From Tenacibaculum sp. SG-28 (GTDB lineage Bacteria; Bacteroidota; Bacteroidia; Flavobacteriales; Flavobacteriaceae): DNA of 64,000 nucleotides. Under the pieces are notes generated by a model. It ran no database searches. It was given only the letters and a program-made list of their open reading frames with translations, and was not told the origin of the DNA. Below, piece after piece: positions 1 through 64,000 of the stretch (positions are counted from its first letter, which is position 1; each line of letters begins with the position of its first letter). The stretch lies in NCBI RefSeq assembly GCF_002954385.1, contig NZ_MQVY01000004.1, positions 124,001 to 188,000 of the forward strand, written 5' to 3'. The position numbers and the translations under genes were made by a program.

Positions 1-153
1 TCTGCAGACGAACAAGCCTTTTTACTGCCAGAGGAGGATGCAAACGGAAACAGAGTTATAGATCCTAATGATCCTTCTCGCTATGTCTTAGAAGAAATCG
101 AAAACTCTTCAGGAAGTATCCTTCCTAGAATAGGAGTTGTAGTAGATTTTTAA
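1..153 (+). CDS. TonB-dependent receptor, C-terminal end (partial)
   Basis: The first 51 codons of the window are the end of a gene that starts upstream and stops with TAA at 151-153. The visible protein ends in a short beta-strand-like stretch (PRIGVVVDF) with a terminal phenylalanine, the usual ending of outer-membrane beta-barrels recognised by the BAM machinery. This kind of ending is common in flavobacterial TonB-dependent receptors, which import large ligands across the outer membrane. Plug, barrel and signal peptide all lie outside the window, so the substrate cannot be named and another barrel family remains possible. Confidence 0.6.
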   Translation, partial: SADEQAFLLPEEDANGNRVIDPNDPSRYVLEEIENSSGSILPRIGVVVDF

Positions 154-325
154 TTTTGATGTACCCCAAAATCTGCTAACGCTTTTGTTATTGTATGCAG
201 GTGGGAGTTTTTCTTATTTTGATGAAGAAATACAGCAGCTGTTCAGCGCTTTTGTTTCATTTTATCGAAAGGTTTTAGTGTGTTTAGTTTTTTGTATCTT
301 CCCATTGAATTAAAAAAGAAAAAAT

Positions 326-1780
326 ATGGAAGAAGGACAAATTCAAAATAATGACGAATCTGTCGAGCAGTCTAAGAAAGTGGTACAAGAAGATGCCAAA
401 GGTTTACTAAAAAGTACCAAAAAGTTTTTAGTCGAGTTACTCGATTTCAGACACGAGACTGATCAAGAAGCAACCATTGAAGCCATAAAAGGGGATATTC
501 CCTTCAAAGGGGCAACTGCTTGGATTCTCATATGTTCCATATTTGTCGCCTCCATTGGTTTAAATGCAAATTCAACTGCGGTTGTAATTGGAGCCATGTT
601 AATTTCTCCATTAATGGGTCCCATTTTAGGAATAGGAATGTCTATTGCTATTAACGATATTGATACCCTCAGAAAATCTTTAGTGAACCTAGCTACCATG
701 ATTGTTTTGAGTTTGCTAACTGCCTTTTTGTTTTTTGCAATTTTTCCTTTAAAAGAGGAAACAAATGAACTTCTTGGAAGAGTCAAGCCAGACATTCGGG
801 ATGTTTTAATTGCTTTTTTTGGTGGATTGGCTTTGATTATAGCACGTACCAAAAAGGGGACCATTGCCTCTGTAATTTTTGGAGTTGCAATCGCAACAGC
901 TTTAATGCCTCCCCTGTGTACTGCAGGATATGGATTGGCGATTGGGAACTATGATTACTTTATAGGTGCCATGTATCTGTTTACCATTAACACTATTTTT
1001 ATTGCGTTAGCTACTTTTGTAGTGCTAAAATTATTAGGCTTTACCATGATTCGTTATGTGAATTCCGCAAAGCGAAAGCGCATTGCGCGAATCGCATCTT
1101 TTATTGCTATTTTAGTAATGATTCCTGCAGTATTTACGTTTATTAATGTTTATAGAGAAACTGTTATTAAAGCAAATTATGAATCTTTTATCAAATCTAA
1201 AGTAGAAGCCAATGAAAATTTGTGGTTACAACGCCATAAAATTAACCCTAAGGCGAAAAAAATAAAGTTGTTTTTTAATGGAGAAGTTTCTGCTGCAACC
1301 AAATCAAGTTTGCGAAATGAATTGAATGGATTTAAAAAAATTAAAGATTTTAAACTAGTTTTTAACGAGAATAATGTACGATCGCTAGATGATTTGTCCG
1401 TTTCTCTGCAAAGAGCTTATGCAGATTTGGATGAAAAAGACAATATTATAAACGGTTTACAACGAGAGATTGAAGAATTAAAACTAACCATTACCAATTT
1501 AAACGACCGCATAGAAAAGTCTGCCTCATTACAAGATAAAAACAGCGTTCCTTATAGCGCTTTGGTTCGAGAAGCAAAGATTAGGTACAATGACATTACC
1601 TCAATGAGCTATGCTAGTAAATTAATTTCTAAGGATTTTATAAAAGTAGATACGGTTCTCGAAATTACGGTTACTTGGAGCGGAAAACTTCCCGATTCTA
1701 TTGTTGTAAATAAAGAAAAAGAACTTAAAGTATGGTTGAAAAAACAATTGAAAAAAGATAATCTTGTTTTGAAAAACTAA
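326..1780 (+). CDS. DUF389 domain membrane protein
   Basis: A 484-residue integral membrane protein of the DUF389 (TIGR00341-like) family; its function is unknown. After a hydrophilic N-terminus of about 60 residues come six or seven hydrophobic helices (about residues 63-280). They include the conserved STAVVIGAMLISPLMGPI and the ATALMPPLCTAGYG stretches typical of the family. The last 200 residues are hydrophilic, with a predicted coiled coil around residues 365-400 (EKDNIINGLQREIEEL). The ATG at 326 follows an A-rich leader. The gene stands alone between a TonB receptor and a convergent ppx gene. Family assignment is confident; no transport substrate can be inferred. Confidence 0.85.
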   Translation: MEEGQIQNNDESVEQSKKVVQEDAKGLLKSTKKFLVELLDFRHETDQEATIEAIKGDIPFKGATAWILICSIFVASIGLNANSTAVVIGAMLISPLMGPILGIGMSIAINDIDTLRKSLVNLATMIVLSLLTAFLFFAIFPLKEETNELLGRVKPDIRDVLIAFFGGLALIIARTKKGTIASVIFGVAIATALMPPLCTAGYGLAIGNYDYFIGAMYLFTINTIFIALATFVVLKLLGFTMIRYVNSAKRKRIARIASFIAILVMIPAVFTFINVYRETVIKANYESFIKSKVEANENLWLQRHKINPKAKKIKLFFNGEVSAATKSSLRNELNGFKKIKDFKLVFNENNVRSLDDLSVSLQRAYADLDEKDNIINGLQREIEELKLTITNLNDRIEKSASLQDKNSVPYSALVREAKIRYNDITSMSYASKLISKDFIKVDTVLEITVTWSGKLPDSIVVNKEKELKVWLKKQLKKDNLVLKN

Positions 1781-1932
1781 TAACTTCCTTTTTAGGATGA
1801 TAATCTTGTGTGTTTTACAACTAATACAACAACCGATAACTATGAAGTAAAGGAATGCACTTCTGCATTTAAAGTAGTTAAAAAAGTAACCGTTTTTTTA
1901 TATACCTAACTACAGTTTACGGTATGTTTTTC

Positions 1933-2826
1933 TTATAATTTATCGAAGTATAAACTTTTGATAATTCCATCCGACAATCCAATTTTTGGGACATAAATTT
2001 TTCGTGCACCACTCCATTTCATAGCCGAAAGGTATATTTTGGTAGCTGGTACAATTACGTCTGCTCTATCGGGGTTTAATCCTAATTCTGTTACCCTATC
2101 CTTATACGACATGCGCTTTAAAAATTGGTATTGTGCGTTTAAATAAATGTAGGAAATTGGTTTGCCAGGTTCTCTACCCGACATTTTAAAAAGTTTATTA
2201 ATGTTTCCACCCGAGCCAATTAAAGCGATTCTTTTATATCCTTTCGTGTTTTCTTCGACCCAGTTTTGTACTTTTTTAAAAATTATTTTATTATCGGCTT
2301 TTTTATTGTTGAGTAATCGAACCGTTCCAATTTTAAAGGATTTTGAGGTGATGATCTTTCCCCTAGAAAAAAGCGTCATTTCGGTGCTTCCTCCTCCAAC
2401 ATCTACATAGAGATAGGTACCGTCACTCTCAATTAATTTATTTAAATCGGTATAGGATATGATAGCCGCTTCTTTTTTTCCTCCAATAATATCGATTTCA
2501 ATAGCGGTTTTTTCTAGGATTTTTTTTACCACTGCCTCTCCATTACTTGCTTCTCGCATGGCGGACGTTGCACAAGCTTTATATTTTTCTACACCATGAA
2601 CCTGCATTAGTAGTTTAAAGGCTTCCATAGCTGCAACCATTCTATTGGTGTTTTCTTCCGAAATTTTTCCGCTTACAAAAGCATCAGCTCCCAAGCGAAT
2701 AGGAACTCGTACTAAGGACGATTTTTTAAATTGCGGGTCACTGTCTTTTTCCTCAATAACATTCGCAACTAATAATCTAACAGCATTTGAGCCAATATCA
2801 ATGGCTCCATATTTGGATATTTTCAA
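1933..2826 (-). CDS. Ppx/GppA family phosphatase (exopolyphosphatase)
   Basis: A 297-residue protein of the ASKHA-fold Ppx/GppA family, which hydrolyses inorganic polyphosphate or pppGpp. Visible signatures are the N-terminal phosphate-binding AIDIGSNAVRLL (about residues 8-19), CATSAMREASNG (85-96), a Gly-rich turn with the usual catalytic acidic position (IIGGKKEA, 113-120) and DVGGGSTEM (142-150). It is the short form lacking the C-terminal HD domain, as is usual in Bacteroidota. It is the last gene of a minus-strand run pdxH-sixA-ppx, 12 bases after sixA, so all three are probably co-transcribed. Polyphosphate versus pppGpp specificity cannot be decided from sequence. Confidence 0.88.
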   Translation of the reverse strand: MKISKYGAIDIGSNAVRLLVANVIEEKDSDPQFKKSSLVRVPIRLGADAFVSGKISEENTNRMVAAMEAFKLLMQVHGVEKYKACATSAMREASNGEAVVKKILEKTAIEIDIIGGKKEAAIISYTDLNKLIESDGTYLYVDVGGGSTEMTLFSRGKIITSKSFKIGTVRLLNNKKADNKIIFKKVQNWVEENTKGYKRIALIGSGGNINKLFKMSGREPGKPISYIYLNAQYQFLKRMSYKDRVTELGLNPDRADVIVPATKIYLSAMKWSGARKIYVPKIGLSDGIIKSLYFDKL

Positions 2827-2838
2827 AACAAATTACTT

Positions 2839-3330
2839 TTATCGATGATGCTTCGGGAATTCAATTAAAATCGTATTTCCTTTTTTTATATTTTTCCAAT
2901 GTTTATCACTAAACTGAATTCCAATAACACCGCATGTTGGAACATGGGCGATTGGTTTACTTCCAAATTTATTTACAAAGGTATTGATACCATGGTCATG
3001 GCTAAAAATAATAGCACTGTTAAAGCTGTCATCTAAAGCTTTGACTGTTTTTACTAAATAGCCATCACTAAAACTATACAATTGCCTTTTTATTTGTAGG
3101 TTCGATAAGGGATAATCAAAGTTTTCACAGAAAATAACCCCAGTGTGCAACGCCCTATTGGCACTACTAGAAATAAATACATCTGGTTTCTGTATTCGTT
3201 TCGCTAGAATCTCAGCAAGCATGTGAGCGTCTGTGATACCACGTTCTTTTAATGGCCTGTCAATATCTTTTACGTTCTGGTATTTCCAAGAAGATTTTGC
3301 ATGGCGAACGATATATAGTGTTTTCATCAC
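2839..3330 (-). CDS. SixA-like histidine phosphatase
   Basis: A 163-residue histidine-phosphatase (phosphoglycerate mutase-like) protein. The catalytic RHAKSSW motif lies at residues 9-15 and the second active-site histidine in FSHDHGINTF at about residue 111, an arrangement typical of SixA. In Escherichia coli SixA removes phosphate from phosphohistidine; the substrate here is unknown. It lies between pdxH (24 bases upstream) and ppx (12 bases downstream) on the same strand. The first two codons are both ATG; either could start. Pairing with a Ppx phosphatase is common in flavobacteria but does not prove a shared pathway. Confidence 0.85.
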   Translation of the reverse strand: MMKTLYIVRHAKSSWKYQNVKDIDRPLKERGITDAHMLAEILAKRIQKPDVFISSSANRALHTGVIFCENFDYPLSNLQIKRQLYSFSDGYLVKTVKALDDSFNSAIIFSHDHGINTFVNKFGSKPIAHVPTCGVIGIQFSDKHWKNIKKGNTILIEFPKHHR

Positions 3331-3354
3331 GGTTAAAGATACATAAAAATATTG

Positions 3355-4002
3355 CTATGGAGCTAGTCGGTCGAGTTTCCAGGAAAAATCATCTTTTAAA
3401 CAATAGCGTATGCGGTCGTGTAATCTATTTGGTCGTCCCTGCCAAAACTCCATCGAACTTGGTTTTACAATAAAGCCTCCCCAGTGCGGGGGTCGCGGTA
3501 TTTTTTTACCTTTATACTGTAACTCCAATTCCTGTAAACGTTTCTCAAGAGTTTGTCTTGAAGCTACCACATCGCTTTGGTTAGAGGCCCATGCACCTAA
3601 TTTACTACCGGTAGGTCTCGATTCAAAATAACCATCAGATAGGTTATCTGCAATTTTTTCTGCAGTTCCTTTTATGATAATTTGTTGTTCTAAACTAGGC
3701 CAAAAAAAGGAGATGCAAACTTTGTTGTTATGTTCTATTGCCTTTCCTTTTTCAGAATTATAATTCGTATAAAATATAAAGCCCTCATGCGTGTATTTTT
3801 TTAACAAAACAACCCTGCTTTTTGGAAATCCATCCATACCAATAGCGGAAACGGTCATTGCATTTGCTTCTTCTATACTTTCTGAATTTGTCGCGCGTGC
3901 AAACCAATCTCTAAATAATTCAATGGGGTTATTGGGGCAATTGCTTTCCAACAATTCTTTCTTGTCATAAGATTTTCTAAAATCACTTAAATCGTGTTCC
4001 AT
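3355..4002 (-). CDS. pdxH: pyridoxamine 5'-phosphate oxidase
   Basis: A 215-residue FMN-dependent enzyme that oxidises pyridoxamine or pyridoxine 5'-phosphate to pyridoxal 5'-phosphate in vitamin B6 metabolism. Full family length with the expected blocks: SRVVLLKKY and FYTNYNSEKGKAI for FMN and substrate contacts, SRPTGSKLGAWASNQS in the middle, and EFWQGRPNRLHDR followed by the C-terminal RLAP. It is the first gene of the minus-strand pdxH-sixA-ppx run. A TACCTTTA sequence about 30 bases upstream of the ATG resembles the Bacteroidota -7 element with one mismatch and may be its promoter. Confidence 0.95.
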   Translation of the reverse strand: MEHDLSDFRKSYDKKELLESNCPNNPIELFRDWFARATNSESIEEANAMTVSAIGMDGFPKSRVVLLKKYTHEGFIFYTNYNSEKGKAIEHNNKVCISFFWPSLEQQIIIKGTAEKIADNLSDGYFESRPTGSKLGAWASNQSDVVASRQTLEKRLQELELQYKGKKIPRPPHWGGFIVKPSSMEFWQGRPNRLHDRIRYCLKDDFSWKLDRLAP

Positions 4003-4215
4003 CGGAAGTATTAAATTGTTGCAGTAAAGGTACGATTTTTAAGGCCTATTTGTTACTAGATCTGGTAAAATTATCTTTTTAAACGCCATTAATTTTTGAT
4101 TTTAAAACTAGCACTTCATCCACAAATAGTTACAGTTCGGTAGGTATTTTTCTGATACAACTTATAATCTTTTCAATTTTGAGGTCTAATAATCAATACC
4201 CATAACCAACACACA

Positions 4216-6375
4216 ATGAAACAAAATTTTATATTTTTGGCCCTACTTGTTTTTACTTTTTCTACAAAAGCCCAACATACTATCTCAGGAACAGTTACCG
4301 ACACTAAAGGGAATCCAGTTCCTGGAGCTAATATATATTTGGAGGGTACTTATGATGGCACTTCTTCGGATGAAAACGGTAAATTTAAATTTTCTACTAC
4401 TGAAAATGGAACCCAAACCTTAGTTGCCTCGTTTATCTCTATGACCACATTGTTCTTTTCTTCAGAAGTAAAAGCACTTAAAGATGTAGCATTGGTACTC
4501 CATGAAGATCCAAATACTTTAGATGCTGTCACGATAAATGCGGGTACTTTTGAAGCAGGGGATAATGCTAAAGTTACTGCTTTAACTCCCTTAGATGTTG
4601 TCACTACGGCTAGTGCGCTTGGAGATTTTATCGGCGCCATTCAAACCTTACCTGGAACTACGACGGTAGAGGAGGATGGTAGATTATTTGTGCGTGGTGG
4701 TGATGCAAACGAAACGCAAATATTTGTCGACGGACTTCGAGTGTTTACGCCGTACACAACAGCAGCTCCAAATATTCCTTCGCGTGGTCGATTTTCTCCC
4801 TTTTTATTTAAAGGCTTTGCTTTTTCAACAGGAGGGTACTCTGCTGAATACGGACAAGCATTATCTAGTGTCTTAACAATGAACACCATCGATGAATCTT
4901 TGGAAGAAAAAACAGATATTTCTCTTATGACTGTTGGAGCTGGAATAGGAAATACCCAAATATGGGGAAGAAATTCTTTTAGTATCAATACTTCTTATAT
5001 CAATTTGGCACCATACCAAGAGTTGTTTCCCGATAGAAACGAATGGAAAAAGCCAATACAAAGTGCTAATGGAGAAATGGTATATCGCTACAGGGCTAAA
5101 AATGACGGTTTGTTGAAATTATATGGCGCATTTAGTTACACCGATTTTGAGATGGTTCAGGACCACATAAACTTTACAGATGGCTATCGATTGGGGCTTC
5201 AAAATAGCAACCTGTATTTTAATGGCACTTACCAACAGCGATTTGGGGCGAATTGGAAATTATTTGGGGGAATTAGTTATACAAACGATGTTTCGAACAT
5301 AAAGGCTATGGAAAATAAAATTCGAGATAAAGAAAACGGAATGCATGCAAAAGTTAAATTATCAAAAAGGTTTACTAATAGTTTAAAACTTCATTTTGGA
5401 GCAGAGTATTTTTTAACCTTTTTCAAGGAAAATTTTGAGAGGAATAACACCGCTAATTTTCGTTATGATTTTACAAGTGATATTGCTAGTGCCTATGCGG
5501 AAATGGATGTTCTATTCTCAGAAAAACTTGGAGCTAAATTGGGGGTACGCGTTGAAAATTCAAATCTTTTAGAACAATTCACTATGGCACCAAGATTGTC
5601 TTTGGCCTATAAAACAGGAGTCAATAGTCAGGTAGCTTTAGCATATGGAGATTATTACCAAAACCCAGATAAGGAATATTTAAAGTTTTCAACAGCATTA
5701 AAAGCTAGCGAGGCTTCGCATTGGATATTGAATTACCAGTATGTAAAAAAGCGACAAATTTTTAGAGTGGAAGGGTATTTGAAAACGTATCAAAATTTGG
5801 TAAAATACAACACCAATATGCCTTTACCAACCTCTGAGTATACCAATAAAGGTGATGGTTATGCTAGGGGGATAGATATTTTTTGGAGAGACGGAAAATC
5901 AATTAAAAATTTAGAGTATTGGACTTCTTATTCCTATTTAGATTCGCATAGAAACTACAACAATTTTCCAACGAATGCAACACCAAGTTTTGCAGCAACA
6001 CATAATTTTTCAGCAGTAACGAAGTACTTTGTGAATCGTTGGCGAAGTCAATTGGGATTGAGCTATACCTTTAGCTCGGGAAGAACCTATACGAATCCGA
6101 ATGTCTCCGGTTTTTTAAATGAAAAAACTAAAAACTATAATTCCCTCAGTTTTAATTGGGCTTATTTAATCAGCCAACAGAAAATTTTATATTTCTCCGT
6201 AAATAATGTTCTAGGAACAAATAATGTCTATGGTTACAGGTATAAAAATGTGCCAAACACAGATGGAATATTCGATAGACAGGCGATATTACCGGCTGCG
6301 GATAGATTTTTCTTTGTTGGATTCTTCTGGACCATTAGTAAAAATAAAAAAGACAATCAATTGCGCAATCTTTAA
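4216..6375 (+). CDS. TonB-dependent receptor with CarboxypepD_reg-like domain
   Basis: A 719-residue outer-membrane receptor. Residues 1-19 form a signal peptide ending in KAQ. About 20-105 form the beta-sandwich CarboxypepD_reg-like domain (SGTVTDTKGNPVPGANI). Residues near 130-175 are the plug (RLFVRGGDANETQIFVDG) and the rest is the barrel. No lipid anchor or SusC-specific motif is visible. It is followed by a DUF2141 gene and a TPR-like gene on the same strand; this trio recurs in flavobacteria and probably works together at the cell surface. The ligand (metal chelate, peptide or glycan) cannot be told. The divergent 213-base region upstream should hold its promoter. Confidence 0.85.
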   Translation: MKQNFIFLALLVFTFSTKAQHTISGTVTDTKGNPVPGANIYLEGTYDGTSSDENGKFKFSTTENGTQTLVASFISMTTLFFSSEVKALKDVALVLHEDPNTLDAVTINAGTFEAGDNAKVTALTPLDVVTTASALGDFIGAIQTLPGTTTVEEDGRLFVRGGDANETQIFVDGLRVFTPYTTAAPNIPSRGRFSPFLFKGFAFSTGGYSAEYGQALSSVLTMNTIDESLEEKTDISLMTVGAGIGNTQIWGRNSFSINTSYINLAPYQELFPDRNEWKKPIQSANGEMVYRYRAKNDGLLKLYGAFSYTDFEMVQDHINFTDGYRLGLQNSNLYFNGTYQQRFGANWKLFGGISYTNDVSNIKAMENKIRDKENGMHAKVKLSKRFTNSLKLHFGAEYFLTFFKENFERNNTANFRYDFTSDIASAYAEMDVLFSEKLGAKLGVRVENSNLLEQFTMAPRLSLAYKTGVNSQVALAYGDYYQNPDKEYLKFSTALKASEASHWILNYQYVKKRQIFRVEGYLKTYQNLVKYNTNMPLPTSEYTNKGDGYARGIDIFWRDGKSIKNLEYWTSYSYLDSHRNYNNFPTNATPSFAATHNFSAVTKYFVNRWRSQLGLSYTFSSGRTYTNPNVSGFLNEKTKNYNSLSFNWAYLISQQKILYFSVNNVLGTNNVYGYRYKNVPNTDGIFDRQAILPAADRFFFVGFFWTISKNKKDNQLRNL

Positions 6376-6534
6376 AGTTTTACAGCTCTGTATCGCAATA
6401 AAAATAACAAACTATACCAAAAACAACAATTCAGTCGTTACATTTGACGAGTCATCACTTTTAGTTTGAGAACTAATGCTAAATGTATCATCTTTGAATA
6501 AATTGTAAAATTAAAATTTAAAATTAACGAAACT

Positions 6535-6953
6535 ATGCGAAAAATAATTCTAACTGTTCTTCTACTCGTAATCGCATTATCTGAGGTCTTAGCACAAGAT
6601 AAGCATACGCTCACCGTGGAATTCTCTGGAATGAAAACCAATAAAGGAGATCTATTTGTTGCAGTGTACGACACTAAAGAAAATTTTTTAAAAAAGCCAT
6701 TTAAAACTAAAATTGTCAAAGTAGAAAACAACAAGGCAATTGTCACTTTTGCAAATATAGCCTCAGGATACTATGCGGTTTCTTCTTTTCACGATGAAAA
6801 CGATAACCGAAAAATGGACACTAAAATTTTTGGAATTCCCAAAGAACCTATCGGAATTTCCAATGATGCGGTAGGATTTATGGGGCCTCCAAATTTTCAG
6901 AAGCAAAGTTTGCTTTGTTAAAAGATGAAACGATTCAAATTAATGTCAATTAA
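6535..6953 (+). CDS. DUF2141 secreted protein (C-terminus frameshifted)
   Basis: A small periplasmic or secreted protein of the DUF2141 family, function unknown. It has a signal peptide (residues 1-21, ending EVLAQ) and the family stretches GDLFVAVYD and YAVSSFHDENDNRKMD. As written the frame stops early at 6919-6921 after NFQKQSLLC. Adding one A to the AA at 6901-6902 restores the usual family ending (AKFALLKDETIQINVN, stop at 6951-6953) and gives 139 residues. The break is probably a sequencing indel. The gene lies between a TonB receptor and a TPR-like gene, an arrangement recurrent in flavobacteria. Confidence 0.8.
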
Positions 6954-6967
6954 AACTTTATAGTACG

Positions 6968-7591
6968 ATGAGAAATTTAGTATGGACTATCACTTTTTTG
7001 TTTTGTGCTACACTTACTGCGCAGGATGCCTATGAGACCGGAATGCAAAAGGCTTTTGATCTATGGGAAGCCAATGAAACTATTGCAGCATCGCAATTGT
7101 TTGAGCGGATCTCTCGAGTTGAAAAGGAAAACTGGTTACCTTCTTTTTATGTAGCTACTATTGAAATAATAGGTAGTTTTGGAATTAAAGAAGAAGCAAA
7201 ATTGAAAGCAAAACTGACCAAAGCACAAACTTTTTTAGACGAAGCAAAAACTTTATCGGAGAATAATCCGGAGATTTTAATAACCCAAGCCATGCTGAAT
7301 ACAGCCTACATCGCTTTTGATGGTCAAAAATATGGTATGACGTTATCGGCAAAGAATAATAGACTATATGAAAAAGCTTTACGATTGGCACCAAACAATC
7401 CTAGGGTAGTTCTGGGAAGTGCCGAATGGGAAATGGGTACTGCAGAGTTTTTTCAACAGTCAATAGCAAAATCTTGTGAAAAGGTGAACAGAGCAGTAGT
7501 GCTCTTTGCAGACGATTCTCCTGCAAAATTTCATCCAAGTTGGGGGGAGGAAAGAGCGCAAACAATTTTAAAAAAATGCAAGATGCAATAA
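6968..7591 (+). CDS. TPR-like secreted protein of unknown function
   Basis: A 207-residue protein with a signal peptide (residues 1-19, ending TAQ) and an all-helical body that looks like degenerate tetratricopeptide repeats: ETGMQKAFDLWEANETIAA, FLDEAKTLSENNPEILITQA and LYEKALRLAPNNPRV are each TPR-like. No catalytic motif is visible. It starts 14 bases after the repaired DUF2141 gene and ends at a bidirectional hairpin terminator, so it closes the TonB receptor / DUF2141 / TPR cassette. It may help assemble or serve the receptor in the periplasm; this is inference from position only. Confidence 0.7.
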   Translation: MRNLVWTITFLFCATLTAQDAYETGMQKAFDLWEANETIAASQLFERISRVEKENWLPSFYVATIEIIGSFGIKEEAKLKAKLTKAQTFLDEAKTLSENNPEILITQAMLNTAYIAFDGQKYGMTLSAKNNRLYEKALRLAPNNPRVVLGSAEWEMGTAEFFQQSIAKSCEKVNRAVVLFADDSPAKFHPSWGEERAQTILKKCKMQ

Positions 7592-7592
7592 T

Positions 7593-7617
7593 AAAAAAGA
7601 GGCAATGCCTCTTTTTT
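7593..7617. terminator. bidirectional intrinsic terminator
   Basis: A hairpin with stem GAGGC/GCCTC, a three-base loop, and flanking A6 and T6 runs. It sits between the plus-strand TPR-like gene and the minus-strand lipoprotein gene and can terminate both. Confidence 0.8.
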
Positions 7618-7649
7618 ATCGATAAATAATTTGTTGTGCAGAGGAGTAA

Positions 7650-8093
7650 TTATTCAGCTCCTTTATACGTAACTTCACCATTCACAGAGAGTGTTGCATC
7701 CTCTGGGTTAAAGGTGTATTGGTCTTTGATAAAAGTTTTACCTTCCGACTGTTCCATTATCATCGTTCCCTTTGCTTCCGGTAAAAATAATTCTGCTTTA
7801 GATTTAGCATCATTAAATACTACAAAAGCACTTATAATAGTTGAGTCTTCGTTACTTTCTACCGGGTTTAATCGTACGCCAACCTCAAATGTTCTAATGC
7901 ACTCTTGGCGTAATTCGCTCCAGGTATATCCTGCAGATCCAATACATCCATGCTCGTCTTTGTCATTTCCTACTATGCTTTTTTCGGTAGGAGTGGTTTC
8001 TTCAGATACTTTAATTTCTGAATCTTTTTTTCCATTCGTGTTGCAGGATACCATCATAAAAACACTTAACATTAATATACCTAAATTTTTCAT
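7650..8093 (-). CDS. hypothetical lipoprotein
   Basis: A 147-residue predicted lipoprotein: the signal sequence ends in a lipobox-like MMVSC, with Cys at about residue 17, followed by a charged Ser/Glu/Lys linker. The mature domain contains DEHGCIGSAGYTWSELRQ followed by ECIR, so two cysteines flank a conserved-looking GYTWS segment, and then a beta-rich C-terminus (AELFLPE, TFNPEDATLSVNGEVTYKG). I do not recognise a named family. It is convergent with the TPR-like gene and shares its terminator. The short beta-rich domain suggests a structural or binding role in the envelope, but nothing in the sequence fixes this. Confidence 0.65.
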   Translation of the reverse strand: MKNLGILMLSVFMMVSCNTNGKKDSEIKVSEETTPTEKSIVGNDKDEHGCIGSAGYTWSELRQECIRTFEVGVRLNPVESNEDSTIISAFVVFNDAKSKAELFLPEAKGTMIMEQSEGKTFIKDQYTFNPEDATLSVNGEVTYKGAE

Positions 8094-8194
8094 TTCTAAT
8101 AGTTTTAACTTTTATTTTTTTTAATTAAACTGACTTATTACTGCGCCTCTAAATTACAAATTTTAACCTGTATAGTAGGAAGTATTAGCTAATT

Positions 8195-8938
8195 TTAATT
8201 TTTTTTATTTGCCGTTTTAATCCGAACAAAAATGAGTTTGTGTTTGCTTTTGAAGTTTTCTCTTTGTTCTACTTCAAATTTTCCTATAGATTTTATTAGT
8301 GGTGTTAGCTTGTCAAATCCATAATTTCGAGAATCGAAATTCGGTTGCTTTTTTTGTAATAAACTACCAACATCTCCAAGAAAAGCCCATCCTTCATCAT
8401 CGGAGACAGCATTTATGGTGCTAGATATCAGTTTTATTTCTTTTCTTGTAATTTTATCCACTTCCGTGGTATTTTTCTCTTTGTTTTCAATTTTTTCTTC
8501 GGTTTGTTGTTTTAAAATTTCTATGTAGATAAATCGATCACAAGCAACAATAAAAGGGTTTGGTGTTTTCTTTTCTCCGATGCCAATGACTTGCATGCCA
8601 GCTTCTCTTAGTCTCGTGGCTAATCTTGTAAAATCACTATCACTTGAAACGATACAAAATCCAGTAACCTTTTGACTGTATAATATATCCATCGCATCAA
8701 TAATCATTGCGGAATCGGTAGCATTTTTACCCGTAGTGTATCCGTATTGCTGTATCGGAGTTATCGCGTTTTCCAATAGTAAGTTTTTCCATTTTGATAA
8801 ACCGGGCCTGGTCCAATCGCCATATATTCTTTTTATAGTAGGGTTGCCGTATTTCGCTATTTCCTCCATCATCTCTTTTACATATCCTGAAGGTATGTTG
8901 TCGCCATCAATTAGAACGGCCATTTTCAGATTACTCAT
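8195..8938 (-). CDS. NYN domain protein with C-terminal LOTUS/OST-HTH domain
   Basis: A 247-residue protein. Residues about 5-140 form a NYN (PIN-like) nuclease domain with acidic residues in LIDGDN, ATDSAMIIDAMD and VSSDSDF, the carboxylates expected to bind metal. After a charged linker rich in Glu and Lys, residues about 170-245 form a winged-helix OST-HTH/LOTUS domain (DEGWAFLGDVGSLLQKKQP, YGFDKLTPLIKSIG). LabA-like proteins with this architecture are thought to bind or cut RNA. The gene stands alone, with 245 non-coding bases upstream. The RNA target is unknown. Confidence 0.85.
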   Translation of the reverse strand: MSNLKMAVLIDGDNIPSGYVKEMMEEIAKYGNPTIKRIYGDWTRPGLSKWKNLLLENAITPIQQYGYTTGKNATDSAMIIDAMDILYSQKVTGFCIVSSDSDFTRLATRLREAGMQVIGIGEKKTPNPFIVACDRFIYIEILKQQTEEKIENKEKNTTEVDKITRKEIKLISSTINAVSDDEGWAFLGDVGSLLQKKQPNFDSRNYGFDKLTPLIKSIGKFEVEQRENFKSKHKLIFVRIKTANKKN

Positions 8939-9183
8939 AGTTTTTATTTGCTTGGTTAAATATAAATAAAGTCTTTTGATTTTCAGTTTCTTAAAGAGAA
9001 TTATTCACGGTTGCTTTATGTTATTTTTTATTATCTGTATTTTCGAATATAAAGTGAATTACTCCTACTGGTAATTTATGGTGAGTAAAAAGGGCACTTG
9101 TAAAGAGTCTATTTCAGGAAATACTCAGATCTTCTTCGGTTTTCTATATAAAAGTGTTTAATGGTTTTGCCTTTTTGTTTTTT

Positions 9184-10281
9184 TTATGCCATTTTTTTAT
9201 GAAAATTAGTGTGTACAATAGCTTCCATTCTTCGATACTTAAATTCGATATCTTTCAAGAGTTTAATTTGTACCTTGGCTCGCGTTAAATTCTCTGTGGT
9301 ATAACTTGTTTTGTAGTAGGTGTCACCGTTAAGATAATCGCTTAAAAATCGAATTGCTTGTTCAAAGGTGATAACTTTTACCCCTACTACCAAGGATGCT
9401 ATCTCGTCCGGGGTGATAAAATCTTTTGTGTGTTTTGTATATCCTTGTGTAAAAGCCTCAAAAAAGGAAAGATTCAAGCTAACTTTATTGAGGTTTTTTT
9501 CATTTTCATTAGCGGTATTCATTCCTGTTCTAACTGCGTCTCCAAAATCATAAGCAAGATATCCCAACATTGTAGTGTCTAGGTCGATTATGAAAGTTGT
9601 TTTGTTATCTTTATCAAAGAGAATATTACTAATCTTTGTATCTTGATGAATATTTCTCTTTGGGAGCTTTCCTTGTTTCCCTAATTCTTGTATTACGTTC
9701 ATTCCTTTTGCCGAGGAAAGTAAATAGTCTATTTCTTCTTTAGCAGTACTTATGCGGTTTACAAGGTCTATACTAATTGCTTTTTCAAATTGTTGTATGC
9801 GAACCTCTGTGTTGTGAAAATTAGGAATAGTTTCATAGAGGTCTGGTTTTGGAAGATCCAAAAGCATTTTTTGATACTCACCGAATGCTTTTCCCAAAAA
9901 TTCTGCTTGGATTTTATTTTCAAGAATCGGAAATGTTTTGGTGTTTTCTAAATAGTTAAACATACGCCAATACCCATGTTTTTCCTCTCTGTAATATCCT
10001 TTGTTTTCTTTAGTTGGTATAACTCTTAAATTTTTACCATTAGAGTAAGTGTTTGCTTTCGAGGAAAGGTGTTCGGTAATTCGAATAATATTTACTGTTA
10101 GTTGGGGAACATTCTTGAAAATAGTATGATTTATTTTCTGTAATATGAATGTATTACTGGTAGTACTGATTTTATAGGTCGTGTTGATATAACCAGATGC
10201 AATGGGTTCGATATTAGTGATATCGCCCTGTATGGCAAATGCATTCAAAATTCGAATAATGTCTAGTTGCTTTGAGGCCAT
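9184..10281 (-). CDS. APH-fold phosphotransferase, probable N-acetylhexosamine 1-kinase-like
   Basis: A 365-residue kinase of the aminoglycoside-phosphotransferase/choline-kinase fold. The catalytic loop NIHQDTKISNILFD follows the HxDxxxxN pattern and the metal-binding aspartate lies in FIIDLDTT. Full-length N-acetylhexosamine 1-kinases (NahK) share this fold. It overlaps the preceding nucleotidyltransferase gene by 19 bases and ends a minus-strand operon that also encodes a GH109 glycosidase. The context suggests phosphorylation of GalNAc or GlcNAc at C1 so that the partner enzyme can make the nucleotide sugar. Sugar specificity is inferred from neighbours, and antibiotic resistance is unlikely. 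Confidence 0.75.
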   Translation of the reverse strand: MASKQLDIIRILNAFAIQGDITNIEPIASGYINTTYKISTTSNTFILQKINHTIFKNVPQLTVNIIRITEHLSSKANTYSNGKNLRVIPTKENKGYYREEKHGYWRMFNYLENTKTFPILENKIQAEFLGKAFGEYQKMLLDLPKPDLYETIPNFHNTEVRIQQFEKAISIDLVNRISTAKEEIDYLLSSAKGMNVIQELGKQGKLPKRNIHQDTKISNILFDKDNKTTFIIDLDTTMLGYLAYDFGDAVRTGMNTANENEKNLNKVSLNLSFFEAFTQGYTKHTKDFITPDEIASLVVGVKVITFEQAIRFLSDYLNGDTYYKTSYTTENLTRAKVQIKLLKDIEFKYRRMEAIVHTNFHKKMA

Positions 10282-11174
10282 AATAAGGATGGGTAGGATC
10301 CGGATTGTGTAAGCTTTCTAATCGTTAATTTCACTATTTCTTCATCTTCTTTATAGGTCATTCCGAACCATTTAGCATTCGTCGGGATAACCTTAACTTT
10401 ACTATTTCCGATAGTAACAAGTGTATTAATAACTTCTGGAAGATAAAACTCTCTTTTTTCATCATTTGCGTATTCTTCTAAGAAATTTTCAAATTCTATT
10501 CCAAAATAGCGAAATATGCGCGGTGTAAGTCCGAACATATTCATTGATACAATGCTATTTTCATTTAGTGGTATTACGGCAGTATCTTCTATATTGTAAA
10601 TTGTGTTGTTTTTGCTAATTATATTTGTTTTTTCGATAATTGATAACAGGTTCGCACTTTTATCAATCTCGCAAATTCCTCTGGAAACTCCACCATTTGC
10701 AGATAGGGTATTTTTTAATCGAAACCCTATCATACATAATTCTTGAATAGAGGTTTCTTTCATAGCTATCAATTGCTCGTGTATTTGTTTTAACGATTCA
10801 AAACCGTAAAAATCATCGGCATTTATAACAGCAAAATTACTAGTTACCACCTTTCTAGCAGACCAAATAGCGTGGCCTGTTCCCCAGGGTTTGATTCTGT
10901 TGTTGACAGTAAATTTGCCAGGAAGATCAGCAATGTCTTGAAAAACTAATTCTATGTCGATATACTTTTTGAATTTGTCGGTTACGATGGTTGTAAACTC
11001 TGTTTCAAAGGTTTTGCGAATGACAAAAACGATTTTTGTAAAACCGACTCTCACTGCATCGAAAACAGCGTAATCCATGATTGTTTCTCCATTTTTGTTA
11101 ATGGCACTTAGCTGTTTGAGACCTCCAAAACGACTTCCCATTCCGGCAGCCAAAATTACCAATGTTGTCTGCAT
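10263..11174 (-). CDS. sugar-1-phosphate nucleotidyltransferase family protein
   Basis: A 303-residue GT-A fold nucleotidyltransferase. The nucleotide-binding signature LAAGMGSRFGGLKQ is at residues 8-21, and WGTGHAIWSA and the metal-site motif VINADDFYG follow, as in UDP- or dTDP-sugar pyrophosphorylases. It starts 9 bases after the GH109 gene and overlaps the start of the APH-fold kinase gene by 19 bases, so translation of the two is probably coupled. Together they can convert a free amino sugar to sugar-1-phosphate and then to a nucleotide sugar. The nucleotide and sugar used are not evident from sequence. Confidence 0.8.
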   Translation of the reverse strand: MQTTLVILAAGMGSRFGGLKQLSAINKNGETIMDYAVFDAVRVGFTKIVFVIRKTFETEFTTIVTDKFKKYIDIELVFQDIADLPGKFTVNNRIKPWGTGHAIWSARKVVTSNFAVINADDFYGFESLKQIHEQLIAMKETSIQELCMIGFRLKNTLSANGGVSRGICEIDKSANLLSIIEKTNIISKNNTIYNIEDTAVIPLNENSIVSMNMFGLTPRIFRYFGIEFENFLEEYANDEKREFYLPEVINTLVTIGNSKVKVIPTNAKWFGMTYKEDEEIVKLTIRKLTQSGSYPSLLWPQSN

Positions 11175-11183
11175 CTGTTAGAA

Positions 11184-12573
11184 TTAAATAGTTCTCATTA
11201 TCTCCAGTTTATTTTTGGTTTTCCATTGGCCATTTGTAAAGTCAGGAATAGGAATCGATAAACTTTTGCTAGCAACTGAAATTTCAGACAAGGGCGTTAT
11301 AGCGCTCCACATTACACTGTCATAGGTATTAATATCTAGTGGTAAACCTAAATTTAAGCAACGTATTAAGCGATATATCATGACGAAATCCATGCCTCCA
11401 TGCCCTTGCTTGAAATTCTGACTAATTTTTTTTAATTTTTTAATCATGGGGTGTTGGTATTTTTTAGCGTAAGAGGTGTATTCCGATGGTGATAACCATT
11501 GGTGCCCCCAATATACTAGGTCTTCTTTATCAATGTACAGTCTACTTGGATAGCCATCATGTGTAGCCTTGGTACCAACAACTTTATTGATTCGAGAATA
11601 TGGTCTGCCGGTATGAACGTCAAATTGAAGTAATATGGTTTTTTCTTTTGCGGTTTTTATCAAAGTAGAATTCATATCGCCGCATCGAAAATTTGTATAG
11701 GGTGAATTCATTTTTTGGCAGTTTCACTCAGGTTTAATTCCCGAGAGCTCATGGATGTTAAATGATCAAAGGTGTCACCACGTCCTATGCCTAAATAAAA
11801 ACTAATTGGTCCAAGACCATGAGTGGTATAGAAATTACCATCTCTTTCTACATGGTGTTTTAGGCGCCATTGGTCTTGGTAGTAGTCTTTACTTAACATA
11901 TGCGCTCGCAAATCATGCAGGTAAGCTCCTTCTGTGTGAGATATGTTTCCAAAGACTCCATTCTCTATCATATTAAGCACAAAAAGTTCTTCCTCATTGT
12001 AGCAGCAATTTTCAATCATGATGCAGTGCTTTTGATTTTTTTCTGCAGTTGCGACTAATTCCCAACATTCGCTAAGGTATATGCTATTGGAACTTCACAA
12101 GCCACGTGTTTGCCATGATTCATTCCATAGATGCACATTTTTGCATGCAATTCCCAAGGGGTAGCAATTAGTAGCAAATCTATGTCGTCTTGTGCTACTA
12201 GTTTCTGCCATTCTTTTTTATTTCCAAAGTAAGTTTTGGGTTTTCTCTTTTGCCATTGTTCTAGCTGCGAAGTGGCTTTAGTAACTTTTGTTTCATGTAG
12301 GTCGGCTAAAGCTACAATTTCGCAATAACTCTGTGTATGTAACCACGAAAACATTTGTAACAGTGTTGTTCCTCTATTTCCCAAGCCTATAATACCAACT
12401 TTAACTTTTTCTATAGGGGATGCTTTAAAACCAAATAAATTTCCTTTTGTTGGTTTTTTGGTGTTAGCTATTGCCTCAAGAACAGCATTGTCTTCCTTTG
12501 CATGTGTCGAAAATGGGAGCGAAATAAAGGCAGATGCACCAAGTATGGATCGGATAAAGTTTTGTCTATTCAT
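11184..12573 (-). CDS. Gfo/Idh/MocA-type glycoside hydrolase family 109 (two frameshifts)
   Basis: The three consecutive reading frames are one broken gene. The N-terminal part has a signal-like leader and a Rossmann fold (VGIIGLGNRGTTLLQMF). The middle part has NGVFGNISHTEGAYLHDLR and THGLGPISFYLGIGRGD. The C-terminal part has HGGMDFVMIYRL, ITPLSEISVAS and IPDFTNGQWK. These blocks match GH109 enzymes, which use NAD to hydrolyse alpha-N-acetylgalactosaminides. One missing base near 12070 and one missing A in the A6 run at 11711-11716 account for both breaks; repair gives 463 residues. It starts 7 bases after the M1 peptidase gene and ends 9 bases before the nucleotidyltransferase, so it is in an operon. 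GalNAc specificity is by family, not proven. Confidence 0.82.
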
Positions 12574-12580
12574 GGTTGTC

Positions 12581-14229
12581 TTAGTATAGTTTTTTAACTG
12601 TTACAAAATAATTTTTATCTACGTTAAGGGTATTTGTTGTTAGCTCTAAAGTTTGCCATGCTCTACTCGGATTTAGTCTTTTGTTTTGCCCGTTTACAGT
12701 TACGTCAAGCGGCATGTCAAAGCCTTTAACAACATTGTTCCAACGATAGAAAGTCGCATTTGTACCAATTTTATACTCAAAAACAGGGATTTTTGTGGTT
12801 CTAAGGTATTGGTCAAATACTTTTGTGAAGTTTGTCCCTGCTTTGTTTGAAATATATGTTTCTATTGCTTTCGTTGTCACTGTTTGATGATAGAAGTCGG
12901 TGTTTAAACCGCGTAAAATAGCCCTCCATTTCTCATCGTCTTGTATGATTTGCCGGATGGTATGCAGCATATTTGCACCTTTGTAGTACATGTCTCCTGA
13001 ACCTTCTTTATTTACATTGTAAACTCCTATTACAGGTTTGTCGTTTCTAATATTTCTTCGGGTTCCAATAACGTATTCGGCAGCAGCATTTTTTCCATAG
13101 TAATAGTCTAGGAATAAACTTTCGGAGTATGCCGTGAAACTTTCATGAATCCACATATCTGCAATGTCTTTATTAGTAATGTTATTTGCAAACCATTCGT
13201 GCCCAGACTCATGAATAATAATAAAATCAAATTTTAATCCCCAGCCTGTTCCCGAAAGATCACTGCCTAAATATCCATTTTTAAATTGGTTGCCGTACGT
13301 AACGGAGCTCTGGTGCTCCATGCCTAAATAAGGGACCTCTACAATTTTATAACTATCTTCATAAAATGGATATTTGCCAAACCAATGCTCAAAAGCTTTC
13401 ATCATTTTTGGAGCATCTTTAAATTGTTTTTTTGCCTTGTTCAAATGGTCACGAAGTACAAAATAGGTCATATCTAGTTCTCCTGCTTCCCCTAGATATT
13501 TTTCTGAAAAACTCACATAATCTCCAATGTTTAGATTTACACCATAATTGTTTATAGGATTGCTTACAAACCAATGGTATGTTTTCGTATTGTCTTGGTG
13601 CTCTTCTACTTTTCGCAGCCTTCCATTGGAAACATTAACAAGTGTTTTAGGAATCCTAACGCTTATCGCCATGCTGTCTACTTCATCGTACATATGATCT
13701 TTATTTGGCCACCAGACGCTGGCGCCAAGCCCTTGGCAAGAAGTTGCAATAAATGGTTTTCCGTTAGCGTCTTTTTTCCAAGAGAATCCACCATCCCACG
13801 GAGCATTAACAGCTTCCTTTGGTTGTCCTTGGTAGTACACAGTAATACTGTTTATTGAGCCGGGTTTTTGGGGTGCTTCTAAAATTACATAGTGGGCATT
13901 ACCATCAGAAGTAAACTTTATTTTTTTGTTGTTTTGGGTAATTTTAGTAATCTGCAATGGCGGTTGCAGGTCAATTTGCATGCGTTTCGCATTTTGAAGT
14001 ACTCTATAATATATGGTGTTTTTTCCTTCGATAAACTTTTTATCCGGTACTACGGAAATGTCTAGGTGATAATAGGTGAGATCCCACCAAATTCGTTCTG
14101 GTGTTACACTCCCTCTAAGTGTGTCTTGTTTGGTGAACTGTGTTTTTTTTGTCCAAGACAAAAGGTGCAAGTAAAAGTAATACAAAGGATAGTATACAGC
14201 AGTCGTGTATTTATTTTTATTGGCAACAT
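12581..14229 (-). CDS. M1 family metallopeptidase (signal peptide frameshifted)
   Basis: A secreted or membrane-associated M1 aminopeptidase. The zinc site is in IIHESGHEWFANN (HExxH with a downstream Glu in WIHESFTAY), and the exopeptidase motif reads GMEHQ. As written the long frame opens at a TTG inside the signal sequence. Starting at the ATG at 14229-14227 gives a normal signal peptide (RLLYTILCITFTCTFCLGQ), and adding one A to the A8 run at 14143-14150 joins it to the body, for 549 residues. It is the first gene of the operon with GH109, the nucleotidyltransferase and the kinase, 7 bases from GH109, suggesting glycoprotein or glycopeptide breakdown. It probably degrades peptides in the periplasm or outside. 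Confidence 0.85.
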
Positions 14230-14325
14230 ATGATATTATATCTAGAATAGAAATGCTAATATAAGTTATTACTGAATTTTTTTATTGACTATATCTTTTG
14301 GATATTTGTTTAAAAATACAAATAA

Positions 14326-15125
14326 ATGCCAAAGGTTGTTTTTATTACTGGAGCTTCATCGGGAATAGGGAAGTCAATAGCACTCTATTTACACGATAAA
14401 AAATATAAAGTGTATGGTACGAGTAGAAAACCAGATAAAGTTTCGGTTCCTTTTTCAATGGTTGCACTTGACGTAACAGATGCAAATTCTATAAAGAACG
14501 CAGTACAAGAGGTCATAGAAAAAGAGGGTAGGATAGACGTGCTAGTCAATAATGCAGGAAAAGGAATTACAGGACCTTTAGAGGATACTCCAATAGAGGA
14601 AATAAAAAATAATTTTGAAACTAATTTTTTTGGCACAATTGCGGTCATTAAAGAGGTGCTCCCGGGAATGCGAAGTCAAAAAGATGGTTTACTTATCAAT
14701 GTCACTTCTATTGCCGGATATATGGGACTTCCCTACAGAGGCGTGTATTCTGCAAGTAAAGGCGCTTTAGCCTCGTGACAGAGTCTTTAAGTATGGAGTT
14801 AAGAGAGTTTGGTTTACATGCAGTTACTGTTGCTCCTGGAGATTTTGCAACGAATATCGCTTCTGGAAGATACCATACGCCAGTTTTTGAAAACTCAGCT
14901 TACAGAGTTAATTACGGTAATAATTTGGCACTTATGGATGCACATGTAGATGCCGGAGCAGACCCGATACTTATGGCAAAGAAGATTCATAAAATAATAG
15001 AAACTAAGCCTGCTAAAATCCACTATAAAGTAGGAGGTTTTATGGAAAAATTCTCCATTGTTTTAAAGCGTATTTTACCGGATAAAGTTTACGAAAAACT
15101 GCTTATGAATCATTATAAATTGTAA
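14326..15125 (+). CDS. short-chain dehydrogenase/reductase (frameshifted)
   Basis: A classical SDR oxidoreductase. The N-terminal part has the cofactor motif ITGASSGIGKSIA (residues 6-18), NNAGKG and the active-site YSASKGAL. The frame then meets TGA at 14776-14778. The C-terminal part continues in another frame from 14775 (VTESLSMELREFG, then VAPGDFATNI). One missing base after 14774 explains the break; repair gives 266 residues, a normal SDR length. The divergent region of 96 bases separates it from the M1 peptidase gene. The substrate is unknown: many family members reduce carbonyls with NADPH, but nothing in the sequence fixes this. Confidence 0.82.
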
Positions 15126-15130
15126 ATTTG
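15123..15130 (+). promoter_or_regulatory. Bacteroidota -7 element (TAAATTTG) before fsa
   Basis: TAAATTTG matches the TAnnTTTG -7 consensus of Bacteroidota primary sigma factor promoters. It overlaps the SDR stop codon and lies about 60 bases before fsa. No clear -33 TTG is visible. Confidence 0.5.
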
Positions 15131-15189
15131 CCTCCAATTAAATTTTAGTGCAACAAATTATATAACACAACTTTAATACATAAAAACAC

Positions 15190-15843
15190 ATGAAATTTTT
15201 TATCGATACAGCCAATCTTGCCCAAATTAAAGAAGCACAATCTTTGGGTGTTTTAGATGGTGTAACCACTAATCCGTCTTTAATGGCAAAAGAAGGAATT
15301 ACTGGGGAAGAAAATATTATCAATCACTACAAAGCTATTTGCGATCTTGTAGATGGGGATGTCTCTGCTGAGGTTATCGCAACAGACTTTGAAGGCATGG
15401 TGAAAGAGGGAGAGATTTTAGCTGCTTTAAATCCGCAAATAGTTGTAAAATTACCTATGATTGCTGATGGTGTTAAAGCTTGTAAGTACTTTTCAGATAA
15501 AGGAATTAAAACCAATGTAACCTTAGTGTTTTCAGCTGGGCAAGCGCTACTAGCAGCAAAAGCAGGTGCAACTTATGTTTCGCCATTTATTGGTCGTTTA
15601 GACGATATTTCAACTGATGGATTAAACTTAATTGCTGAGATTCGCCAAATTTACGACAACTATATGTTTGATACAGAAATATTAGCAGCCTCTGTTCGTC
15701 ATACGATGCATGTTATCGATTGTGCTAAAATAGGGGCGGATGTAATGACAGGTCCTTTAAATGCTATTGCAGGATTGTTAAAACATCCTCTAACCGATAT
15801 TGGTTTAGAAAAATTTTTAGCAGATTATAAAAAAGGAAATTAA
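15190..15843 (+). CDS. fsa: fructose-6-phosphate aldolase / transaldolase-like
   Basis: A 217-residue protein of the short transaldolase subfamily (FSA/TalC). Visible are [12 protein letters not shown] at the N-terminus, [13 protein letters not shown], the Schiff-base lysine in [26 protein letters not shown] and [10 protein letters not shown]. The enzyme transfers or cleaves three-carbon dihydroxyacetone units in the non-oxidative pentose phosphate pathway. Because the long transaldolase form is absent from this window and flavobacteria often carry only this short form, it may act as the cell's transaldolase. It has its own -7 element and a downstream hairpin, so it is probably monocistronic. 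Confidence 0.9.
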
Positions 15844-15870
15844 TTTTCTTTTTTATTCTAAAACTGTATT

Positions 15871-15923
15871 AGAAGTCAGCTAGTGTACACCAAGATTACA
15901 GGGGTAAACTTCTGACTTTTTTT
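15871..15923 (+). terminator. intrinsic terminator after fsa
   Basis: AGAAGTCAG pairs with CTGACTTTT (nine pairs, one G-T) across a loop of about 30 bases, followed by a T-run. It lies between fsa and the menD promoter. The long loop lowers confidence. Confidence 0.5.
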
Positions 15924-15946
15924 ATGGAAAAGAAGCGCTTAATTAG

Positions 15947-15954
15947 TACCTTTG
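15947..15954 (+). promoter_or_regulatory. -7 element (TACCTTTG) before menD
   Basis: TACCTTTG fits TAnnTTTG and ends 12 bases before the ATG at 15967, implying a very short leader. This favours the ATG over an in-frame TTG at 15952 that lies inside the element. Confidence 0.6.
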
Positions 15955-15966
15955 TCTCCTAGAGAA

Positions 15967-17640
15967 ATGTATCCAAAAAAAGAATTAGCACAAGTAGTAA
16001 TTGCCGCATGTAGCGAATTTGGTATTGATAAAGTTGTCGTGTCACCAGGTTCTAGAAATGCCCCCTTAACTATTGGTTTTTCCAATCATCCTGCTATTGA
16101 TACATTTAGTGTTGTAGACGAGCGATGTGCTGCTTTTTTTGCGTTAGGGATAGCCCAACAAACCAAGAAGCCTGTTGCAATTGTTTGTACCTCGGGCTCG
16201 GCGTTATTAAATTACTATCCGGCAATAGCGGAGTCTTTTTACAGTAAAATACCACTCGTCGTAATTTCGGCGGATAGACCAAAACACTTAATCGATATAG
16301 GCGACGGACAAACCATTCGACAGGAGAACGTTTTTCACAATCACATCTTGGATGAAGCGAATCTAATGGATGCCGTTGAAAATTGGCAAAGTAACATCGT
16401 TGCTACTGTGCGCGTACTTCGTACTGCGATAGAGCAAAAGGGGCCTGTACACATTAACGTTCCATTCGACGAACCACTGTATGAAACAGATTCTCAAATG
16501 AATTCGACCTTAATTACAGCGGTTATAAATTACAAGGATGCACCAATAAAAGCATCTAAAAAGGAGGTAGTAGACTGGAGAAAGTTTGCCCAAACTTGGA
16601 ATGCCTCCAAACGAAAAATTATCCTAATAGGAGTAAACTATCCCTCGAGCGAATTACAAAAGATATTACATGAGTTTGTTAAAGACGAAGATGTAATTAT
16701 AATGACAGAATCAACTTCTAATGTGTACCATTCCGAGTTTTTTAATGCTATCGATCAGTTGATAACTCCGCTCTCTGAGGCCGAGTTTCTCAATTTGCAA
16801 CCCGAGGTATTAATTTCATTGGGAGGTATGGTTATTTCCAAAAGAATAAAACAGTTTTTTCGAAAATACCAACCAAAACACCACTGGCATATTGATGCTT
16901 TAACGAAGATGGATACGTATTTTTGTTTAAGTGAACACGTTGCATTAGAGCCTGTGTATTTTCTTCAAAAATTATTTTCTTTAAAACAAAATAACGATAG
17001 TACCTATAAGTCTTATTGGCTAAAGATAAGAAAGCAGCGGCAAGAAAAACACAAGGAAAGTATATACGCATCGGTATTTTCGGATTTAAAGGTATTTGAA
17101 ATACTTTTATCTAGCTTACCAAAAGATGCTGCCCTACAACTAGGAAATAGTGCTGTAGTAAGATATACCCAATTATTTTCGATACCATCCTCGTATGCTG
17201 TTTTTTGCAATAGAGGTACTAGTGGTATTGATGGTAGTACTTCAACTGCAATTGGAGCTGCCGTAGTTTCTGAGCAACAAGTAGTTTTTATTACAGGTGA
17301 CATCAGTTTTTATTACGATTCTAATGCACTTTGGAATTCTTATGTTCCAGCTAGTTTTAGAATTATTATCGTAAATAATTCAGGAGGAAATATATTTAAG
17401 ATTATCCCGGGGCCAAAATCTACGAATGCATTAGAGTATTTTGAGACGCCGCATAATTTAACAGCAGATCACTTGGCAAAAACCTATGGTTTTGCCTATG
17501 AATCTGCGAAGACTAGTACGCAATTGATGCAGTGTTTAGGTGATTTTTATAAAATCTCAGACAAACCAAAAATTTTGGAGATTTTTACACCATCTGATGT
17601 AAACGATCTCGTATTAAAAAAATATTTTAAAAATTTATAA
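15967..17640 (+). CDS. menD: 2-succinyl-5-enolpyruvyl-6-hydroxy-3-cyclohexene-1-carboxylate synthase
   Basis: A thiamine-diphosphate enzyme of menaquinone synthesis that joins isochorismate and 2-oxoglutarate. Blocks seen are VSPGSRNAPLTIGF near the N-terminus, VCTSGSALLNYYPA, VISADRPKHLIDIGDGQT, NRGTSGIDGSTSTAIGA and the cofactor-binding GDISFYYDSNALWN. I place the start at the ATG at 15967 (557 residues) because the TTG at 15952 overlaps the promoter. The stop codon overlaps the next gene's ATG by one base (TAATG), so the S1-domain gene is translationally coupled. menB lies 1.7 kb downstream, beyond that gene and a minus-strand esterase, and menF is in a separate operon at 57.5 kb. Confidence 0.95.
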   Translation: MYPKKELAQVVIAACSEFGIDKVVVSPGSRNAPLTIGFSNHPAIDTFSVVDERCAAFFALGIAQQTKKPVAIVCTSGSALLNYYPAIAESFYSKIPLVVISADRPKHLIDIGDGQTIRQENVFHNHILDEANLMDAVENWQSNIVATVRVLRTAIEQKGPVHINVPFDEPLYETDSQMNSTLITAVINYKDAPIKASKKEVVDWRKFAQTWNASKRKIILIGVNYPSSELQKILHEFVKDEDVIIMTESTSNVYHSEFFNAIDQLITPLSEAEFLNLQPEVLISLGGMVISKRIKQFFRKYQPKHHWHIDALTKMDTYFCLSEHVALEPVYFLQKLFSLKQNNDSTYKSYWLKIRKQRQEKHKESIYASVFSDLKVFEILLSSLPKDAALQLGNSAVVRYTQLFSIPSSYAVFCNRGTSGIDGSTSTAIGAAVVSEQQVVFITGDISFYYDSNALWNSYVPASFRIIIVNNSGGNIFKIIPGPKSTNALEYFETPHNLTADHLAKTYGFAYESAKTSTQLMQCLGDFYKISDKPKILEIFTPSDVNDLVLKKYFKNL

Positions 17641-18053
17641 TGGATTTAAAAGAAGGAGAAAAAGTAGCTTTAGTTATAGGAGTTCAAACCCCATTAGGCT
17701 ACACAGTACTGATCAATGAGGCGTATGAAGGATTATTGTACAAAAATGAAATTTTTACGGAGTTGGAGGAAGGGTTGAAGACAACAGGATACATTAAAAA
17801 AATTAGAGATGATGAAAGAATTGATGTTTCTTTACGTCCACAAGGATTTGAAAACGTAATTGACCGTGATATGGAGACAATTCTAACCAAACTAAATGAA
17901 AAAGGATTTTTATTGCTCACTGATAAAAGTTCTCCTGAATCTGTGAAGTTTCAACTACAAATGAGCAAGAAAGCTTTTAAAAGAGCTGTTGGTAGTCTGT
18001 ACAAGAAAAAAAAGATACTAATTAAAGAAGATAGAATTGAATTGGTAAAATAG
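17640..18053 (+). CDS. S1-like / winged-helix protein, half-length CvfB-like
   Basis: A 137-residue protein resembling only the C-terminal half of CvfB-type RNA-binding regulators. Residues about 1-65 form an S1-like beta-barrel (GEKVALVIGVQTPLGYTVLI, EGLLYKNEIF, TGYIKKIRDDERIDVSLRP). Residues about 75-135 form a winged helix (FLLLTDKSSPE, MSKKAFKRAVGSLYKKKKI). It overlaps the menD stop by one base, so the two are co-translated. In flavobacteria a protein like this often sits inside men loci, but its role there is unknown. It probably binds nucleic acid. Confidence 0.75.
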   Translation: MDLKEGEKVALVIGVQTPLGYTVLINEAYEGLLYKNEIFTELEEGLKTTGYIKKIRDDERIDVSLRPQGFENVIDRDMETILTKLNEKGFLLLTDKSSPESVKFQLQMSKKAFKRAVGSLYKKKKILIKEDRIELVK

Positions 18054-18060
18054 CGTATTT

Positions 18061-19297
18061 CTACTTTTTATCTTCCATATCAATTTCTGTATTTTCTTCT
18101 ATTTCGTTGTTAGTATTTTGTTTCTCTTGGCTTTCTAGTAAGTCATTAACTCTTTTAATATTTTCGTAAAAAGCGTTAGCATTAGGATCAGACATGTTCA
18201 TTTTTCCATAGGCTGCCTTGTAATAGAAATCAGCTTTTTCATAATCTTCTCCAATTTCGTAATATTTTCCAATGTAATAGTCTCCGAGGTGAAGATCTGG
18301 GTACTGAATGGAAACAAAGTCACCTAGTACTCTTAGGTAATCTCCATTTTGTTTGTCGATGACAATTCCTTCAATGGCATAGATGTCTTCTAGGCGCACT
18401 TTTAAGTTTGTACCATAAAGATACTCGATGTCTAAATATTTTTTCTCCACATATTTTATGGCTTCAAGAGGTTCTAATTCCTGCAGGTGTTGTTCAAATT
18501 CACTTTTAGTAATTTTGCCATACAGAGAAAACATCAAATCAAAAGCCCTCGGGATACTTTCACTTACCGTAGAGAGAAAACTTGGAGAGCCATTGAAGGT
18601 ATCGAATTTTACTTGTAGGTTTTCTAGCTCATAAGAAGTTAATAGAATACCAATCTCATTAAATCTATTGAAAAGAGCCTTTTTGGTATGTTTTTCTGAA
18701 TTGCTAGCAAAAACAAAAAAAAGTATTGTCTATCTCTGAAATTCTCTGTAGTGCATACGATCGGATTAGTTCCGAGGAGAATTCTGAGAACTCTGGAGTA
18801 GCACATATGTAAGCGTTAAATATAGGTTCTGATTCTTTTAAAAAATGGCTTATAAAGTTAGCGGCTTTACCCTCTGCCGATATGGCTAAAAAAGGAGAGG
18901 TTCTAAAAGTAGATTCTGTATACTGCAACAATTCATATTTTATGAAATTATAAAAATTTATTGCACTGTTTGTCAATGCATTTGTAGCGGGTATTATAGA
19001 GGTGTCTTTATCATACGTTGTAGTCATGTCTATTCCAATCACTATTTGCTGCGGTGCCATGTCTGCATCGGCATATAATTTAGCATTTCCTACGTACAGG
19101 TCAAACAAGTATTGATCTCCCAAAACAATAGCAACCGGATATTGAACTTCAGTATTTTTTTTATAGTCTTTAGGAACGTATACTTTAATTGCTTGTTTTC
19201 TTTTTAGTTCTTTTGAATCAATTGTCTTGGTAAGAATTTCTTGAGAATATGAACTTATAGAAATCGTTAATACGAGTGTAAAAATTAGAAATTTCAT
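18061..19297 (-). CDS. secreted esterase-like alpha/beta hydrolase with TPR-like tail (frameshifted)
   Basis: A signal peptide (residues 1-18, ending SYSQ) precedes an esterase D-like alpha/beta hydrolase domain: IKVYVPKDYKK, YPVAIVLGDQYLFDLY and a weak nucleophile region FLAISAEGKAANFI, with serine in the SAEG position. The frame stops in a T8 run (18715-18722 on the plus strand); with T7 it continues FFVFASNSEKHTKKAL and runs to 18061, giving 411 residues. The C-terminal part has helices resembling a TPR (YEKADFYYKAAYGKM) and an acidic, Asn/Glu-rich end. This is the only break here that needs one base fewer rather than one more. Substrate unknown. Confidence 0.75.
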
Positions 19298-19348
19298 GGG
19301 GAATTAATTATAATATTCAAATATAAAAATAAAATAAAGTTATTGTGT

Positions 19349-19356
19349 TATTTTTG
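19349..19356 (+). promoter_or_regulatory. -7 element (TATTTTTG) before menB
   Basis: TATTTTTG fits TAnnTTTG and lies 28 bases before the menB ATG in the divergent gap with the esterase gene. No convincing -33 box is seen. Confidence 0.5.
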
Positions 19357-19384
19357 CTTATTATAACGTTAATAGTTTTAAAAT

Positions 19385-20224
19385 ATGATACAACCTCAGT
19401 GGAAAACGGCCAAGGAATACGAAGATATAACGTATAAAAAGTGTAATGGCGTAGCTAGAATAGCTTTTAATAGGCCTAACGTTAGAAATGCGTTTAGACC
19501 TAGAACGACAAGCGAGTTATTAGACGCCTTTCAAGACGCGACAGAAGATACCGCAATCGGGGTAGTCTTACTTTCTGGAGAGGGGCCTTCTACAAAAGAT
19601 GGTGTATGGAGTTTTTGTTCAGGAGGTGATCAGAGAGCAAGAGGAAAACAAGGATATGTAGGTGATGATGGCTATCACAGGCTAAATATTTTAGAAGTTC
19701 AACGTCTTATTAGGTTTATGCCAAAAGCAGTAATATGTGTGGTGCCTGGTTGGGCAGTAGGAGGAGGTCATAGTTTACATGTAGTTTGTGATTTAACACT
19801 TGCCAGTAAAGAACATGCGATATTTAAACAAACAGATGCCGATGTAACCTCATTCGATGCAGGTTATGGATCTGCTTATTTAGCAAAAATGGTAGGACAG
19901 AAGAAAGCACGAGAAATTTTCTTTTTAGGAAGAAATTATTCCGCCCAAGAGGCCTACGAAATGGGAATGGTAAATGCTGTTATTCCTCACGAGGAACTTG
20001 AAGGTACAGCCTACTCCTGGGCACAGGAGATACTAGAGAAATCTCCAACCTCAATCAAAATGTTAAAGTTCGCAATGAATCTTACCGACGATGGTTTAGT
20101 AGGGCAACAAGTATTTGCAGGTGAAGTAACACGATTGGCATATATGACAGACGAGGCAAAGGAAGGACGCGATGCTTTTCTGGAGAAAAGAAAGCCTAAT
20201 TTTGAGAAAAAATGGATACCGTAA
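19385..20224 (+). CDS. menB: 1,4-dihydroxy-2-naphthoyl-CoA synthase
   Basis: A 279-residue crotonase-fold enzyme that cyclises succinylbenzoyl-CoA in menaquinone synthesis. Diagnostic stretches are IAFNRPNVRNAFRP, the FCSGGDQRARGKQGYVGDD loop, PGWAVGGGHSLHVVCDL (oxyanion hole) and FKQTDADVTSFDAGYGSAY. Full family length with a conventional ATG. It has its own promoter-like element and is followed 64 bases later by a FAH-family gene. menC, menE and menA are not in this window. Confidence 0.96.
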   Translation: MIQPQWKTAKEYEDITYKKCNGVARIAFNRPNVRNAFRPRTTSELLDAFQDATEDTAIGVVLLSGEGPSTKDGVWSFCSGGDQRARGKQGYVGDDGYHRLNILEVQRLIRFMPKAVICVVPGWAVGGGHSLHVVCDLTLASKEHAIFKQTDADVTSFDAGYGSAYLAKMVGQKKAREIFFLGRNYSAQEAYEMGMVNAVIPHEELEGTAYSWAQEILEKSPTSIKMLKFAMNLTDDGLVGQQVFAGEVTRLAYMTDEAKEGRDAFLEKRKPNFEKKWIP

Positions 20225-20288
20225 CGGTAGTCTTTTAAGCACAGCTATAAAAAGTCGTTTTAATTATAATAGAGATTAATAAGTCGAT

Positions 20289-20897
20289 ATGAAAATAATT
20301 TGTATTGGTAGAAACTATGCCAAACATATAGAGGAATTAGAAAATGAAAAACCAGAAAACCCAGTGGTGTTTTTAAAGCCCGATTCTGCAATTTTGCCTA
20401 AAAAAATGCCTTTTTTTATTCCCCCTTTTTCTTCTAATATTCATTATGAGGTTGAAGTACTCGTTAAAATTAATAAGGTTGGGAAATATATAGCTCCAAA
20501 GTTTGCTCACAAATATTATGAAACTGTTGGTTTAGGAATTGATTTTACAGCACGTGACCTGCAGGCAAAATGCAAAGAAAAGGGGCTTCCATGGGAAAAA
20601 GCAAAAGCGTTTGACGGTAGTGCCGTAGTAGGTGATTTCTTTCCGAAAGAAGACTTTGATATAAATAATACTACTTTTCAGTTGCATAAAAATGGAGATA
20701 TCGTTCAGGATGGAAATACCCAATCTATGCTTTGGAAAGTAGATGAACTTATTAGTTATGTTTCGCAATTTTTTACCTTAAAGAAAGGCGATATCATCTT
20801 TACCGGAACTCCTGCCGGTGTCGGGAAGGTAGAGGAAAATGACGTTCTTACTGGTACTATTAACGGGAAACAGGCTTTTCAAATAAAGATCAAATAA
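20289..20897 (+). CDS. fumarylacetoacetate hydrolase (FAH) family protein
   Basis: A 202-residue member of the FAH family, metal-dependent C-C bond hydrolases or oxaloacetate decarboxylases. It begins KIICIGRNYAKHIEELENE, has the metal-binding acidic residues in HYEVEVLVKI, the GLGIDFTARDLQ block and ends with GDIIFTGTPAGVGKV. It is the short single-domain form (like YcgM/FAHD1). It follows menB by 64 bases and could be co-transcribed. The substrate is not evident; oxaloacetate tautomerase or acylpyruvase activity is known in relatives. Confidence 0.88.
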   Translation: MKIICIGRNYAKHIEELENEKPENPVVFLKPDSAILPKKMPFFIPPFSSNIHYEVEVLVKINKVGKYIAPKFAHKYYETVGLGIDFTARDLQAKCKEKGLPWEKAKAFDGSAVVGDFFPKEDFDINNTTFQLHKNGDIVQDGNTQSMLWKVDELISYVSQFFTLKKGDIIFTGTPAGVGKVEENDVLTGTINGKQAFQIKIK

Positions 20898-20912
20898 AAC
20901 GATAGTACCAAA

Positions 20913-21887
20913 TCACTTTAGTTTAAACCACTCTATGGCTTCATCTATTCCATGTTCAATTGGATTTTTCGGAAGCTTTAGTTGGTCTACTGCTTTTCGA
21001 TTAGAGTAATAATTATTGACGCACAATGTTTTTACATTTGTAATTGAAATATCTGTTTGTATTTTGAAAAACCGTAGCATATTGCCAAAACATCCAACAG
21101 CGTATAAAACATATTTCGGTATTGGAATAAAAAAAGATTTCTGATGTAATTGTAAGGTTACTTTTTTATAAAAATCCAAATACGATAAGTTCTCACCCGA
21201 TAGAATGTAATACTGCCTGTGCTTCCCCAAACGAATAGCATTTATTACCGCAACTGCGGCATCTTTAACATTGATAAAACTTTTTCCTCCAGGAGGGTAA
21301 AAAATAACACGTTTTTTATAGGCACTTAACACCAATCTTCCCGAGCTAGGTTTGGTATCGTAAGCTCCTATCATAAAGGTTGGATTGAGTATAACTAGTT
21401 TGGTAGTTTCTTCGTTTTTGGCAATTTCTAAAAGATTATTCTGTCCTGCTAATTTACTTTTGGCATATAGAGATTTGCTAAACGGAGCTCTTATGGCTAT
21501 GCTTTCATCTCCTGGTTCCGCTAAGGATCCATAACCAAAACAATTTGCAGTGCTTACATAGATAAATTGTTCTACCTTGTTTTCGATGGCACCTTCATAA
21601 ATTTCTTTGGTTGCTATATTGTTTACAGCATCATATTTGGCATAATCAATAATATTTTGCCCAGTGAGTGCTGCCACGTGAATAATACAGTCTACACTAC
21701 TTAAAAGATGTCTATAGGTAGATGGTTTGGTAATATCTCCTTCTACCAATCGCAAACTTCTGTGATCTGGTAATGCAAAATTATTTTTATTTCTTAAAAA
21801 GCCAATTACCTCTTCGTCCGATTCTAGAAGTAATTTTATAATATTTGTTGCTAACAAACCATTAGCTCCTGTAACTAAAACTTTCAT
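20913..21887 (-). CDS. NAD-dependent epimerase / dihydroflavonol reductase-like protein
   Basis: A 324-residue extended SDR. The cofactor motif is TGANGLLATNI (residues 6-16), followed by IIHVAALTG and the active-site YAKSKLAGQ (Tyr-x3-Lys). The C-terminal half with AVVNAIRLGKHRQYYILSGE-like organisation resembles dihydroflavonol-4-reductase-type proteins rather than UDP-sugar epimerases. Its start overlaps the stop of the upstream SDR gene by one base, so the pair is translationally coupled. The two oxidoreductases may act on successive steps of one lipid or carbonyl pathway; this is inference. Confidence 0.8.
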   Translation of the reverse strand: MKVLVTGANGLLATNIIKLLLESDEEVIGFLRNKNNFALPDHRSLRLVEGDITKPSTYRHLLSSVDCIIHVAALTGQNIIDYAKYDAVNNIATKEIYEGAIENKVEQFIYVSTANCFGYGSLAEPGDESIAIRAPFSKSLYAKSKLAGQNNLLEIAKNEETTKLVILNPTFMIGAYDTKPSSGRLVLSAYKKRVIFYPPGGKSFINVKDAAVAVINAIRLGKHRQYYILSGENLSYLDFYKKVTLQLHQKSFFIPIPKYVLYAVGCFGNMLRFFKIQTDISITNVKTLCVNNYYSNRKAVDQLKLPKNPIEHGIDEAIEWFKLK

Positions 21888-22672
21888 TAAACCTCTATTT
21901 CTTTTTTAACAGCTTTACTGAGAATTCGCAGTTTCGCATTTAACGGTAACAAAAACAAAATCCATTTACTTAATTTATTTAACTTTCCGGGAATTACTTT
22001 CTTTTTTCTTCTAAACATACTCTCAATACCCTTATAAGCCATGTCTTTAGTGTCTACAACTCCCGATCTTACAAAGGCGCTTTGCTTTTCAATCCTTGAA
22101 GATACTTCTTTGTTAGTTTTCATCGGTCCTGGATACAATACGGTAACAGATGTATTTTTATTTTTAAGTTCCTCCGCCAAACCAAAAGAGAAATGCTCAA
22201 TAAATTTTTTGGAAGCTGGGTACACAGTTTTATATCCAATTGGGCTAAAAGCAGCCATGCTAGAAATATTTAAAATATAACTCTCTGCTTGCGCTACTAG
22301 GGTAGGGAGTATTAATTTTGTAATCAATGCTGTAGAAACAATATTCAATTCGATAATATTGTGAATGTATTCTACGGATGCCTCGGTTATTTTTTTTGAA
22401 CCTCCACAACCCGCGTTGTTTACCAAAACTGATATTGGGAATTCGTTAGCCCAAGCACACATGGCAACAATATTCTCTATTTTGGTTAAATTGGTTTCGA
22501 AATATTCTACTGCTACACTCGATTTTTTTCGAATGGTATTTGCAGTTTCTTTTAAGTTTTCATCAGGTAAAGAGACCAGTAGTAAATTATACCCTCTCGA
22601 GGCTAATTCTTCCGATAAAGCTAAGCCTAATCCGGTGCTCGAACCGGTAATCAAAGCATAGTTAGATAGCAT
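21887..22672 (-). CDS. short-chain dehydrogenase/reductase
   Basis: A 261-residue SDR when started at the ATG at 22672; a TTG nine bases upstream is also in frame. It shows ITGSSTGLGLALSEELA, SVLVNNAGCGG and the catalytic YPASKKFIEHF. The C-terminus (VIPGKLNKLSKWILFLLPL) is hydrophobic and basic, like SDRs associated with membranes or lipid substrates. It is followed with a one-base overlap by an extended-SDR gene. Substrate unknown. Confidence 0.82.
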   Translation of the reverse strand: MLSNYALITGSSTGLGLALSEELASRGYNLLLVSLPDENLKETANTIRKKSSVAVEYFETNLTKIENIVAMCAWANEFPISVLVNNAGCGGSKKITEASVEYIHNIIELNIVSTALITKLILPTLVAQAESYILNISSMAAFSPIGYKTVYPASKKFIEHFSFGLAEELKNKNTSVTVLYPGPMKTNKEVSSRIEKQSAFVRSGVVDTKDMAYKGIESMFRRKKKVIPGKLNKLSKWILFLLPLNAKLRILSKAVKKEIEV

Positions 22673-22740
22673 ATGGGACAAGATTTATAGAAAATAGTAT
22701 TTAAATTATAAGACACCGCATAATAGTTGAATTATAATCA

Positions 22741-22748
22741 TATCTTTG
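22741..22748 (+). promoter_or_regulatory. -7 element (TATCTTTG) before cinA
   Basis: TATCTTTG fits TAnnTTTG and lies 25 bases before the TTG start of cinA, in the divergent gap with the SDR gene. The sequence upstream shows no clear -33 box. Confidence 0.5.
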
Positions 22749-22773
22749 TTAATATAAAGTTAAAAAGTATTTT

Positions 22774-24020
22774 TTGAAGGCAGAAGTTATTACAATAGGA
22801 GACGAAATACTCATTGGTCAAATTGTAGACACAAATTCGCAATGGATTGGAAAGGAGTTGAATAAAATTGGTGTTTCCGTATACCAAATATCGTCTATCC
22901 AAGACCAGAAAGAACATATCTTAAAAGCGTTAAAAGAAGCACAGTCTCGCGCAGATATCGTAATTATAACAGGTGGACTTGGGCCTACAAAGGATGACAT
23001 TACCAAAAAAACAATAGCTACTTATTTTAAGGACGACACACTAGTAGAATACCCTGAGGTGATTGCCAATATAAAAAGAATACTGAATAAGGTAAAGCAT
23101 CCCTTCAATGCAGTGCAGAAATACCAGGCACAACTTCCTTCCAAGGCTACCTTACTGATGAATCATTTTGGAACAGCTCCCGGTATGTGGTTTTATGAAA
23201 ACGATACCGTATTTGTATCGTTACCAGGAGTGCCCTATGAAATGAAAGGCTTGATGCAAAATGCCGTCATCCCCGCGATTCAAAGTAAGTTTGAGTTGCC
23301 TTTTATAATCCATAAGACAATAATGACTTATGGTACCGGAGAAAGTGTGATTGCAGAGCGAATAGAGGATTGGGAAAACAATCTTCCTAGTCATATTAAG
23401 CTTGCATATTTACCATCTTTTGGAAGGGTGCGTTTGCGTCTTTCTGCCAAAGGCAATGAAGAAGTTCTTTTGAAAGCTCAAATGGATCAAAAGGTACGAG
23501 AACTACATAACTTATTACCTGATATAATCGTAGGTGTTGAGGATGGAGATTCCATAGAAAAAAAGTAGGAGCACTTTTGAAGGGTAAAAAACAAACCCTG
23601 AGTACGGCAGAGAGTTTAACGGGAGGGAAAATAGCCTCTGCATTAGTAGCAAATCCAGGTTCCTCCGAGTATTACTCCGGAAGTATTGTTGCCTACAATG
23701 CAACTCTCAAAGAAGATTTACTTGGTGTATCGAGGGATATTATTGAGAAAAACTCTACAGTTAGTGAACAAGTAGCCAAGCAAATGGCAACAGGTGTTAT
23801 GGAGCGATTACAAACTGACTACGCAGTAGCAGTAACTGGAAATGCCGGACCAACCGCCGACCATAACGATAAGGACCCTGGTTTGGTTTATATCGCTGTA
23901 GCCTCTAAAAATACTGTTGAGGTGCAGGAGTTTAATTTTGGCCAGCCGAGAGAGAAAGTAATAAACAGAACCGTAACTAAAGCTTTTGAGTTATTACAGA
24001 AAAAGATTCTTGAAAATTAA
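22774..24020 (+). CDS. cinA: CinA family nicotinamide-nucleotide amidohydrolase / competence-damage protein (frameshifted)
   Basis: The N-terminal frame is a MoCF-like domain ([44 protein letters not shown]). The C-terminal frame is the CinA amidase domain ([24 protein letters not shown]), which deamidates nicotinamide mononucleotide in pyridine nucleotide recycling. The first frame stops in the A7 run at 23558-23564; one more A joins them into 415 residues, the usual length. The start is a TTG at 22774, supported because [11 protein letters not shown] begins exactly where family members begin. It is followed by rpmB, as in many flavobacteria. Confidence 0.92.
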
Positions 24021-24054
24021 CGAAGAATATTTTTTTAATTCTTTTTAAAGTTTG

Positions 24055-24062
24055 TATATTTG
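24055..24062 (+). promoter_or_regulatory. -7 element (TATATTTG) before rpmB
   Basis: TATATTTG fits TAnnTTTG and lies 38 bases before the rpmB ATG. It probably drives rpmB-rpmG-DUF4295. Confidence 0.55.
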
Positions 24063-24100
24063 CACCTCGTTTAGAAATAACACTTAAAACTGTCAAGAAG

Positions 24101-24340
24101 ATGTCTAGAGTTTGTGAATTAACAGGAAAGAAAGCGATGGTTGGAAACAACGTATCTCACGCTTTAAATAGAACTAAAAGAAAGTTTAACGCTAATTTAA
24201 TGACTAAGCGTTTTTACATTCCAGAAGAAGATAAATGGATCACCTTAAAAGTATCTGCTTCTGCGTTGAAAAATATTAATAAAAAAGGAATCTCTGCGGT
24301 CATCAAAGAAGCAAGAGAAAAAGGTTTCTTAACGAAATAA
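24101..24340 (+). CDS. rpmB: 50S ribosomal protein L28
   Basis: A 79-residue L28 protein with the family N-terminus [20 protein letters not shown], basic middle [10 protein letters not shown] and W-containing VSASALKNI segment. It is a structural component of the large ribosomal subunit. First gene of rpmB-rpmG-DUF4295, with 27 bases to rpmG. The Cys in VCEL is single; the zinc-binding Cys set of some L28 paralogues is not seen. The order rpmB-rpmG-DUF4295-ftsY is a familiar flavobacterial arrangement. Confidence 0.97.
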
Positions 24341-24367
24341 TTCCTTACTAGATAAAACTATATTAAG

Positions 24368-24550
24368 ATGGCAAAAAAAGGAAACAGAGTTCAAGTTATA
24401 TTAGAATGTACTGAACACAAGAGTTCTGGTCAACCAGGAACTTCACGTTATATTACCACTAAAAATAAAAAGAACACTCCGGATAGAATGGAATTAAAGA
24501 AATTTAATCCAATCTTAAAGAAGATGACAGTTCACAAGGAAATTAAATAA
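24368..24550 (+). CDS. rpmG: 50S ribosomal protein L33
   Basis: A 60-residue L33 protein ([17 protein letters not shown], then [21 protein letters not shown]). It is part of the large ribosomal subunit near the E site. One cysteine in LECTEHK is present, but the paired CxxC motifs of the zinc-binding form are absent, so this is the zinc-independent type. It is followed 27 bases later by the DUF4295 gene and shares the rpmB promoter. Confidence 0.97.
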
Positions 24551-24577
24551 TAAGCTACGGCGTAAATCTTATATAAA

Positions 24578-24730
24578 ATGGCAAAGAAATCAGTAGCAAC
24601 TTTACAGACAGGTTCTAAGAGATTAACCAAAGCGATCAAAATGGTAAAGTCACCAAAAACAGGTGCTTACACATTTGTTGAAGCAATTATGGATCCTACA
24701 CAAGTTAACGACTTTATCGCTAAGAAATAA
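24578..24730 (+). CDS. DUF4295 family small protein
   Basis: A 50-residue basic protein (AKKSVATLQTGSKRLTKAIK, then KTGAYTFVEAIMDPTQV and ending FIAKK). This matches DUF4295, a Bacteroidota-specific family found immediately after rpmG. Its size, charge and invariable position with ribosomal proteins suggest a ribosome-associated role, but no function is established. It closes the rpmB operon, 25 bases before a strong terminator. It is too short for many gene finders. Confidence 0.9.
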   Translation: MAKKSVATLQTGSKRLTKAIKMVKSPKTGAYTFVEAIMDPTQVNDFIAKK

Positions 24731-24755
24731 GTCTTGTACACGGTTTAAAGAACAG

Positions 24756-24787
24756 GCTACTTTCATTTTTGGAAGTAGCTTTTTTTT
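24756..24787 (+). terminator. intrinsic terminator of the rpmB-rpmG-DUF4295 operon
   Basis: A nine-pair stem, GCTACTTTC with GGAAGTAGC (one G-T pair), a six-base loop, and a run of eight T. Confidence 0.85.
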
Positions 24788-24803
24788 ATGTATAAAAAAT
24801 CTG

Positions 24804-24811
24804 TATTTTTG
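24804..24811 (+). promoter_or_regulatory. -7 element (TATTTTTG) upstream of ftsY
   Basis: TATTTTTG fits TAnnTTTG, 17 bases after the rpm terminator and 135 bases before the ftsY ATG. It would give ftsY a long leader. Confidence 0.4.
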
Positions 24812-24946
24812 ACATGCATATTCCACAAATCAGGAAGTTAGTTTTTTTCAAAAGAATGCTGTATTCGTTCTAAAATTCTGACAGTTTGACATCTAATTTA
24901 GATTGGTATAGTTTTTAACCTTCAAAGTATATTATTAATTACAACG

Positions 24947-25899
24947 ATGAGCTTTTTCAAAAAAATATTTTCCAAAGAAAAAAAAGAAACACTTGACAAA
25001 GGATTAGAAAAATCAAAATCTAGTTTTTTTAATAAATTATCAAAGGCAGTGGCTGGTAAATCTAAAGTTGATGAGGATGTTTTGGATAATTTAGAGGAAG
25101 TTCTCGTTTCTTCCGATGTTGGGTAGATACGACTTTAAAAATTATTGATCGAATTGAAGATAGAGTCGCTAAGGATAAGTATTTAGGAACAGACGAACTA
25201 AACAAAATTCTACGAGAAGAAATAGCAGACTTATTAGCAGAGACCAATACAGGAAATGCTGTGGATTTCGCCATTCCAACAACTTCCAAACCATATGTAT
25301 TAATGGTGGTTGGAGTAAACGGAGTTGGTAAAACAACAACCATCGGAAAACTCGCATCTCAATTTAAAAAGAAAGGCTTAAAAGTTGTTCTTGGTGCAGC
25401 CGATACATTTCGTGCAGCTGCTATTGACCAATTACAAGTTTGGGCAGACAGAACTGAGGTACCGATTGTACGACAAGAAATGGGTTCTGATCCTGCCTCA
25501 GTAGCCTTTGATACGCTAACCTCCGGGATACACCAAGATGCAGATGTTATTATTATCGATACCGCTGGTCGTTTGCATAACAAAGTAAATTTAATGAATG
25601 AGCTCTCCAAAATTAAAAGAGTAATGCAAAAAGTGGTTGCAGATGCTCCTCATGACGTTTTATTGGTGTTGGATGGATCTACAGGGCAAAATGCGTTTGA
25701 GCAAGCAAAGCAGTTTACCAAAGCTACTGAGGTGACATCACTAGCGGTAACCAAACTTGATGGTACTGCCAAAGGAGGTGTAGTTATTGGTATTTCTGAT
25801 CAATTTAAAATTCCGGTAAAGTATATTGGTGTAGGGGAAGGAATAGACGACTTGCAGGTGTTTAACAAGTATGAGTTTGTAGATAGTTTTTTTAAGTAA
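24947..25899 (+). CDS. ftsY: signal recognition particle receptor FtsY (frameshifted)
   Basis: FtsY is the SRP receptor GTPase that delivers ribosomes to the Sec translocon. The first 59 codons (SFFKKIFSKEKKET to VLVSSDVG) end at a TAG at 25124-25126. One more G in the GGG at 25121-25123 restores DVGVDTTLKIIDRI and the rest of the NG domain: GVNGVGKTTTIGKLA, DTFRAAAIDQL, DTAGRLHNK and TKLDGTAKGG. The repaired protein has 317 residues, normal for the short A-domain form. FtsY is essential in most bacteria, so a real null mutation is very unlikely and the break is best read as a sequencing indel. Confidence 0.95.
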
Positions 25900-25972
25900 T
25901 TTCCTGTATCCGCTTATTTAAGGTGTGCATATATTCTTTTAAAATGTTATTTTTAAAGAAATATTTTACACC

Positions 25973-27651
25973 GTGAAATTTACCTATTTCACCCTTCTTT
26001 GTGTTCTGTTTTTAGCTTCATGTAACGAACATAAAACTTTGCCTAATGTTGCAAAATATGATGAAACTGCTGTTATTGCGGAACAGCAGAAGCATCAAAA
26101 CCCTAGAATGAGGTTTACTAGTATCCAGTCTAAGTATACAGATTTGAATACCATATTTTTGCCATTTCAAGATGATTTATCTTCTTTTTCAAATGCAGAG
26201 TACGAGCGTTTAAAACCCTATATTCTAGAGAAAAGTATCCCCGAATTGCAAGCGTATATTGCTGCTAATGAACTCACCTACGAAAGTTTAGTTAAATTTT
26301 ATTTATATCGAATATGGAACTTTGAAAAGGACAGCACCAAATCCTTACAGGCAATTATTGCATTGAATTCAAATGTCATACAAGAGGCAAAGCAGAGAGA
26401 TAAAAACAGGAAGCATTCCAAGAAGCAATCTCCGCTATATGGGATGCCTATTCTGTTAAAAGATAATATTGATTTTATCGGAATGCCAACAACCGCAGGA
26501 GCAGCTGTTTTAGCTTCTCATTATCCATCTGAGAATGCCTTTATTGTAGACAAGCTTCTCTCAAAAGGAGCTCTTATATTGGGGAAGACCAACCTGAGTG
26601 AATGGGCCTATTTTTTTGTGAAGGTTGTCCGTTAGGTTACAGTGCTATAGGTGGGCAAACATTAAATCCGTATGGGAGAAAAAAATTTGAAACTGGCGGC
26701 TCAAGTTCAGGCAGTGGTGCCGCTGTAGCGGCTAATTATGCCGTAGCTGCAGTTGGTACGGAAACTTCAGGATCTATTACATCGCCGTCTAGCCAAAATT
26801 CAGTGGTAGGGCTAAAGCCAGGTCCTGGGGTATTAAGTAGGTCTGGAATTGTTCCTATATCGAGTACTTTAGATACTCCTGGTCCTATGACTAAATTTGT
26901 TGTAGACAATTTAATTTTATTGGATGGAATGATAGGCCAAGACCCAAAAGATGTGCAAAATACGGTTTATAAAAGCAGTACCTTCAATACTATAGCTTTC
27001 GACAGTATCGTTAATGCTTTTAGCAAAAGAAAGGTTGGTGTTTTTTCATATTTATATTCAGATACCATATACAAACAGACCATTGATAAAATTACTTCTT
27101 TTGGTGCAAACGTACTAAATCTCAAGCCTGAAGAAATGTCGTATACTGGCTTTTTAAATCTTCTTACTACCGATATGCGTAATGATTTGTCAAAATACTT
27201 GAAGACTATGTCTGCAGATACTACATCGATTCAAAATACAGAACAAATTGTCGCTTTTAATAAAAAAGACTCAGTAAAGAGAATGCCATATGGGCAAAAA
27301 CTATTGTATGGCATCGTAAAAGATACCACCACAGAGGCCTCCTTACACAAGCTAAAAAATACCTTGAAGAAGAATGCACAAAAATATTTAGGTGCTTTAT
27401 CAAAAAAATCGGTATCTGTTATTTTGTCTATAAATAATTACCATTCTGGTGTTGCAGCGTTAGCAGGTTATCCAACACTCACAATTCCAATGGGATATCG
27501 TTCTAGTGTAGAACCCGTAAGTCTTACGTTAATTGGTCTGCCAGATTCTGAGCAAGAATTGTTAACGATGGGATTCACCTTCGAGAAACAAATAAAAATA
27601 AGAAGGTCTCCCAAAAACTATAACCAAATAGTGTGTAAAATCCTCATTTAA
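25973..27651 (+). CDS. amidase-signature lipoprotein (frameshifted)
   Basis: An amidase-signature (GatA-like fold) enzyme with a lipoprotein signal (FLASC, Cys at about residue 17), so it is probably anchored in the envelope. The Lys of the Ser-Ser-Lys triad lies in MPILLKDNIDF. The second frame carries GGSSSGSGAAVAANYAVA and TETSGSITSPS with the serines. The first frame runs out in the T7 run at 26611-26617; one more T gives SEWAYFFCEGCPLGYSAIGG and a continuous 559 residues. The start is GTG. Related flavobacterial proteins are called amidases without a known substrate. It lies between ftsY and rimO. Confidence 0.85.
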
Positions 27652-27657
27652 AAATCT

Positions 27658-27665
27658 TATTTTTG
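27658..27665 (+). promoter_or_regulatory. -7 element (TATTTTTG) before rimO
   Basis: TATTTTTG fits TAnnTTTG and lies 19 bases before the rimO ATG, right after the amidase stop codon. Confidence 0.55.
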
Positions 27666-27684
27666 CAATCTGAATTTTTATGTA

Positions 27685-29004
27685 ATGCGTACAAAAACAA
27701 CAAAGCAAAATAAGATTAATGTGGTAACGCTTGGCTGTTCTAAAAATATATATGACAGTGAGGTTTTAATGGGGCAATTAAAGGCCAATGGAAAAAATGT
27801 TGTTCATGAAGATGAAAATGATGATGGTAATATTGTCGTGATTAATACTTGCGGATTTATCGGTAAGGCAAAAGAGGAAAGTATTGACACTATTTTACAT
27901 TATGCGCAAAAGAAACAGGCGGGAAATGTAGATAAAGTTTTTGTAACTGGTTGTTTGAGTGAGCGCTACAAGCCAGATTTAGAAAAAGAAATTACCAATG
28001 TAGATCAATATTTTGGAACGCATGATTTACCAAATCTATTAAAAGTTCTGGAGGCGGATTACAAGCATGAATTAATAGGGGAACGATTAACGACCACTCC
28101 AAAGCATTATGCCTATCTAAAAATAGCCGAGGGATGCGATCGACCTTGCTCTTTTTGTGCCATTCCTTTAATGCGCGGGAAACACAAATCTACGCCCATG
28201 GAGGATCTTGTTGTTGAAGCAACTAAATTAGCCGAAAACGGTATCAAAGAAATTATGTTGATTGCGCAGGATTTAACCTATTACGGATTAGATCTCTATA
28301 AAAAGCGTGCTCTTGCAGATTTATTATTAAAATTGGTAGAAGTAGAAGGCATAGAGTGGATACGACTACATTATGCATTTCCTACTGGTTTTCCATTAGA
28401 TGTTCTAGAAGTAATGCGAAACGAACCAAAGGTTTGTAACTATTTAGACATTCCTTTACAACATATCAATACCGAGATATTAAAATCGATGAAACGTGGA
28501 ACTACCCACGAAAAGACGACAAGCTTGATAAAAAAATTCCGCGAATTTGTTCCGAAAATGGCAATTCGTACAACGCTTATTGTAGGGTATCCGGGAGAAA
28601 CGGAAGAACAATTTCAAGAATTGAAAGATTGGGTTGAGGAAATGCGTTTTGAACGATTAGGGGCATTCGAATATTCCCACGAAGAAAACACTGGTGCCTA
28701 TAGCTTGGAAGATAATGTTCCTGCTGATGTAAAGTTTAGAAGAGTAAATGAAATTATGGAGGTACAATCGCAAATTTCTTGGGAACTCAATCAACAGAAA
28801 GTAGGAAAAACCTTTCGTTGTTTATTTGATCGAAAAGACGGGGAGTATTTTTATGGAAGAACAGAATTTGATTCTCCCGATGTAGATAATGACGTAATTA
28901 TAGATGCTAAAGAACACTACGTGAAATTAGGAGAGTTTGTAGATGTTGAAATATACGAAGCAGGCGATTTTGATTTGTACGGAATTCCTGTAAAATCGAA
29001 GTAA
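27685..29004 (+). CDS. rimO: ribosomal protein S12 methylthiotransferase
   Basis: A 439-residue radical-SAM enzyme that methylthiolates an aspartate of ribosomal protein S12. The N-terminal UPF0004 domain supplies three cluster cysteines (LGCSKN, NTCGFIG, GCLSERY). The radical-SAM CxxxCxxC is in EGCDRPCSFCAIP, and a TRAM domain ends the protein (VGKTFRCLFDRKDG onward). The motif LGCSKN with SEVL distinguishes RimO from MiaB. Complete and uninterrupted. The downstream histidine kinase gene is convergent. Confidence 0.95.
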   Translation: MRTKTTKQNKINVVTLGCSKNIYDSEVLMGQLKANGKNVVHEDENDDGNIVVINTCGFIGKAKEESIDTILHYAQKKQAGNVDKVFVTGCLSERYKPDLEKEITNVDQYFGTHDLPNLLKVLEADYKHELIGERLTTTPKHYAYLKIAEGCDRPCSFCAIPLMRGKHKSTPMEDLVVEATKLAENGIKEIMLIAQDLTYYGLDLYKKRALADLLLKLVEVEGIEWIRLHYAFPTGFPLDVLEVMRNEPKVCNYLDIPLQHINTEILKSMKRGTTHEKTTSLIKKFREFVPKMAIRTTLIVGYPGETEEQFQELKDWVEEMRFERLGAFEYSHEENTGAYSLEDNVPADVKFRRVNEIMEVQSQISWELNQQKVGKTFRCLFDRKDGEYFYGRTEFDSPDVDNDVIIDAKEHYVKLGEFVDVEIYEAGDFDLYGIPVKSK

Positions 29005-29028
29005 TGTATTCTTGTACAAACTCCTTTT

Positions 29029-30179
29029 CTAATCGAGTGTAAATACGAAAGAACTACCTTTTCCTTTTTCAGAAAATACTTTAACATATCCTCCGTAATT
29101 CGTGACAATCTTTTCCACGATAGATAGCCCTATTCCGGTAGAGTCTTTATTGTTTTCTAATTTTTGAAAGATATTAAATATCTTTTTATGGTATTTTTTT
29201 GCAATTCCAATACCGTTATCTTTAACAAAGTATTCGGGTTTGTTATTTACAATAGTAAAGCCTACTTCGATTAGGCCTTTTTCCTTATCGTTGTACTTTA
29301 TCGCATTGTGAATTAAATTTTGAAATACTTGTTGTAACCTGTGTTTGTCTCCTTGTACAACAGGGAAATCAGGGTGTATTTTTATGGCAATATGCTCCGG
29401 TATATATACATGATGTGTTACGATATCATTTATAATTTTTGAAATAGCAACAGGTTCTTTTCGATAGCTTTTGGCTCCTATGGTAGAATATTCTAAAATT
29501 CCAGTAATGAGATCTTCCATTCTTGAAATATTTTCATTGATAAGGTCTAAATACTGCTTTGCATCATCATTTAAATGTTCTCTATGATCTTCTTTAAGCC
29601 AAGAGCTAAGTGCGTCGATATTTCGCAATGGAGATTTTAAATCGTGCGATACAATATGCGCGTAATTATTCAATTCTTTATTCCTCTCTTCTAAGGTTTT
29701 AAGTAAAGCTTTTTGGTTTTCATAAGCGATGCAGGCTTCAAGAGTATTGGCAAATTTGTTGATAACCGGTAAAATTTGTTTAAGTTTTTTAGAGTGCTCA
29801 TTTCGTACTTTTGAATACAAAAATAAATACCCGTGATCTTGCAGTTTAAATATTACAATATAGCCCTTTTCAATAGTTAGTGTAACCAGCTCTTTGTACT
29901 CTTCACGATATTTAATAATTTTAAAATCGTCTATTTCTTGAAGAAATTGTTGTAGTCTTAGTGGTATTTTTTTTTAATAGTTTTACCATTAGGAATGGCA
30001 AATTTTTTGTTAAACTCTCCTTTTTCTTGGCCAATAATCCAACAAGCATTCAGATTTTCACGTTTTAATAATAATTTTAAAAAGGAATCACAATTTTCAT
30101 GGTAACTTAAATTCTTTCCGATACTCATGGAATATTCGTATAGTCTTAATATATCTAGTATTTGATTATCTCTATCCAT
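29029..30179 (-). CDS. GAF-like sensor histidine kinase (frameshifted)
   Basis: A cytoplasmic sensor kinase of 383 residues after repair. The N-terminal 170 residues look like a GAF domain without membrane segments. The kinase core has the H-box VSHDLKSPLRNI, the N-box HNAIKYND, then DNGIGIAKKYHKKIF and STGIGLSIV. The first frame stops because of an A9 run (T9 at 29967-29975); one more A continues with IPLRLQQFLQEIDDF. The phospho-accepting histidine is intact. It is the last gene of a PAS / FIST / kinase set on the minus strand, 5 bases after the FIST gene. No response regulator is adjacent. Confidence 0.85.
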
Positions 30180-30184
30180 GAAAT

Positions 30185-31288
30185 TTATTCAAATAATCCA
30201 ACTACTATTGTTTTGTTGTAAAACTCGATATATCCGTTACCGTATGAAGATATTTCTCCCAAAGTTAATGCTCCGTTTACAGGTATTTCAGGATATTTCT
30301 TCACGATAGCCTGCGATACATTATTTAGTTCATGCTTAAAGTCCTCTTCTAGGTATAAGATTCTTGAGATACAGTCTATGACGATTGCAGTACTTGGTGT
30401 TTTTGCTTTTGAAATACTTTCTTTGGCGGCTTCTAAGGATGCCTTAATTAAAGAAGATGCATCTCCTTGCATGATATTGATTAAGGTATTTTCTTCTACT
30501 TCGCCTACACAAACAAGTTCTTTTTTTTCATTGATAGATAACGGGTCTCTAATAATGTGGTCGAACCCCTGTTTTATGATACCTAAAGGATATCCTTTGG
30601 CTATTTCAAAGAAATTAGTCGCAGTAAATTTTTTCTTTGCATCTTCCTCAACGATAAGTTGGTAGGTTTTAAAAGGATTCTTCCAGTTTATTTCTTCCAC
30701 TGTATTCTTGTCTGCTTTTGTCACGATGTACGGGCCCTCTAATTTTTTCCAACCATGCTTTACCCCAATACTTGATTCCATCTCCATGATAACGAAAACA
30801 GCGGCATCTTGAAATATGCCTTCTTTGGAGAAAACGCAGGGTGCCTGTTTAAGTGACAGACTTCCTGCACCACCGCCAAAGTAGTTTGTTTTCATACCAT
30901 ATTTTTCGTAGAGTTTACCTAAAAACGCAGAAATATTAGAGGTAAGCCCATCAACAAATGTGATTAAACTGTACTTTTTATGATTAGAAAAAGAAACAGG
31001 AGGGATGTCGTATTTTTTTGTGCTAATATCTAAAATTGTAGAAATTTCAAAAACATTTTTTAAAACGCTAACCACCAATCCTTTTTCATAAGTAGTATTT
31101 TGATGAATCACTTTTGGGAATACACCTCCTATAAATGAAATGTTATTTTCCTTTAAGGAGGATATTAGCATTGCTATATCAATATCGGAGTGTTCCCCAA
31201 CGAAAAGTAGTGCGGTATGATTTTTAACTACGTTTTTAACAGTACGTGTTATTTCCCTTATATCCTTTGATTGTATATACATATCCAT
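30185..31288 (-). CDS. FIST domain sensory protein
   Basis: A 367-residue protein consisting of a FIST_N domain (LLFVGEHSDIDIAMLISSLK, SFIGGVFPKV, SLITFVDGLTSN, TNYFGGGAGSLSL) followed by FIST_C (KGYPLGI, DPLSINEKKELVCVGEV, CISRILYLEEDFKHEL, GALTLGEISSYGNGYIEFYN). FIST domains are ligand-binding sensory domains, proposed to bind amino acids or similar small molecules, often next to histidine kinases or chemotaxis genes. Here the kinase follows after 5 bases and a PAS protein precedes. It has no membrane segment, so it probably senses something inside the cell. The ligand is unknown. Confidence 0.88.
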   Translation of the reverse strand: MDMYIQSKDIREITRTVKNVVKNHTALLFVGEHSDIDIAMLISSLKENNISFIGGVFPKVIHQNTTYEKGLVVSVLKNVFEISTILDISTKKYDIPPVSFSNHKKYSLITFVDGLTSNISAFLGKLYEKYGMKTNYFGGGAGSLSLKQAPCVFSKEGIFQDAAVFVIMEMESSIGVKHGWKKLEGPYIVTKADKNTVEEINWKNPFKTYQLIVEEDAKKKFTATNFFEIAKGYPLGIIKQGFDHIIRDPLSINEKKELVCVGEVEENTLINIMQGDASSLIKASLEAAKESISKAKTPSTAIVIDCISRILYLEEDFKHELNNVSQAIVKKYPEIPVNGALTLGEISSYGNGYIEFYNKTIVVGLFE

Positions 31289-31429
31289 AGAAATTTAGCA
31301 TTTGTAATATACTAAAAATTATGTTTTTTTTGAAGAAGAAGCAATACAAAGTCTTATCGGAAATAGAAATGCTTTTTTATCAGAGTTAGGTAGTCTTTTA
31401 AAACAGATTCTTTTTTAAATTGAAAACGT

Positions 31430-31996
31430 CTATATTGCTCGTCGTTCTAGGGCTAAAAAATGTGTTGTGCTCCTATTGTACAGCGGAAAAATATGCAATT
31501 CACATTTGTAAGGTGTTTTGTCTTTTTTATAATTTGTGATCACTTCTCTAAAAGGTTCATCCAAGGATAATTTTTCAGCAATTCTTTTTCTAGATGAACA
31601 CGTTGTATCCCTAGCTTGTAAAAAAGAAGGTGTTTTGTTAACCGCAAATTTTTTAGAATATCCAGTCATCTTACTGAAGCCCTTGTTAACCCAAATAATA
31701 TTTCGAGCTTTATCCGTTATAACAAGCGCCTCAAAAGGATTATTTTTGATGATTTCGTCTAAATTATTTTTCCAATGAAATTGTTTGGCTAATTTTTTCA
31801 CCGCCGACAAATCCTGTTCTAATGTTAGGTTCATACCAATTTTATGGTAATAATTTAAGTAAATATCCCAACACATTAAGTTTGCGACAGTAAAATCTGC
31901 GCCTTTTAGATGATTTTTAATTGCATTTTGTTCCCTTTCTGATAAGGATGCCATAAAGACATCTAAACTCATCATGTTTTTCATGTTATTTTTCAT
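31430..31996 (-). CDS. PAS domain protein
   Basis: A 188-residue cytoplasmic protein. Residues 1-75 are helical without a recognised family. Residues about 80-185 form a PAS domain (NPFEALVITDKARNIIWVN, then KGFSKMTGYSKKFAVNKTP). The helix after it reads SFLQARDTT, similar to the FLQ region of LOV domains, but the photoactive cysteine of the NCRFLQ motif is not there, so flavin photochemistry is not expected. No output domain is present; it probably signals by contact with the FIST protein or kinase downstream. It starts immediately (2 bases) after the S10 peptidase gene stop, with a 141-base gap before FIST. Confidence 0.8.
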   Translation of the reverse strand: MKNNMKNMMSLDVFMASLSEREQNAIKNHLKGADFTVANLMCWDIYLNYYHKIGMNLTLEQDLSAVKKLAKQFHWKNNLDEIIKNNPFEALVITDKARNIIWVNKGFSKMTGYSKKFAVNKTPSFLQARDTTCSSRKRIAEKLSLDEPFREVITNYKKDKTPYKCELHIFPLYNRSTTHFLALERRAI

Positions 31997-31998
31997 AA

Positions 31999-33486
31999 TT
32001 AATATTTTGCAGCACCGATATTTTTAGAACTTTCCTTTATAAAATTCCTCAAATCGTCGTTAGCTTTTTCTAAATCTTCTTCTCTCAAATACATCATATG
32101 ACCACTTCTGTAGCCTTTAAATTGAAAACGATCTTGTAACTTACCACTTGGGTCTATTTTTCCCATGGTGTATTTAGCAGCTGAATAGGTAGTTGCACCA
32201 TCATAATATCCCGATTGTACAAGAACTTTTAAATATGGATTTTGTGCCATTGCTTTTCGCAAATTTTCTCTAGCGTTATTATTGCGAAAATCCCAGGGTT
32301 GCACCGGACCAAACATATTGTATTTTACATCTGTTTTAAATTGTAAAACATTCTGTGTATAATAGTTAATCGCAGGTGTAAACGAGTGTAGCCAAGAAAC
32401 AAGTTCAGGGCTATAGTCTGGTCTATCTCCAGTTTCTTTAAGGTCTAAACCCAGATATCTACTATCTAACCTTCCGATTGTTTTACCTTTAGAATTTCGT
32501 AGTAATTCCTTCCAAAAAAAGGAATTTTGAACTTCTAGGTTGTTTTGTAGAATAACCTCTTTGGTTAATCCTGAAAAATAGGACATTCTTTCCGCAATTC
32601 GCTCTTTTTCGGCAGCGCTTATAAATCCACCTTTTGCTAATGCGGGTAACAGCTCCTGAATGGCAAAGTTTTCGGCTTCTGGGAGTATTTCTAGTAAATC
32701 TTTATTTTGTAGAGCTTTTGGAAGCATTTTATGGTACCAAGCTGCAGCGGTAAAGTAAGGGAAGTTAATGGCGAAATCTTCCGAGTTTTTCGTTCTCAAC
32801 AGTGCGTAATCTGCTGGAGATACCATGATTACCCCATTTAAATACATCCATTGTCTACTCTGAAGTTCGTGGGCTAATTGCATTACTCGCGTGCCACCAT
32901 AACTTTCACCAATAATATATTTTGGAGATTGCCATCTATTGTTTCTAGTGACAAATGTATGTAACCAATCTGCAAGATATTTTGCATCTGCGTTTACACC
33001 AAAGAAGTATTTTTTATCCACAGCGCCTTCTTTGTTTACCATTGGTCTGGAATAGCCAGTATTTACCGGATTTACAAATACAATATCTGCTTCGTCTAAA
33101 ATAGAGTAGGGGTTGTCTTTAATTCCATACGGTTGTATTGGGTTTCCTTCCACATCAATTTGCAGAATCTTAGGACCGGTGTACGCGATATGCATCCAAA
33201 CAGAAGCAGATCCTGGGCCACCATTGAAAGACATCACTAAGGGTCTATTGGTATCATTTTTTACATTAGTTCTGTAATAATACGTGTAGTATAAAGTTGC
33301 TTTAATATTTCCGTTCGCATCAAAAACAGGTTGCATTCCTGTTTTCGCTTTGTATTTTATTTCAATTCCTTTTACCGTTACAGAGTTCGTAGTAACTATA
33401 GCGGTATCTTGTGGAATTCTTCGATCTTGTGCGATAGCTGAAATAGTAAAAATAAGGACTAGTATTGAGAAAATTCTTTTCATCAA
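31999..33486 (-). CDS. secreted S10 family serine carboxypeptidase
   Basis: A 495-residue protein with a signal peptide (residues 2-20, ending AIAQ) and the serine carboxypeptidase fold. The oxyanion motif is SFNGGPGSASVW, the nucleophile lies in IGESYGGTRV, and the later Asp and His lie in SGYYDGATTY and YRSGHMMYL. S10 enzymes remove C-terminal amino acids at acidic pH; bacterial members are mostly exported. It lies in the long minus-strand run, 45 bases after the TIGR02757 gene, and is followed by the PAS gene after only 2 bases. Confidence 0.9.
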   Translation of the reverse strand: MMKRIFSILVLIFTISAIAQDRRIPQDTAIVTTNSVTVKGIEIKYKAKTGMQPVFDANGNIKATLYYTYYYRTNVKNDTNRPLVMSFNGGPGSASVWMHIAYTGPKILQIDVEGNPIQPYGIKDNPYSILDEADIVFVNPVNTGYSRPMVNKEGAVDKKYFFGVNADAKYLADWLHTFVTRNNRWQSPKYIIGESYGGTRVMQLAHELQSRQWMYLNGVIMVSPADYALLRTKNSEDFAINFPYFTAAAWYHKMLPKALQNKDLLEILPEAENFAIQELLPALAKGGFISAAEKERIAERMSYFSGLTKEVILQNNLEVQNSFFWKELLRNSKGKTIGRLDSRYLGLDLKETGDRPDYSPELVSWLHSFTPAINYYTQNVLQFKTDVKYNMFGPVQPWDFRNNNARENLRKAMAQNPYLKVLVQSGYYDGATTYSAAKYTMGKIDPSGKLQDRFQFKGYRSGHMMYLREEDLEKANDDLRNFIKESSKNIGAAKY

Positions 33487-33531
33487 TCTTTTGTTTAGGG
33501 TTAAAAAAATAATATTAAATCTATAAAATTA

Positions 33532-34296
33532 TTAAAACTTCTCAAAAACACCTAATCCAAATAGTGCAAAATCGAATTTAACAGGGTCTATTGGGTCAAA
33601 ACGTCTTAGAATGCTGTCTAATTCCATTACCGCTTTCCAATCGTTTTGTTTACGTTGTAAAATATTTAGTTTTCTTGCTACGTTTCCAGAATGAACATCT
33701 AAAGGGCAGTGTAGTTTATTCGGAGAATGAGTTTGCCATATCCCCAAATCTACTCCAGTTGTATCCTTTCGAACCATCCATCGCAAGAACATGTTTATTC
33801 GTTTAGAGGCAGAGTTTTTCATCGGGTCAGAAACGTGTTTTTGCGTTCTGATTTTATGTGGTAGTTCAAAAAATAAATTTTTGAAATCATGAATAGCTTT
33901 TCGGTAATTTGTTTCGGTAGATTTTGGTCGAAGTGCTTGTTCTAAACCGCCATGATTCGTGTAAATGTTTTTTAAAGACTGAATAAAGTAAGTAAAATCA
34001 TTGCCATTAAACGTTCGATGCACAAAACTATGAAAATTGTCCAAATCCTTTCCCTGGTGATGCAGAACAAAATCGTGAGGCGAGTTTCCTAAAAGATCCA
34101 TCATTCTCATGCCATTTTTAATGATCATTTTTCGATTTCCCCAAGCAATAGTTGCTGCTAGAAAGCCTGCAATTTCTATGTCTTCTTTTTTAGAGAAACG
34201 ATGCGGTATTTGAATGGGGTCACTGTCAATGAACTCATAGTTGTTGTATTGGGCAGCTTTTACTTCCAAAAACGCTTGAAGTTCTTTTTTTTTCAT
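33532..34296 (-). CDS. TIGR02757 family protein
   Basis: A 254-residue protein matching the TIGR02757 family, a conserved Bacteroidota and spirochaete family without an assigned function. Recognisable stretches are QIPHRFSKKEDIEIAGFLAA, LGNSPHDFVLHH, KRINMFLRWMVRKD, PLDVHSGNVARKL and DPVKFDFALFGLGV. The helix pattern and LDVH motif are reminiscent of helix-hairpin-helix DNA glycosylases but I cannot show the catalytic residues. It lies 10 bases after the CPBP gene and 45 before the S10 gene. Confidence 0.85.
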   Translation of the reverse strand: MKKKELQAFLEVKAAQYNNYEFIDSDPIQIPHRFSKKEDIEIAGFLAATIAWGNRKMIIKNGMRMMDLLGNSPHDFVLHHQGKDLDNFHSFVHRTFNGNDFTYFIQSLKNIYTNHGGLEQALRPKSTETNYRKAIHDFKNLFFELPHKIRTQKHVSDPMKNSASKRINMFLRWMVRKDTTGVDLGIWQTHSPNKLHCPLDVHSGNVARKLNILQRKQNDWKAVMELDSILRRFDPIDPVKFDFALFGLGVFEKF

Positions 34297-34306
34297 AGCA
34301 ATGTTT

Positions 34307-34843
34307 CTAAAAAGTGTTCACAATAAAAAAAGCATTATAACTAGCGTGGAGTAGTATACTCCAAAGTAAACCAAAACGAATTCGTATAAATCCGAGGTAG
34401 CATCCTAAAATAATTTGTGGAGCAACGAGAAGGGGAGCTAAGAGTATAACAGTTGTTGAAATTTCAAAGTTGGAAATATGAACAAATCCAAAAAATAGTG
34501 CAAATGCATAGAACACATAGAAAAAGTGTTTCGTGTTTTTAAAGGCAGTAAGTGGTGCTCTAAAAAAGATTTCTTCCGCTATTGGTGCTATTACACCCGC
34601 AAGAATAAAAACCATTGGTTTTGAAAAATTTTCAATGAGATCTTCCACGGCATGTTCTTGCATGTTTACAATTTTCATCGCATCCAATAAATAAAATATA
34701 GGAGTTAATATAATACCTGTACCAATGCTTAATACTAGTAAATGCAGAAACTTTGTAAAACGATACTTCAGTTCCTTGTTTGGGTCTTTTTCTAGAACAG
34801 GACTTTTTAAATAGGTTGCTAATTCTTGTAGTGTACGTTTCAT
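34307..34843 (-). CDS. CPBP family intramembrane metalloprotease-like protein
   Basis: A 178-residue membrane protein of the CPBP (CAAX protease and bacteriocin-processing, Abi) family. It has four or five hydrophobic helices and the family signature IAEEIFFRAPL with the Glu-Glu and Arg, plus conserved His in GFVHISNF and LLHASYNAFF. Eukaryotic relatives (Rce1) cleave prenylated proteins, while bacterial roles vary. It starts 6 bases after the LolD-like ATPase gene. This adjacency is common in flavobacteria, but a functional link is unproven. Confidence 0.85.
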   Translation of the reverse strand: MKRTLQELATYLKSPVLEKDPNKELKYRFTKFLHLLVLSIGTGIILTPIFYLLDAMKIVNMQEHAVEDLIENFSKPMVFILAGVIAPIAEEIFFRAPLTAFKNTKHFFYVFYAFALFFGFVHISNFEISTTVILLAPLLVAPQIILGCYLGFIRIRFGLLWSILLHASYNAFFIVNTF

Positions 34844-34849
34844 AGAAAA

Positions 34850-35518
34850 TCAAATTTTAGATACTATAACACCGTCCTTCATAGTTAATTTTCGATCTGC
34901 CATATTGGCCAATTGTTCGTTATGAGTAACTAAAACAAAGGTTTGCCCATAAGTGTCTCGTAATTTAAAAAATAATTCATGCAGATTATTTGCCGCATTA
35001 GAGTCTAGATTACCACTTGGTTCATCCGCTAATATTATGGCAGGATTGTTGATAAGCGCTCTCGCTATAGCTACGCGCTGTTGTTCTCCGCCAGATAGTT
35101 CGTTAGGTTTGTGATGTTCTCGATGGGATAGACCTAAAAAAGTAAGAAGTTCTCTGGCTTTTTTCTCTGTTTCAGCTTTTCCTTTTTTTGCGATATAGGC
35201 AGGAATACAAATGTTTTCAATGGCTGAAAATTCAGGAAGTAATTGGTGAAATTGAAATATAAATCCAATGTTTTGATTTCTAAATCTAGATATTTCCTGA
35301 TCCGTTAATTCACTAACGGATGTTTTGTTGAGTTCCATTCGAGATGGTACTGTTTGCTCCGCTTTATCCAAGGTTCCCAATATTTGTAAAAGTGTCGTTT
35401 TTCCTGCTCCTGAAGGGCCGACAATTGCAATTATTTCTCCTTTTTTTATGTGAAGATTAACCCCTTTTAAAACTTCTACATTTCCATACCTTTTATGTAT
35501 ATTTTCCGCTATAATCAT
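34850..35518 (-). CDS. ABC transporter ATP-binding protein, LolD-like
   Basis: A 222-residue ABC ATPase of the MacB/LolD group. Walker A is GPSGAGKTT, the Q-loop [12 protein letters not shown], the signature [12 protein letters not shown] and Walker [13 protein letters not shown]. LolD drives lipoprotein release from the inner membrane with LolC/LolE, but no permease gene is adjacent here, so the partner must be elsewhere. It overlaps the tail of the DUF5916 frame by four bases as written; if that frame ends earlier, there is a gap of about 85 bases instead. Confidence 0.82.
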
Positions 35519-38082
35519 ATTCCCAAACTTAGAAAAACGAATTTATAAAAAAGAAAGCAGACGGCGTCACATAACTTCGTTAGTTTACCGTAGTTATTTG
35601 CTTTAAAAATATTTTTTATGTTGTTGTAGTCTATGAAATAGACCAACCGTATGGAAAAAGTATGTTGCAAGTCTTCTTGAAAAAGTCTGTTCAAGTTATC
35701 TGAAAATGAAATATCAGCAGGTGCAAAATCGTTATCCGGGTTTATAGAGTTTCTATAGAAAGCTATCAACTGGCTTCCAGGAGCAAATTGCCAAACATAA
35801 TTTAAATCTAAATTCCAGCTGTTGAAGTTTTTGTCATTTTCTCCGGTATAGTTGTTTGGGATAAGTGTTCCATCTGTAGTATCCAATTGGTAATATTGAT
35901 CATAGTAAAGAACTTTACTCCAGTTGTGTCTGAAGGTTAAAGATAAAGAGGCTTTCGTACTAAAACTATATTTTCCAGTAATAGAATTATTGTAGGTACT
36001 CCAATCTCTTTGCCCAAAAATTATTTCATCAACGAAAGGCAGTAAATCAGGGTCATCGATAGCGTCTGAGGCATCAATTTCGGTAACATATCCTTGTTCT
36101 TTTATTCTTTTATTATAACGTAACCCGTACACAAGAGAAAACTTATTATTAAATCGATATCGAGGCGAAACTCTAAATCCGTACCCTTGGCGAGGCGTAT
36201 TAAAAAAGGAATAAAACCAACTGTAATCTACAGCTAACTTTTTTCGGTAATCGGTAGATCCCCAATGGTTAATACCAAGACGCATTGGTGCTAAAAAATA
36301 GATACCGCTAGTGGTACCTTGTCTTGGCTCAAAAAAATCTTTATTTTCCGAGTTGTAGTTTATATTTCCCCCAAAAGCAAAACGCTCTCTGGTTTGTGCT
36401 CTAAATTGTATACCAACGTTTGTGCCGGTATAGGTTCCGGGATTGTGCAAAAAATTCACATTGTAATTGAGGTTAAATCTGTAGTTGTTGAAGATACCTT
36501 TTGGTTGCAATAATCTATACCCAACAAAACCATAAATACTTTGTTGGTTGTTGCTAAATAGTATTCCTAAATCGTTTGGATCGTAATCTTTATTTTCAAA
36601 AGTGTACCCAATTTCACCTATCCAATTTCCAGATTGTTTTCCAATACTAGTATCGAATGCATATCCGGTATTTGTGGCATTCGGATCATCCGATATGGCA
36701 CTCATTTTAAAAGAACCATCAATATTGTAATTACTTTGTCTATCCTCTACATGCCAGAGCAATCCTGTTACGTTAGCATCACGGAAACTTCCGTCTCTAG
36801 TTACGTTTGTATTTATTAGTGTTACAGAGGAGTTCTGATTAAATTGTTGGTCGAAAACTAAAATATTATAATTAGCAAAAGGATTGGTTACTAGTTTTCG
36901 TTCCTCTTGCGTAACATTATCGATTGCTGTAGCTTCTGTCTTTGCTGTTATCGCATTGAAAAATCCAATCCCCAAACCATTTTTAGTTCTTCCCGATATT
37001 TTTATGGCATTCAACATGTCTACTTTATCTGGGTAGTCTGTCAATTCTTCATTATCATTAAGTTGACTTTCTACATCAAATTGGTCGATAGGACTCCCTC
37101 CAATTCGTCTTGAGTAAAACAAATTCCCTTTGGTAAAAAGTTCCGTTCCCTCGGTGAAAAATTGGCGTTGTTCTGCAAACTGTTGTTCAAAAGGACCCAA
37201 ATTTAATTGGACATCATCAAAACCAATTTGACCAAAATCTGGAATTAATGTTGCATCTAATGTGAAATTTTCTGTTATTCCGTATTTAACATCCATTCCA
37301 ACGCTCCAATCTGCAGTAGTCTCGTTAGGATTTGAAATTAAAGTCGCAGAAGCATACGGATAAAATAACAAACGCGTGGGCGGTTTTATATTTCTTATAT
37401 TTTGCACCAAGCCATCATATTGTGTCCAGTAACCTTGCTGATTGTCGATATGATTCCAACTATAACGAGCATTCAGGTTTCGAATACTTCTCTGAAAATT
37501 AACACCCCATTCTTGTACAGGTTGGTTTGCAAAGCGAAGTGCTCTGTAGGGTATTTTCATTTCTACGCTCCAAGAATCCGAATTCATTTTTATACTACTT
37601 TCCCAAACAGCATTCCAGTTAAAATCTCCATCGCCATTAGATACTTTTGCGTCTGCTTGTACACCTGAGCTTGTTACCATAAACTGAAATGGATTTTGTC
37701 CATCGTCATTGGGGTTTATGGTAACTAAAAAGAAGTCCGCATTTCCAATATTATCTCGATTGTTAAATTCTGCAGGAATTTTCTTTGGTGCAGGGTCATA
37801 CATTATTGCGCTTATGTAAAGGGCGCTATCGTCGTAAAGAAGTCTCACCTCTGTTTTGTGTGAACTTGGTTCTTTTTGTCCGTTATCAGGTCTGCGCATT
37901 ATAAAGTTATTCGCAATGTCAGCCTCTTTCCAAACAGATTCGTCCACAATTCCATCAATCTTTGGAGGGGTAGTAGTCCTTTTGGCGTCTATCTTTTTTC
38001 TGTCTTTATTTAAAGTTTGACTTTTTACAAGAACAGAAGTTAATAGCAATATTAAATACAGAAATCCTTTTTTAGAGAGCAT
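35515..38082 (-). CDS. DUF5916 outer-membrane protein
   Basis: The longest open frame begins at 38322, but the first 80 codons are AT-rich and not protein-like. The ATG at 38082 gives a signal peptide (KKGFLYLILLLTSVLVKSQ) and an 855-residue protein: a carbohydrate-binding-like N-terminal domain (PPKIDGIVDESVWKEADI) then the DUF5916 beta-barrel-like region. The family is Bacteroidota-specific and of unknown function. The last 26 residues (from KANNYGKLT) are cysteine-rich and unlike a barrel end. One extra T in the T5 run (35605-35609) would stop at NNIKNIF with terminal Phe, the normal ending, so the true stop is probably near 35604. Confidence 0.82.
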   Translation of the reverse strand: MLSKKGFLYLILLLTSVLVKSQTLNKDRKKIDAKRTTTPPKIDGIVDESVWKEADIANNFIMRRPDNGQKEPSSHKTEVRLLYDDSALYISAIMYDPAPKKIPAEFNNRDNIGNADFFLVTINPNDDGQNPFQFMVTSSGVQADAKVSNGDGDFNWNAVWESSIKMNSDSWSVEMKIPYRALRFANQPVQEWGVNFQRSIRNLNARYSWNHIDNQQGYWTQYDGLVQNIRNIKPPTRLLFYPYASATLISNPNETTADWSVGMDVKYGITENFTLDATLIPDFGQIGFDDVQLNLGPFEQQFAEQRQFFTEGTELFTKGNLFYSRRIGGSPIDQFDVESQLNDNEELTDYPDKVDMLNAIKISGRTKNGLGIGFFNAITAKTEATAIDNVTQEERKLVTNPFANYNILVFDQQFNQNSSVTLINTNVTRDGSFRDANVTGLLWHVEDRQSNYNIDGSFKMSAISDDPNATNTGYAFDTSIGKQSGNWIGEIGYTFENKDYDPNDLGILFSNNQQSIYGFVGYRLLQPKGIFNNYRFNLNYNVNFLHNPGTYTGTNVGIQFRAQTRERFAFGGNINYNSENKDFFEPRQGTTSGIYFLAPMRLGINHWGSTDYRKKLAVDYSWFYSFFNTPRQGYGFRVSPRYRFNNKFSLVYGLRYNKRIKEQGYVTEIDASDAIDDPDLLPFVDEIIFGQRDWSTYNNSITGKYSFSTKASLSLTFRHNWSKVLYYDQYYQLDTTDGTLIPNNYTGENDKNFNSWNLDLNYVWQFAPGSQLIAFYRNSINPDNDFAPADISFSDNLNRLFQEDLQHTFSIRLVYFIDYNNIKNIFKANNYGKLTKLCDAVCFLFYKFVFLSLGI

Positions 38083-38298
38083 GCTTTTTATGAAATAATA
38101 AAAAACAAAATTATTCATGAAATTTTTCAAATAATCATAAATAAGTGTTAATAAATTGCCAAGCGAAAAAAAAATGAAATAGCCCAAATTTATGTCTTTG
38201 TTTTGTAGAAATTGTTTTGAATGTTTACCCAACTTCGAAAGAAAAATGGAATGTTTCAAAATAACCTGCAATTTATATTTTAATATCAATGGAATTTG

Positions 38299-38306
38299 TA
38301 TTTTTG
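38299..38306 (+). promoter_or_regulatory. -7 element (TATTTTTG) before sucC
   Basis: TATTTTTG fits TAnnTTTG and lies 25 bases before the sucC ATG. The 249-base divergent gap to the DUF5916 start otherwise shows no structure I recognise. Confidence 0.55.
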
Positions 38307-38331
38307 TACCACTTAAAAACATTCTTATCTA

Positions 38332-39534
38332 ATGAACTTACACGAATATCAAGGTAAAGAAATTCTAAACAGTTTCGGCGTGCGTATACAACGTGGAATT
38401 GTTGCAAATACACCAGAAGAAGCTGTTGCGGCAGCAAAAAAATTAACGGAAGAAACCGGAACTGGTTGGCACGTAATTAAAGCTCAAGTTCACGCAGGAG
38501 GACGTGGAAAAGGTGGAGGAGTTAAGTTAGCAAAAAACTTAGAAGACGTAAAAAATATTTCTAATGATATTTTAGGAATGATGTTAATAACACCACAAAC
38601 CTCTGCGGAAGGTAAATTAGTGAATCAAGTATTAATAGCTGAAGACGTGTACTATCCAGGAGATAGCGAGCCAAGCGAATTTTATATGTCTGTATTGTTA
38701 AATCGTGCTACGGGTAGAAACATGATCATGTATTCTACAGAAGGCGGTATGGATATTGAAACTGTAGCGGAAGAAACACCACATTTAATTTTCACAGAAG
38801 AGGTAGATCCAGGTCTTGGTTTAATGCCTTTTCAAGCACGAAAGATAGCATTTAATCTAGGCTTATCTGGTGCTGCATTAAAAGAGATGGTAAAGTTTGT
38901 TACGGCGCTTTATACAGCATATATCAAGTCAGACTCTTCTATGTTTGAAATTAATCCAGTATTAAAAACATCAGACGATAAAATAATGGCAGTAGACGCT
39001 AAAGTTACTTTAGATGAAAATGCATTATACAGACACAAAGATTACGCAGCAATGCGCGATCTTCGTGAGGAGAACCCTATTGAAGTAGAGGCGAAAGCTG
39101 CCGGTTTAAACTATGTAGATTTAGATGGTAATGTTGGTTGTATGGTTAACGGAGCAGGTTTGGCTATGGGTACTATGGACCTAATCAAACAGGCAGGTGG
39201 TGATCCAGCTAACTTTTTAGATGTAGGAGGAACAGCCGATGCACAAAGAGTAGAAACCGCTTTTGGAATTATTCTTAAAGATCCTAACGTGAAGGCAATT
39301 TTAGTGAATATTTTCGGTGGAATAGTTCGTTGTGATCGCGTTGCTCAAGGGGTAGTGGATGCTTACAAAAACATGGGAGATAAAATTAACGTACCAATTA
39401 TTTGTCGTTTGCAGGGAACCAATGCTAAAGAAGCTAAAGAATTAATTGATAACAGTGGAATGGAAATTATTTCTGCAACAGAGTTTCAAGAAGCTGCTGA
39501 TAAAGTACAAGAGGTATTACAAGTAAAAGCTTAA
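38332..39534 (+). CDS. sucC: succinyl-CoA synthetase (ADP-forming) beta subunit
   Basis: A 400-residue ATP-grasp subunit that makes succinate and ATP (or GTP) from succinyl-CoA in the citric acid cycle. It begins [16 protein letters not shown], has the nucleotide loop [46 protein letters not shown] and the CoA-ligase part [13 protein letters not shown] and [10 protein letters not shown]. sucD is not next to it, as is usual in flavobacteria where the subunits are separated. A strong bidirectional terminator follows, shared with uvrB. Confidence 0.97.
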
Positions 39535-39560
39535 TTACCTTTTATAATTCTAGTTAAAAT

Positions 39561-39588
39561 AAAAAACCTCACAAGCGTGAGGTTTTTT
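39561..39588. terminator. bidirectional intrinsic terminator between sucC and uvrB
   Basis: CCTCAC pairs with GTGAGG (loop AAGC) with flanking A6 and T6 runs. It serves convergent sucC and uvrB. Confidence 0.9.
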
Positions 39589-39591
39589 ATA

Positions 39592-41580
39592 TCATATTTT
39601 CTCTTTGAGTAGTGCAATTTCATCTCGTAGTGCGGCAGCTACCAAAAAGTCCAGATTTTTAGCTGCAGCTTCCATCGCTTTTCGTTTTTCACGGATACGT
39701 TTTTCGATTTCTTCCTTTGGTAGAAATTCTAAATCTTGTTCTGCTGCTTTCTGTTTGGCATTATCGTATTGATATGTAGCGGTGGTATCTTTAGATAAAG
39801 TATTGTCAAGTTTTTTATTTATTTGTGTTGGAGTGATGTTATTTTTGCTATTGTAAGAAATCTGCTTTTCTCTTCTTCTCGTGGTTTCATCTATAGTTCT
39901 TTGCATGCTTTTGGTGATTTTATCGGCATACATAATCGCCTTTCCATGTACATTTCTTGCAGCCCTACCTACGGTTTGGGTTAGTGAGCGATGACTTCTT
40001 AGAAACCCTTCTTTATCTGCGTCTAAAATAGCAACCAAAGAGACTTCTGGCAAGTCTAAACCTTCTCGTAATAAATTCACCCCAATAAGCACATCGAAGA
40101 TGCCTTTGCGGAGGTCTTGCATAATTTGAACTCGTTCAAGCGTATCTACATCCGAGTGAATATAACGACAGCGAATTTGAATTCTAGTTAGGTACTTGGC
40201 AAGCTCTTCCGCCATTCTTTTGGTTAGTGTGGTAACCAGTGTTCGCTCATCAATTTCAACTCGTTTTTGGATTTCTTCAATCAAATCATCGATTTGATTT
40301 TCACTGGGCCTTACTTCAATAATTGGATCCAAGAGTCCTGTTGGTCGTATTACTTGCTCTACAAATATCCCCTCTGTTTTCTGTAGCTCATAATCTGCAG
40401 GTGTTGCAGATACGTATATTACTTGATTCTGAAGGGCTTCAAATTCTTCGAATTTCAAGGGACGATTGTCCATCGCTGCAGGCAATCTAAAACCGTACTC
40501 GACCAAGTTAACCTTTCTGCTTCTATCGCCACCGTACATCGCGTGAACTTGCGGGACGGTAACATGACTTTCGTCGATAACCATTAAATAATCCTCCGGA
40601 AAGTAATCCAGTAGACAAAAGGGCCTTGTACCAGCTTCCCTTCCATCTAGATACCGAGAATAATTTTCTATTCCAGAGCAATACCCTAGCTCACGTATCA
40701 TTTCTAAATCAAATTCTGTTCTTTCTTTCAATCGTTTGGCCTCTAGGTGTTTTCCAATTTCTTTAAAATAGTCATATTGCTTCACCAAATCATCCTGAAT
40801 TTTATGTATGGCATCTTGTAATACATCCGGAGAGGTCACAAAGAGATTTGCAGGGTATATAGTTAGTTGCTCCAAGCGACTAATTGTTTGGTTGGTCTCA
40901 ATAGCAAAGGTTTCAATTTCTTCAATTTCATCTCCAAAAAAATGAATTTTATAACCACAATCTCCATATGATGGATATATTGTTACCACATCCCCCTTTA
41001 CTTTAAAAGTTCCACTTTTAATTTCAACTTCTGTTCTTGCGTATAAACTAGTAACGAGCTGATGGAGAAATTTAGTTCGTGAAATTTGTTGGTCAACTGC
41101 AATTGGAATTACATTTTTTTTAAATTCCGTTGGGTTTCCAATACCGTATAAACAAGATACGGAAGCTACTACCAATACATCACGTCTTCCTGAGAGTAAG
41201 GAAGAGGAGGTACTAATTCGAAGGCGTTCAATTTCATCATTTATGGAAAGATCCTTTTCGATGTAGGTGCCAGTAACCGGAATATAGGCTTCGGGTTGGT
41301 AATAATCGTAATAGGAAACAAAGTATTCTACAGCATTATTCGGGAAAAATTGTTTGAATTCTGCATATAACTGTGCTGCTAATGTTTTATTGTGTGCTAG
41401 TACTAAGGTAGGTTTGTTTACTGTAGCAACGACATTGGCAATAGAAAATGTTTTACCGGAACCTGTAACACCTAGTAGTGTTTGGTATTTTTCATTGGTT
41501 TCAATTCCGTTTACAAGCTGTTTTATGGCTTCTGGTTGGTCACCTGTTGGATTAAAATCAGAAAGTAAGTCAAAATTCAT
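39592..41580 (-). CDS. uvrB: excinuclease ABC subunit UvrB
   Basis: A 662-residue helicase-like damage-verification subunit of nucleotide excision repair. Walker A is GVTGSGKT. The beta-hairpin YYDYYQPEAYIP, DESHVTVPQVHAMYGGDR and the helicase motif TQTVGRAARN are present. The UvrC-binding UVR motif ends the protein (EKRIREKRKAMEAAAKN). Complete and of normal length. The promoter element at 41585-41592 lies only 4 bases before the ATG, so the transcript may be almost leaderless. Confidence 0.97.
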   Translation of the reverse strand: MNFDLLSDFNPTGDQPEAIKQLVNGIETNEKYQTLLGVTGSGKTFSIANVVATVNKPTLVLAHNKTLAAQLYAEFKQFFPNNAVEYFVSYYDYYQPEAYIPVTGTYIEKDLSINDEIERLRISTSSSLLSGRRDVLVVASVSCLYGIGNPTEFKKNVIPIAVDQQISRTKFLHQLVTSLYARTEVEIKSGTFKVKGDVVTIYPSYGDCGYKIHFFGDEIEEIETFAIETNQTISRLEQLTIYPANLFVTSPDVLQDAIHKIQDDLVKQYDYFKEIGKHLEAKRLKERTEFDLEMIRELGYCSGIENYSRYLDGREAGTRPFCLLDYFPEDYLMVIDESHVTVPQVHAMYGGDRSRKVNLVEYGFRLPAAMDNRPLKFEEFEALQNQVIYVSATPADYELQKTEGIFVEQVIRPTGLLDPIIEVRPSENQIDDLIEEIQKRVEIDERTLVTTLTKRMAEELAKYLTRIQIRCRYIHSDVDTLERVQIMQDLRKGIFDVLIGVNLLREGLDLPEVSLVAILDADKEGFLRSHRSLTQTVGRAARNVHGKAIMYADKITKSMQRTIDETTRRREKQISYNSKNNITPTQINKKLDNTLSKDTTATYQYDNAKQKAAEQDLEFLPKEEIEKRIREKRKAMEAAAKNLDFLVAAALRDEIALLKEKI

Positions 41581-41584
41581 ACTA

Positions 41585-41592
41585 CAAAAATA
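41585..41592 (-). promoter_or_regulatory. -7 element (TATTTTTG) before uvrB
   Basis: On the minus strand TATTTTTG fits TAnnTTTG and ends 4 bases before the ATG at 41580. Its T-run is also the T-tail of the upstream gene's terminator hairpin. Confidence 0.5.
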
Positions 41593-41624
41593 CGGATAGT
41601 TTTATTTAGAAACTATCCGTATTT
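41586..41624 (-). terminator. intrinsic terminator after the T9SS type B protein gene
   Basis: A perfect 15-base inverted repeat (AAATACGGATAGTTT at 41588-41602 with 41610-41624), a seven-base loop, and a T5 tail on the minus strand. Confidence 0.85.
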
Positions 41625-41643
41625 GGTTTTAATGTAGTGGATT

Positions 41644-44600
41644 CTATCTTCTCAAAAGCGAAAAATGTCCATTGTGCTGGAACACATTTCCGTCTTTATC
41701 CTCCATTTGAATATTGAACCAATAGTCGTTCGAAGGTAAAGGTTTTCCGTTGTAAGTTCCGTCCCAACCTTCACCGTCAATTGGAATTGTCGCAATGGGT
41801 TTTCCCTGTCTGTCAAAAATATAGATGGAGCTTTTTGGATAAAAACTAGAATTAGCGCCTCTTACTTTCCAGGTATCATTGTATCCATCATTATTCGGCG
41901 TAAGAAATTTTGGGTACTGGATAACCGAAACATCTAAAGTTGCATCTGGAGCGCATCCATTCTTGTCACTAACTACTATTGTATATATTCCTCCTGTTAT
42001 ATTTTCAAACAACGGTTCGTCTTGAAAACCTCCTTGATTTCCACTTTCTCCAACCAGGGCATATTGGTAATCTCCAATACCTAGGTTGTTATTTTCCGTA
42101 ATAATTTTAATAGAGTAGGTATCTAGCCTATTGTTATTTGTGTCGTCTACAATAATGATATCCTCTCTAGTAAGGGTTGGGTTTATCGACTCGACAACTG
42201 TAATTTCTCTCGTTCTTGAGCAATTTGTGCCATCTTTAGTAGTAGCAGTTATTTCATAAGTTCCTCCTTCACTAACGTCTAAAAATTCTGCTGTACTCAG
42301 TATTGTAGTGTCTCCTTTAATGTTCCAAACATAGTCGTATGTTGCCTCTGGATTTATAGGTTCTAGTCGTGTTTGTGGGTTATTTAAGCACACAATTACT
42401 GGTGAATCTACTTCAAATTCAGGTAATGAATTTATAATAATATTAAAAGTTAAATTCGTGTTTATACAACCGGTTTGGTTGTTTAGGACACGAACAAAAA
42501 TCGTTTGGTTGTTACTTGTATTTTGGTATTGGTCTTCATCTAAAGCTGCATCTCCAGTTTGAGCATCTGTTGCTGTTTCGTGAAAAGTTACCTCAAATCT
42601 ATTATGGTCTGCCAAAGGATAGTTCGCTAATATTTCGATGGTTTTATTTTTTAGGGTAATATCGCCATTGATGCCATTTCTATCATCAACATTACTATCA
42701 CTCTTATTATCACAGTCTACGTAGTTATTGATAAGAAGTGGAATGTTTGGTTCTGGATGTATCACTAGCTGCAGGGTGGATATTCCATATCTACATCCTG
42801 TGGAATTGTTGACGATACTTATAAATAAAATTTCTGTGGCAGGGTCATCTCCAGAAAGGTTTACTGGAAAATTCGTGGTTGCTGGGTCGTTAGAATAATT
42901 CGTTTTGGATAACGGATTAATTCCATCTGTTGCATCTTGTCGTGTTCGATGATAGCTAACCTCAAATTCAGCAGGATCTCTACCATCTAATACATCTACA
43001 TCTCTATCACCTAGGACGATATTTTGTGCAATTCTATTTCTCGAATCACTATCCGTAGTGGTTGGGACGTCACATACTTCTATATCAGGGATGGGATTTG
43101 AAATGGTCGGCAGCGGATTTATTAGGATGTCGAAACTTAAATTGGCATTGAAACATCCTCCCGCGTTGCTACTTACTCTAACGTAGATTTTTTCTTTATT
43201 TGGAGTTTGATTTTCATAGTTGCTTGGATTTGGGATTGGATTGCTGCCAGTGCTCGCATCGGAGGCAGAGTTGTGGAAGGTTACCGTATAATCTAAAGGT
43301 GATTGCCCTCCTAAAATAGTGCTTATTTGATTAGATAGATCAATGTTTTGATTAATACCATCATCAAAAGCTCCACTTGTAAAATCATCACACAACACGA
43401 TATCATTCACTGGATTTGCTATCGGTACGGGAGTTACATTGAGTGTAATATGATGTCCAAAACCTAAGCAATCGTTATCCAATTCACTGTCTACTCTAAT
43501 GTAAATATTTTGGGTGTTTGGATATCCTATATTCCTGAAATTAGTGATGTCGGCAATAGCATTTCGCTCTGCAGCAGCATCGTCTTCATTTCGGTAATAG
43601 CTCACTAGAATCTTTTGGCCTACAGCTGAGAACAAATTTCGGATTTCTGCATCTACACTACTAAAGTCAAACGAGCTTACTCCATCCGTATCGTCATTGT
43701 TAACTGTATTGTTACCATCGATATCCAGAAGGTCATCGCAATTAGTGAAGTTTCGCATAAATCCGAGTGGTATACCGGTTGTCGATACAGTTAAATTGAC
43801 CTCTGAGATTCTGCTACAACCAGATGTATTGGTAACCACTGTCCATACAGTATCTGAAGTTGCTGTTTTGTTTTGATATACTGTTGGGTCTACAATTGGA
43901 GCTGTTTCGTTTTGTGCATCGGTTAAAGATTCATAGAAAACAAATGTTTCGTTTAAAAAATTACTAGAGACATCGCTTCTTACCTCTTCAAGGTTAAAAT
44001 TAGCGAATGCATCCGTGTCGTTGTCACATTGTTTTAATTCTGCAACAGCATTTACTGTTGGAAGTGTATTAACCACTAAATCGAATGCAATATCAGTTGT
44101 TGAGCAAGCTGAATTACTGCGATTTTCGACACGAACATAAATGGTTTGTTTAGTCGCAACAGTATTTCTGTATGCTGCATTTTTATCGATCACATCGGTG
44201 AATCTGTCAGTTTCCGCTCCTAGTAGTGTACTGTGATAGGAAACCTCATATTCGGCAGCGTTTAAGGTACCTAATACTTCACTGTCTTTAGTGCTTAGGA
44301 TAAAACTATTGTAAAAGCCATCGGTGTCTCCACCATTTGTGATATCGTCACATTCCTCATAGTTACTTGGGGTTTGTACTAAAGGTTTTCCGGTAACATT
44401 GATGGTAAATGTAACTTTATCGAAACAAGCTGCAGGAGCAAGGATATTGTGTATTCTTGCAAAAATGGTAACGGACCCAAATGCTGTTGGATTAGTATAC
44501 GGTCCTATGATAGCATTAGCAAGGGTATTATTGTCTGCATCTTGTTCTGTGGTGTAGTAGATAACTTCAAAAATACTTGGGTCTTGTCCATTAAGTATTT

Positions 44601-46188
44601 CAGCAGATTTTTCTGCTTGAAGGTCAAACGTGTTGAAGCCGTCATTGTCTACATCACAAAAATTGATGTCATTCGGTTTTGTGGCTATGGGTAATGGATA
44701 TACCTCAACCTTAAACAGTCCTTCTTTTTTTAAAGTATTGTTACATTCATCAACCGATATGACAGTTAGTTTGTATTCGCCAGCATCAGCTGTACTCAGG
44801 TTGGTTATATTTAAAGCAATGTTATTTGAGATTACTGACGTTGTGGAGCCATTATTTAAAGTCCATTCATAGGTCACATTTGTTCCTGTATCTGGTTCTG
44901 GTGCTATAATAAATGAATCTCCAACACAAAATTGCAAGGTTTCATTATTTACAACATCCCCTGTTTCTTGATCTTTTATTTCGATAGGAAGTAATAAAGA
45001 AGAAATAAAAGGTGGAAGACCTTGCGTTGCCATTCTTCCGTTTAGATCGATAGCATTCACCGTAAAGACTACATCATTTGCATCGGCATCCGGATTTTCA
45101 ATAACACTCAAGAAGGAAGCAAAACCAGCTGGATTTGAATAAGTTTGCGGTATGGTCGCATAAATTTTACTATCGGGACCTAATTGTAAGGCACCACGAA
45201 AACCTTGTTGTTGGTGTATTAGTTGTTTGGTGCTTGCAACATCTGTTTGCGTTACATCAAACTGAAAAAGTTTATAGTTAGATGGGTTAAAAAGATCATC
45301 TGTAAAAAATTCTGTTGTAGAAACATAGAGCTTTTCTGAGGTCACAGAAAACTCAACGCCATATGCTTGAAAGTCAAAAAAACCATCAAGTAAAGGTTGT
45401 ACGTCGTTTGTTACCTCTCCAGTGGTGTTATTAAAACTGTACAGTAGTACTTGATTGTTCCCTTGATTGGCTACTGCAAGCTTTGTTCCATCCGGCGATA
45501 ATTTTAAATAACCACGCCTTGTAAGAACATTTCCTACATTCGATATTACAGGGACAGGATCTAATCCGTTTTGGTCAATTTTATACGAATAAAATTCTCT
45601 ATTGGTGCACGATACTATCCAGTACGTATCGCATTCACTGCCTCGAACTGCGGCTACTTTTTCTTTCCAGTCTCTTTCTTTTCCGTCGGACAAATTATCA
45701 AAAAAACTACCATTATTGTCTTCGTCGATGAGTTGACCTAGACCAGAATTTAATGACATATCAATAGTGTACATGTTAAGTCCTTGCCCCCCATCAACAA
45801 CATCTCCATCTCCATTGAAAATTACATGGTCAACGGTAAACAAATAAAAAATGTTGTCAGATTTCGGTTTTGGGATAATCATTCCAGACTGTGTACTCGA
45901 AGGATTTCCTTTAAGGTCGTTTGCAGGAACTCCATTGGTATAGGTCATTACAGCGTGATTTTTATCCCAAACAGTAATACCGTCTGAATAAAAAAGTAAA
46001 TTACCATTTGGGTCTGAAAACGACGAGCAACCTTCTAGGGTGTTTAACGCACCATCTGATAATGCGGTTGGGGGTGAGGTACTAAAGTCTATACCCGCAT
46101 TTTCACCAAAATACCAATAATTTGCTTGTTTTTGACCATAAAAAGATAATGTTGCTAACGCAGTAACTAATAGTAGTAGAGTTCTCAT
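41644..46188 (-). CDS. T9SS type B sorting domain repeat protein
   Basis: A 1514-residue secreted surface protein. A signal peptide is followed by a beta-propeller-like region (YWFFGENAG-type start, SDGALNTLEGCSSFSDPNG, LSPDGTKLAV) to about residue 400. An Ig/PKD-like domain follows. Seven tandem units of about 100 residues come next, each opening with a CD or CDN motif (NFCDVDNDGFNTFDL, EECDD, KQCDNDTD, NCDD, LCDD, EVCD, DCDN) and ending in IYVRV-like strands. The C-terminus is a gliding-motility-associated type B sorting domain (FLTPNNDGYNDTWKV, IYIFDRQGKPI, GWDGTYNGKPLPSNDYWF), which directs export by the type IX system. Probably an adhesin; ligand unknown. Confidence 0.9.
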   Translation of the reverse strand: MRTLLLLVTALATLSFYGQKQANYWYFGENAGIDFSTSPPTALSDGALNTLEGCSSFSDPNGNLLFYSDGITVWDKNHAVMTYTNGVPANDLKGNPSSTQSGMIIPKPKSDNIFYLFTVDHVIFNGDGDVVDGGQGLNMYTIDMSLNSGLGQLIDEDNNGSFFDNLSDGKERDWKEKVAAVRGSECDTYWIVSCTNREFYSYKIDQNGLDPVPVISNVGNVLTRRGYLKLSPDGTKLAVANQGNNQVLLYSFNNTTGEVTNDVQPLLDGFFDFQAYGVEFSVTSEKLYVSTTEFFTDDLFNPSNYKLFQFDVTQTDVASTKQLIHQQQGFRGALQLGPDSKIYATIPQTYSNPAGFASFLSVIENPDADANDVVFTVNAIDLNGRMATQGLPPFISSLLLPIEIKDQETGDVVNNETLQFCVGDSFIIAPEPDTGTNVTYEWTLNNGSTTSVISNNIALNITNLSTADAGEYKLTVISVDECNNTLKKEGLFKVEVYPLPIATKPNDINFCDVDNDGFNTFDLQAEKSAEILNGQDPSIFEVIYYTTEQDADNNTLANAIIGPYTNPTAFGSVTIFARIHNILAPAACFDKVTFTINVTGKPLVQTPSNYEECDDITNGGDTDGFYNSFILSTKDSEVLGTLNAAEYEVSYHSTLLGAETDRFTDVIDKNAAYRNTVATKQTIYVRVENRSNSACSTTDIAFDLVVNTLPTVNAVAELKQCDNDTDAFANFNLEEVRSDVSSNFLNETFVFYESLTDAQNETAPIVDPTVYQNKTATSDTVWTVVTNTSGCSRISEVNLTVSTTGIPLGFMRNFTNCDDLLDIDGNNTVNNDDTDGVSSFDFSSVDAEIRNLFSAVGQKILVSYYRNEDDAAAERNAIADITNFRNIGYPNTQNIYIRVDSELDNDCLGFGHHITLNVTPVPIANPVNDIVLCDDFTSGAFDDGINQNIDLSNQISTILGGQSPLDYTVTFHNSASDASTGSNPIPNPSNYENQTPNKEKIYVRVSSNAGGCFNANLSFDILINPLPTISNPIPDIEVCDVPTTTDSDSRNRIAQNIVLGDRDVDVLDGRDPAEFEVSYHRTRQDATDGINPLSKTNYSNDPATTNFPVNLSGDDPATEILFISIVNNSTGCRYGISTLQLVIHPEPNIPLLINNYVDCDNKSDSNVDDRNGINGDITLKNKTIEILANYPLADHNRFEVTFHETATDAQTGDAALDEDQYQNTSNNQTIFVRVLNNQTGCINTNLTFNIIINSLPEFEVDSPVIVCLNNPQTRLEPINPEATYDYVWNIKGDTTILSTAEFLDVSEGGTYEITATTKDGTNCSRTREITVVESINPTLTREDIIIVDDTNNNRLDTYSIKIITENNNLGIGDYQYALVGESGNQGGFQDEPLFENITGGIYTIVVSDKNGCAPDATLDVSVIQYPKFLTPNNDGYNDTWKVRGANSSFYPKSSIYIFDRQGKPIATIPIDGEGWDGTYNGKPLPSNDYWFNIQMEDKDGNVFQHNGHFSLLRR

Positions 46189-46237
46189 TTGAATAATGTT
46201 TCCAAATATTTAGAACAGCTAAACTAATTAAAACCCT

Positions 46238-47086
46238 TTATAAATCTCTCTTTTTTAACAGAAAAAATGAAAAATAAATAAAAATACTCGTCCAAATTAA
46301 AACGATTATTATATTTAAAAATCCAACAGAATAATCTTTTGTGATTTCCTCCCCAATTTGATTCGCAACAGATTTTACGGCGCCTAGTCTTGAAATAGGC
46401 TCTTTAATTAAATTAGACATGGCTTCTAAGGGTAGAAATTGCATAATTTTATCCACAGCTTCTTGGGTTCCGGATTGAAGATCCCTAAACTTCCAAAAAA
46501 GATATCCTTTAAAAATACTTTCTATGAATAACCATACAACCATCGCCGCAACTGCAAAAGCAGATCTTTTAATTAAAATTCCAAAAAATAAGCCAAAAGA
46601 GAAGAAGCAAACTAGTTTTAAAAAAAAGGCTACCAAATATTCTAAATCTGAAAAGATGATGGTTAATTCATTAAAATCGGAATAAATTAAACCCAAAATT
46701 AAGGATACAACAAATACAAAAACAGTAGATAAAAATGCTAGTACCACCACTGCATAAAACTTAGATAGGATAAATTCCCTTTTACTAAGGCCATCGATTA
46801 GGTTCTGTTTTAAGGTTTTGTAGCTATATTCGTTTGCCATCATCGAGACAATTACGAGAAGTAAAAAGAATTTAAAAATAGCGGCTACATAGGTATTGAA
46901 GTGCCAAATGTAGGGGAAGTTAAATATTCCTTGGTCGGCCAAATGAAACTTAATCGGTCCAATATCAAATTTGATGGCGGCAATTAAAGCTATCGAGGCT
47001 AATAGCGCAAAATAGATTATAATAAGTGCTTTGCTAGCTTTGTTGTGTTTTAATTTATAAAGCTCAATGTTTAATAGTCTAATCAT
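46238..47086 (-). CDS. ABC transporter permease (ABC-2 type)
   Basis: A 282-residue membrane protein with six predicted helices (for example ALIIIYFALLASIALIAAI, FKFFLLLVIVSMMANEY and IIIVLIWTSIFIYFSFFLL). The N-terminal MIRLLNIELYKLKHNKASK is typical of ABC-2 permeases with a cytosolic amphipathic helix. It follows the ATPase gene by 14 bases and forms with it a two-gene exporter. Substrates of such Bacteroidota pairs are mostly unknown; bacteriocin or antibiotic export is common in relatives. The RprXY-like regulators just upstream have their own terminator between. Confidence 0.82.
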   Translation of the reverse strand: MIRLLNIELYKLKHNKASKALIIIYFALLASIALIAAIKFDIGPIKFHLADQGIFNFPYIWHFNTYVAAIFKFFLLLVIVSMMANEYSYKTLKQNLIDGLSKREFILSKFYAVVVLAFLSTVFVFVVSLILGLIYSDFNELTIIFSDLEYLVAFFLKLVCFFSFGLFFGILIKRSAFAVAAMVVWLFIESIFKGYLFWKFRDLQSGTQEAVDKIMQFLPLEAMSNLIKEPISRLGAVKSVANQIGEEITKDYSVGFLNIIIVLIWTSIFIYFSFFLLKKRDL

Positions 47087-47100
47087 AGTAAAGAGAAGTG

Positions 47101-47997
47101 TTAATTTTTGGTGAGATCTAAAAACTGTTGCTCAAGACTTGGTTTTCGTTTTACCAAATGGGAAATCGTAATTTCGTTTTCAAATAAATAGGTATTCAAT
47201 GCAGATGCAGGCGTATCATTTTCCAGATGGACAATTATTAAATCCTCTTCTGTGCTAATACTTGCTGTCTCGGGATAATTTTTTAAAGCCTTTATCAGAC
47301 GTTCTTTATTTCCATCTGTCTTTACTTCTATTATTCCATTCGAGGCAACCATTGTCTCTACCTTTCCACTGTATAATTTTTCTCCTTTTCTAAGAACAAT
47401 TACATGAGAACACACTTTTTCAACTTCGTCTAATAAATGCGAAGCTAAGAGAATCGTTGTGCCATTTTTTGCGATTTTTTTAATAATTTCTCTTATTTCA
47501 TGTATTCCCTGAGGATCTAATCCATTCGTGGGTTCATCTAGTATTAAGATTTCAGGGTCGTTTAAAAGTGCAGAAGCTATAGCTAAGCGTTGCTTCATAC
47601 CTAAAGAGTAGGTTTTGAATTTATCGTTTTTCCTATCCAACAAATTTACGACTGCTAATTTTTTTTCGATATTATTTGTGTCTACTCCTTTAATATGACA
47701 AATTAATTCCAAATTTTGGTGGGCAGACATGTACGGATAGAAATTAGGGCGTTCGATAATTGCACCTACTTTCTTCAATGCTTCGTGGGTTGATAAATTA
47801 CCATTAAACCAGCTAAATGAGCCTGAAGTTTTATTAACAACATTTAATATGATTCCCAGAGTTGTAGATTTTCCGCTTCCATTAGGTCCTAAAATTCCAT
47901 AGATATTACCCTTTTCAATAGTGAAAGTTAAGTCCTTTATCGCTTGTATTTTGCCGTAATTTTTATGTAAGTTTTGTATGGTTAAAATTGTTTCCAA
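47101..47997 (-). CDS. ABC transporter ATP-binding protein
   Basis: A 298-residue ABC ATPase of the DrrA/NatA group. Walker A GPNGSGKST, signature YSLGMKQRLAIA and Walker B ILILDEPTNGLDP are intact, and the H-loop is LLASHLLDEVEKV. The C-terminal 80 residues are the usual accessory domain. It precedes its permease gene by 14 bases. The signature LGMKQR is typical of the multidrug or bacitracin-type branch. Substrate unknown. Confidence 0.88.
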   Translation of the reverse strand: METILTIQNLHKNYGKIQAIKDLTFTIEKGNIYGILGPNGSGKSTTLGIILNVVNKTSGSFSWFNGNLSTHEALKKVGAIIERPNFYPYMSAHQNLELICHIKGVDTNNIEKKLAVVNLLDRKNDKFKTYSLGMKQRLAIASALLNDPEILILDEPTNGLDPQGIHEIREIIKKIAKNGTTILLASHLLDEVEKVCSHVIVLRKGEKLYSGKVETMVASNGIIEVKTDGNKERLIKALKNYPETASISTEEDLIIVHLENDTPASALNTYLFENEITISHLVKRKPSLEQQFLDLTKN

Positions 47998-48052
47998 GTT
48001 TTTCCTTTTAGTTGATTATGCAATTAAGACGCTTTAAAGTTATTTTTGTTAC

Positions 48053-48087
48053 AAAAAAACTCCCGGAAGATACTGGAAGTTTTTTGA
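48053..48087 (-). terminator. intrinsic terminator of the two-component operon
   Basis: On the minus strand ACTTCC pairs with GGGAGT (one G-T) within A/T flanks, followed by T7. It separates the response regulator from the ABC genes. Confidence 0.6.
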
Positions 48088-48105
48088 TTTTGCTTAGAGA
48101 TTGTT

Positions 48106-48804
48106 TTAGTTTTTGTCGATTAATCTAAATCCTTCTCCGTGAATGTTAAGGATTTCAACATTTTCGTCACTCTTTAGGTACTTTCTCAATTTAGCAATAT
48201 AAACATCCATGCTTCTTGAGGTAAAATAATTATCATCTCGCCAAATTTTTGTTAGCGCTAGTTCTCTTGGCATCAAGTCGTTTTTGTGAATAGCAAGCAT
48301 TCGCAGTAGTTTACTCTCTTTGGGAGATAATTTTTGTGGTTCTTGTCCTTTATACGACAAATGGCGCAATTTAGAGTTAAAATCAAAAGCACCAATTTTA
48401 AATTCAAATTCTTTACTTTCTGTAGATTTTTCTCCTTCTTTTCTTTGTAAAATAGCCTTTATTTTATGAAGTAAAACTTCAGAGTCAAAGGGTTTGTTTA
48501 AATAGTCGTCAGCACCTACTTGGTATCCTCTTAAAACGTCTTCTTTTAAGGTTTTAGCAGTTAAGAAAATGATGGGTATTTCTTTGTTGGTAGTTCGAAT
48601 ATCTTCTGCAAGAGAAAAGCCATCTTTACGAGGCATCATTACATCAAGAATACACAAGTCATAGTCTGAGTTTTTGAACATGATTAGTCCGTCAATACCA
48701 TCTTTAGCATGCGTGACATTATAGTCATTTAATGCTAAATAATCTTTAAGTACTGTTCCGAAATTTGGGTCGTCCTCAACTAATAGAATTTTTTTGCTTC
48801 CCAT
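48106..48804 (-). CDS. OmpR/PhoB-family response regulator (RprY-like)
   Basis: A 232-residue regulator. The receiver domain has the phospho-acceptor in CILDVMMPRKDG, the acidic pair LLVEDD near the N-terminus, and T/K signalling residues in IIFLTAK and NKPFDSE. The winged-helix DNA-binding domain follows (KLSPKESKLLRMLAIHKN, SRSMDVYIAKLRKYLK). Gene order and similarity suggest the RprY regulator of Bacteroidota, paired with the kinase encoded 12 bases upstream. Targets are unknown here. Confidence 0.92.
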   Translation of the reverse strand: MGSKKILLVEDDPNFGTVLKDYLALNDYNVTHAKDGIDGLIMFKNSDYDLCILDVMMPRKDGFSLAEDIRTTNKEIPIIFLTAKTLKEDVLRGYQVGADDYLNKPFDSEVLLHKIKAILQRKEGEKSTESKEFEFKIGAFDFNSKLRHLSYKGQEPQKLSPKESKLLRMLAIHKNDLMPRELALTKIWRDDNYFTSRSMDVYIAKLRKYLKSDENVEILNIHGEGFRLIDKN

Positions 48805-48816
48805 TGTATTGTAATT

Positions 48817-50385
48817 TTAAATTAATGGTAATTTTATAGTAAATGTACTTCCTTTACTTTTTTCACTTTCAACGTGCACAGTTCCATGATGATTGTCTAT
48901 GATTTCTTTTACATAGGCAAGCCCTAAACCATGTCCCTTTACATTATGAATATTCCCTTTATGTTCTCGATAAAATTTATCAAAAACATACTTTTGAGCA
49001 TTTCTACTCATTCCGATTCCGTTGTCTTTAATCTTGATAATTAAATATTTATTAGTGTTTTCTGTTGTAACCTCTATTTTAGGTTTGCCTTCTGAGTATT
49101 TTATGGCATTTTCTAACATGTTAACCATGACGTTGGTAAGGTGAAATTGATTGCCTAATATGGCAGCGGAATTTGCGTTTAAATTTGTCGTAATGGTTCC
49201 GTCGACATTCTTAATAAGAAGCTCGACGTGCTCGATAGCCTCTTCAATAATCTCATGACCATCCTCAGGGCTTTTACTGATATCAATTTGATTTTTCTCT
49301 AGTTTTGAAATTCGCAAAACATTTTCCACTTGCCCATGCATGCGTTTGTTTTCGTCACGAATCATTTTAACATATCTTATTATTTTTTCTTGGTCGCTAA
49401 TTATTTTTGGATTTTTTATGGCGTCAAGAGCAAGATTGATTGTTGCGATTGGTGTTTTAAACTCATGGGTCATGTTATTGATAAAATCTGTTTTTATTTC
49501 GGATATTTTTTTCTGTCTTACTAATTGGTACAGAGAAATAGAAAATGCAGCAATAATTATTCCAATAAATAACAAAGACAATAATAAGATCTTCCACATC
49601 CCAGAAAGTAAACTTTCACTCTTGTTAGGGAATTTCAAATACAATTTATATTTGCTATTTCCTTCGTCGTTTTCCAATAGTGGATAGTAATAGTTGTCGT
49701 TGGGTTGGATATTAAAGTATCCTGATTTTAAAGGAGTTGCAAGACCGTCTTCGTATACTCCATATTTGAATTCTTGAGTAATATTTCTTTTAGAAAGTTC
49801 TTCTTTTAGGGTTTTGTTTAATTCATTGTTACTGATTCTTTGGTATATTGGTGTGTGAATTTTACTCTGCCTGAAAACCTCTTCCAATTGTTGTTGAAAC
49901 AGTTTGTCAAAAGTTTTGTAAGTAGAAAAACTATTTTCTTCGATAAAACTTTTGAAATCTTTGTTTTTGGATGAAATTACTTTAGAAAAATAAACATCTT
50001 CTTTACCAGAAAACTTTTTAATTAAAATGGTGTCATTGTTTATAAAATCTGTCGGAATTTTAAAGTTTTCCTCTAAAATTGTACTGCCAAACGTGAACTT
50101 TTCTTTGTTCGTAGTGTCTATACGTTGAAATAAGTAGTTTTTTATTTCTGCGGTGGATCTTAGTTTATTGTCTTTTAGAAAAGATTCATGATTTAACAAA
50201 AATTCTTTGTATTCTCGTTCTTTTATACGTTCTGAAGTTTTTGCTAAGGCGATGGTAACATCGTTGTCAAACTGTTGTTGTTTAGTTTTAATTGCATCTT
50301 TAATCCAATACAGTTGCACTGATATAATACCAATCAGTGAAATACTCATCAAAACAACTATGGTTATAAATATTCTTTTAGCCAT
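48817..50385 (-). CDS. sensor histidine kinase (RprX-like)
   Basis: A 522-residue membrane sensor kinase. The first helix is at residues 4-26, and a second at about 265-287 (ILLLSLLFIGIIIAAFSISLY) encloses a periplasmic domain of about 235 residues. The kinase core has the H-box NMTHEFKTPIATINLAL, NMLENAIKYSEG, IKDNGIGMSRNAQKYVFDKF and GHGLGLAYV. It is co-transcribed with the response regulator gene 12 bases downstream. A -7 element lies only 4 bases before the ATG, implying a near-leaderless message. Confidence 0.92.
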   Translation of the reverse strand: MAKRIFITIVVLMSISLIGIISVQLYWIKDAIKTKQQQFDNDVTIALAKTSERIKEREYKEFLLNHESFLKDNKLRSTAEIKNYLFQRIDTTNKEKFTFGSTILEENFKIPTDFINNDTILIKKFSGKEDVYFSKVISSKNKDFKSFIEENSFSTYKTFDKLFQQQLEEVFRQSKIHTPIYQRISNNELNKTLKEELSKRNITQEFKYGVYEDGLATPLKSGYFNIQPNDNYYYPLLENDEGNSKYKLYLKFPNKSESLLSGMWKILLLSLLFIGIIIAAFSISLYQLVRQKKISEIKTDFINNMTHEFKTPIATINLALDAIKNPKIISDQEKIIRYVKMIRDENKRMHGQVENVLRISKLEKNQIDISKSPEDGHEIIEEAIEHVELLIKNVDGTITTNLNANSAAILGNQFHLTNVMVNMLENAIKYSEGKPKIEVTTENTNKYLIIKIKDNGIGMSRNAQKYVFDKFYREHKGNIHNVKGHGLGLAYVKEIIDNHHGTVHVESEKSKGSTFTIKLPLI

Positions 50386-50389
50386 TTCT

Positions 50390-50397
50390 CAAAAGTA
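50390..50397 (-). promoter_or_regulatory. -7 element (TACTTTTG) before the sensor kinase gene
   Basis: On the minus strand TACTTTTG fits TAnnTTTG and ends 4 bases before the ATG at 50385. Confidence 0.45.
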
Positions 50398-50494
50398 AAT
50401 TATTAAAACGAACTATATTTTTGTTTTAACGTAGATTAACAATTTTGTTTCAAAATTAAGTATTTTTTAAGAAAAAACATAGAATAATCGCAAA

Positions 50495-51085
50495 TTACTT
50501 TTTGTTTTTCGTTAAAATATTATGAATTTTTAAAACTGAATCCGCTGTTTCATTTATGTTTATGTTGGAGATAATGTAGTTAGATTGTAGGGTCTTTTTT
50601 TTCTCACTCCATTGGTTGTGCATTCTCTGTAAAACTTCTTTTCGGGTGCTGTCATCTCTTTTCATAACGCGCAGTATCCTATCTTCTAAAGGAGCAGTTA
50701 CGGTAATTATTTTATCGCATAGTGCTTGGCTGTTGTTTTCAAACAATATTGCATTTTCATATATTATGTATGTTTTGGAACTATTCATTGTTACAAAACG
50801 CTGAAAATGGTTATGTACTTCGGGATGTACAATAGCATTTAATTTCGCTAGTCTTTGCTTATTATTAAAAACGATTTTTGCGAGGTGTTTTCGTTGTAGT
50901 TCGTTGTTTTGAAAACAAGCCTCTCCAAATTCTGCAATTAATTTAGTTTTGATAATTTCTGAGGAGTGCATCAATTTTTTTGCTTCCAAATCGGCGATGT
51001 AAATAGCTACATTTTTATTTTTAGAAAATAATTTTGCTACTGTCGATTTTCCGGTACCGATTCCACCTGTTAACCCTATAACCAT
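50495..51085 (-). CDS. coaE: dephospho-CoA kinase
   Basis: A 196-residue P-loop kinase that performs the last step of coenzyme A synthesis, phosphorylating the 3'-OH of dephospho-CoA. The P-loop GLTGGIGTGKST is at residues 4-15, and ADLEAKKLMH, NAIVHPEVHNHF and the CoaE lid region RDDSTRKEVLQRMHNQW follow. It overlaps the YbbR-like gene stop by one base (TAATG), so it is translationally coupled. It ends a minus-strand block with ybbR. Confidence 0.95.
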   Translation of the reverse strand: MVIGLTGGIGTGKSTVAKLFSKNKNVAIYIADLEAKKLMHSSEIIKTKLIAEFGEACFQNNELQRKHLAKIVFNNKQRLAKLNAIVHPEVHNHFQRFVTMNSSKTYIIYENAILFENNSQALCDKIITVTAPLEDRILRVMKRDDSTRKEVLQRMHNQWSEKKKTLQSNYIISNININETADSVLKIHNILTKNKK

Positions 51086-52005
51086 TATCTATGAATTAAA
51101 AAGTCTATTTTCTCCGGTAGAATTCGTACTGAGGATACCAATGTAGATTTACTTTCAACTTTAGGAATCAAATAAGGAACTTGTTCTTTTTTAATTTCCT
51201 GATAATCGCAAAATACATAAAAGGATTCGCTGTTTATTTTACCGAAGTTTTGGAGTCCAACCTTGAAAGTTACCTTCACTGTGTTTGGGTAAATATTAAT
51301 CTTTTCTTCTTTTGGTAGGTTTATAATGGTAACCGGTAACTCTAAAGTTCCTTCTGTATATCGATCCACATATAAATCCATTGTAACGGATTCTATAGAT
51401 GTTCGAATATTTTCTGGAATGTCTAATGGGATATTTTTCGTTGTATTTGAGGCAATGTTTTTAATTTCTATTTTTTTTGTAGGTATGGCTTTTAAATCTC
51501 TCAGTGCCATGTCCGTTCCGGATACTGTTATAGAGTCTGGGGATACCTGTACGGGTTTTGTTAAATCAAATCCTTTTGTAAAGGTAGTAGTGATTTTTGC
51601 TTCTATTGGCAACTTTTTACTTTGTAACTCTTGAATGTTGAAAATAATAGAGTCTTTAGTAATAGAAACTAATTGCAATCCGGATAGTAATTCTTTTTGT
51701 ATGTTTGATTTATAGTTGTTACACAGCAGGAAATAATAGTTTTCCGATCTTTTTTTTAAGTCTTTTAAATCAAAGGAAATTTTTTCTCTTGAAAAATTGG
51801 CAATAATTAATTTGAATCCAGTTCCGGTAACATTCAATGTTAATTCCTCCGGAGGTGTATTTATGATTACTTTATTAGCAGCAATATTATTATATGCCAC
51901 AGCTACATTTACTGTAGTGGTGTATTCTTTGGAAAGATTAATGAGTAACCAAAATAATAAAGCGGCTAACAAAAAGCCAAAGAAAGACTGTGGTATTTTT
52001 ATCAT
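51085..52005 (-). CDS. YbbR/CdaR-like domain protein
   Basis: A 306-residue protein with one N-terminal membrane helix (FFGFLLAALLFWLLINL) and an extracytoplasmic part of YbbR-like beta domains, with repeated -IPI/-LPV strands (KKLPIEAKI, LELPVTIINLP). In Firmicutes CdaR controls the diadenylate cyclase; whether this relative does so is unknown. I use the ATG at 52005 giving MIKIPQSFF; an in-frame TTG lies nine bases upstream. It is coupled to coaE by a one-base overlap and separated from yajC by a hairpin. Confidence 0.82.
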   Translation of the reverse strand: MIKIPQSFFGFLLAALLFWLLINLSKEYTTTVNVAVAYNNIAANKVIINTPPEELTLNVTGTGFKLIIANFSREKISFDLKDLKKRSENYYFLLCNNYKSNIQKELLSGLQLVSITKDSIIFNIQELQSKKLPIEAKITTTFTKGFDLTKPVQVSPDSITVSGTDMALRDLKAIPTKKIEIKNIASNTTKNIPLDIPENIRTSIESVTMDLYVDRYTEGTLELPVTIINLPKEEKINIYPNTVKVTFKVGLQNFGKINSESFYVFCDYQEIKKEQVPYLIPKVESKSTLVSSVRILPEKIDFLIHR

Positions 52006-52038
52006 TGTTGCCAAAAGAAAACTTTAATTTTCAGAATA

Positions 52039-52064
52039 AAAAAGTGAGGCAAAGCTCACTTTTT
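52039..52064 (-). terminator. perfect hairpin between yajC and the ybbR-like gene
   Basis: AAAAAGTGAG pairs with CTCACTTTTT across a six-base loop, with flanking A/T runs. It could stop or attenuate transcription inside the nusB-to-coaE block. Confidence 0.75.
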
Positions 52065-52099
52065 GGGTTGTTATTTTTTTTCGGTGTTGTATTTTTTAC

Positions 52100-52375
52100 T
52101 CAATCTAACGAAATAGCAGAACGTTCAAATTTGATTTTTCCAGCACCAGTTTCTAGGGTTATGGTATTATCGTTATCATTTATTTCCACAATTTTTCCAT
52201 GAATACCACTTGAAGTTATCACTTTTGTGCCTTTCTTTATGGAAGATTGAAATTCTTTTTCTTTTTTTTGACGCTTCATTTGCGGACGTATCATAAAAAA
52301 ATAGAGAACACCAAGCATTAAAATAAATGGTGCAAAATCTAAAATACCGCCAGCTTGTAAAAAAATAGTTTGCAT
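52100..52375 (-). CDS. yajC: preprotein translocase subunit YajC
   Basis: A 91-residue protein with one membrane helix (FAPFILMLGVLYFFMI), the conserved RPQMKRQKKEKEF after it and a small cytosolic beta domain (GTKVITSSGIHGKIVEI). YajC associates with SecDF and YidC at the Sec translocon. It follows the DUF1573 gene by 12 bases, an arrangement (nusB-DUF1573-yajC) typical of flavobacteria. Confidence 0.95.
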   Translation of the reverse strand: MQTIFLQAGGILDFAPFILMLGVLYFFMIRPQMKRQKKEKEFQSSIKKGTKVITSSGIHGKIVEINDNDNTITLETGAGKIKFERSAISLD

Positions 52376-52387
52376 TAGTTAATGAAT

Positions 52388-52855
52388 TTATTGGATGGTT
52401 TTTGGAGTTACCATTCCCGTTATTTTTAAAATTTCTCTGCCTTTCTCCGTATTTGTTGTGAGTGTTACCGCTTTCGATTGTTTATTAGGTTTTCCATTGG
52501 TGTTAAAACTAACTTTTATTTCTTTGGTTTCTCCCGGAGCTATAGCCTCTTTAGGCCACTCTGGTACGGTACAGCCACAAGTTGATGTAGCATCTGATAT
52601 TATAAGATCTGATTTCCCGTCATTGGTTATGGTAAAAGTAGTTTTTACAATTTCTCCTTCTGGAACCTTACCGAAATCAAAAACTTCTTTGTCAAATTTT
52701 GCGATTGGAGAACCAATATTTATTTGACTATCTCTTTTTTCGGCTTGAATTAGATTCTCTTTTTTTACTTTTGAAGCAGCATTACCCTCTTTACAAGAAA
52801 CAGGTAGTGTTAAAAAACCCCCTGCTAGTATCGCAATGATTATTGTTCTTTTCAT
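52388..52855 (-). CDS. DUF1573 lipoprotein
   Basis: A 155-residue predicted lipoprotein (lipobox LPVSC at about residues 17-21). The mature part is a DUF1573 immunoglobulin-like domain: FDFGKVPEGEIVKTTFTITN, STCGCTVPEWP with paired cysteines, and IAPGETKEIKVSFNT. DUF1573 is a Bacteroidota family without a settled function. It lies between nusB (33 bases) and yajC (12 bases). The CGC motif might bind metal or form a disulphide, which is inference. Confidence 0.88.
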   Translation of the reverse strand: MKRTIIIAILAGGFLTLPVSCKEGNAASKVKKENLIQAEKRDSQINIGSPIAKFDKEVFDFGKVPEGEIVKTTFTITNDGKSDLIISDATSTCGCTVPEWPKEAIAPGETKEIKVSFNTNGKPNKQSKAVTLTTNTEKGREILKITGMVTPKTIQ

Positions 52856-52888
52856 GATTCGTGTAATTTGTGTAAATGTAATAATAAA

Positions 52889-53825
52889 TTATAATAGACC
52901 TCTTCCAATTTTCACCATTGTATTGGATGCGAGGTATTCTTTTGCGAGTTTATCTAAAACGCCATTTATAAAATATCCACTCTTATTGGTAGAATAGTCT
53001 TTGGCTAATTCTATGTATTCGTTGATCGTCACACGACTTGGAATGGATGGGAAATGTAAAAATTCAGTAATAGCCATTTTGATTAAAATCATGTCTACAT
53101 CTGCAATTCGATCGCTTTCCCAATTTGGGGTCTTGTTTTTTATGTCGATATCGTATTTGTGCTGGTTTAATACTGTTTTTTGAAACAACTCGGTAACAAA
53201 CTTTTTATCGTCATCATCCTTGTATAAGGTGCCAAGTATAAATGGGTTTTTAACACTTTGTTTGTTAAGGGTTTTTAGAACCCATGTGTTTACAAAAGGC
53301 ATATCGTCTACCCAAGAAATCATTTTATCTTCAAAATAATCTGCTAATTTTTCGTTAGGTGCGATGATTTCACGGAAAAAATTTATTACGAAGCTTCTGT
53401 CTACATTATAAGAGTCCTCTACTGTATTCATATATTTAGCGTAGAGTTCGCTGTCTAATAATTCGTCGTAAATAATTTGGATGTACTTATCGTCTAATTC
53501 CCAATAATTAAGATGGTGTAGTGCAATGTAGCTTTCCAAGCTCACACTTTCGGATAAGATATGTAATAGTCTATTGGATATAAATTTTGTGTTGGGGTTC
53601 AGGTCTTCCTTAGTAGCGAGCATTTTCTTTTTAGAAAGTTCAATTTTCTTCTTTGCTAATTTTTGAGTTTCAATTAATAGCTGCAGATTTAAAACGTATA
53701 GGTCGTACATTTTTGAATGCTATGCTTCAAAACTTTTCTTCTTTAGTAATGTCATCACTTAGTGATTGTTGCATGGCATAAAGCGATTGCATTACTTTTA
53801 CGCGAATATGTCTTCTGTTTATCAT
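52889..53825 (-). CDS. nusB: transcription antitermination factor NusB (two frameshifts)
   Basis: NusB binds boxA RNA with S10 and promotes rRNA antitermination. Here it is the long flavobacterial form. The usual N-terminus (INRRHIRVKVMQSLYAMQQ) begins at the ATG at 53825 and breaks near 53729-53732, where AAAA should be AAAAA. A second base is missing in the T5 at 53710-53714. Repair gives KEEKFLKHSIQKMYDLYVLN and 312 residues. C-terminal blocks are intact: NKTPNWESDRIADVDMILIK and FPSIPSRVTINEYIELAKDY. Without repair a gene finder would call a truncated protein starting at MYDLYV. First gene of the nusB-DUF1573-yajC block. Confidence 0.93.
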
Positions 53826-53838
53826 AGGAAAGAACTTT

Positions 53839-53874
53839 AAAAAAAAGAGCGATAGAAATTAATTCTAACGCTCT
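53839..53874 (-). terminator. intrinsic terminator between the dehydrogenase gene and nusB
   Basis: AGAGCG and CGCTCT pair, with an A/A mismatch and five inner pairs, loop ATTAA, and a T8 tail on the minus strand. Confidence 0.8.
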
Positions 53875-53875
53875 G

Positions 53876-53883
53876 CAAAAGTA
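53876..53883 (-). promoter_or_regulatory. -7 element (TACTTTTG) before nusB
   Basis: On the minus strand TACTTTTG fits TAnnTTTG. It lies directly upstream of the hairpin at 53839-53874, so a transcript starting here would include most of that terminator in its leader. No -33 box seen. Confidence 0.4.
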
Positions 53884-53904
53884 AAACTTTTATTAATTTT
53901 TAGC

Positions 53905-55005
53905 CTAATTATTTTGCTCTTTTTTGCGTTTGTCAATTCTAGATTGTGCGATATTAAAGGCAGCTCTATGGGTTGTAATATTTTCTTTTTCAGCCATAGT
54001 GAAGATGTCTAAAGTAGTATTGTAGATGTTTTCCGTTCTTTTAATACACTCTTTTTTATCGTATCCTACTAACTCCGCGTATACATTTATAATTCCTCCT
54101 GCATTAATTAAAAAATCAGGAGCATAGGCAATTCCCTTTTCTTGGAGTAATTTCCCGTGTTTTATTTCATTAGCTAATTGGTTATTGGCGGCACCAGCAA
54201 CAACTTTAGCTTGTAATTGTTTTATGGTTTCATCATTCAAAGTTGCTCCCAAAGCACAAGGCGCATAAATATCGATGTCTAATCCGTAAATATCATTTCC
54301 AAGGACCACATTAGCATTGTATTTTTTACTCAATTCTTGTAACCTTTCTTCATTGATATCATTTAGAATTACTTGAGCACCCTCATCGGAAATATGCTTT
54401 ACTAACGTTTCTCCTACATGACCAACCCCCTGCACCAAAACTTTTTTACCATCTAGATTATCTGTTCCGAATTTATATTTAGCAGCAGCCTTCATACCCA
54501 TGTATACCCCGTAAGCTGTAATTGGCGATGGATTACCTGCTCCACCATTTGCTTCTGAGATACCAGTTACGTGCGGCGTTACCTCACGGATTATATCCAT
54601 ATCTCTCGTTTCCATTCCTACATCTTCCGCAGTAATGTATTTGCCGCTTAGAGAATTAACAAATTCTCCAAACCTACGCATTAATTTGTCGTTCTTTTGG
54701 GTTTTGGCATCTCCAATAATAACGGCTTTACCTCCTCCTAAATTTAGTCCTGTGATGGCTGATTTATACGTCATTCCACGAGATAAACGTAATACGTCGT
54801 TTACCGCTTCCCATTCACTTTTGTATTGCCACATTCTAGTTCCTCCTAATGCAGGTCCTAAAGTTGTATTGTGAATACCAATTATTGCTTTTAAACCTGT
54901 ATCTTCGTCATTACAAAAAACAATTTGTTCATGATTGTCGAAAGATAGTTGACCAAACACAGGGTCATTTTTTAGGTCTTTAGTTTCAATGATTTCTGAT
55001 GTCAT
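53905..55005 (-). CDS. Glu/Leu/Phe/Val dehydrogenase
   Basis: A 366-residue amino-acid dehydrogenase, probably leucine/valine type by length and motifs. The glycine-rich substrate region is LGPALGGTRMW, the catalytic-lysine region LNLGGGKAVII, then AEDVGMETRDMDIIREV and the Rossmann VLVQGVGHVGETLV. It oxidatively deaminates branched amino acids with NAD. It stands upstream of nusB with a strong terminator between. Specificity among Leu, Val and Phe is not resolvable here. Confidence 0.9.
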   Translation of the reverse strand: MTSEIIETKDLKNDPVFGQLSFDNHEQIVFCNDEDTGLKAIIGIHNTTLGPALGGTRMWQYKSEWEAVNDVLRLSRGMTYKSAITGLNLGGGKAVIIGDAKTQKNDKLMRRFGEFVNSLSGKYITAEDVGMETRDMDIIREVTPHVTGISEANGGAGNPSPITAYGVYMGMKAAAKYKFGTDNLDGKKVLVQGVGHVGETLVKHISDEGAQVILNDINEERLQELSKKYNANVVLGNDIYGLDIDIYAPCALGATLNDETIKQLQAKVVAGAANNQLANEIKHGKLLQEKGIAYAPDFLINAGGIINVYAELVGYDKKECIKRTENIYNTTLDIFTMAEKENITTHRAAFNIAQSRIDKRKKEQNN

Positions 55006-55166
55006 TTCTAATTAGTTTACTTTGGAGTGTTTTTGTATTATCTCCAAAAATTGCGCCGTAAAAATATGTAATTATTAAAACATAATCAAAAAAAGACATC
55101 ATAATTATATTATTTTTAACAAGAGCAAGTGATTTATAAGAAGTTTTAAAAAAATAAGAATTTAGT

Positions 55167-56921
55167 TTGAAAGCATTACAATACGTAAATAAATATTTTA
55201 TAAAGTATAAGTGGAGACTGTTTTTTGGAATTATTATAACAGTTCTATCTAAGTTGTTAGCATTGAAAATTCCTGTAATTATACGAAACTCCATAAATGT
55301 AGTCGAGAAGTATACGGAAGGAACGGTAACAGATATTCATGAAGTAAAAGAAGAATTACTCTACAATGTAATGGTTATTATAGGGATAACTTTAGTCGCT
55401 GGGTTTCTCACTTTTTTGATGCGACAAACCATCATCGTAATGTCTCGTTTGATAGAATTCGATCTTAAAAATGAAATTTACCAACAATACCAACGCTTGT
55501 CTCTTAACTTTTATAAAAAGAACCGAACAGGTGATTTAATGAACAGAATAAGTGAGGATGTTTCCAAGGTTCGTATGTATTTTGGTCCTGCAATTATGTA
55601 TTCTTTGAATATGATAGTTCTTTTTATCGTTGGATTTACACAAATGTTACAAATTGACCCTAAACTTACAATGTATACATTATTGCCGTTTCCAATTTTA
55701 TCTATTTCTATATTTATTTTGAGTAAGCAGATAAACAAGAGAAGTACTATAGTGCAGCAGTATTTATCAAAACTCACGACCTATACCCAGGAATTCTTCT
55801 CCGGGATTAATGTGGTGAAATCTTACGGAATCGAAAAAGCGGTTATCGCAAACTTTGATACGTTAGTAGATGTAAGTAAAGAAAAGAATATTCATTTGTA
55901 CCAAGTACAAGCGCTGTTTTTTCCGTTAATGGTTTTGTTAATTGGTATTAGTAACATCATTGTATTGTATGTAGGAGGACAGCAGTACATTGCCGGAGAG
56001 ATAAAAATAGGAGTTATTGCTGAGTTTTTCTTGTACGTAAATATTCTTACATGGCCCGTTGCAATTGTGGGTTGGGTTACGAGTATAATTCAGCAGGCGG
56101 AAGCTTCTCAACAACGAATTAATGAGTTTTTAGAGCAGATTCCTGAAATTCAGAATACAGCAAAAAGTAATACGGAATTAAAAGGGAAAGTTGTCTTTAA
56201 AGATGTTTCTTTGGTGTATGATGATACTAATATTACGGCACTAAAAAGTGTTAGTTTTACTGTAAATCCTGGCGAAACAATAGCTCTTTTAGGTAAAACA
56301 GGTAGTGGTAAGTCTACGGTTATTAATTTAATTTCAAGATTGTATGATGTTACTACTGGAGAAGTTTTATTAGACGATATCAATATCAAAGATTGCAATT
56401 TATATGATGTAAGAAATCAAATAGGTTTTGTTCCACAAGAGCCATTTTTATTTTCAGATACCATTGAAAATAATATTAAGTTTGGAAAAGATAATACAGA
56501 ACAAGATCGTATTATTGATGCCGCTAAAAATGCTGTTGTACACGATAATATAGTTGATTTTCCAGATGGATACCAAACGGTTTTAGGAGAGCGAGGGGTT
56601 ACGTTGTCTGGAGGACAAAAGCAACGAGTATCTATTGCAAGGGCAATACTGAAGGATCCAAGTATTCTCATTTTTGACGATTGTCTTTCCGCAGTGGATA
56701 CTGAAACAGAGGAGAAAATTTTAACCAATTTAGACAGGGTTTCTAGAGGGAAAACAACTTTCATTATTAGTCATAGAGTATCTTCTGCAAAAAATGCCGA
56801 TAAAATACTAGTGCTCGACGAAGGTGTTATCGTACAGCAAGGGACTCATAATCAGTTAATAAATATGGATGGTTATTATAAAAAAATATACACGGAACAA
56901 CTTTTGGAAAAAGAAATATAA
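55167..56921 (+). CDS. ABC exporter (fused permease and ATPase)
   Basis: A 584-residue half-transporter of the MsbA/LmrA type. Six membrane helices occupy residues about 15-310, and the ATPase follows with Walker A LLGKTGSGKST, Q-loop FVPQEPFLFS, signature LSGGQKQRVSIA, Walker B ILIFDDCLSAVD and the switch His in IISHRVSSA. The start is a TTG giving KALQYVNKYFIKYKWRLFF, the usual beginning. It probably works as a homodimer; lipid or drug export is typical of relatives. It is divergent from the dehydrogenase gene. Confidence 0.9.
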   Translation: MKALQYVNKYFIKYKWRLFFGIIITVLSKLLALKIPVIIRNSINVVEKYTEGTVTDIHEVKEELLYNVMVIIGITLVAGFLTFLMRQTIIVMSRLIEFDLKNEIYQQYQRLSLNFYKKNRTGDLMNRISEDVSKVRMYFGPAIMYSLNMIVLFIVGFTQMLQIDPKLTMYTLLPFPILSISIFILSKQINKRSTIVQQYLSKLTTYTQEFFSGINVVKSYGIEKAVIANFDTLVDVSKEKNIHLYQVQALFFPLMVLLIGISNIIVLYVGGQQYIAGEIKIGVIAEFFLYVNILTWPVAIVGWVTSIIQQAEASQQRINEFLEQIPEIQNTAKSNTELKGKVVFKDVSLVYDDTNITALKSVSFTVNPGETIALLGKTGSGKSTVINLISRLYDVTTGEVLLDDINIKDCNLYDVRNQIGFVPQEPFLFSDTIENNIKFGKDNTEQDRIIDAAKNAVVHDNIVDFPDGYQTVLGERGVTLSGGQKQRVSIARAILKDPSILIFDDCLSAVDTETEEKILTNLDRVSRGKTTFIISHRVSSAKNADKILVLDEGVIVQQGTHNQLINMDGYYKKIYTEQLLEKEI

Positions 56922-56930
56922 GTTAACGTG

Positions 56931-56959
56931 TTGTTAAGTCAAATATTTTGTTAGATTTG
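56931..56959 (+). promoter_or_regulatory. promoter with -33 TTG and -7 TAGATTTG before DUF3276 gene
   Basis: TTG at 56931-56933 and TAGATTTG at 56952-56959 with an 18-base gap, close to the Bacteroidota consensus. The ATG is 39 bases downstream. Confidence 0.6.
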
Positions 56960-56998
56960 TTGAACAATTAAAAACAACTATACTTTAGATCAAGAATT

Positions 56999-57357
56999 AT
57001 GAGCGAGAGAGTAGAACAAGAAGAAATATTTTCCCAAGTTTTAAGAGCTGGCAGGAGAACGTACTTTTTTGACGTTAGAGCAACGAAGGCAGACGATTAT
57101 TATTTAACCATTACCGAAAGTAAAAAATTTACACACGATGATGGTTCTTTCCACTACCAAAAGCACAAAATTTATCTTTACAAAGAAGACTTTTCTGATT
57201 TTCAAGAAATGTTAGAAAAAGCAACAGATTATATTGTAAAGGAAAAAGGAGTAGAGGTTATTAGTGAACGTCACCAAAAAGATTTCAAAAAGAAGAAACA
57301 GTTTCTGAATCTTCCTCTACGGGAAGTTTTACAGATGTGTCTTTTGAAGACATCTAA
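56999..57357 (+). CDS. DUF3276 PUR-domain protein (C-terminus frameshifted)
   Basis: A small cytoplasmic protein of the DUF3276 family, PurA-like nucleic-acid-binding proteins of Bacteroidota (YFFDVRATKADDYYLTITES, FHYQKHKIYLYKEDF, ISERHQKDF). As written the C-terminus becomes basic and unlike the family (KKKKQFLNLPLREV) and stops at 57388. Adding one A to the A5 run at 57287-57291 gives EETVSESSSTGSFTDVSFEDI with stop at 57355-57357, matching the acidic conserved FTDVSFDDI-like ending, and 119 residues. It probably binds single-stranded DNA or RNA. Confidence 0.9.
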
Positions 57358-57433
57358 AATCTATATATATTTTACTAGTAAAACTTAACTTTTCTAGTAA
57401 ATCACACGAATTCGATTCAAATTCAATTTACAC

Positions 57434-57470
57434 AAAAACCATCATTAACTAGCTGTTTATGGTGGTTTTT
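57434..57470. terminator. bidirectional terminator between DUF3276 and menF
   Basis: AAAAACCATCAT pairs with ATGGTGGTTTTT (one G-T) around a loop of about 13 bases. It lies between the convergent genes and touches the menF stop. Confidence 0.7.
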
Positions 57471-58506
57471 ACAATACGCTCTTCATAGTTTTTGATTTTG
57501 CGATTGTTTCCTCCCACTCCTTGTTAGGATCACTGTCTTTTGTTATTCCTCCTCCTACATATACGCTAACAACTCCATTATCAAGTTCCATGCAGCGTAA
57601 ATTTACAAACAACTCCGATTGCTTTTTGGTCACGTTAACCTCTCCCAAAAAACCAGTATAGAATTTTCTTTTATAGTTTTCATTGTCTAAGATAAATGCT
57701 TTGGTAACCTCTTTTGGTAAACCGCATACCGCAGGGGTTGGGTGTATTTTTTGAACAAAGGAATATAGAGGTGTATTTAGTACTCCTGTAATTTTAGTTT
57801 GAAGATGGAGAAGATTTCCTGCTTTTATAGTTTTAGTGGGGGTTTTTGAGATATTAGTGGTGATTGGTTGTAGTTGTTCTATCAAATAATCGGTTACAAA
57901 TTTTTGCTCTTCTATTTCTTTATTTTTCCATTCGACCTCGGTGTTTTTTTGGAAGACCTGTGTTCCGGCCAATGCCATAGTTTCAAAAAAAGAGTCCTTT
58001 AAAGTAACCAGAGTTTCCGGTGTTGCCCCTATCCACAAACCAACACTTGGATGGAACCAAAGATAGACCATTGCTTCAGTGTGTTTTTTGAGTAATTTTT
58101 TAAATATTGTCAACGCATTGGTATGGTTAAGCTGGATATTCTCTTTTCGGGAAAGAACAACTTTAGAAAAATCCCCATTATTAATAGCAACTATAGCCTT
58201 GGAAATAGTTGCTTTGTACTCGGCTGGAATGGAAGGGGCGGATTCAAAAATGGATTTTGATTCTTCAACTTCAAATTCTAGATTTGTCTCTCTTAGAAGT
58301 ATTGCTTTTTGTAAGGGAATAATTATCGTTTTTTCGGAAGTATCAAATGGAGCGAATACAAACCCATCTTCCGTAAGTTTTTCGGATGTATAAAGATTTT
58401 TATTTGCTTGAAAAATACCGATAATTTCTTCCTTATTAGGTTTTCGATACGCTACAAAGGGTAATTGGTTGTGTAATGCAGTTTTTATTTGTTTAAAAAT
58501 ACTCAA
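57469..58506 (-). CDS. menF: isochorismate synthase
   Basis: A 345-residue chorismate-utilising enzyme. Blocks seen are KVVLSRKENIQ, MVYLWFHPSVGLWIGATPETL, FETMALAGTQ, HLQTKITGV, IHPTPAVCGLPKE and RKFYTGFLGEV. They fit isochorismate synthase of menaquinone (MenF) or siderophore (EntC) type. Since menD and menB are in the same window and no siderophore genes are seen, MenF is favoured. It starts at a TTG that overlaps the preceding hydrolase stop (TTGA), so it is translationally coupled. Last gene of a three-gene minus-strand operon. Confidence 0.9.
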   Translation of the reverse strand: MSIFKQIKTALHNQLPFVAYRKPNKEEIIGIFQANKNLYTSEKLTEDGFVFAPFDTSEKTIIIPLQKAILLRETNLEFEVEESKSIFESAPSIPAEYKATISKAIVAINNGDFSKVVLSRKENIQLNHTNALTIFKKLLKKHTEAMVYLWFHPSVGLWIGATPETLVTLKDSFFETMALAGTQVFQKNTEVEWKNKEIEEQKFVTDYLIEQLQPITTNISKTPTKTIKAGNLLHLQTKITGVLNTPLYSFVQKIHPTPAVCGLPKEVTKAFILDNENYKRKFYTGFLGEVNVTKKQSELFVNLRCMELDNGVVSVYVGGGITKDSDPNKEWEETIAKSKTMKSVL

Positions 58507-59353
58507 TTTATCTCGTTTATAAGTTCTTGTTTAATGGCAGGGAATTCTGTCCATAACAATGCGTGTCCTGCTTCATTTAAAGTTACAAATTTAAGTTGAT
58601 TTTTTGGTAGTTTTTCTGCTAATAGGATTGAATTTTCGTAAGGAACAATCCAATCCGAAGTACCGTGAATACTAAGAATTTTATTGGGGGTATTTTGCCA
58701 ATTATTTTCAAAAGTAACCAGATCTGAGGCATGACTCATTTTTTCTTTAGAAGCTTCTTTCCATACCCTAGGAATTAGCCATCTTGTAATTTTCCATCTG
58801 TATAAATTAAGGGCCCAAGGGATGACCTCTTTAGTGCCAAAAAGCGCCGGTGCGATAAGTACTATTTTTTTAACTTTTTTTTGGTTGCAAGCGCTATAGG
58901 CCCTCCATAGGAATACCCTACGTAGACGATGTTGTCATTCGGTATCTCTTTGGTTAGGTCATCTAATAAATCCCTTTCAAAAGCAATACTTTCTTTTACG
59001 TGATTTTTGTCTTTATAATTGTAGCCAACCCTGTCGTAGGCAAGCATGTTGAATTTCTCCAAGAGACCTTCGTCCATCATGTACTTCTCGAAATCAACAC
59101 AAGAACCAACGGTGCCGTGCACAAACACCAAGGTTGGTAGGCTGTCTTTATGTTGTAAGGTTAAAGTTCGGTAGGTATAGCCTCTATAAGTTTTATAACC
59201 AATAACCGGTTTTACACTAGTATTCTCGAAAGGAGTTAATAATTCCTCATCAGCAACTGGTGCTGTTAGAGAACTAAAAGCAAACCATACTAATGCGAAG
59301 ACAAAAAATAGGGTCAAACATACTATTCTTATTTTGTTTACGTGTCTAGACAT
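58503..59353 (-). CDS. membrane-anchored alpha/beta hydrolase (frameshifted)
   Basis: An alpha/beta hydrolase of 283 residues after repair. It begins with a single hydrophobic helix (IVCLTLFFVFALVWFAF) that anchors it in the membrane. The oxyanion motif is VFVHGTVGS, the nucleophile serine lies in GYSYGGPIALA, and the Asp and His lie in HGTSDWIVPYE and EAGHALLW. The frame breaks in the A8 run at 58875-58882; one more A gives KKIVLIAPALFGTKEVIPW and continues to 58503. It overlaps the thioesterase stop by one base and the menF TTG by four. MenH would normally be soluble, so its role in menaquinone synthesis is unclear. Confidence 0.82.
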
Positions 59354-59772
59354 TATTTTTTATCCAATACAATAGTAGTTAGTTTACAAATAGCGATTAA
59401 ATTGTCTTCTTCATCTTTTATCTTAATCTCCCACAAATGCGTGGTTCTACCAGTGTGAATAGGTCTAGCAGTTGCATAGACAGTTCCAGAAGCGATACTT
59501 TTTATGTGGTTAATGCTAAGTTCAAGACCTTTTGCTATCTTTTTTTCGGTATCGATAAAAAGATAACTAGAAGCACAACTTCCAACAGTTTCTGCTAAAG
59601 CTGCAGATGCACCACCATGTAAAATTCCATAGGGTTGGTGTACTGTTTTGTTCACTGGCATTTTTGCTGTTAGAAAGTCATTACCAACATCAGAAAACTC
59701 TATTTCTAGCGTTTCCATTAAAGTATTTTTAGTAAAACTGTTTAATTTTTGAAGTGTTTCTTGCTTGTTCAT
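59353..59772 (-). CDS. PaaI-family hotdog thioesterase, possible DHNA-CoA hydrolase
   Basis: A 139-residue hotdog-fold thioesterase (VNKTVHQPYGILHGGASAALAE, the HGG active-site motif, and RTTHLWEIKIKDE). Family members hydrolyse acyl-CoAs including 1,4-dihydroxy-2-naphthoyl-CoA (MenI). It is first in an operon with a hydrolase and menF, with one-base overlap to the next gene, so MenI activity is a reasonable guess: it would act directly after the menB product step. Sequence alone does not prove it. Confidence 0.85.
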   Translation of the reverse strand: MNKQETLQKLNSFTKNTLMETLEIEFSDVGNDFLTAKMPVNKTVHQPYGILHGGASAALAETVGSCASSYLFIDTEKKIAKGLELSINHIKSIASGTVYATARPIHTGRTTHLWEIKIKDEEDNLIAICKLTTIVLDKK

Positions 59773-59827
59773 TTATGACTTTAATTCACTCAAAAATACG
59801 TATTTTGTACGAACAAAAAATATCACG

Positions 59828-60325
59828 ATGTATAAAGTACGCGCCATTTTAGATACAAAAGAAGATGTCATAAGAACCCTGCTTATAGATCCTAAAAAAA
59901 ATTTAGAAGATTTGCATACGGCTCTTGCTTTATCTTTTGGATTTGATGCTAAAGAAATGGCTTCTTTTTACCGAACGGAGGAATCTTGGGTACAAGGAGA
60001 AGAAATTCCTCTTTTTAATATGGCGGAAGCAGGAGAGGGCCTGTTTATGGGCGCTTGTATTATCGGCGAGACTTTACCTAAAGTATCGGAAAAATTGATT
60101 TACGTGTATGACTTTTTGCACATGTGGACCTTCTATATTGAAGTTGTTGAAGTTAATGTTGTTGCATCCGACGAAAAGATAATTTTGTCGATTGGAGAAA
60201 TACCAAAGGACGTCCCAGAAAAAGAATTTAAAGCAGATGTTATTTTAGATGAATTTGACGAGGCAGAAACGGATGATTTCTCCAACTTTGAAAGTTTAGA
60301 TGATATTGATTTTGATACCTATTAA
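59828..60325 (+). CDS. pRiA4b ORF-3-like (IS1096 TnpR-like) family protein
   Basis: A 165-residue protein. I start it at the ATG at 59828 (MYKVRAILDTKEDVIRTLLI) rather than at an upstream ATG that precedes promoter-like DNA. The body matches the pRiA4b ORF-3 / IS1096 passenger family (LEDLHTALALSFGFDAKEMASF, YVYDFLHMWTFYIEVV). The C-terminus is strongly acidic (DEFDEAETDDFSNFES). Despite the name there is no transposase here; chromosomal copies are common. Function unknown. It is 2 bases before the YciO-like gene, so they are co-transcribed. Confidence 0.8.
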   Translation: MYKVRAILDTKEDVIRTLLIDPKKNLEDLHTALALSFGFDAKEMASFYRTEESWVQGEEIPLFNMAEAGEGLFMGACIIGETLPKVSEKLIYVYDFLHMWTFYIEVVEVNVVASDEKIILSIGEIPKDVPEKEFKADVILDEFDEAETDDFSNFESLDDIDFDTY

Positions 60326-60327
60326 AG

Positions 60328-60948
60328 ATGGCTCAGTTTGTAAAAATATACGATGAAAACCCTAATCCAAAAGAAATTGATAAGGTAGTTAAAGTTCTGC
60401 AAAATGGGGGGCTTATAATTTATCCAACAGATACCGTGTATGGTTTGGGCTGCGATATAACGAATACAAAAGCTGTAGAAAAAATTGCTAAAATCAAAGG
60501 GGTAAAATTAGAAAAGTCTAATTTCTCATTTATATGTAATGATTTAAGTCATTTGTCAGATTATGTTAAGCAAATCGATACCAGAACCTACAAAATTCTG
60601 AAAAGAGCTTTACCAGGGCCCTATACTTTTGTTCTGCCAGGAAGTAATTCGTTGCCCAAAGTATACAAAAAAAGAAAAACCGTAGGGATACGTGTTCCTG
60701 ATAATGATATCGCTAGGGAGATAGTGCGAGTATTGGGGAATCCGGTGGTATCTACTTCCATCCACGATGAAGATGAAATAATAGAATATACTACCGATCC
60801 GGAATTGATTTTTGAAAAATGGCAAAACCTTGTCGATTTGGTTATTGATGGAGGTTATGGTGACAATCATGCATCTACGGTTATCGACCTTACCCAAGAC
60901 GAACCGCAAATTCTTAGAGAAGGAAAAGGGAGTTTGGATATTCTTTAA
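60328..60948 (+). CDS. Sua5/YciO/YrdC family protein, YciO-like
   Basis: A 206-residue member of the YrdC/Sua5 fold. Motifs are IIYPTDTVYGLGCDI, NFSFICNDLSHLSDYV, LPGPYTFVLPGS and KTVGIRVPDNDI. The NFSF/ICNDLS segment and short length resemble E. coli YciO more than TsaC, which makes threonylcarbamoyl-AMP for tRNA modification. In many Bacteroidota a protein of this type is annotated L-threonylcarbamoyladenylate synthase. It starts 2 bases after the pRiA4b-like gene. Confidence 0.85.
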   Translation: MAQFVKIYDENPNPKEIDKVVKVLQNGGLIIYPTDTVYGLGCDITNTKAVEKIAKIKGVKLEKSNFSFICNDLSHLSDYVKQIDTRTYKILKRALPGPYTFVLPGSNSLPKVYKKRKTVGIRVPDNDIAREIVRVLGNPVVSTSIHDEDEIIEYTTDPELIFEKWQNLVDLVIDGGYGDNHASTVIDLTQDEPQILREGKGSLDIL

Positions 60949-60971
60949 TGGTATCTCGAATAGCAGTTACT

Positions 60972-61967
60972 CTATCGTAAACTTTTAAATGTGGTTCTTT
61001 GCAATATAAAATATTGCCATACGATACTAAAGTGGCGATTGTGTTTTTTTTGCGAGCTTAATTTTTTTCGCTTTTTGAGAAATTTCGGTAGGTTTTTGTA
61101 GAAACTTAAATGCGCTTTTAAAATCGCAATTGTATGAACAGGTCGAAGTTCTATGGTAAATTTTAGTCCTGCTATACCATCCAAAATTAAGCGCGTAAAA
61201 ATGACACTTAGCAAATGCTTTCTTGGCGTGTTTTTTATATTGGATAGTAAGCTGTTTCTAAAGTTTAAAAATGTTTTTCTTGGACTGTTCTCTTTTAGAG
61301 TTCCGCCACCTAGGTGGTATACTGTAGATTGGCCAATATAGTTAACTTTATATCCTTTATTTTGAGCTCGCCAACATAAATCAATTTCCTCTTGATGAGC
61401 AAAATAGTCTTCATCAAATCCTTTTAGTCTATGGAATACTTCAGCACGAATAAACAAACAAGCTCCAGAAGCCCAAAATATTTCAGAAAAGTCATTGTAT
61501 TGTCCCTTGTCCTTTTCTAAGGTGTTAAAAATTCGGCCTCTACAGTATGGGTATCCGAAAAAATCTATAAAACCACCGCCTGCTCCAGCATATTCAAATA
61601 AAGCTTTGTCTTTGAGATCTAATATTTTTGGTTGTGCAATAGCCATGTTTCGGTGCTCTGCAAACGATTCGGTGATTGGTTTAAGCCAATTTTCCGTGAC
61701 CTCGATATCTGAATTAATTAATCCATACACATCCGCATTAATTTTTTGTAAGGCATCATTATAGCCTTTTGCATATCCTCCATTCGTCTCATTTTTGATT
61801 ATTTTGACCGAAGGAAACTTTTGTTTTACAAATGCAATGGAATTGTCTGTTGAGGCATTATCCGCCACATAAATAGTTGCTTCAGGACTAAACCGTACCA
61901 CAGAAGGTAAATATTTTTCCAACAGAGATTGTCCGTTCCAGTTTAATATGACAAGTGCTAATTTCAA
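60972..61967 (-). CDS. glycosyltransferase family 2 protein
   Basis: A 331-residue GT-A glycosyltransferase. N-terminal ALVILNWNGQSLL, nucleotide-binding VADNASTDNS, the metal-site-like INSDIEVTENWL, ASGACLFIRAEVF and HQEEIDLCWRAQNKGY are typical of rhamnosyl/glucosyl GT2 enzymes of cell-surface polysaccharides. The start is a TTG (KLALVILNWN); no ATG is in frame upstream. It is not in an obvious polysaccharide cluster. Acceptor and donor unknown. Confidence 0.87.
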   Translation of the reverse strand: MKLALVILNWNGQSLLEKYLPSVVRFSPEATIYVADNASTDNSIAFVKQKFPSVKIIKNETNGGYAKGYNDALQKINADVYGLINSDIEVTENWLKPITESFAEHRNMAIAQPKILDLKDKALFEYAGAGGGFIDFFGYPYCRGRIFNTLEKDKGQYNDFSEIFWASGACLFIRAEVFHRLKGFDEDYFAHQEEIDLCWRAQNKGYKVNYIGQSTVYHLGGGTLKENSPRKTFLNFRNSLLSNIKNTPRKHLLSVIFTRLILDGIAGLKFTIELRPVHTIAILKAHLSFYKNLPKFLKKRKKLSSQKKHNRHFSIVWQYFILQRTTFKSLR

Positions 61968-62118
61968 GTCGCCAAAAATACAGTATTAATATCATTTAAA
62001 CCTATGGATAGTTGTTAATTTACCACTAAAATTTAATTTATGTTTTAGCTACTTTCCTCTTCTTTTTGCTAACATTAAACCAACGAGTACATGTTATGTT
62101 CATCGCTTTAATTCAGTA

Positions 62119-62148
62119 TTGAGCGGAATATAAGCGCATCTAACTTTG
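62119..62148 (+). promoter_or_regulatory. orphan promoter: -33 TTG and -7 TAACTTTG
   Basis: TTG at 62119-62121 and TAACTTTG at 62141-62148 with a 19-base gap fit the Bacteroidota consensus exactly. No gene starts closely downstream; the oxidoreductase ATG is almost 190 bases away. Confidence 0.5.
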
Positions 62149-62229
62149 CAATGAATTGCGTAAAAAGACATTTTTTTCGACGGAAAACCACAAGGTGATT
62201 TTTGATTTAAGCCAAATATATTATTTATT

Positions 62230-62266
62230 ATTACAGCAATTTAATATACATCCTAATTACAGCAAT
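62230..62266. repeat. 11-base direct repeat ATTACAGCAAT, period 26
   Basis: ATTACAGCAAT occurs at 62230-62240 and again at 62256-62266, about two and a half helical turns apart, just upstream of the likely oxidoreductase promoter. It could be a regulator binding site. Confidence 0.5.
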
Positions 62267-62335
62267 GGCTTTGGTAACTATGATTGATCCTATGCTATTC
62301 TTGTATAAAACTTCTAATTTATTGAATACGTGAAG

Positions 62336-63325
62336 ATGAAAGCAATAGTTTATAAAAAGTATGGTTTACCAAGAGAAGTTTTAAAAGTAACCTCTATTAA
62401 GAAACCTAAACCTAAGAAAAATGAAGTATTGGTAAAGGTTTTTGCCACAACTATAAATGACTATGATTGGAATATGGTTACTGGTAAACCGCGTTTGTAT
62501 CGGCTTTTCTTTGGGGTTATAAAACCAAAGCGAGCAGTGCCAGGAGTAGAACTATCCGGTGTGGTGGAGGAAGTCGGTAAAAATGTGAATCGTTTTGTTG
62601 TAGGAGATAATGTATTTGGTGATATTTCGGATTTTTCCTACGGGGCACACGCAAAATATATAGCGGTACATGAGGATGCTCTTGAAATAAAACCTGAGGG
62701 ATTATCTCATGTTGAAGCCGCTTCAATTCCGCACGCTTCCGGTTTGGCATTTCAAGCTTTTGATACCATAAAAACAGCAGCTAATATTAAGAAGGTTTTA
62801 ATTAATGGTGCAGGTGGAGGTGTAGGTAGTATTGCAATCCAATTGGCTAGACAAAGAGGTTGTGAGGTGACTGCTGTCGATAGTTCGGAGAAATTCAGCT
62901 ATTTACAATGCCTGGGCGCTGATCATGTCATCGATTATAGAAGTACTGATTTTACAAAAGGAAAAAATAAATATGACTTTATATTAGATTGTAAGACCTC
63001 AATGCCACCATTTTTGTATGCAAGTATCTTGTGTAAAAAAGGTACTTATGTCAGTGTTGGCGGAAGTACATTTCATCTGTTATTTCTTTATTTTTATGGG
63101 ATACTTCTAAACTTATTTTCTTCCAAATCTTTTCGTATCGCAAGTTTGCATCCCAATAAAAATCTTTTAAAAATAGCCCAACTTTATGTAGATAAAAAAT
63201 TGCAAATAAAAATTGAAGGACCTTTTATTTTTGGACAAATTCCTGCTTTGATTGAATATTTTGGTTCCGGAAAGCATTTGGGTAAAATAGCAGTTTCTGT
63301 GCATCACGATGCTACAACTGTTTAG
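62336..63325 (+). CDS. NAD(P)-dependent MDR oxidoreductase (quinone reductase-like)
   Basis: A 329-residue medium-chain dehydrogenase/reductase, started at the ATG at 62336 (KAIVYKKYGLPREVL); a GTG six bases upstream is also in frame. GroES-like part: AVPGVELSGVVEEVGK and VGDNVFGDISD. Rossmann part: LINGAGGGVGSIAIQLARQ. The structural and catalytic zinc ligands of alcohol dehydrogenases are not evident, which favours the zinc-free quinone-oxidoreductase branch. A direct repeat upstream may regulate it. Substrate unknown. Confidence 0.88.
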   Translation: MKAIVYKKYGLPREVLKVTSIKKPKPKKNEVLVKVFATTINDYDWNMVTGKPRLYRLFFGVIKPKRAVPGVELSGVVEEVGKNVNRFVVGDNVFGDISDFSYGAHAKYIAVHEDALEIKPEGLSHVEAASIPHASGLAFQAFDTIKTAANIKKVLINGAGGGVGSIAIQLARQRGCEVTAVDSSEKFSYLQCLGADHVIDYRSTDFTKGKNKYDFILDCKTSMPPFLYASILCKKGTYVSVGGSTFHLLFLYFYGILLNLFSSKSFRIASLHPNKNLLKIAQLYVDKKLQIKIEGPFIFGQIPALIEYFGSGKHLGKIAVSVHHDATTV

Positions 63326-63350
63326 TGCAAATTTGTTTAATCAGGAGTAA

Positions 63351-63797
63351 TTAAATTTTGTATGCAGGAATTTCCTCTAAAAAAGTATAGTTTTCTTCTT
63401 TTTTATTTAACATACAGCAAACGTGTTGCAGGCCGTTAGTGACAATTAAAAATTTAGCATTTAATTTTAGATTATATCTTGCAATTTGATCGAATGTATT
63501 TTGTGATAGTGTAACGGAAGGTGCTTTACATTCTATTAAAATATCGGTAGCTCCATCGCGATTAAATATTATAATATCTGTTCTTTTTTTTAGTCCGTTA
63601 ACAAGGAGTTGTTTTTCAATAGCGATTAAGGTACTTGGGTATTTTTTACAATCTATCAGGTACTGCACAAAATTTTGTCGTACCCATTCCTCTGGGGTGA
63701 GCACTATGTATTTTTTTCGCAATCTATCGAAAATTAGCGTCTTATTTTCGTTACTTTTGATTCGAAATTCAAATTTGGGCAAGTTTAGTTGTTGCAT
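63351..63797 (-). CDS. HsdR_N domain protein, PD-(D/E)xK nuclease-like
   Basis: A 148-residue protein related to the N-terminal nuclease domain of type I restriction subunit HsdR. The PD-(D/E)xK motif is visible as RTDIIIFNRDGATD followed by ILIECKAPSV, with Asp, Glu and Lys in place, and a helix EEWVRQNFVQYL near the N-terminus. No helicase, specificity or methylase gene is near, so it is not a complete restriction system. It is divergent from holA, a placement common in Bacteroidota, which hints at a DNA-metabolism housekeeping role. Confidence 0.85.
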   Translation of the reverse strand: MQQLNLPKFEFRIKSNENKTLIFDRLRKKYIVLTPEEWVRQNFVQYLIDCKKYPSTLIAIEKQLLVNGLKKRTDIIIFNRDGATDILIECKAPSVTLSQNTFDQIARYNLKLNAKFLIVTNGLQHVCCMLNKKEENYTFLEEIPAYKI

Positions 63798-63851
63798 ATC
63801 TCAAAAATACGAAAACTTTAATTTTTGCCTTGATAAAATGACAGGAAATAG

Positions 63852-64000
63852 ATGAATGAAGCAAATCATATTGTGCAGGATATAAAAAAAGGAAATATCA
63901 AACCTATTTATTTTTTAATGGGAGAGGAACCGTATTACATTGATAAAATTTCCGAGTTTATTGAAAACACAATTTTGGAAGATTCTGAAAAGGGATTTAA
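63852..64000 (+). CDS. holA: DNA polymerase III subunit delta, N-terminal part (partial)
   Basis: The first 49 codons before the window ends. The visible sequence (HIVQDIKKGNIKPIYFLMGE, then EPYYIDKISEF) matches the N-terminus of the clamp-loader delta subunit HolA, which opens the sliding clamp during replication. The start is the ATG at 63852; the divergent HsdR_N gene begins 54 bases upstream. The P-loop-like but nucleotide-free AAA+ domain continues beyond the window. Confidence 0.88.
   Translation, partial: MNEANHIVQDIKKGNIKPIYFLMGEEPYYIDKISEFIENTILEDSEKGF

Follow-up and report, generated by a model that had tools for sequence, protein, structure and literature searches.

Gene layout and interrupted frames

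The window, a stretch of 64,000 nucleotides from the marine flavobacterium Tenacibaculum sp. SG-28, carries on its minus strand four genes in the order M1 peptidase, GH109, nucleotidyltransferase (NT) and kinase, between positions 9184 and 14229 (Table 1). The M1/GH109 and GH109/NT gaps measure 7 and 9 bases, and NT and kinase overlap by 19 bases, the kinase ATG falling within the 3′ end of the NT gene. GH109 and the NahK-like kinase are co-directional with short gaps and may share a transcript. Peptidase_M1, GFO_IDH_MocA, Glyco_hydro_109_C, NTP_transferase and APH all score above their own Pfam cut-offs. The order, coordinates, spacing and four families given by an earlier sequence-only reading are thus borne out, but GH109 is broken into three ORFs, and the leader of M1 is out of frame with the enzyme. 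Promoter (25 vs 20.0, s.d. 4.1, in shuffles) and terminator (3 vs 3.3 in shuffles) scans gave no information. The identical four genes occur in identical order in the same-genus genomes G144, G102 and G101, and also on a further named Tenacibaculum contig (L126). Because of this recurrence, the arrangement exceeds chance.

Table 1 Features of the operon, in window coordinates
Feature	Position	Strand	Basis
NahK-type N-acetylhexosamine 1-kinase, 365 aa, APH fold	9184..10281	-	PF01636 E 6.6e-16; PDB 4wh1/4ocj
3PNN-family sugar-1-phosphate nucleotidyltransferase (NT), 303 aa	10263..11174	-	PF00483 E 1.8e-6; PDB 3pnn E 1.3e-82
GH109 C-terminal piece, third frame, carries the GHGG loop as QGHGG	11184..11711	-	PF21252 E 9.7e-13; intact orthologues
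GH109 middle piece, second frame; similarity extends upstream to ~12076	11708..12019	-	PF21252 E 2e-27
GH109 N-terminal NAD-binding piece, first frame, leader-like N terminus	12055..12573	-	PF01408 E 2e-14
M1 family metallopeptidase, 534 aa ORF	12581..14185	-	PF01433 E 1.3e-15, PF17900 E 2.8e-9; motifs
Probable M1 signal-peptide start, frame differs from rest of M1	14143..14229	-	Frames; 20/20 relatives single-frame; 8-base homopolymer

Two frameshifts place the three GH109 ORFs in three frames, whereas in three operon-bearing relatives the gene is a single frame of 462-463 codons. In M1, the ATG at 14229 starts a leader-like frame that is not that of the enzyme, with the switch near 14143-14150, at a run of eight identical bases; leader and enzyme share one frame in all 20 same-genus M1 genes examined. 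Counter to a frame break in M1, one relative (L043) aligns nearly from the start of the window ORF, in the ORF's own frame. Separately, a shared flank was seen at 10 of 20 M1 loci. Comparison with relatives revealed ten split genes (11 sites) in the window, some of them highly conserved; apart from its break, one shares 89-95% identity with its relatives. Seven of the 11 sites, inspected as stretches of 46-71 bases, lie at homopolymers of at least six bases, as compared to 16% of stretches of 46 bases taken at random. Neither the NT nor the kinase frame is interrupted. Because the relatives are intact, ten window genes are split and most of the sites are at homopolymers, assembly indels are the likelier cause. 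Decay of the operon in this strain would also explain the two frameshifts of GH109 and the one of M1, but it is improbable in view of the scatter of frameshifts over ten genes, their homopolymer bias and the clean NT and kinase frames.

Families encoded at the locus

By sequence, the window kinase is a NahK homologue. It matches the NahK structures 4wh1/4ocj with E ~6e-70 over residues 10-356 of 365, and its PDB sequence matches at E ≤ 0.001 are NahK-type entries only. Residues H212, D214, K216, D233 and D235 are invariant across 16 aligned homologues, and D214 aligns with D208, the catalytic aspartate of the NahK HxDTK motif. By analogy with published homologues, the enzyme would phosphorylate HexNAc at C1; it could as well serve GlcNAc. 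No leader is visible by eye in the kinase.

The NT carries the GxGxR...K signature (AAGMGSRFGGLKQ), in which G11, R15 and K20 are invariant in 17 homologues. At E ≤ 0.001, its sequence matches in the PDB are 3pnn, 2ux8 and 9o90 only. The AlphaFold model (pLDDT 92.5) superposes on 3pnn with Z 39.8 over 294 residues; the next chains score Z 22-24, a range in which enzymes using UTP, dTTP and CTP are tied. RmlA, GlmU and GalU-type enzymes are the fold neighbours. The 3PNN protein, from Porphyromonas gingivalis W83, is 44-45% identical to the window NT; listings assign it no function and give it no title beyond “glycosyltransferase” or “Conserved domain protein”. We found no activity measurement for any member of the family; searches of open-licence literature yielded no paper assigning a function to the NT and nothing for 3PNN.

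PF01408 and PF21252 are found both on the window pieces of GH109 and on an intact orthologue. The nearest GH109 structure to the intact G102 protein is 6t2b (E 1.4e-89); like 2ixa, it belongs to the same family over most of its length, the two proteins coming from Akkermansia and Elizabethkingia, respectively. A GGHGG loop with an acid-base histidine is reportedly described for GH109, going by the title of a 2020 study by Teze et al. The loop histidine is kept in the window, where the loop reads QGHGG instead of the GGHGG of 6t2b and 2ixa. Of 18 proteins selected on motif and length, a set with some duplicates and a doubtful member (L187), one has GGHGG and the rest have A/Q/V/SGHGG. The window protein belongs to a subgroup scoring ~147-156 bits against PF21252, versus ~280-315 for the best-scoring group, and its specificity is less sure for this reason. 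Published homologues suggest that it releases GalNAc.

The M1 ORF has the HEXXH-18-E motif (HESGH...E, at ORF residue 325) and the exopeptidase motif GMEH at 288. An orthologue is present in 31 of 57 other same-genus genomes, and the cassette stands behind it in only 3. The coupling of this peptidase to the sugar genes, as put forward by the sequence-only reading, is weakened: participation of the M1 enzyme in the pathway is not supported, its gene being older and mostly without the cassette, and any role there would be putative. The best explanation is that M1 is an older neighbour, with the cassette placed behind it.

Co-occurrence of kinase, nucleotidyltransferase and GH109

Co-occurrence was counted in a phylum sample of 197 genomes and in the same genus, the window genome itself being omitted. 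In the phylum sample, 34 genomes have the kinase and 37 the NT (left aside are a second, weak kinase match in G254, 3.5e-7, and three genomes in which the NT match is weak, at E 1e-4 or worse). The NT is found in 33 of the 34 kinase-bearing genomes (Fisher p 6e-32, relatedness ignored). It lies within 500 bases of the kinase at 17 of 34 phylum loci and at 22 of 23 same-genus loci; the genus counts retain a short contig-end NT fragment (G103:C13, 3.2e-15), included in the 22, and omit a kinase and an NT fragment that overlap in G116 (3e-5 and 2.8e-18), an NT fragment of G125:C32 (3.3e-4) and NT matches with E 8.7e-8 or worse. At many loci the kinase and NT ORFs touch or share ~10 bases. On the other hand, 4 of the 37 NT genomes are without the kinase, and 71 of 145 NT loci, in a set partly chosen for that, do not adjoin one. 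The NT may therefore have wider substrates.

A GH109 gene is found no farther than 5 kb from the kinase at 11 of 34 phylum loci, where ~0.1 is expected, and at 5 of 23 same-genus loci. Hence, proximity of kinase and GH109 exceeds expectation, although the kinase-NT pair is mostly apart from GH109. Genes otherwise flanking the pair include NagB-PIG-L, MFS or SSF transporters, GH20 hexosaminidases and LacI or ROK regulators, with KduI and KduD-like genes at a few loci; NagB-type genes, sugar transporters, GH20 and KduI fit HexNAc use rather than unrelated substrates. Of the two observations that the sequence-only reading named as refuting it together, separation from GH109 is therefore seen, but unrelated substrates are not, to judge by the neighbours. 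The KduI and KduD-like neighbours suggest GalNAc-containing chondroitin at those loci. Mapped onto the tree of the kinase, nearness of both NT and GH109 needs six changes, all six forced by starred branches, with ORF-spacing and tree labels that undercount GH109 for L094-L121 (flanks only ~1.5 kb) and that score G201, G282 and G247 as lacking GH109, although the co-occurrence count finds it ~1.2 kb away. The link of NT and GH109 to the kinase has therefore been gained or lost repeatedly.

A candidate route for GalNAc salvage

We favor, with a probability of roughly 0.6, the explanation that GH109, NT and kinase form a salvage cassette for an amino sugar, most likely GalNAc, behind an older M1 gene. 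Points against it are the GH109 and M1 frames, interrupted in this genome as sequenced, the NT loci that do not adjoin a kinase and the lower PF21252 scores of this GH109 subgroup. In this scheme, an exported GH109 with bound NAD would release GalNAc held in alpha linkage, and possibly in beta linkage too, by glycopeptides or by glycans of another kind. The cassette has no transporter gene, and GalNAc would be imported by a transporter encoded elsewhere. A cytoplasmic kinase would then convert GalNAc to GalNAc-1-phosphate, from which the 3PNN-type enzyme would make UDP-GalNAc with UTP, the job of GalT in bifidobacteria. GalE, encoded elsewhere in the genome, would epimerize UDP-GalNAc to UDP-GlcNAc, which could enter cell-wall or exopolysaccharide synthesis or, via GlcNAc-phosphates, be catabolized by a NagB-like enzyme. 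The genome does contain GalE, GalT and a 644-codon NagB-like frame; the NT is therefore not needed as a general GalT.

Among the closest described systems is that of Bacteroides thetaiotaomicron, in which BT4240, a NahK-like 1-kinase preferring GalNAc by ~275-fold and required for growth on GalNAc, shares one operon with the GH109 BT4243 (Ndeh et al. 2025, PMC11992087). Its locus (PUL BT4240-50) also has a mucin peptidase, M60-like where that of the window is M1. As described there, the BT4240-BT4243 operon includes a GH2 enzyme and a putative sugar transporter and is without a nucleotidyltransferase; positions 9184-14229 of the window have neither a GH2 galactosidase nor a transporter of that type, and NT and M1 instead. 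The abstract and two sections of that article, and word searches of it, give no fate for GalNAc-1-phosphate; by word search, words beginning with UDP, epimerase and pyrophosphorylase are absent from its main text. In the bifidobacterial lacto-N-biose/galacto-N-biose pathway, as outlined in PMC6668579, a NahK-type 1-kinase is likewise followed by UDP transfer and GalE epimerization, but with a phosphorylase and GalT in place of the glycosidase and PF00483 nucleotidyltransferase of the window. The distinct route proposed by the sequence-only reading survives in part: an amino-sugar route by GH109, NahK-type kinase and NT is the reading that we prefer, and the three families keep company across the phylum sample, but the pairing of GH109 with a GalNAc 1-kinase is not new, and it is the NT that stands out.

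Alternatively, kinase and NT could make UDP-GlcNAc from free GlcNAc of chitin or peptidoglycan turnover, as a GlcNAc or general HexNAc salvage with GH109 loosely linked. The B. longum NahK is described as acting similarly on GlcNAc and GalNAc (PMC11992087), other genomes have the pair beside genes for GH20, NagB-type and MFS proteins, and GH109 is not near at most loci. We nevertheless regard this as unlikely, given the recurrence of GH109 as a neighbour, the GalNAc preference of the characterized B. theta kinase and the chondroitin-related genes at a few loci. A broad Gal-1-P/HexNAc-1-P uridylyltransferase, whose place beside the kinase would reflect a general Leloir role, is a still more doubtful identity for the NT. 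Its model would be GalY (Amuc_0031), which likewise belongs to PF00483 and has been predicted to stand in for GalT at the Leloir step for galactose in gut bacteria lacking GalT (Ravcheev and Thiele 2017, PMC5583593); compared by description, the window differs in having GalT and a HexNAc kinase as partner. NT genes without a kinase do adjoin transporters in some loci, but the NT is nearly always in kinase genomes, and classical GalT is present in the window genome and three full-operon relatives, that is, in all four operon-bearing genomes searched, which also weakens the NT as a mere GalT replacement in this genome. Peptidoglycan recycling of the AmgK/MurU kind, by an anomeric sugar kinase and a MurNAc-1-P uridylyltransferase, involves the same APH and NTP_transferase fold pair but is very improbable and without sequence support, since no chain named MurU or AmgK is among the PDB matches at E ≤ 0.001, the kinase matches NahK-type entries only at this threshold, and the neighbours are HexNAc genes.

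Returning to GalNAc salvage, we see an even chance that the 3PNN family is a dedicated UDP-GalNAc (UDP-HexNAc) pyrophosphorylase and the second enzyme by which Bacteroidota use GalNAc. It would take the product of the NahK-type kinase and replace the GalT exchange of bifidobacteria. The outcome would be a Leloir-like route for HexNAc, driven by UTP, to which GH109 has been linked repeatedly. If this is wrong, a tight kinase-transferase pair remains. With its solved structure and its presence in nearly all kinase genomes sampled, the NT family is a concrete candidate for the GalNAc-1-phosphate step. If confirmed, it may represent a new enzyme for making UDP-GalNAc and would close the path by which GalNAc of mucin or chondroitin becomes a nucleotide sugar in Bacteroidota, a phylum that matters both in the gut and in the sea.

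Operon layout and split reading frames

The window belongs to a 2.8-Mb draft genome in 17 contigs (93% complete). The four-gene operon of the sequence-only reading was confirmed in order and spacing: successive genes are 7 and 9 bases apart, and the last pair overlaps by 19 bases. However, GH109, read there as a single frame, is broken into three pieces, each in a different frame. The M1 start placed at ATG 14229 belongs to a leader in a different frame from the rest of M1. Single 462-463-codon ORFs of three same-genus genomes (G102, G144, G101) match the window GH109 across its three frames, and M1 leader and enzyme share one frame in 20/20 M1 genes of same-genus relatives. One relative also aligns to the window M1 ORF's own frame, nearly from its start.

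Features of the window (window numbering)
Feature	Position	Strand	Remark
M1 peptidase, GH109, nucleotidyltransferase (NT), APH-fold kinase (in this order)	14229 -> 9184	minus	Pfam match for each
Further split gene	14326-15125		frameshifted
Further split gene	18064-19361		frameshifted
Further split gene	22774-24017		frameshifted
Further split gene	24947-25896		frameshifted; otherwise 89-95% identical to relatives
Further split gene	25973-27624		frameshifted
Further split gene	29032-30179		frameshifted
Further split gene	52892-53825		frameshifted
Further split gene	58515-59353		frameshifted

The window was compared with same-genus ORFs from the surroundings of 20 M1 and 20 kinase genes and from 12 additional stretches. 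Eight window genes besides GH109 and M1 are split likewise, and most of their frameshifts against syntenic relatives fall at homopolymers. In relatives a single ORF of about 410-435 codons covers 18061-19297, so the two ORFs listed there (158 and 197 aa) probably belong to a single gene. Homopolymers of at least 6 bases occur at 7 of the 11 inspected frameshift sites (10 from the comparison with relatives, plus the M1 start), as against 16% of random 46-base stretches, the inspected stretches being 46-71 bases long. Assembly indels are thus a better explanation of the split frames than gene decay, which is less favoured. The draft appears to contain many indel errors, so any further short gene or apparent 'pseudogene' in the window should be viewed with caution.

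M1 and the cassette in the genus

In a sample of 58 same-genus genomes, including that of the window, strong M1 orthologues (E below 1e-200) are found in 31 of the 57 others. The GH109-NT-kinase cassette lies directly behind M1 in three of the 20 M1 loci examined (G102, G144, G101) and is missing from 17. An SDR-transaldolase-menD flank is kept in 10 of the 20, three with the cassette and seven without. In the remaining 11 M1 genomes the kinase is, by coordinates, absent or elsewhere. The operon also occurs on one further contig, from uncultured Tenacibaculum sp. 4-648-3Z. On this evidence the M1 gene is the older one, and the cassette either moved in behind it or disappeared from that place. 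M1 had been suggested as part of the sugar route; position alone links it to that route, so the suggestion is not supported.

Co-occurrence and neighbours of kinase, NT and GH109

Among 197 other genomes of the phylum, the kinase was found in 34, NT (E below 1e-30) in 37 and GH109 in 56. In the co-occurrence check proposed for the route, NT and GH109 were each present in 33 of the 34 kinase genomes. GH109 is within 5 kb of the kinase in 11/34 phylum loci, where uniform placement predicts 0.1, and in 5/23 genus loci. Fisher values for co-occurrence take these related genomes as independent. Conversely, the kinase is absent from 4/37 NT genomes and 23/56 GH109 genomes. NT is less than 500 bases from the kinase in 17/34 phylum loci and 22/23 genus loci, the sole exception (G104) starting at contig base 11. 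On a kinase tree (n=88), whose labels undercount GH109 at some loci with short flanks, the state 'NT and GH109 near' needs six changes, all six forced by well-supported branches, so this link arose or disappeared more than once. NT is not next to a kinase at 71/145 NT loci; these were collected by their similarity to NT, and some were picked for just this arrangement.

Outside Bacteroidota, record titles place NT in candidate division KSB1 (L155), Spirochaetaceae (L138) and Clostridia (L131, L187); it adjoins a NahK-like kinase in L155 and L187, with GH109 2.7 kb away in L155. A 142-codon frame in another genome (G116:C2:410480-410848) holds overlapping short kinase and NT matches, perhaps a remnant of the pair.

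A single representative served to name each neighbour family. Of the 40 kinase loci mapped in the genus and family, 14 have the NT-kinase pair followed by a sugar MFS transporter and a NagB-PIG-L protein (about 642 codons), and 14 have a divergent LacI-type gene ahead of the pair; GH20, KduI and a KduD-like SDR are added in a few. Four Bacteroidales loci among 80 (L132, L136, L141, L142) show the order ROK regulator, MFS or SSF transporter, NT, kinase, GH20. These neighbours fit N-acetylhexosamine use, partly from GalNAc-containing glycosaminoglycans. The protein at L083:4911-6839 and its relatives, encoded after the NT-kinase-MFS genes, join a NagB-type domain to a PIG-L deacetylase domain over 642 codons; a HexNAc intermediate may be the substrate of the deacetylase part.

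Enzyme families and the candidate step

For the kinase, PDB matches at E up to 0.001 are NahK-type entries only. A second APH-family domain, with a PF01636 score above that of the kinase, lies in a 1017-codon frame of the window genome (G000:C5:46087-46794). The intact G102 GH109 matches 6t2b (E 1.4e-89) and 2ixa (7.4e-66); with PF21252 it scores 153 bits, roughly half of what the best-scoring group reaches (280-315 bits), which places it in a lower-scoring branch. NT matches 3pnn (E 1.3e-82), as does its predicted model (pLDDT 92.5; Z 39.8), the next matches, RmlA, GlmU, UDP-glucose pyrophosphorylases and cytidylyltransferases, being tied at Z 22-24. By its predicted fold, NT is a sugar-1-phosphate nucleotidyltransferase, with fold matches tied across enzymes of several nucleotides. 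The window genome also has GalT, GalE and a 644-codon frame of NagB-like type.

The GH109-kinase pairing, one part of the route previously proposed as distinct, is not new: BT4240, shown to be a GalNAc-preferring 1-kinase required for growth on GalNAc, shares an operon with the GH109 BT4243 (Ndeh et al. 2025, PMC11992087). A word search of that article's main text did not find 'UDP', 'epimerase' or 'pyrophosphorylase'. A B. caccae GH109 is reported as an alpha/beta-N-acetylgalactosaminidase (PMC12269599), a GalT/GalE route is described in bifidobacteria (PMC6668579), and GalY, a PF00483 protein, is predicted to replace GalT (Ravcheev and Thiele 2017, PMC5583593).

Overall, the cassette is real and conserved, and its functional reading is a good one. 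The glycosidase-kinase half is already known, and the new element is the dedicated NT, which makes a testable candidate for the enzyme that takes GalNAc-1-phosphate onward in Bacteroidota.
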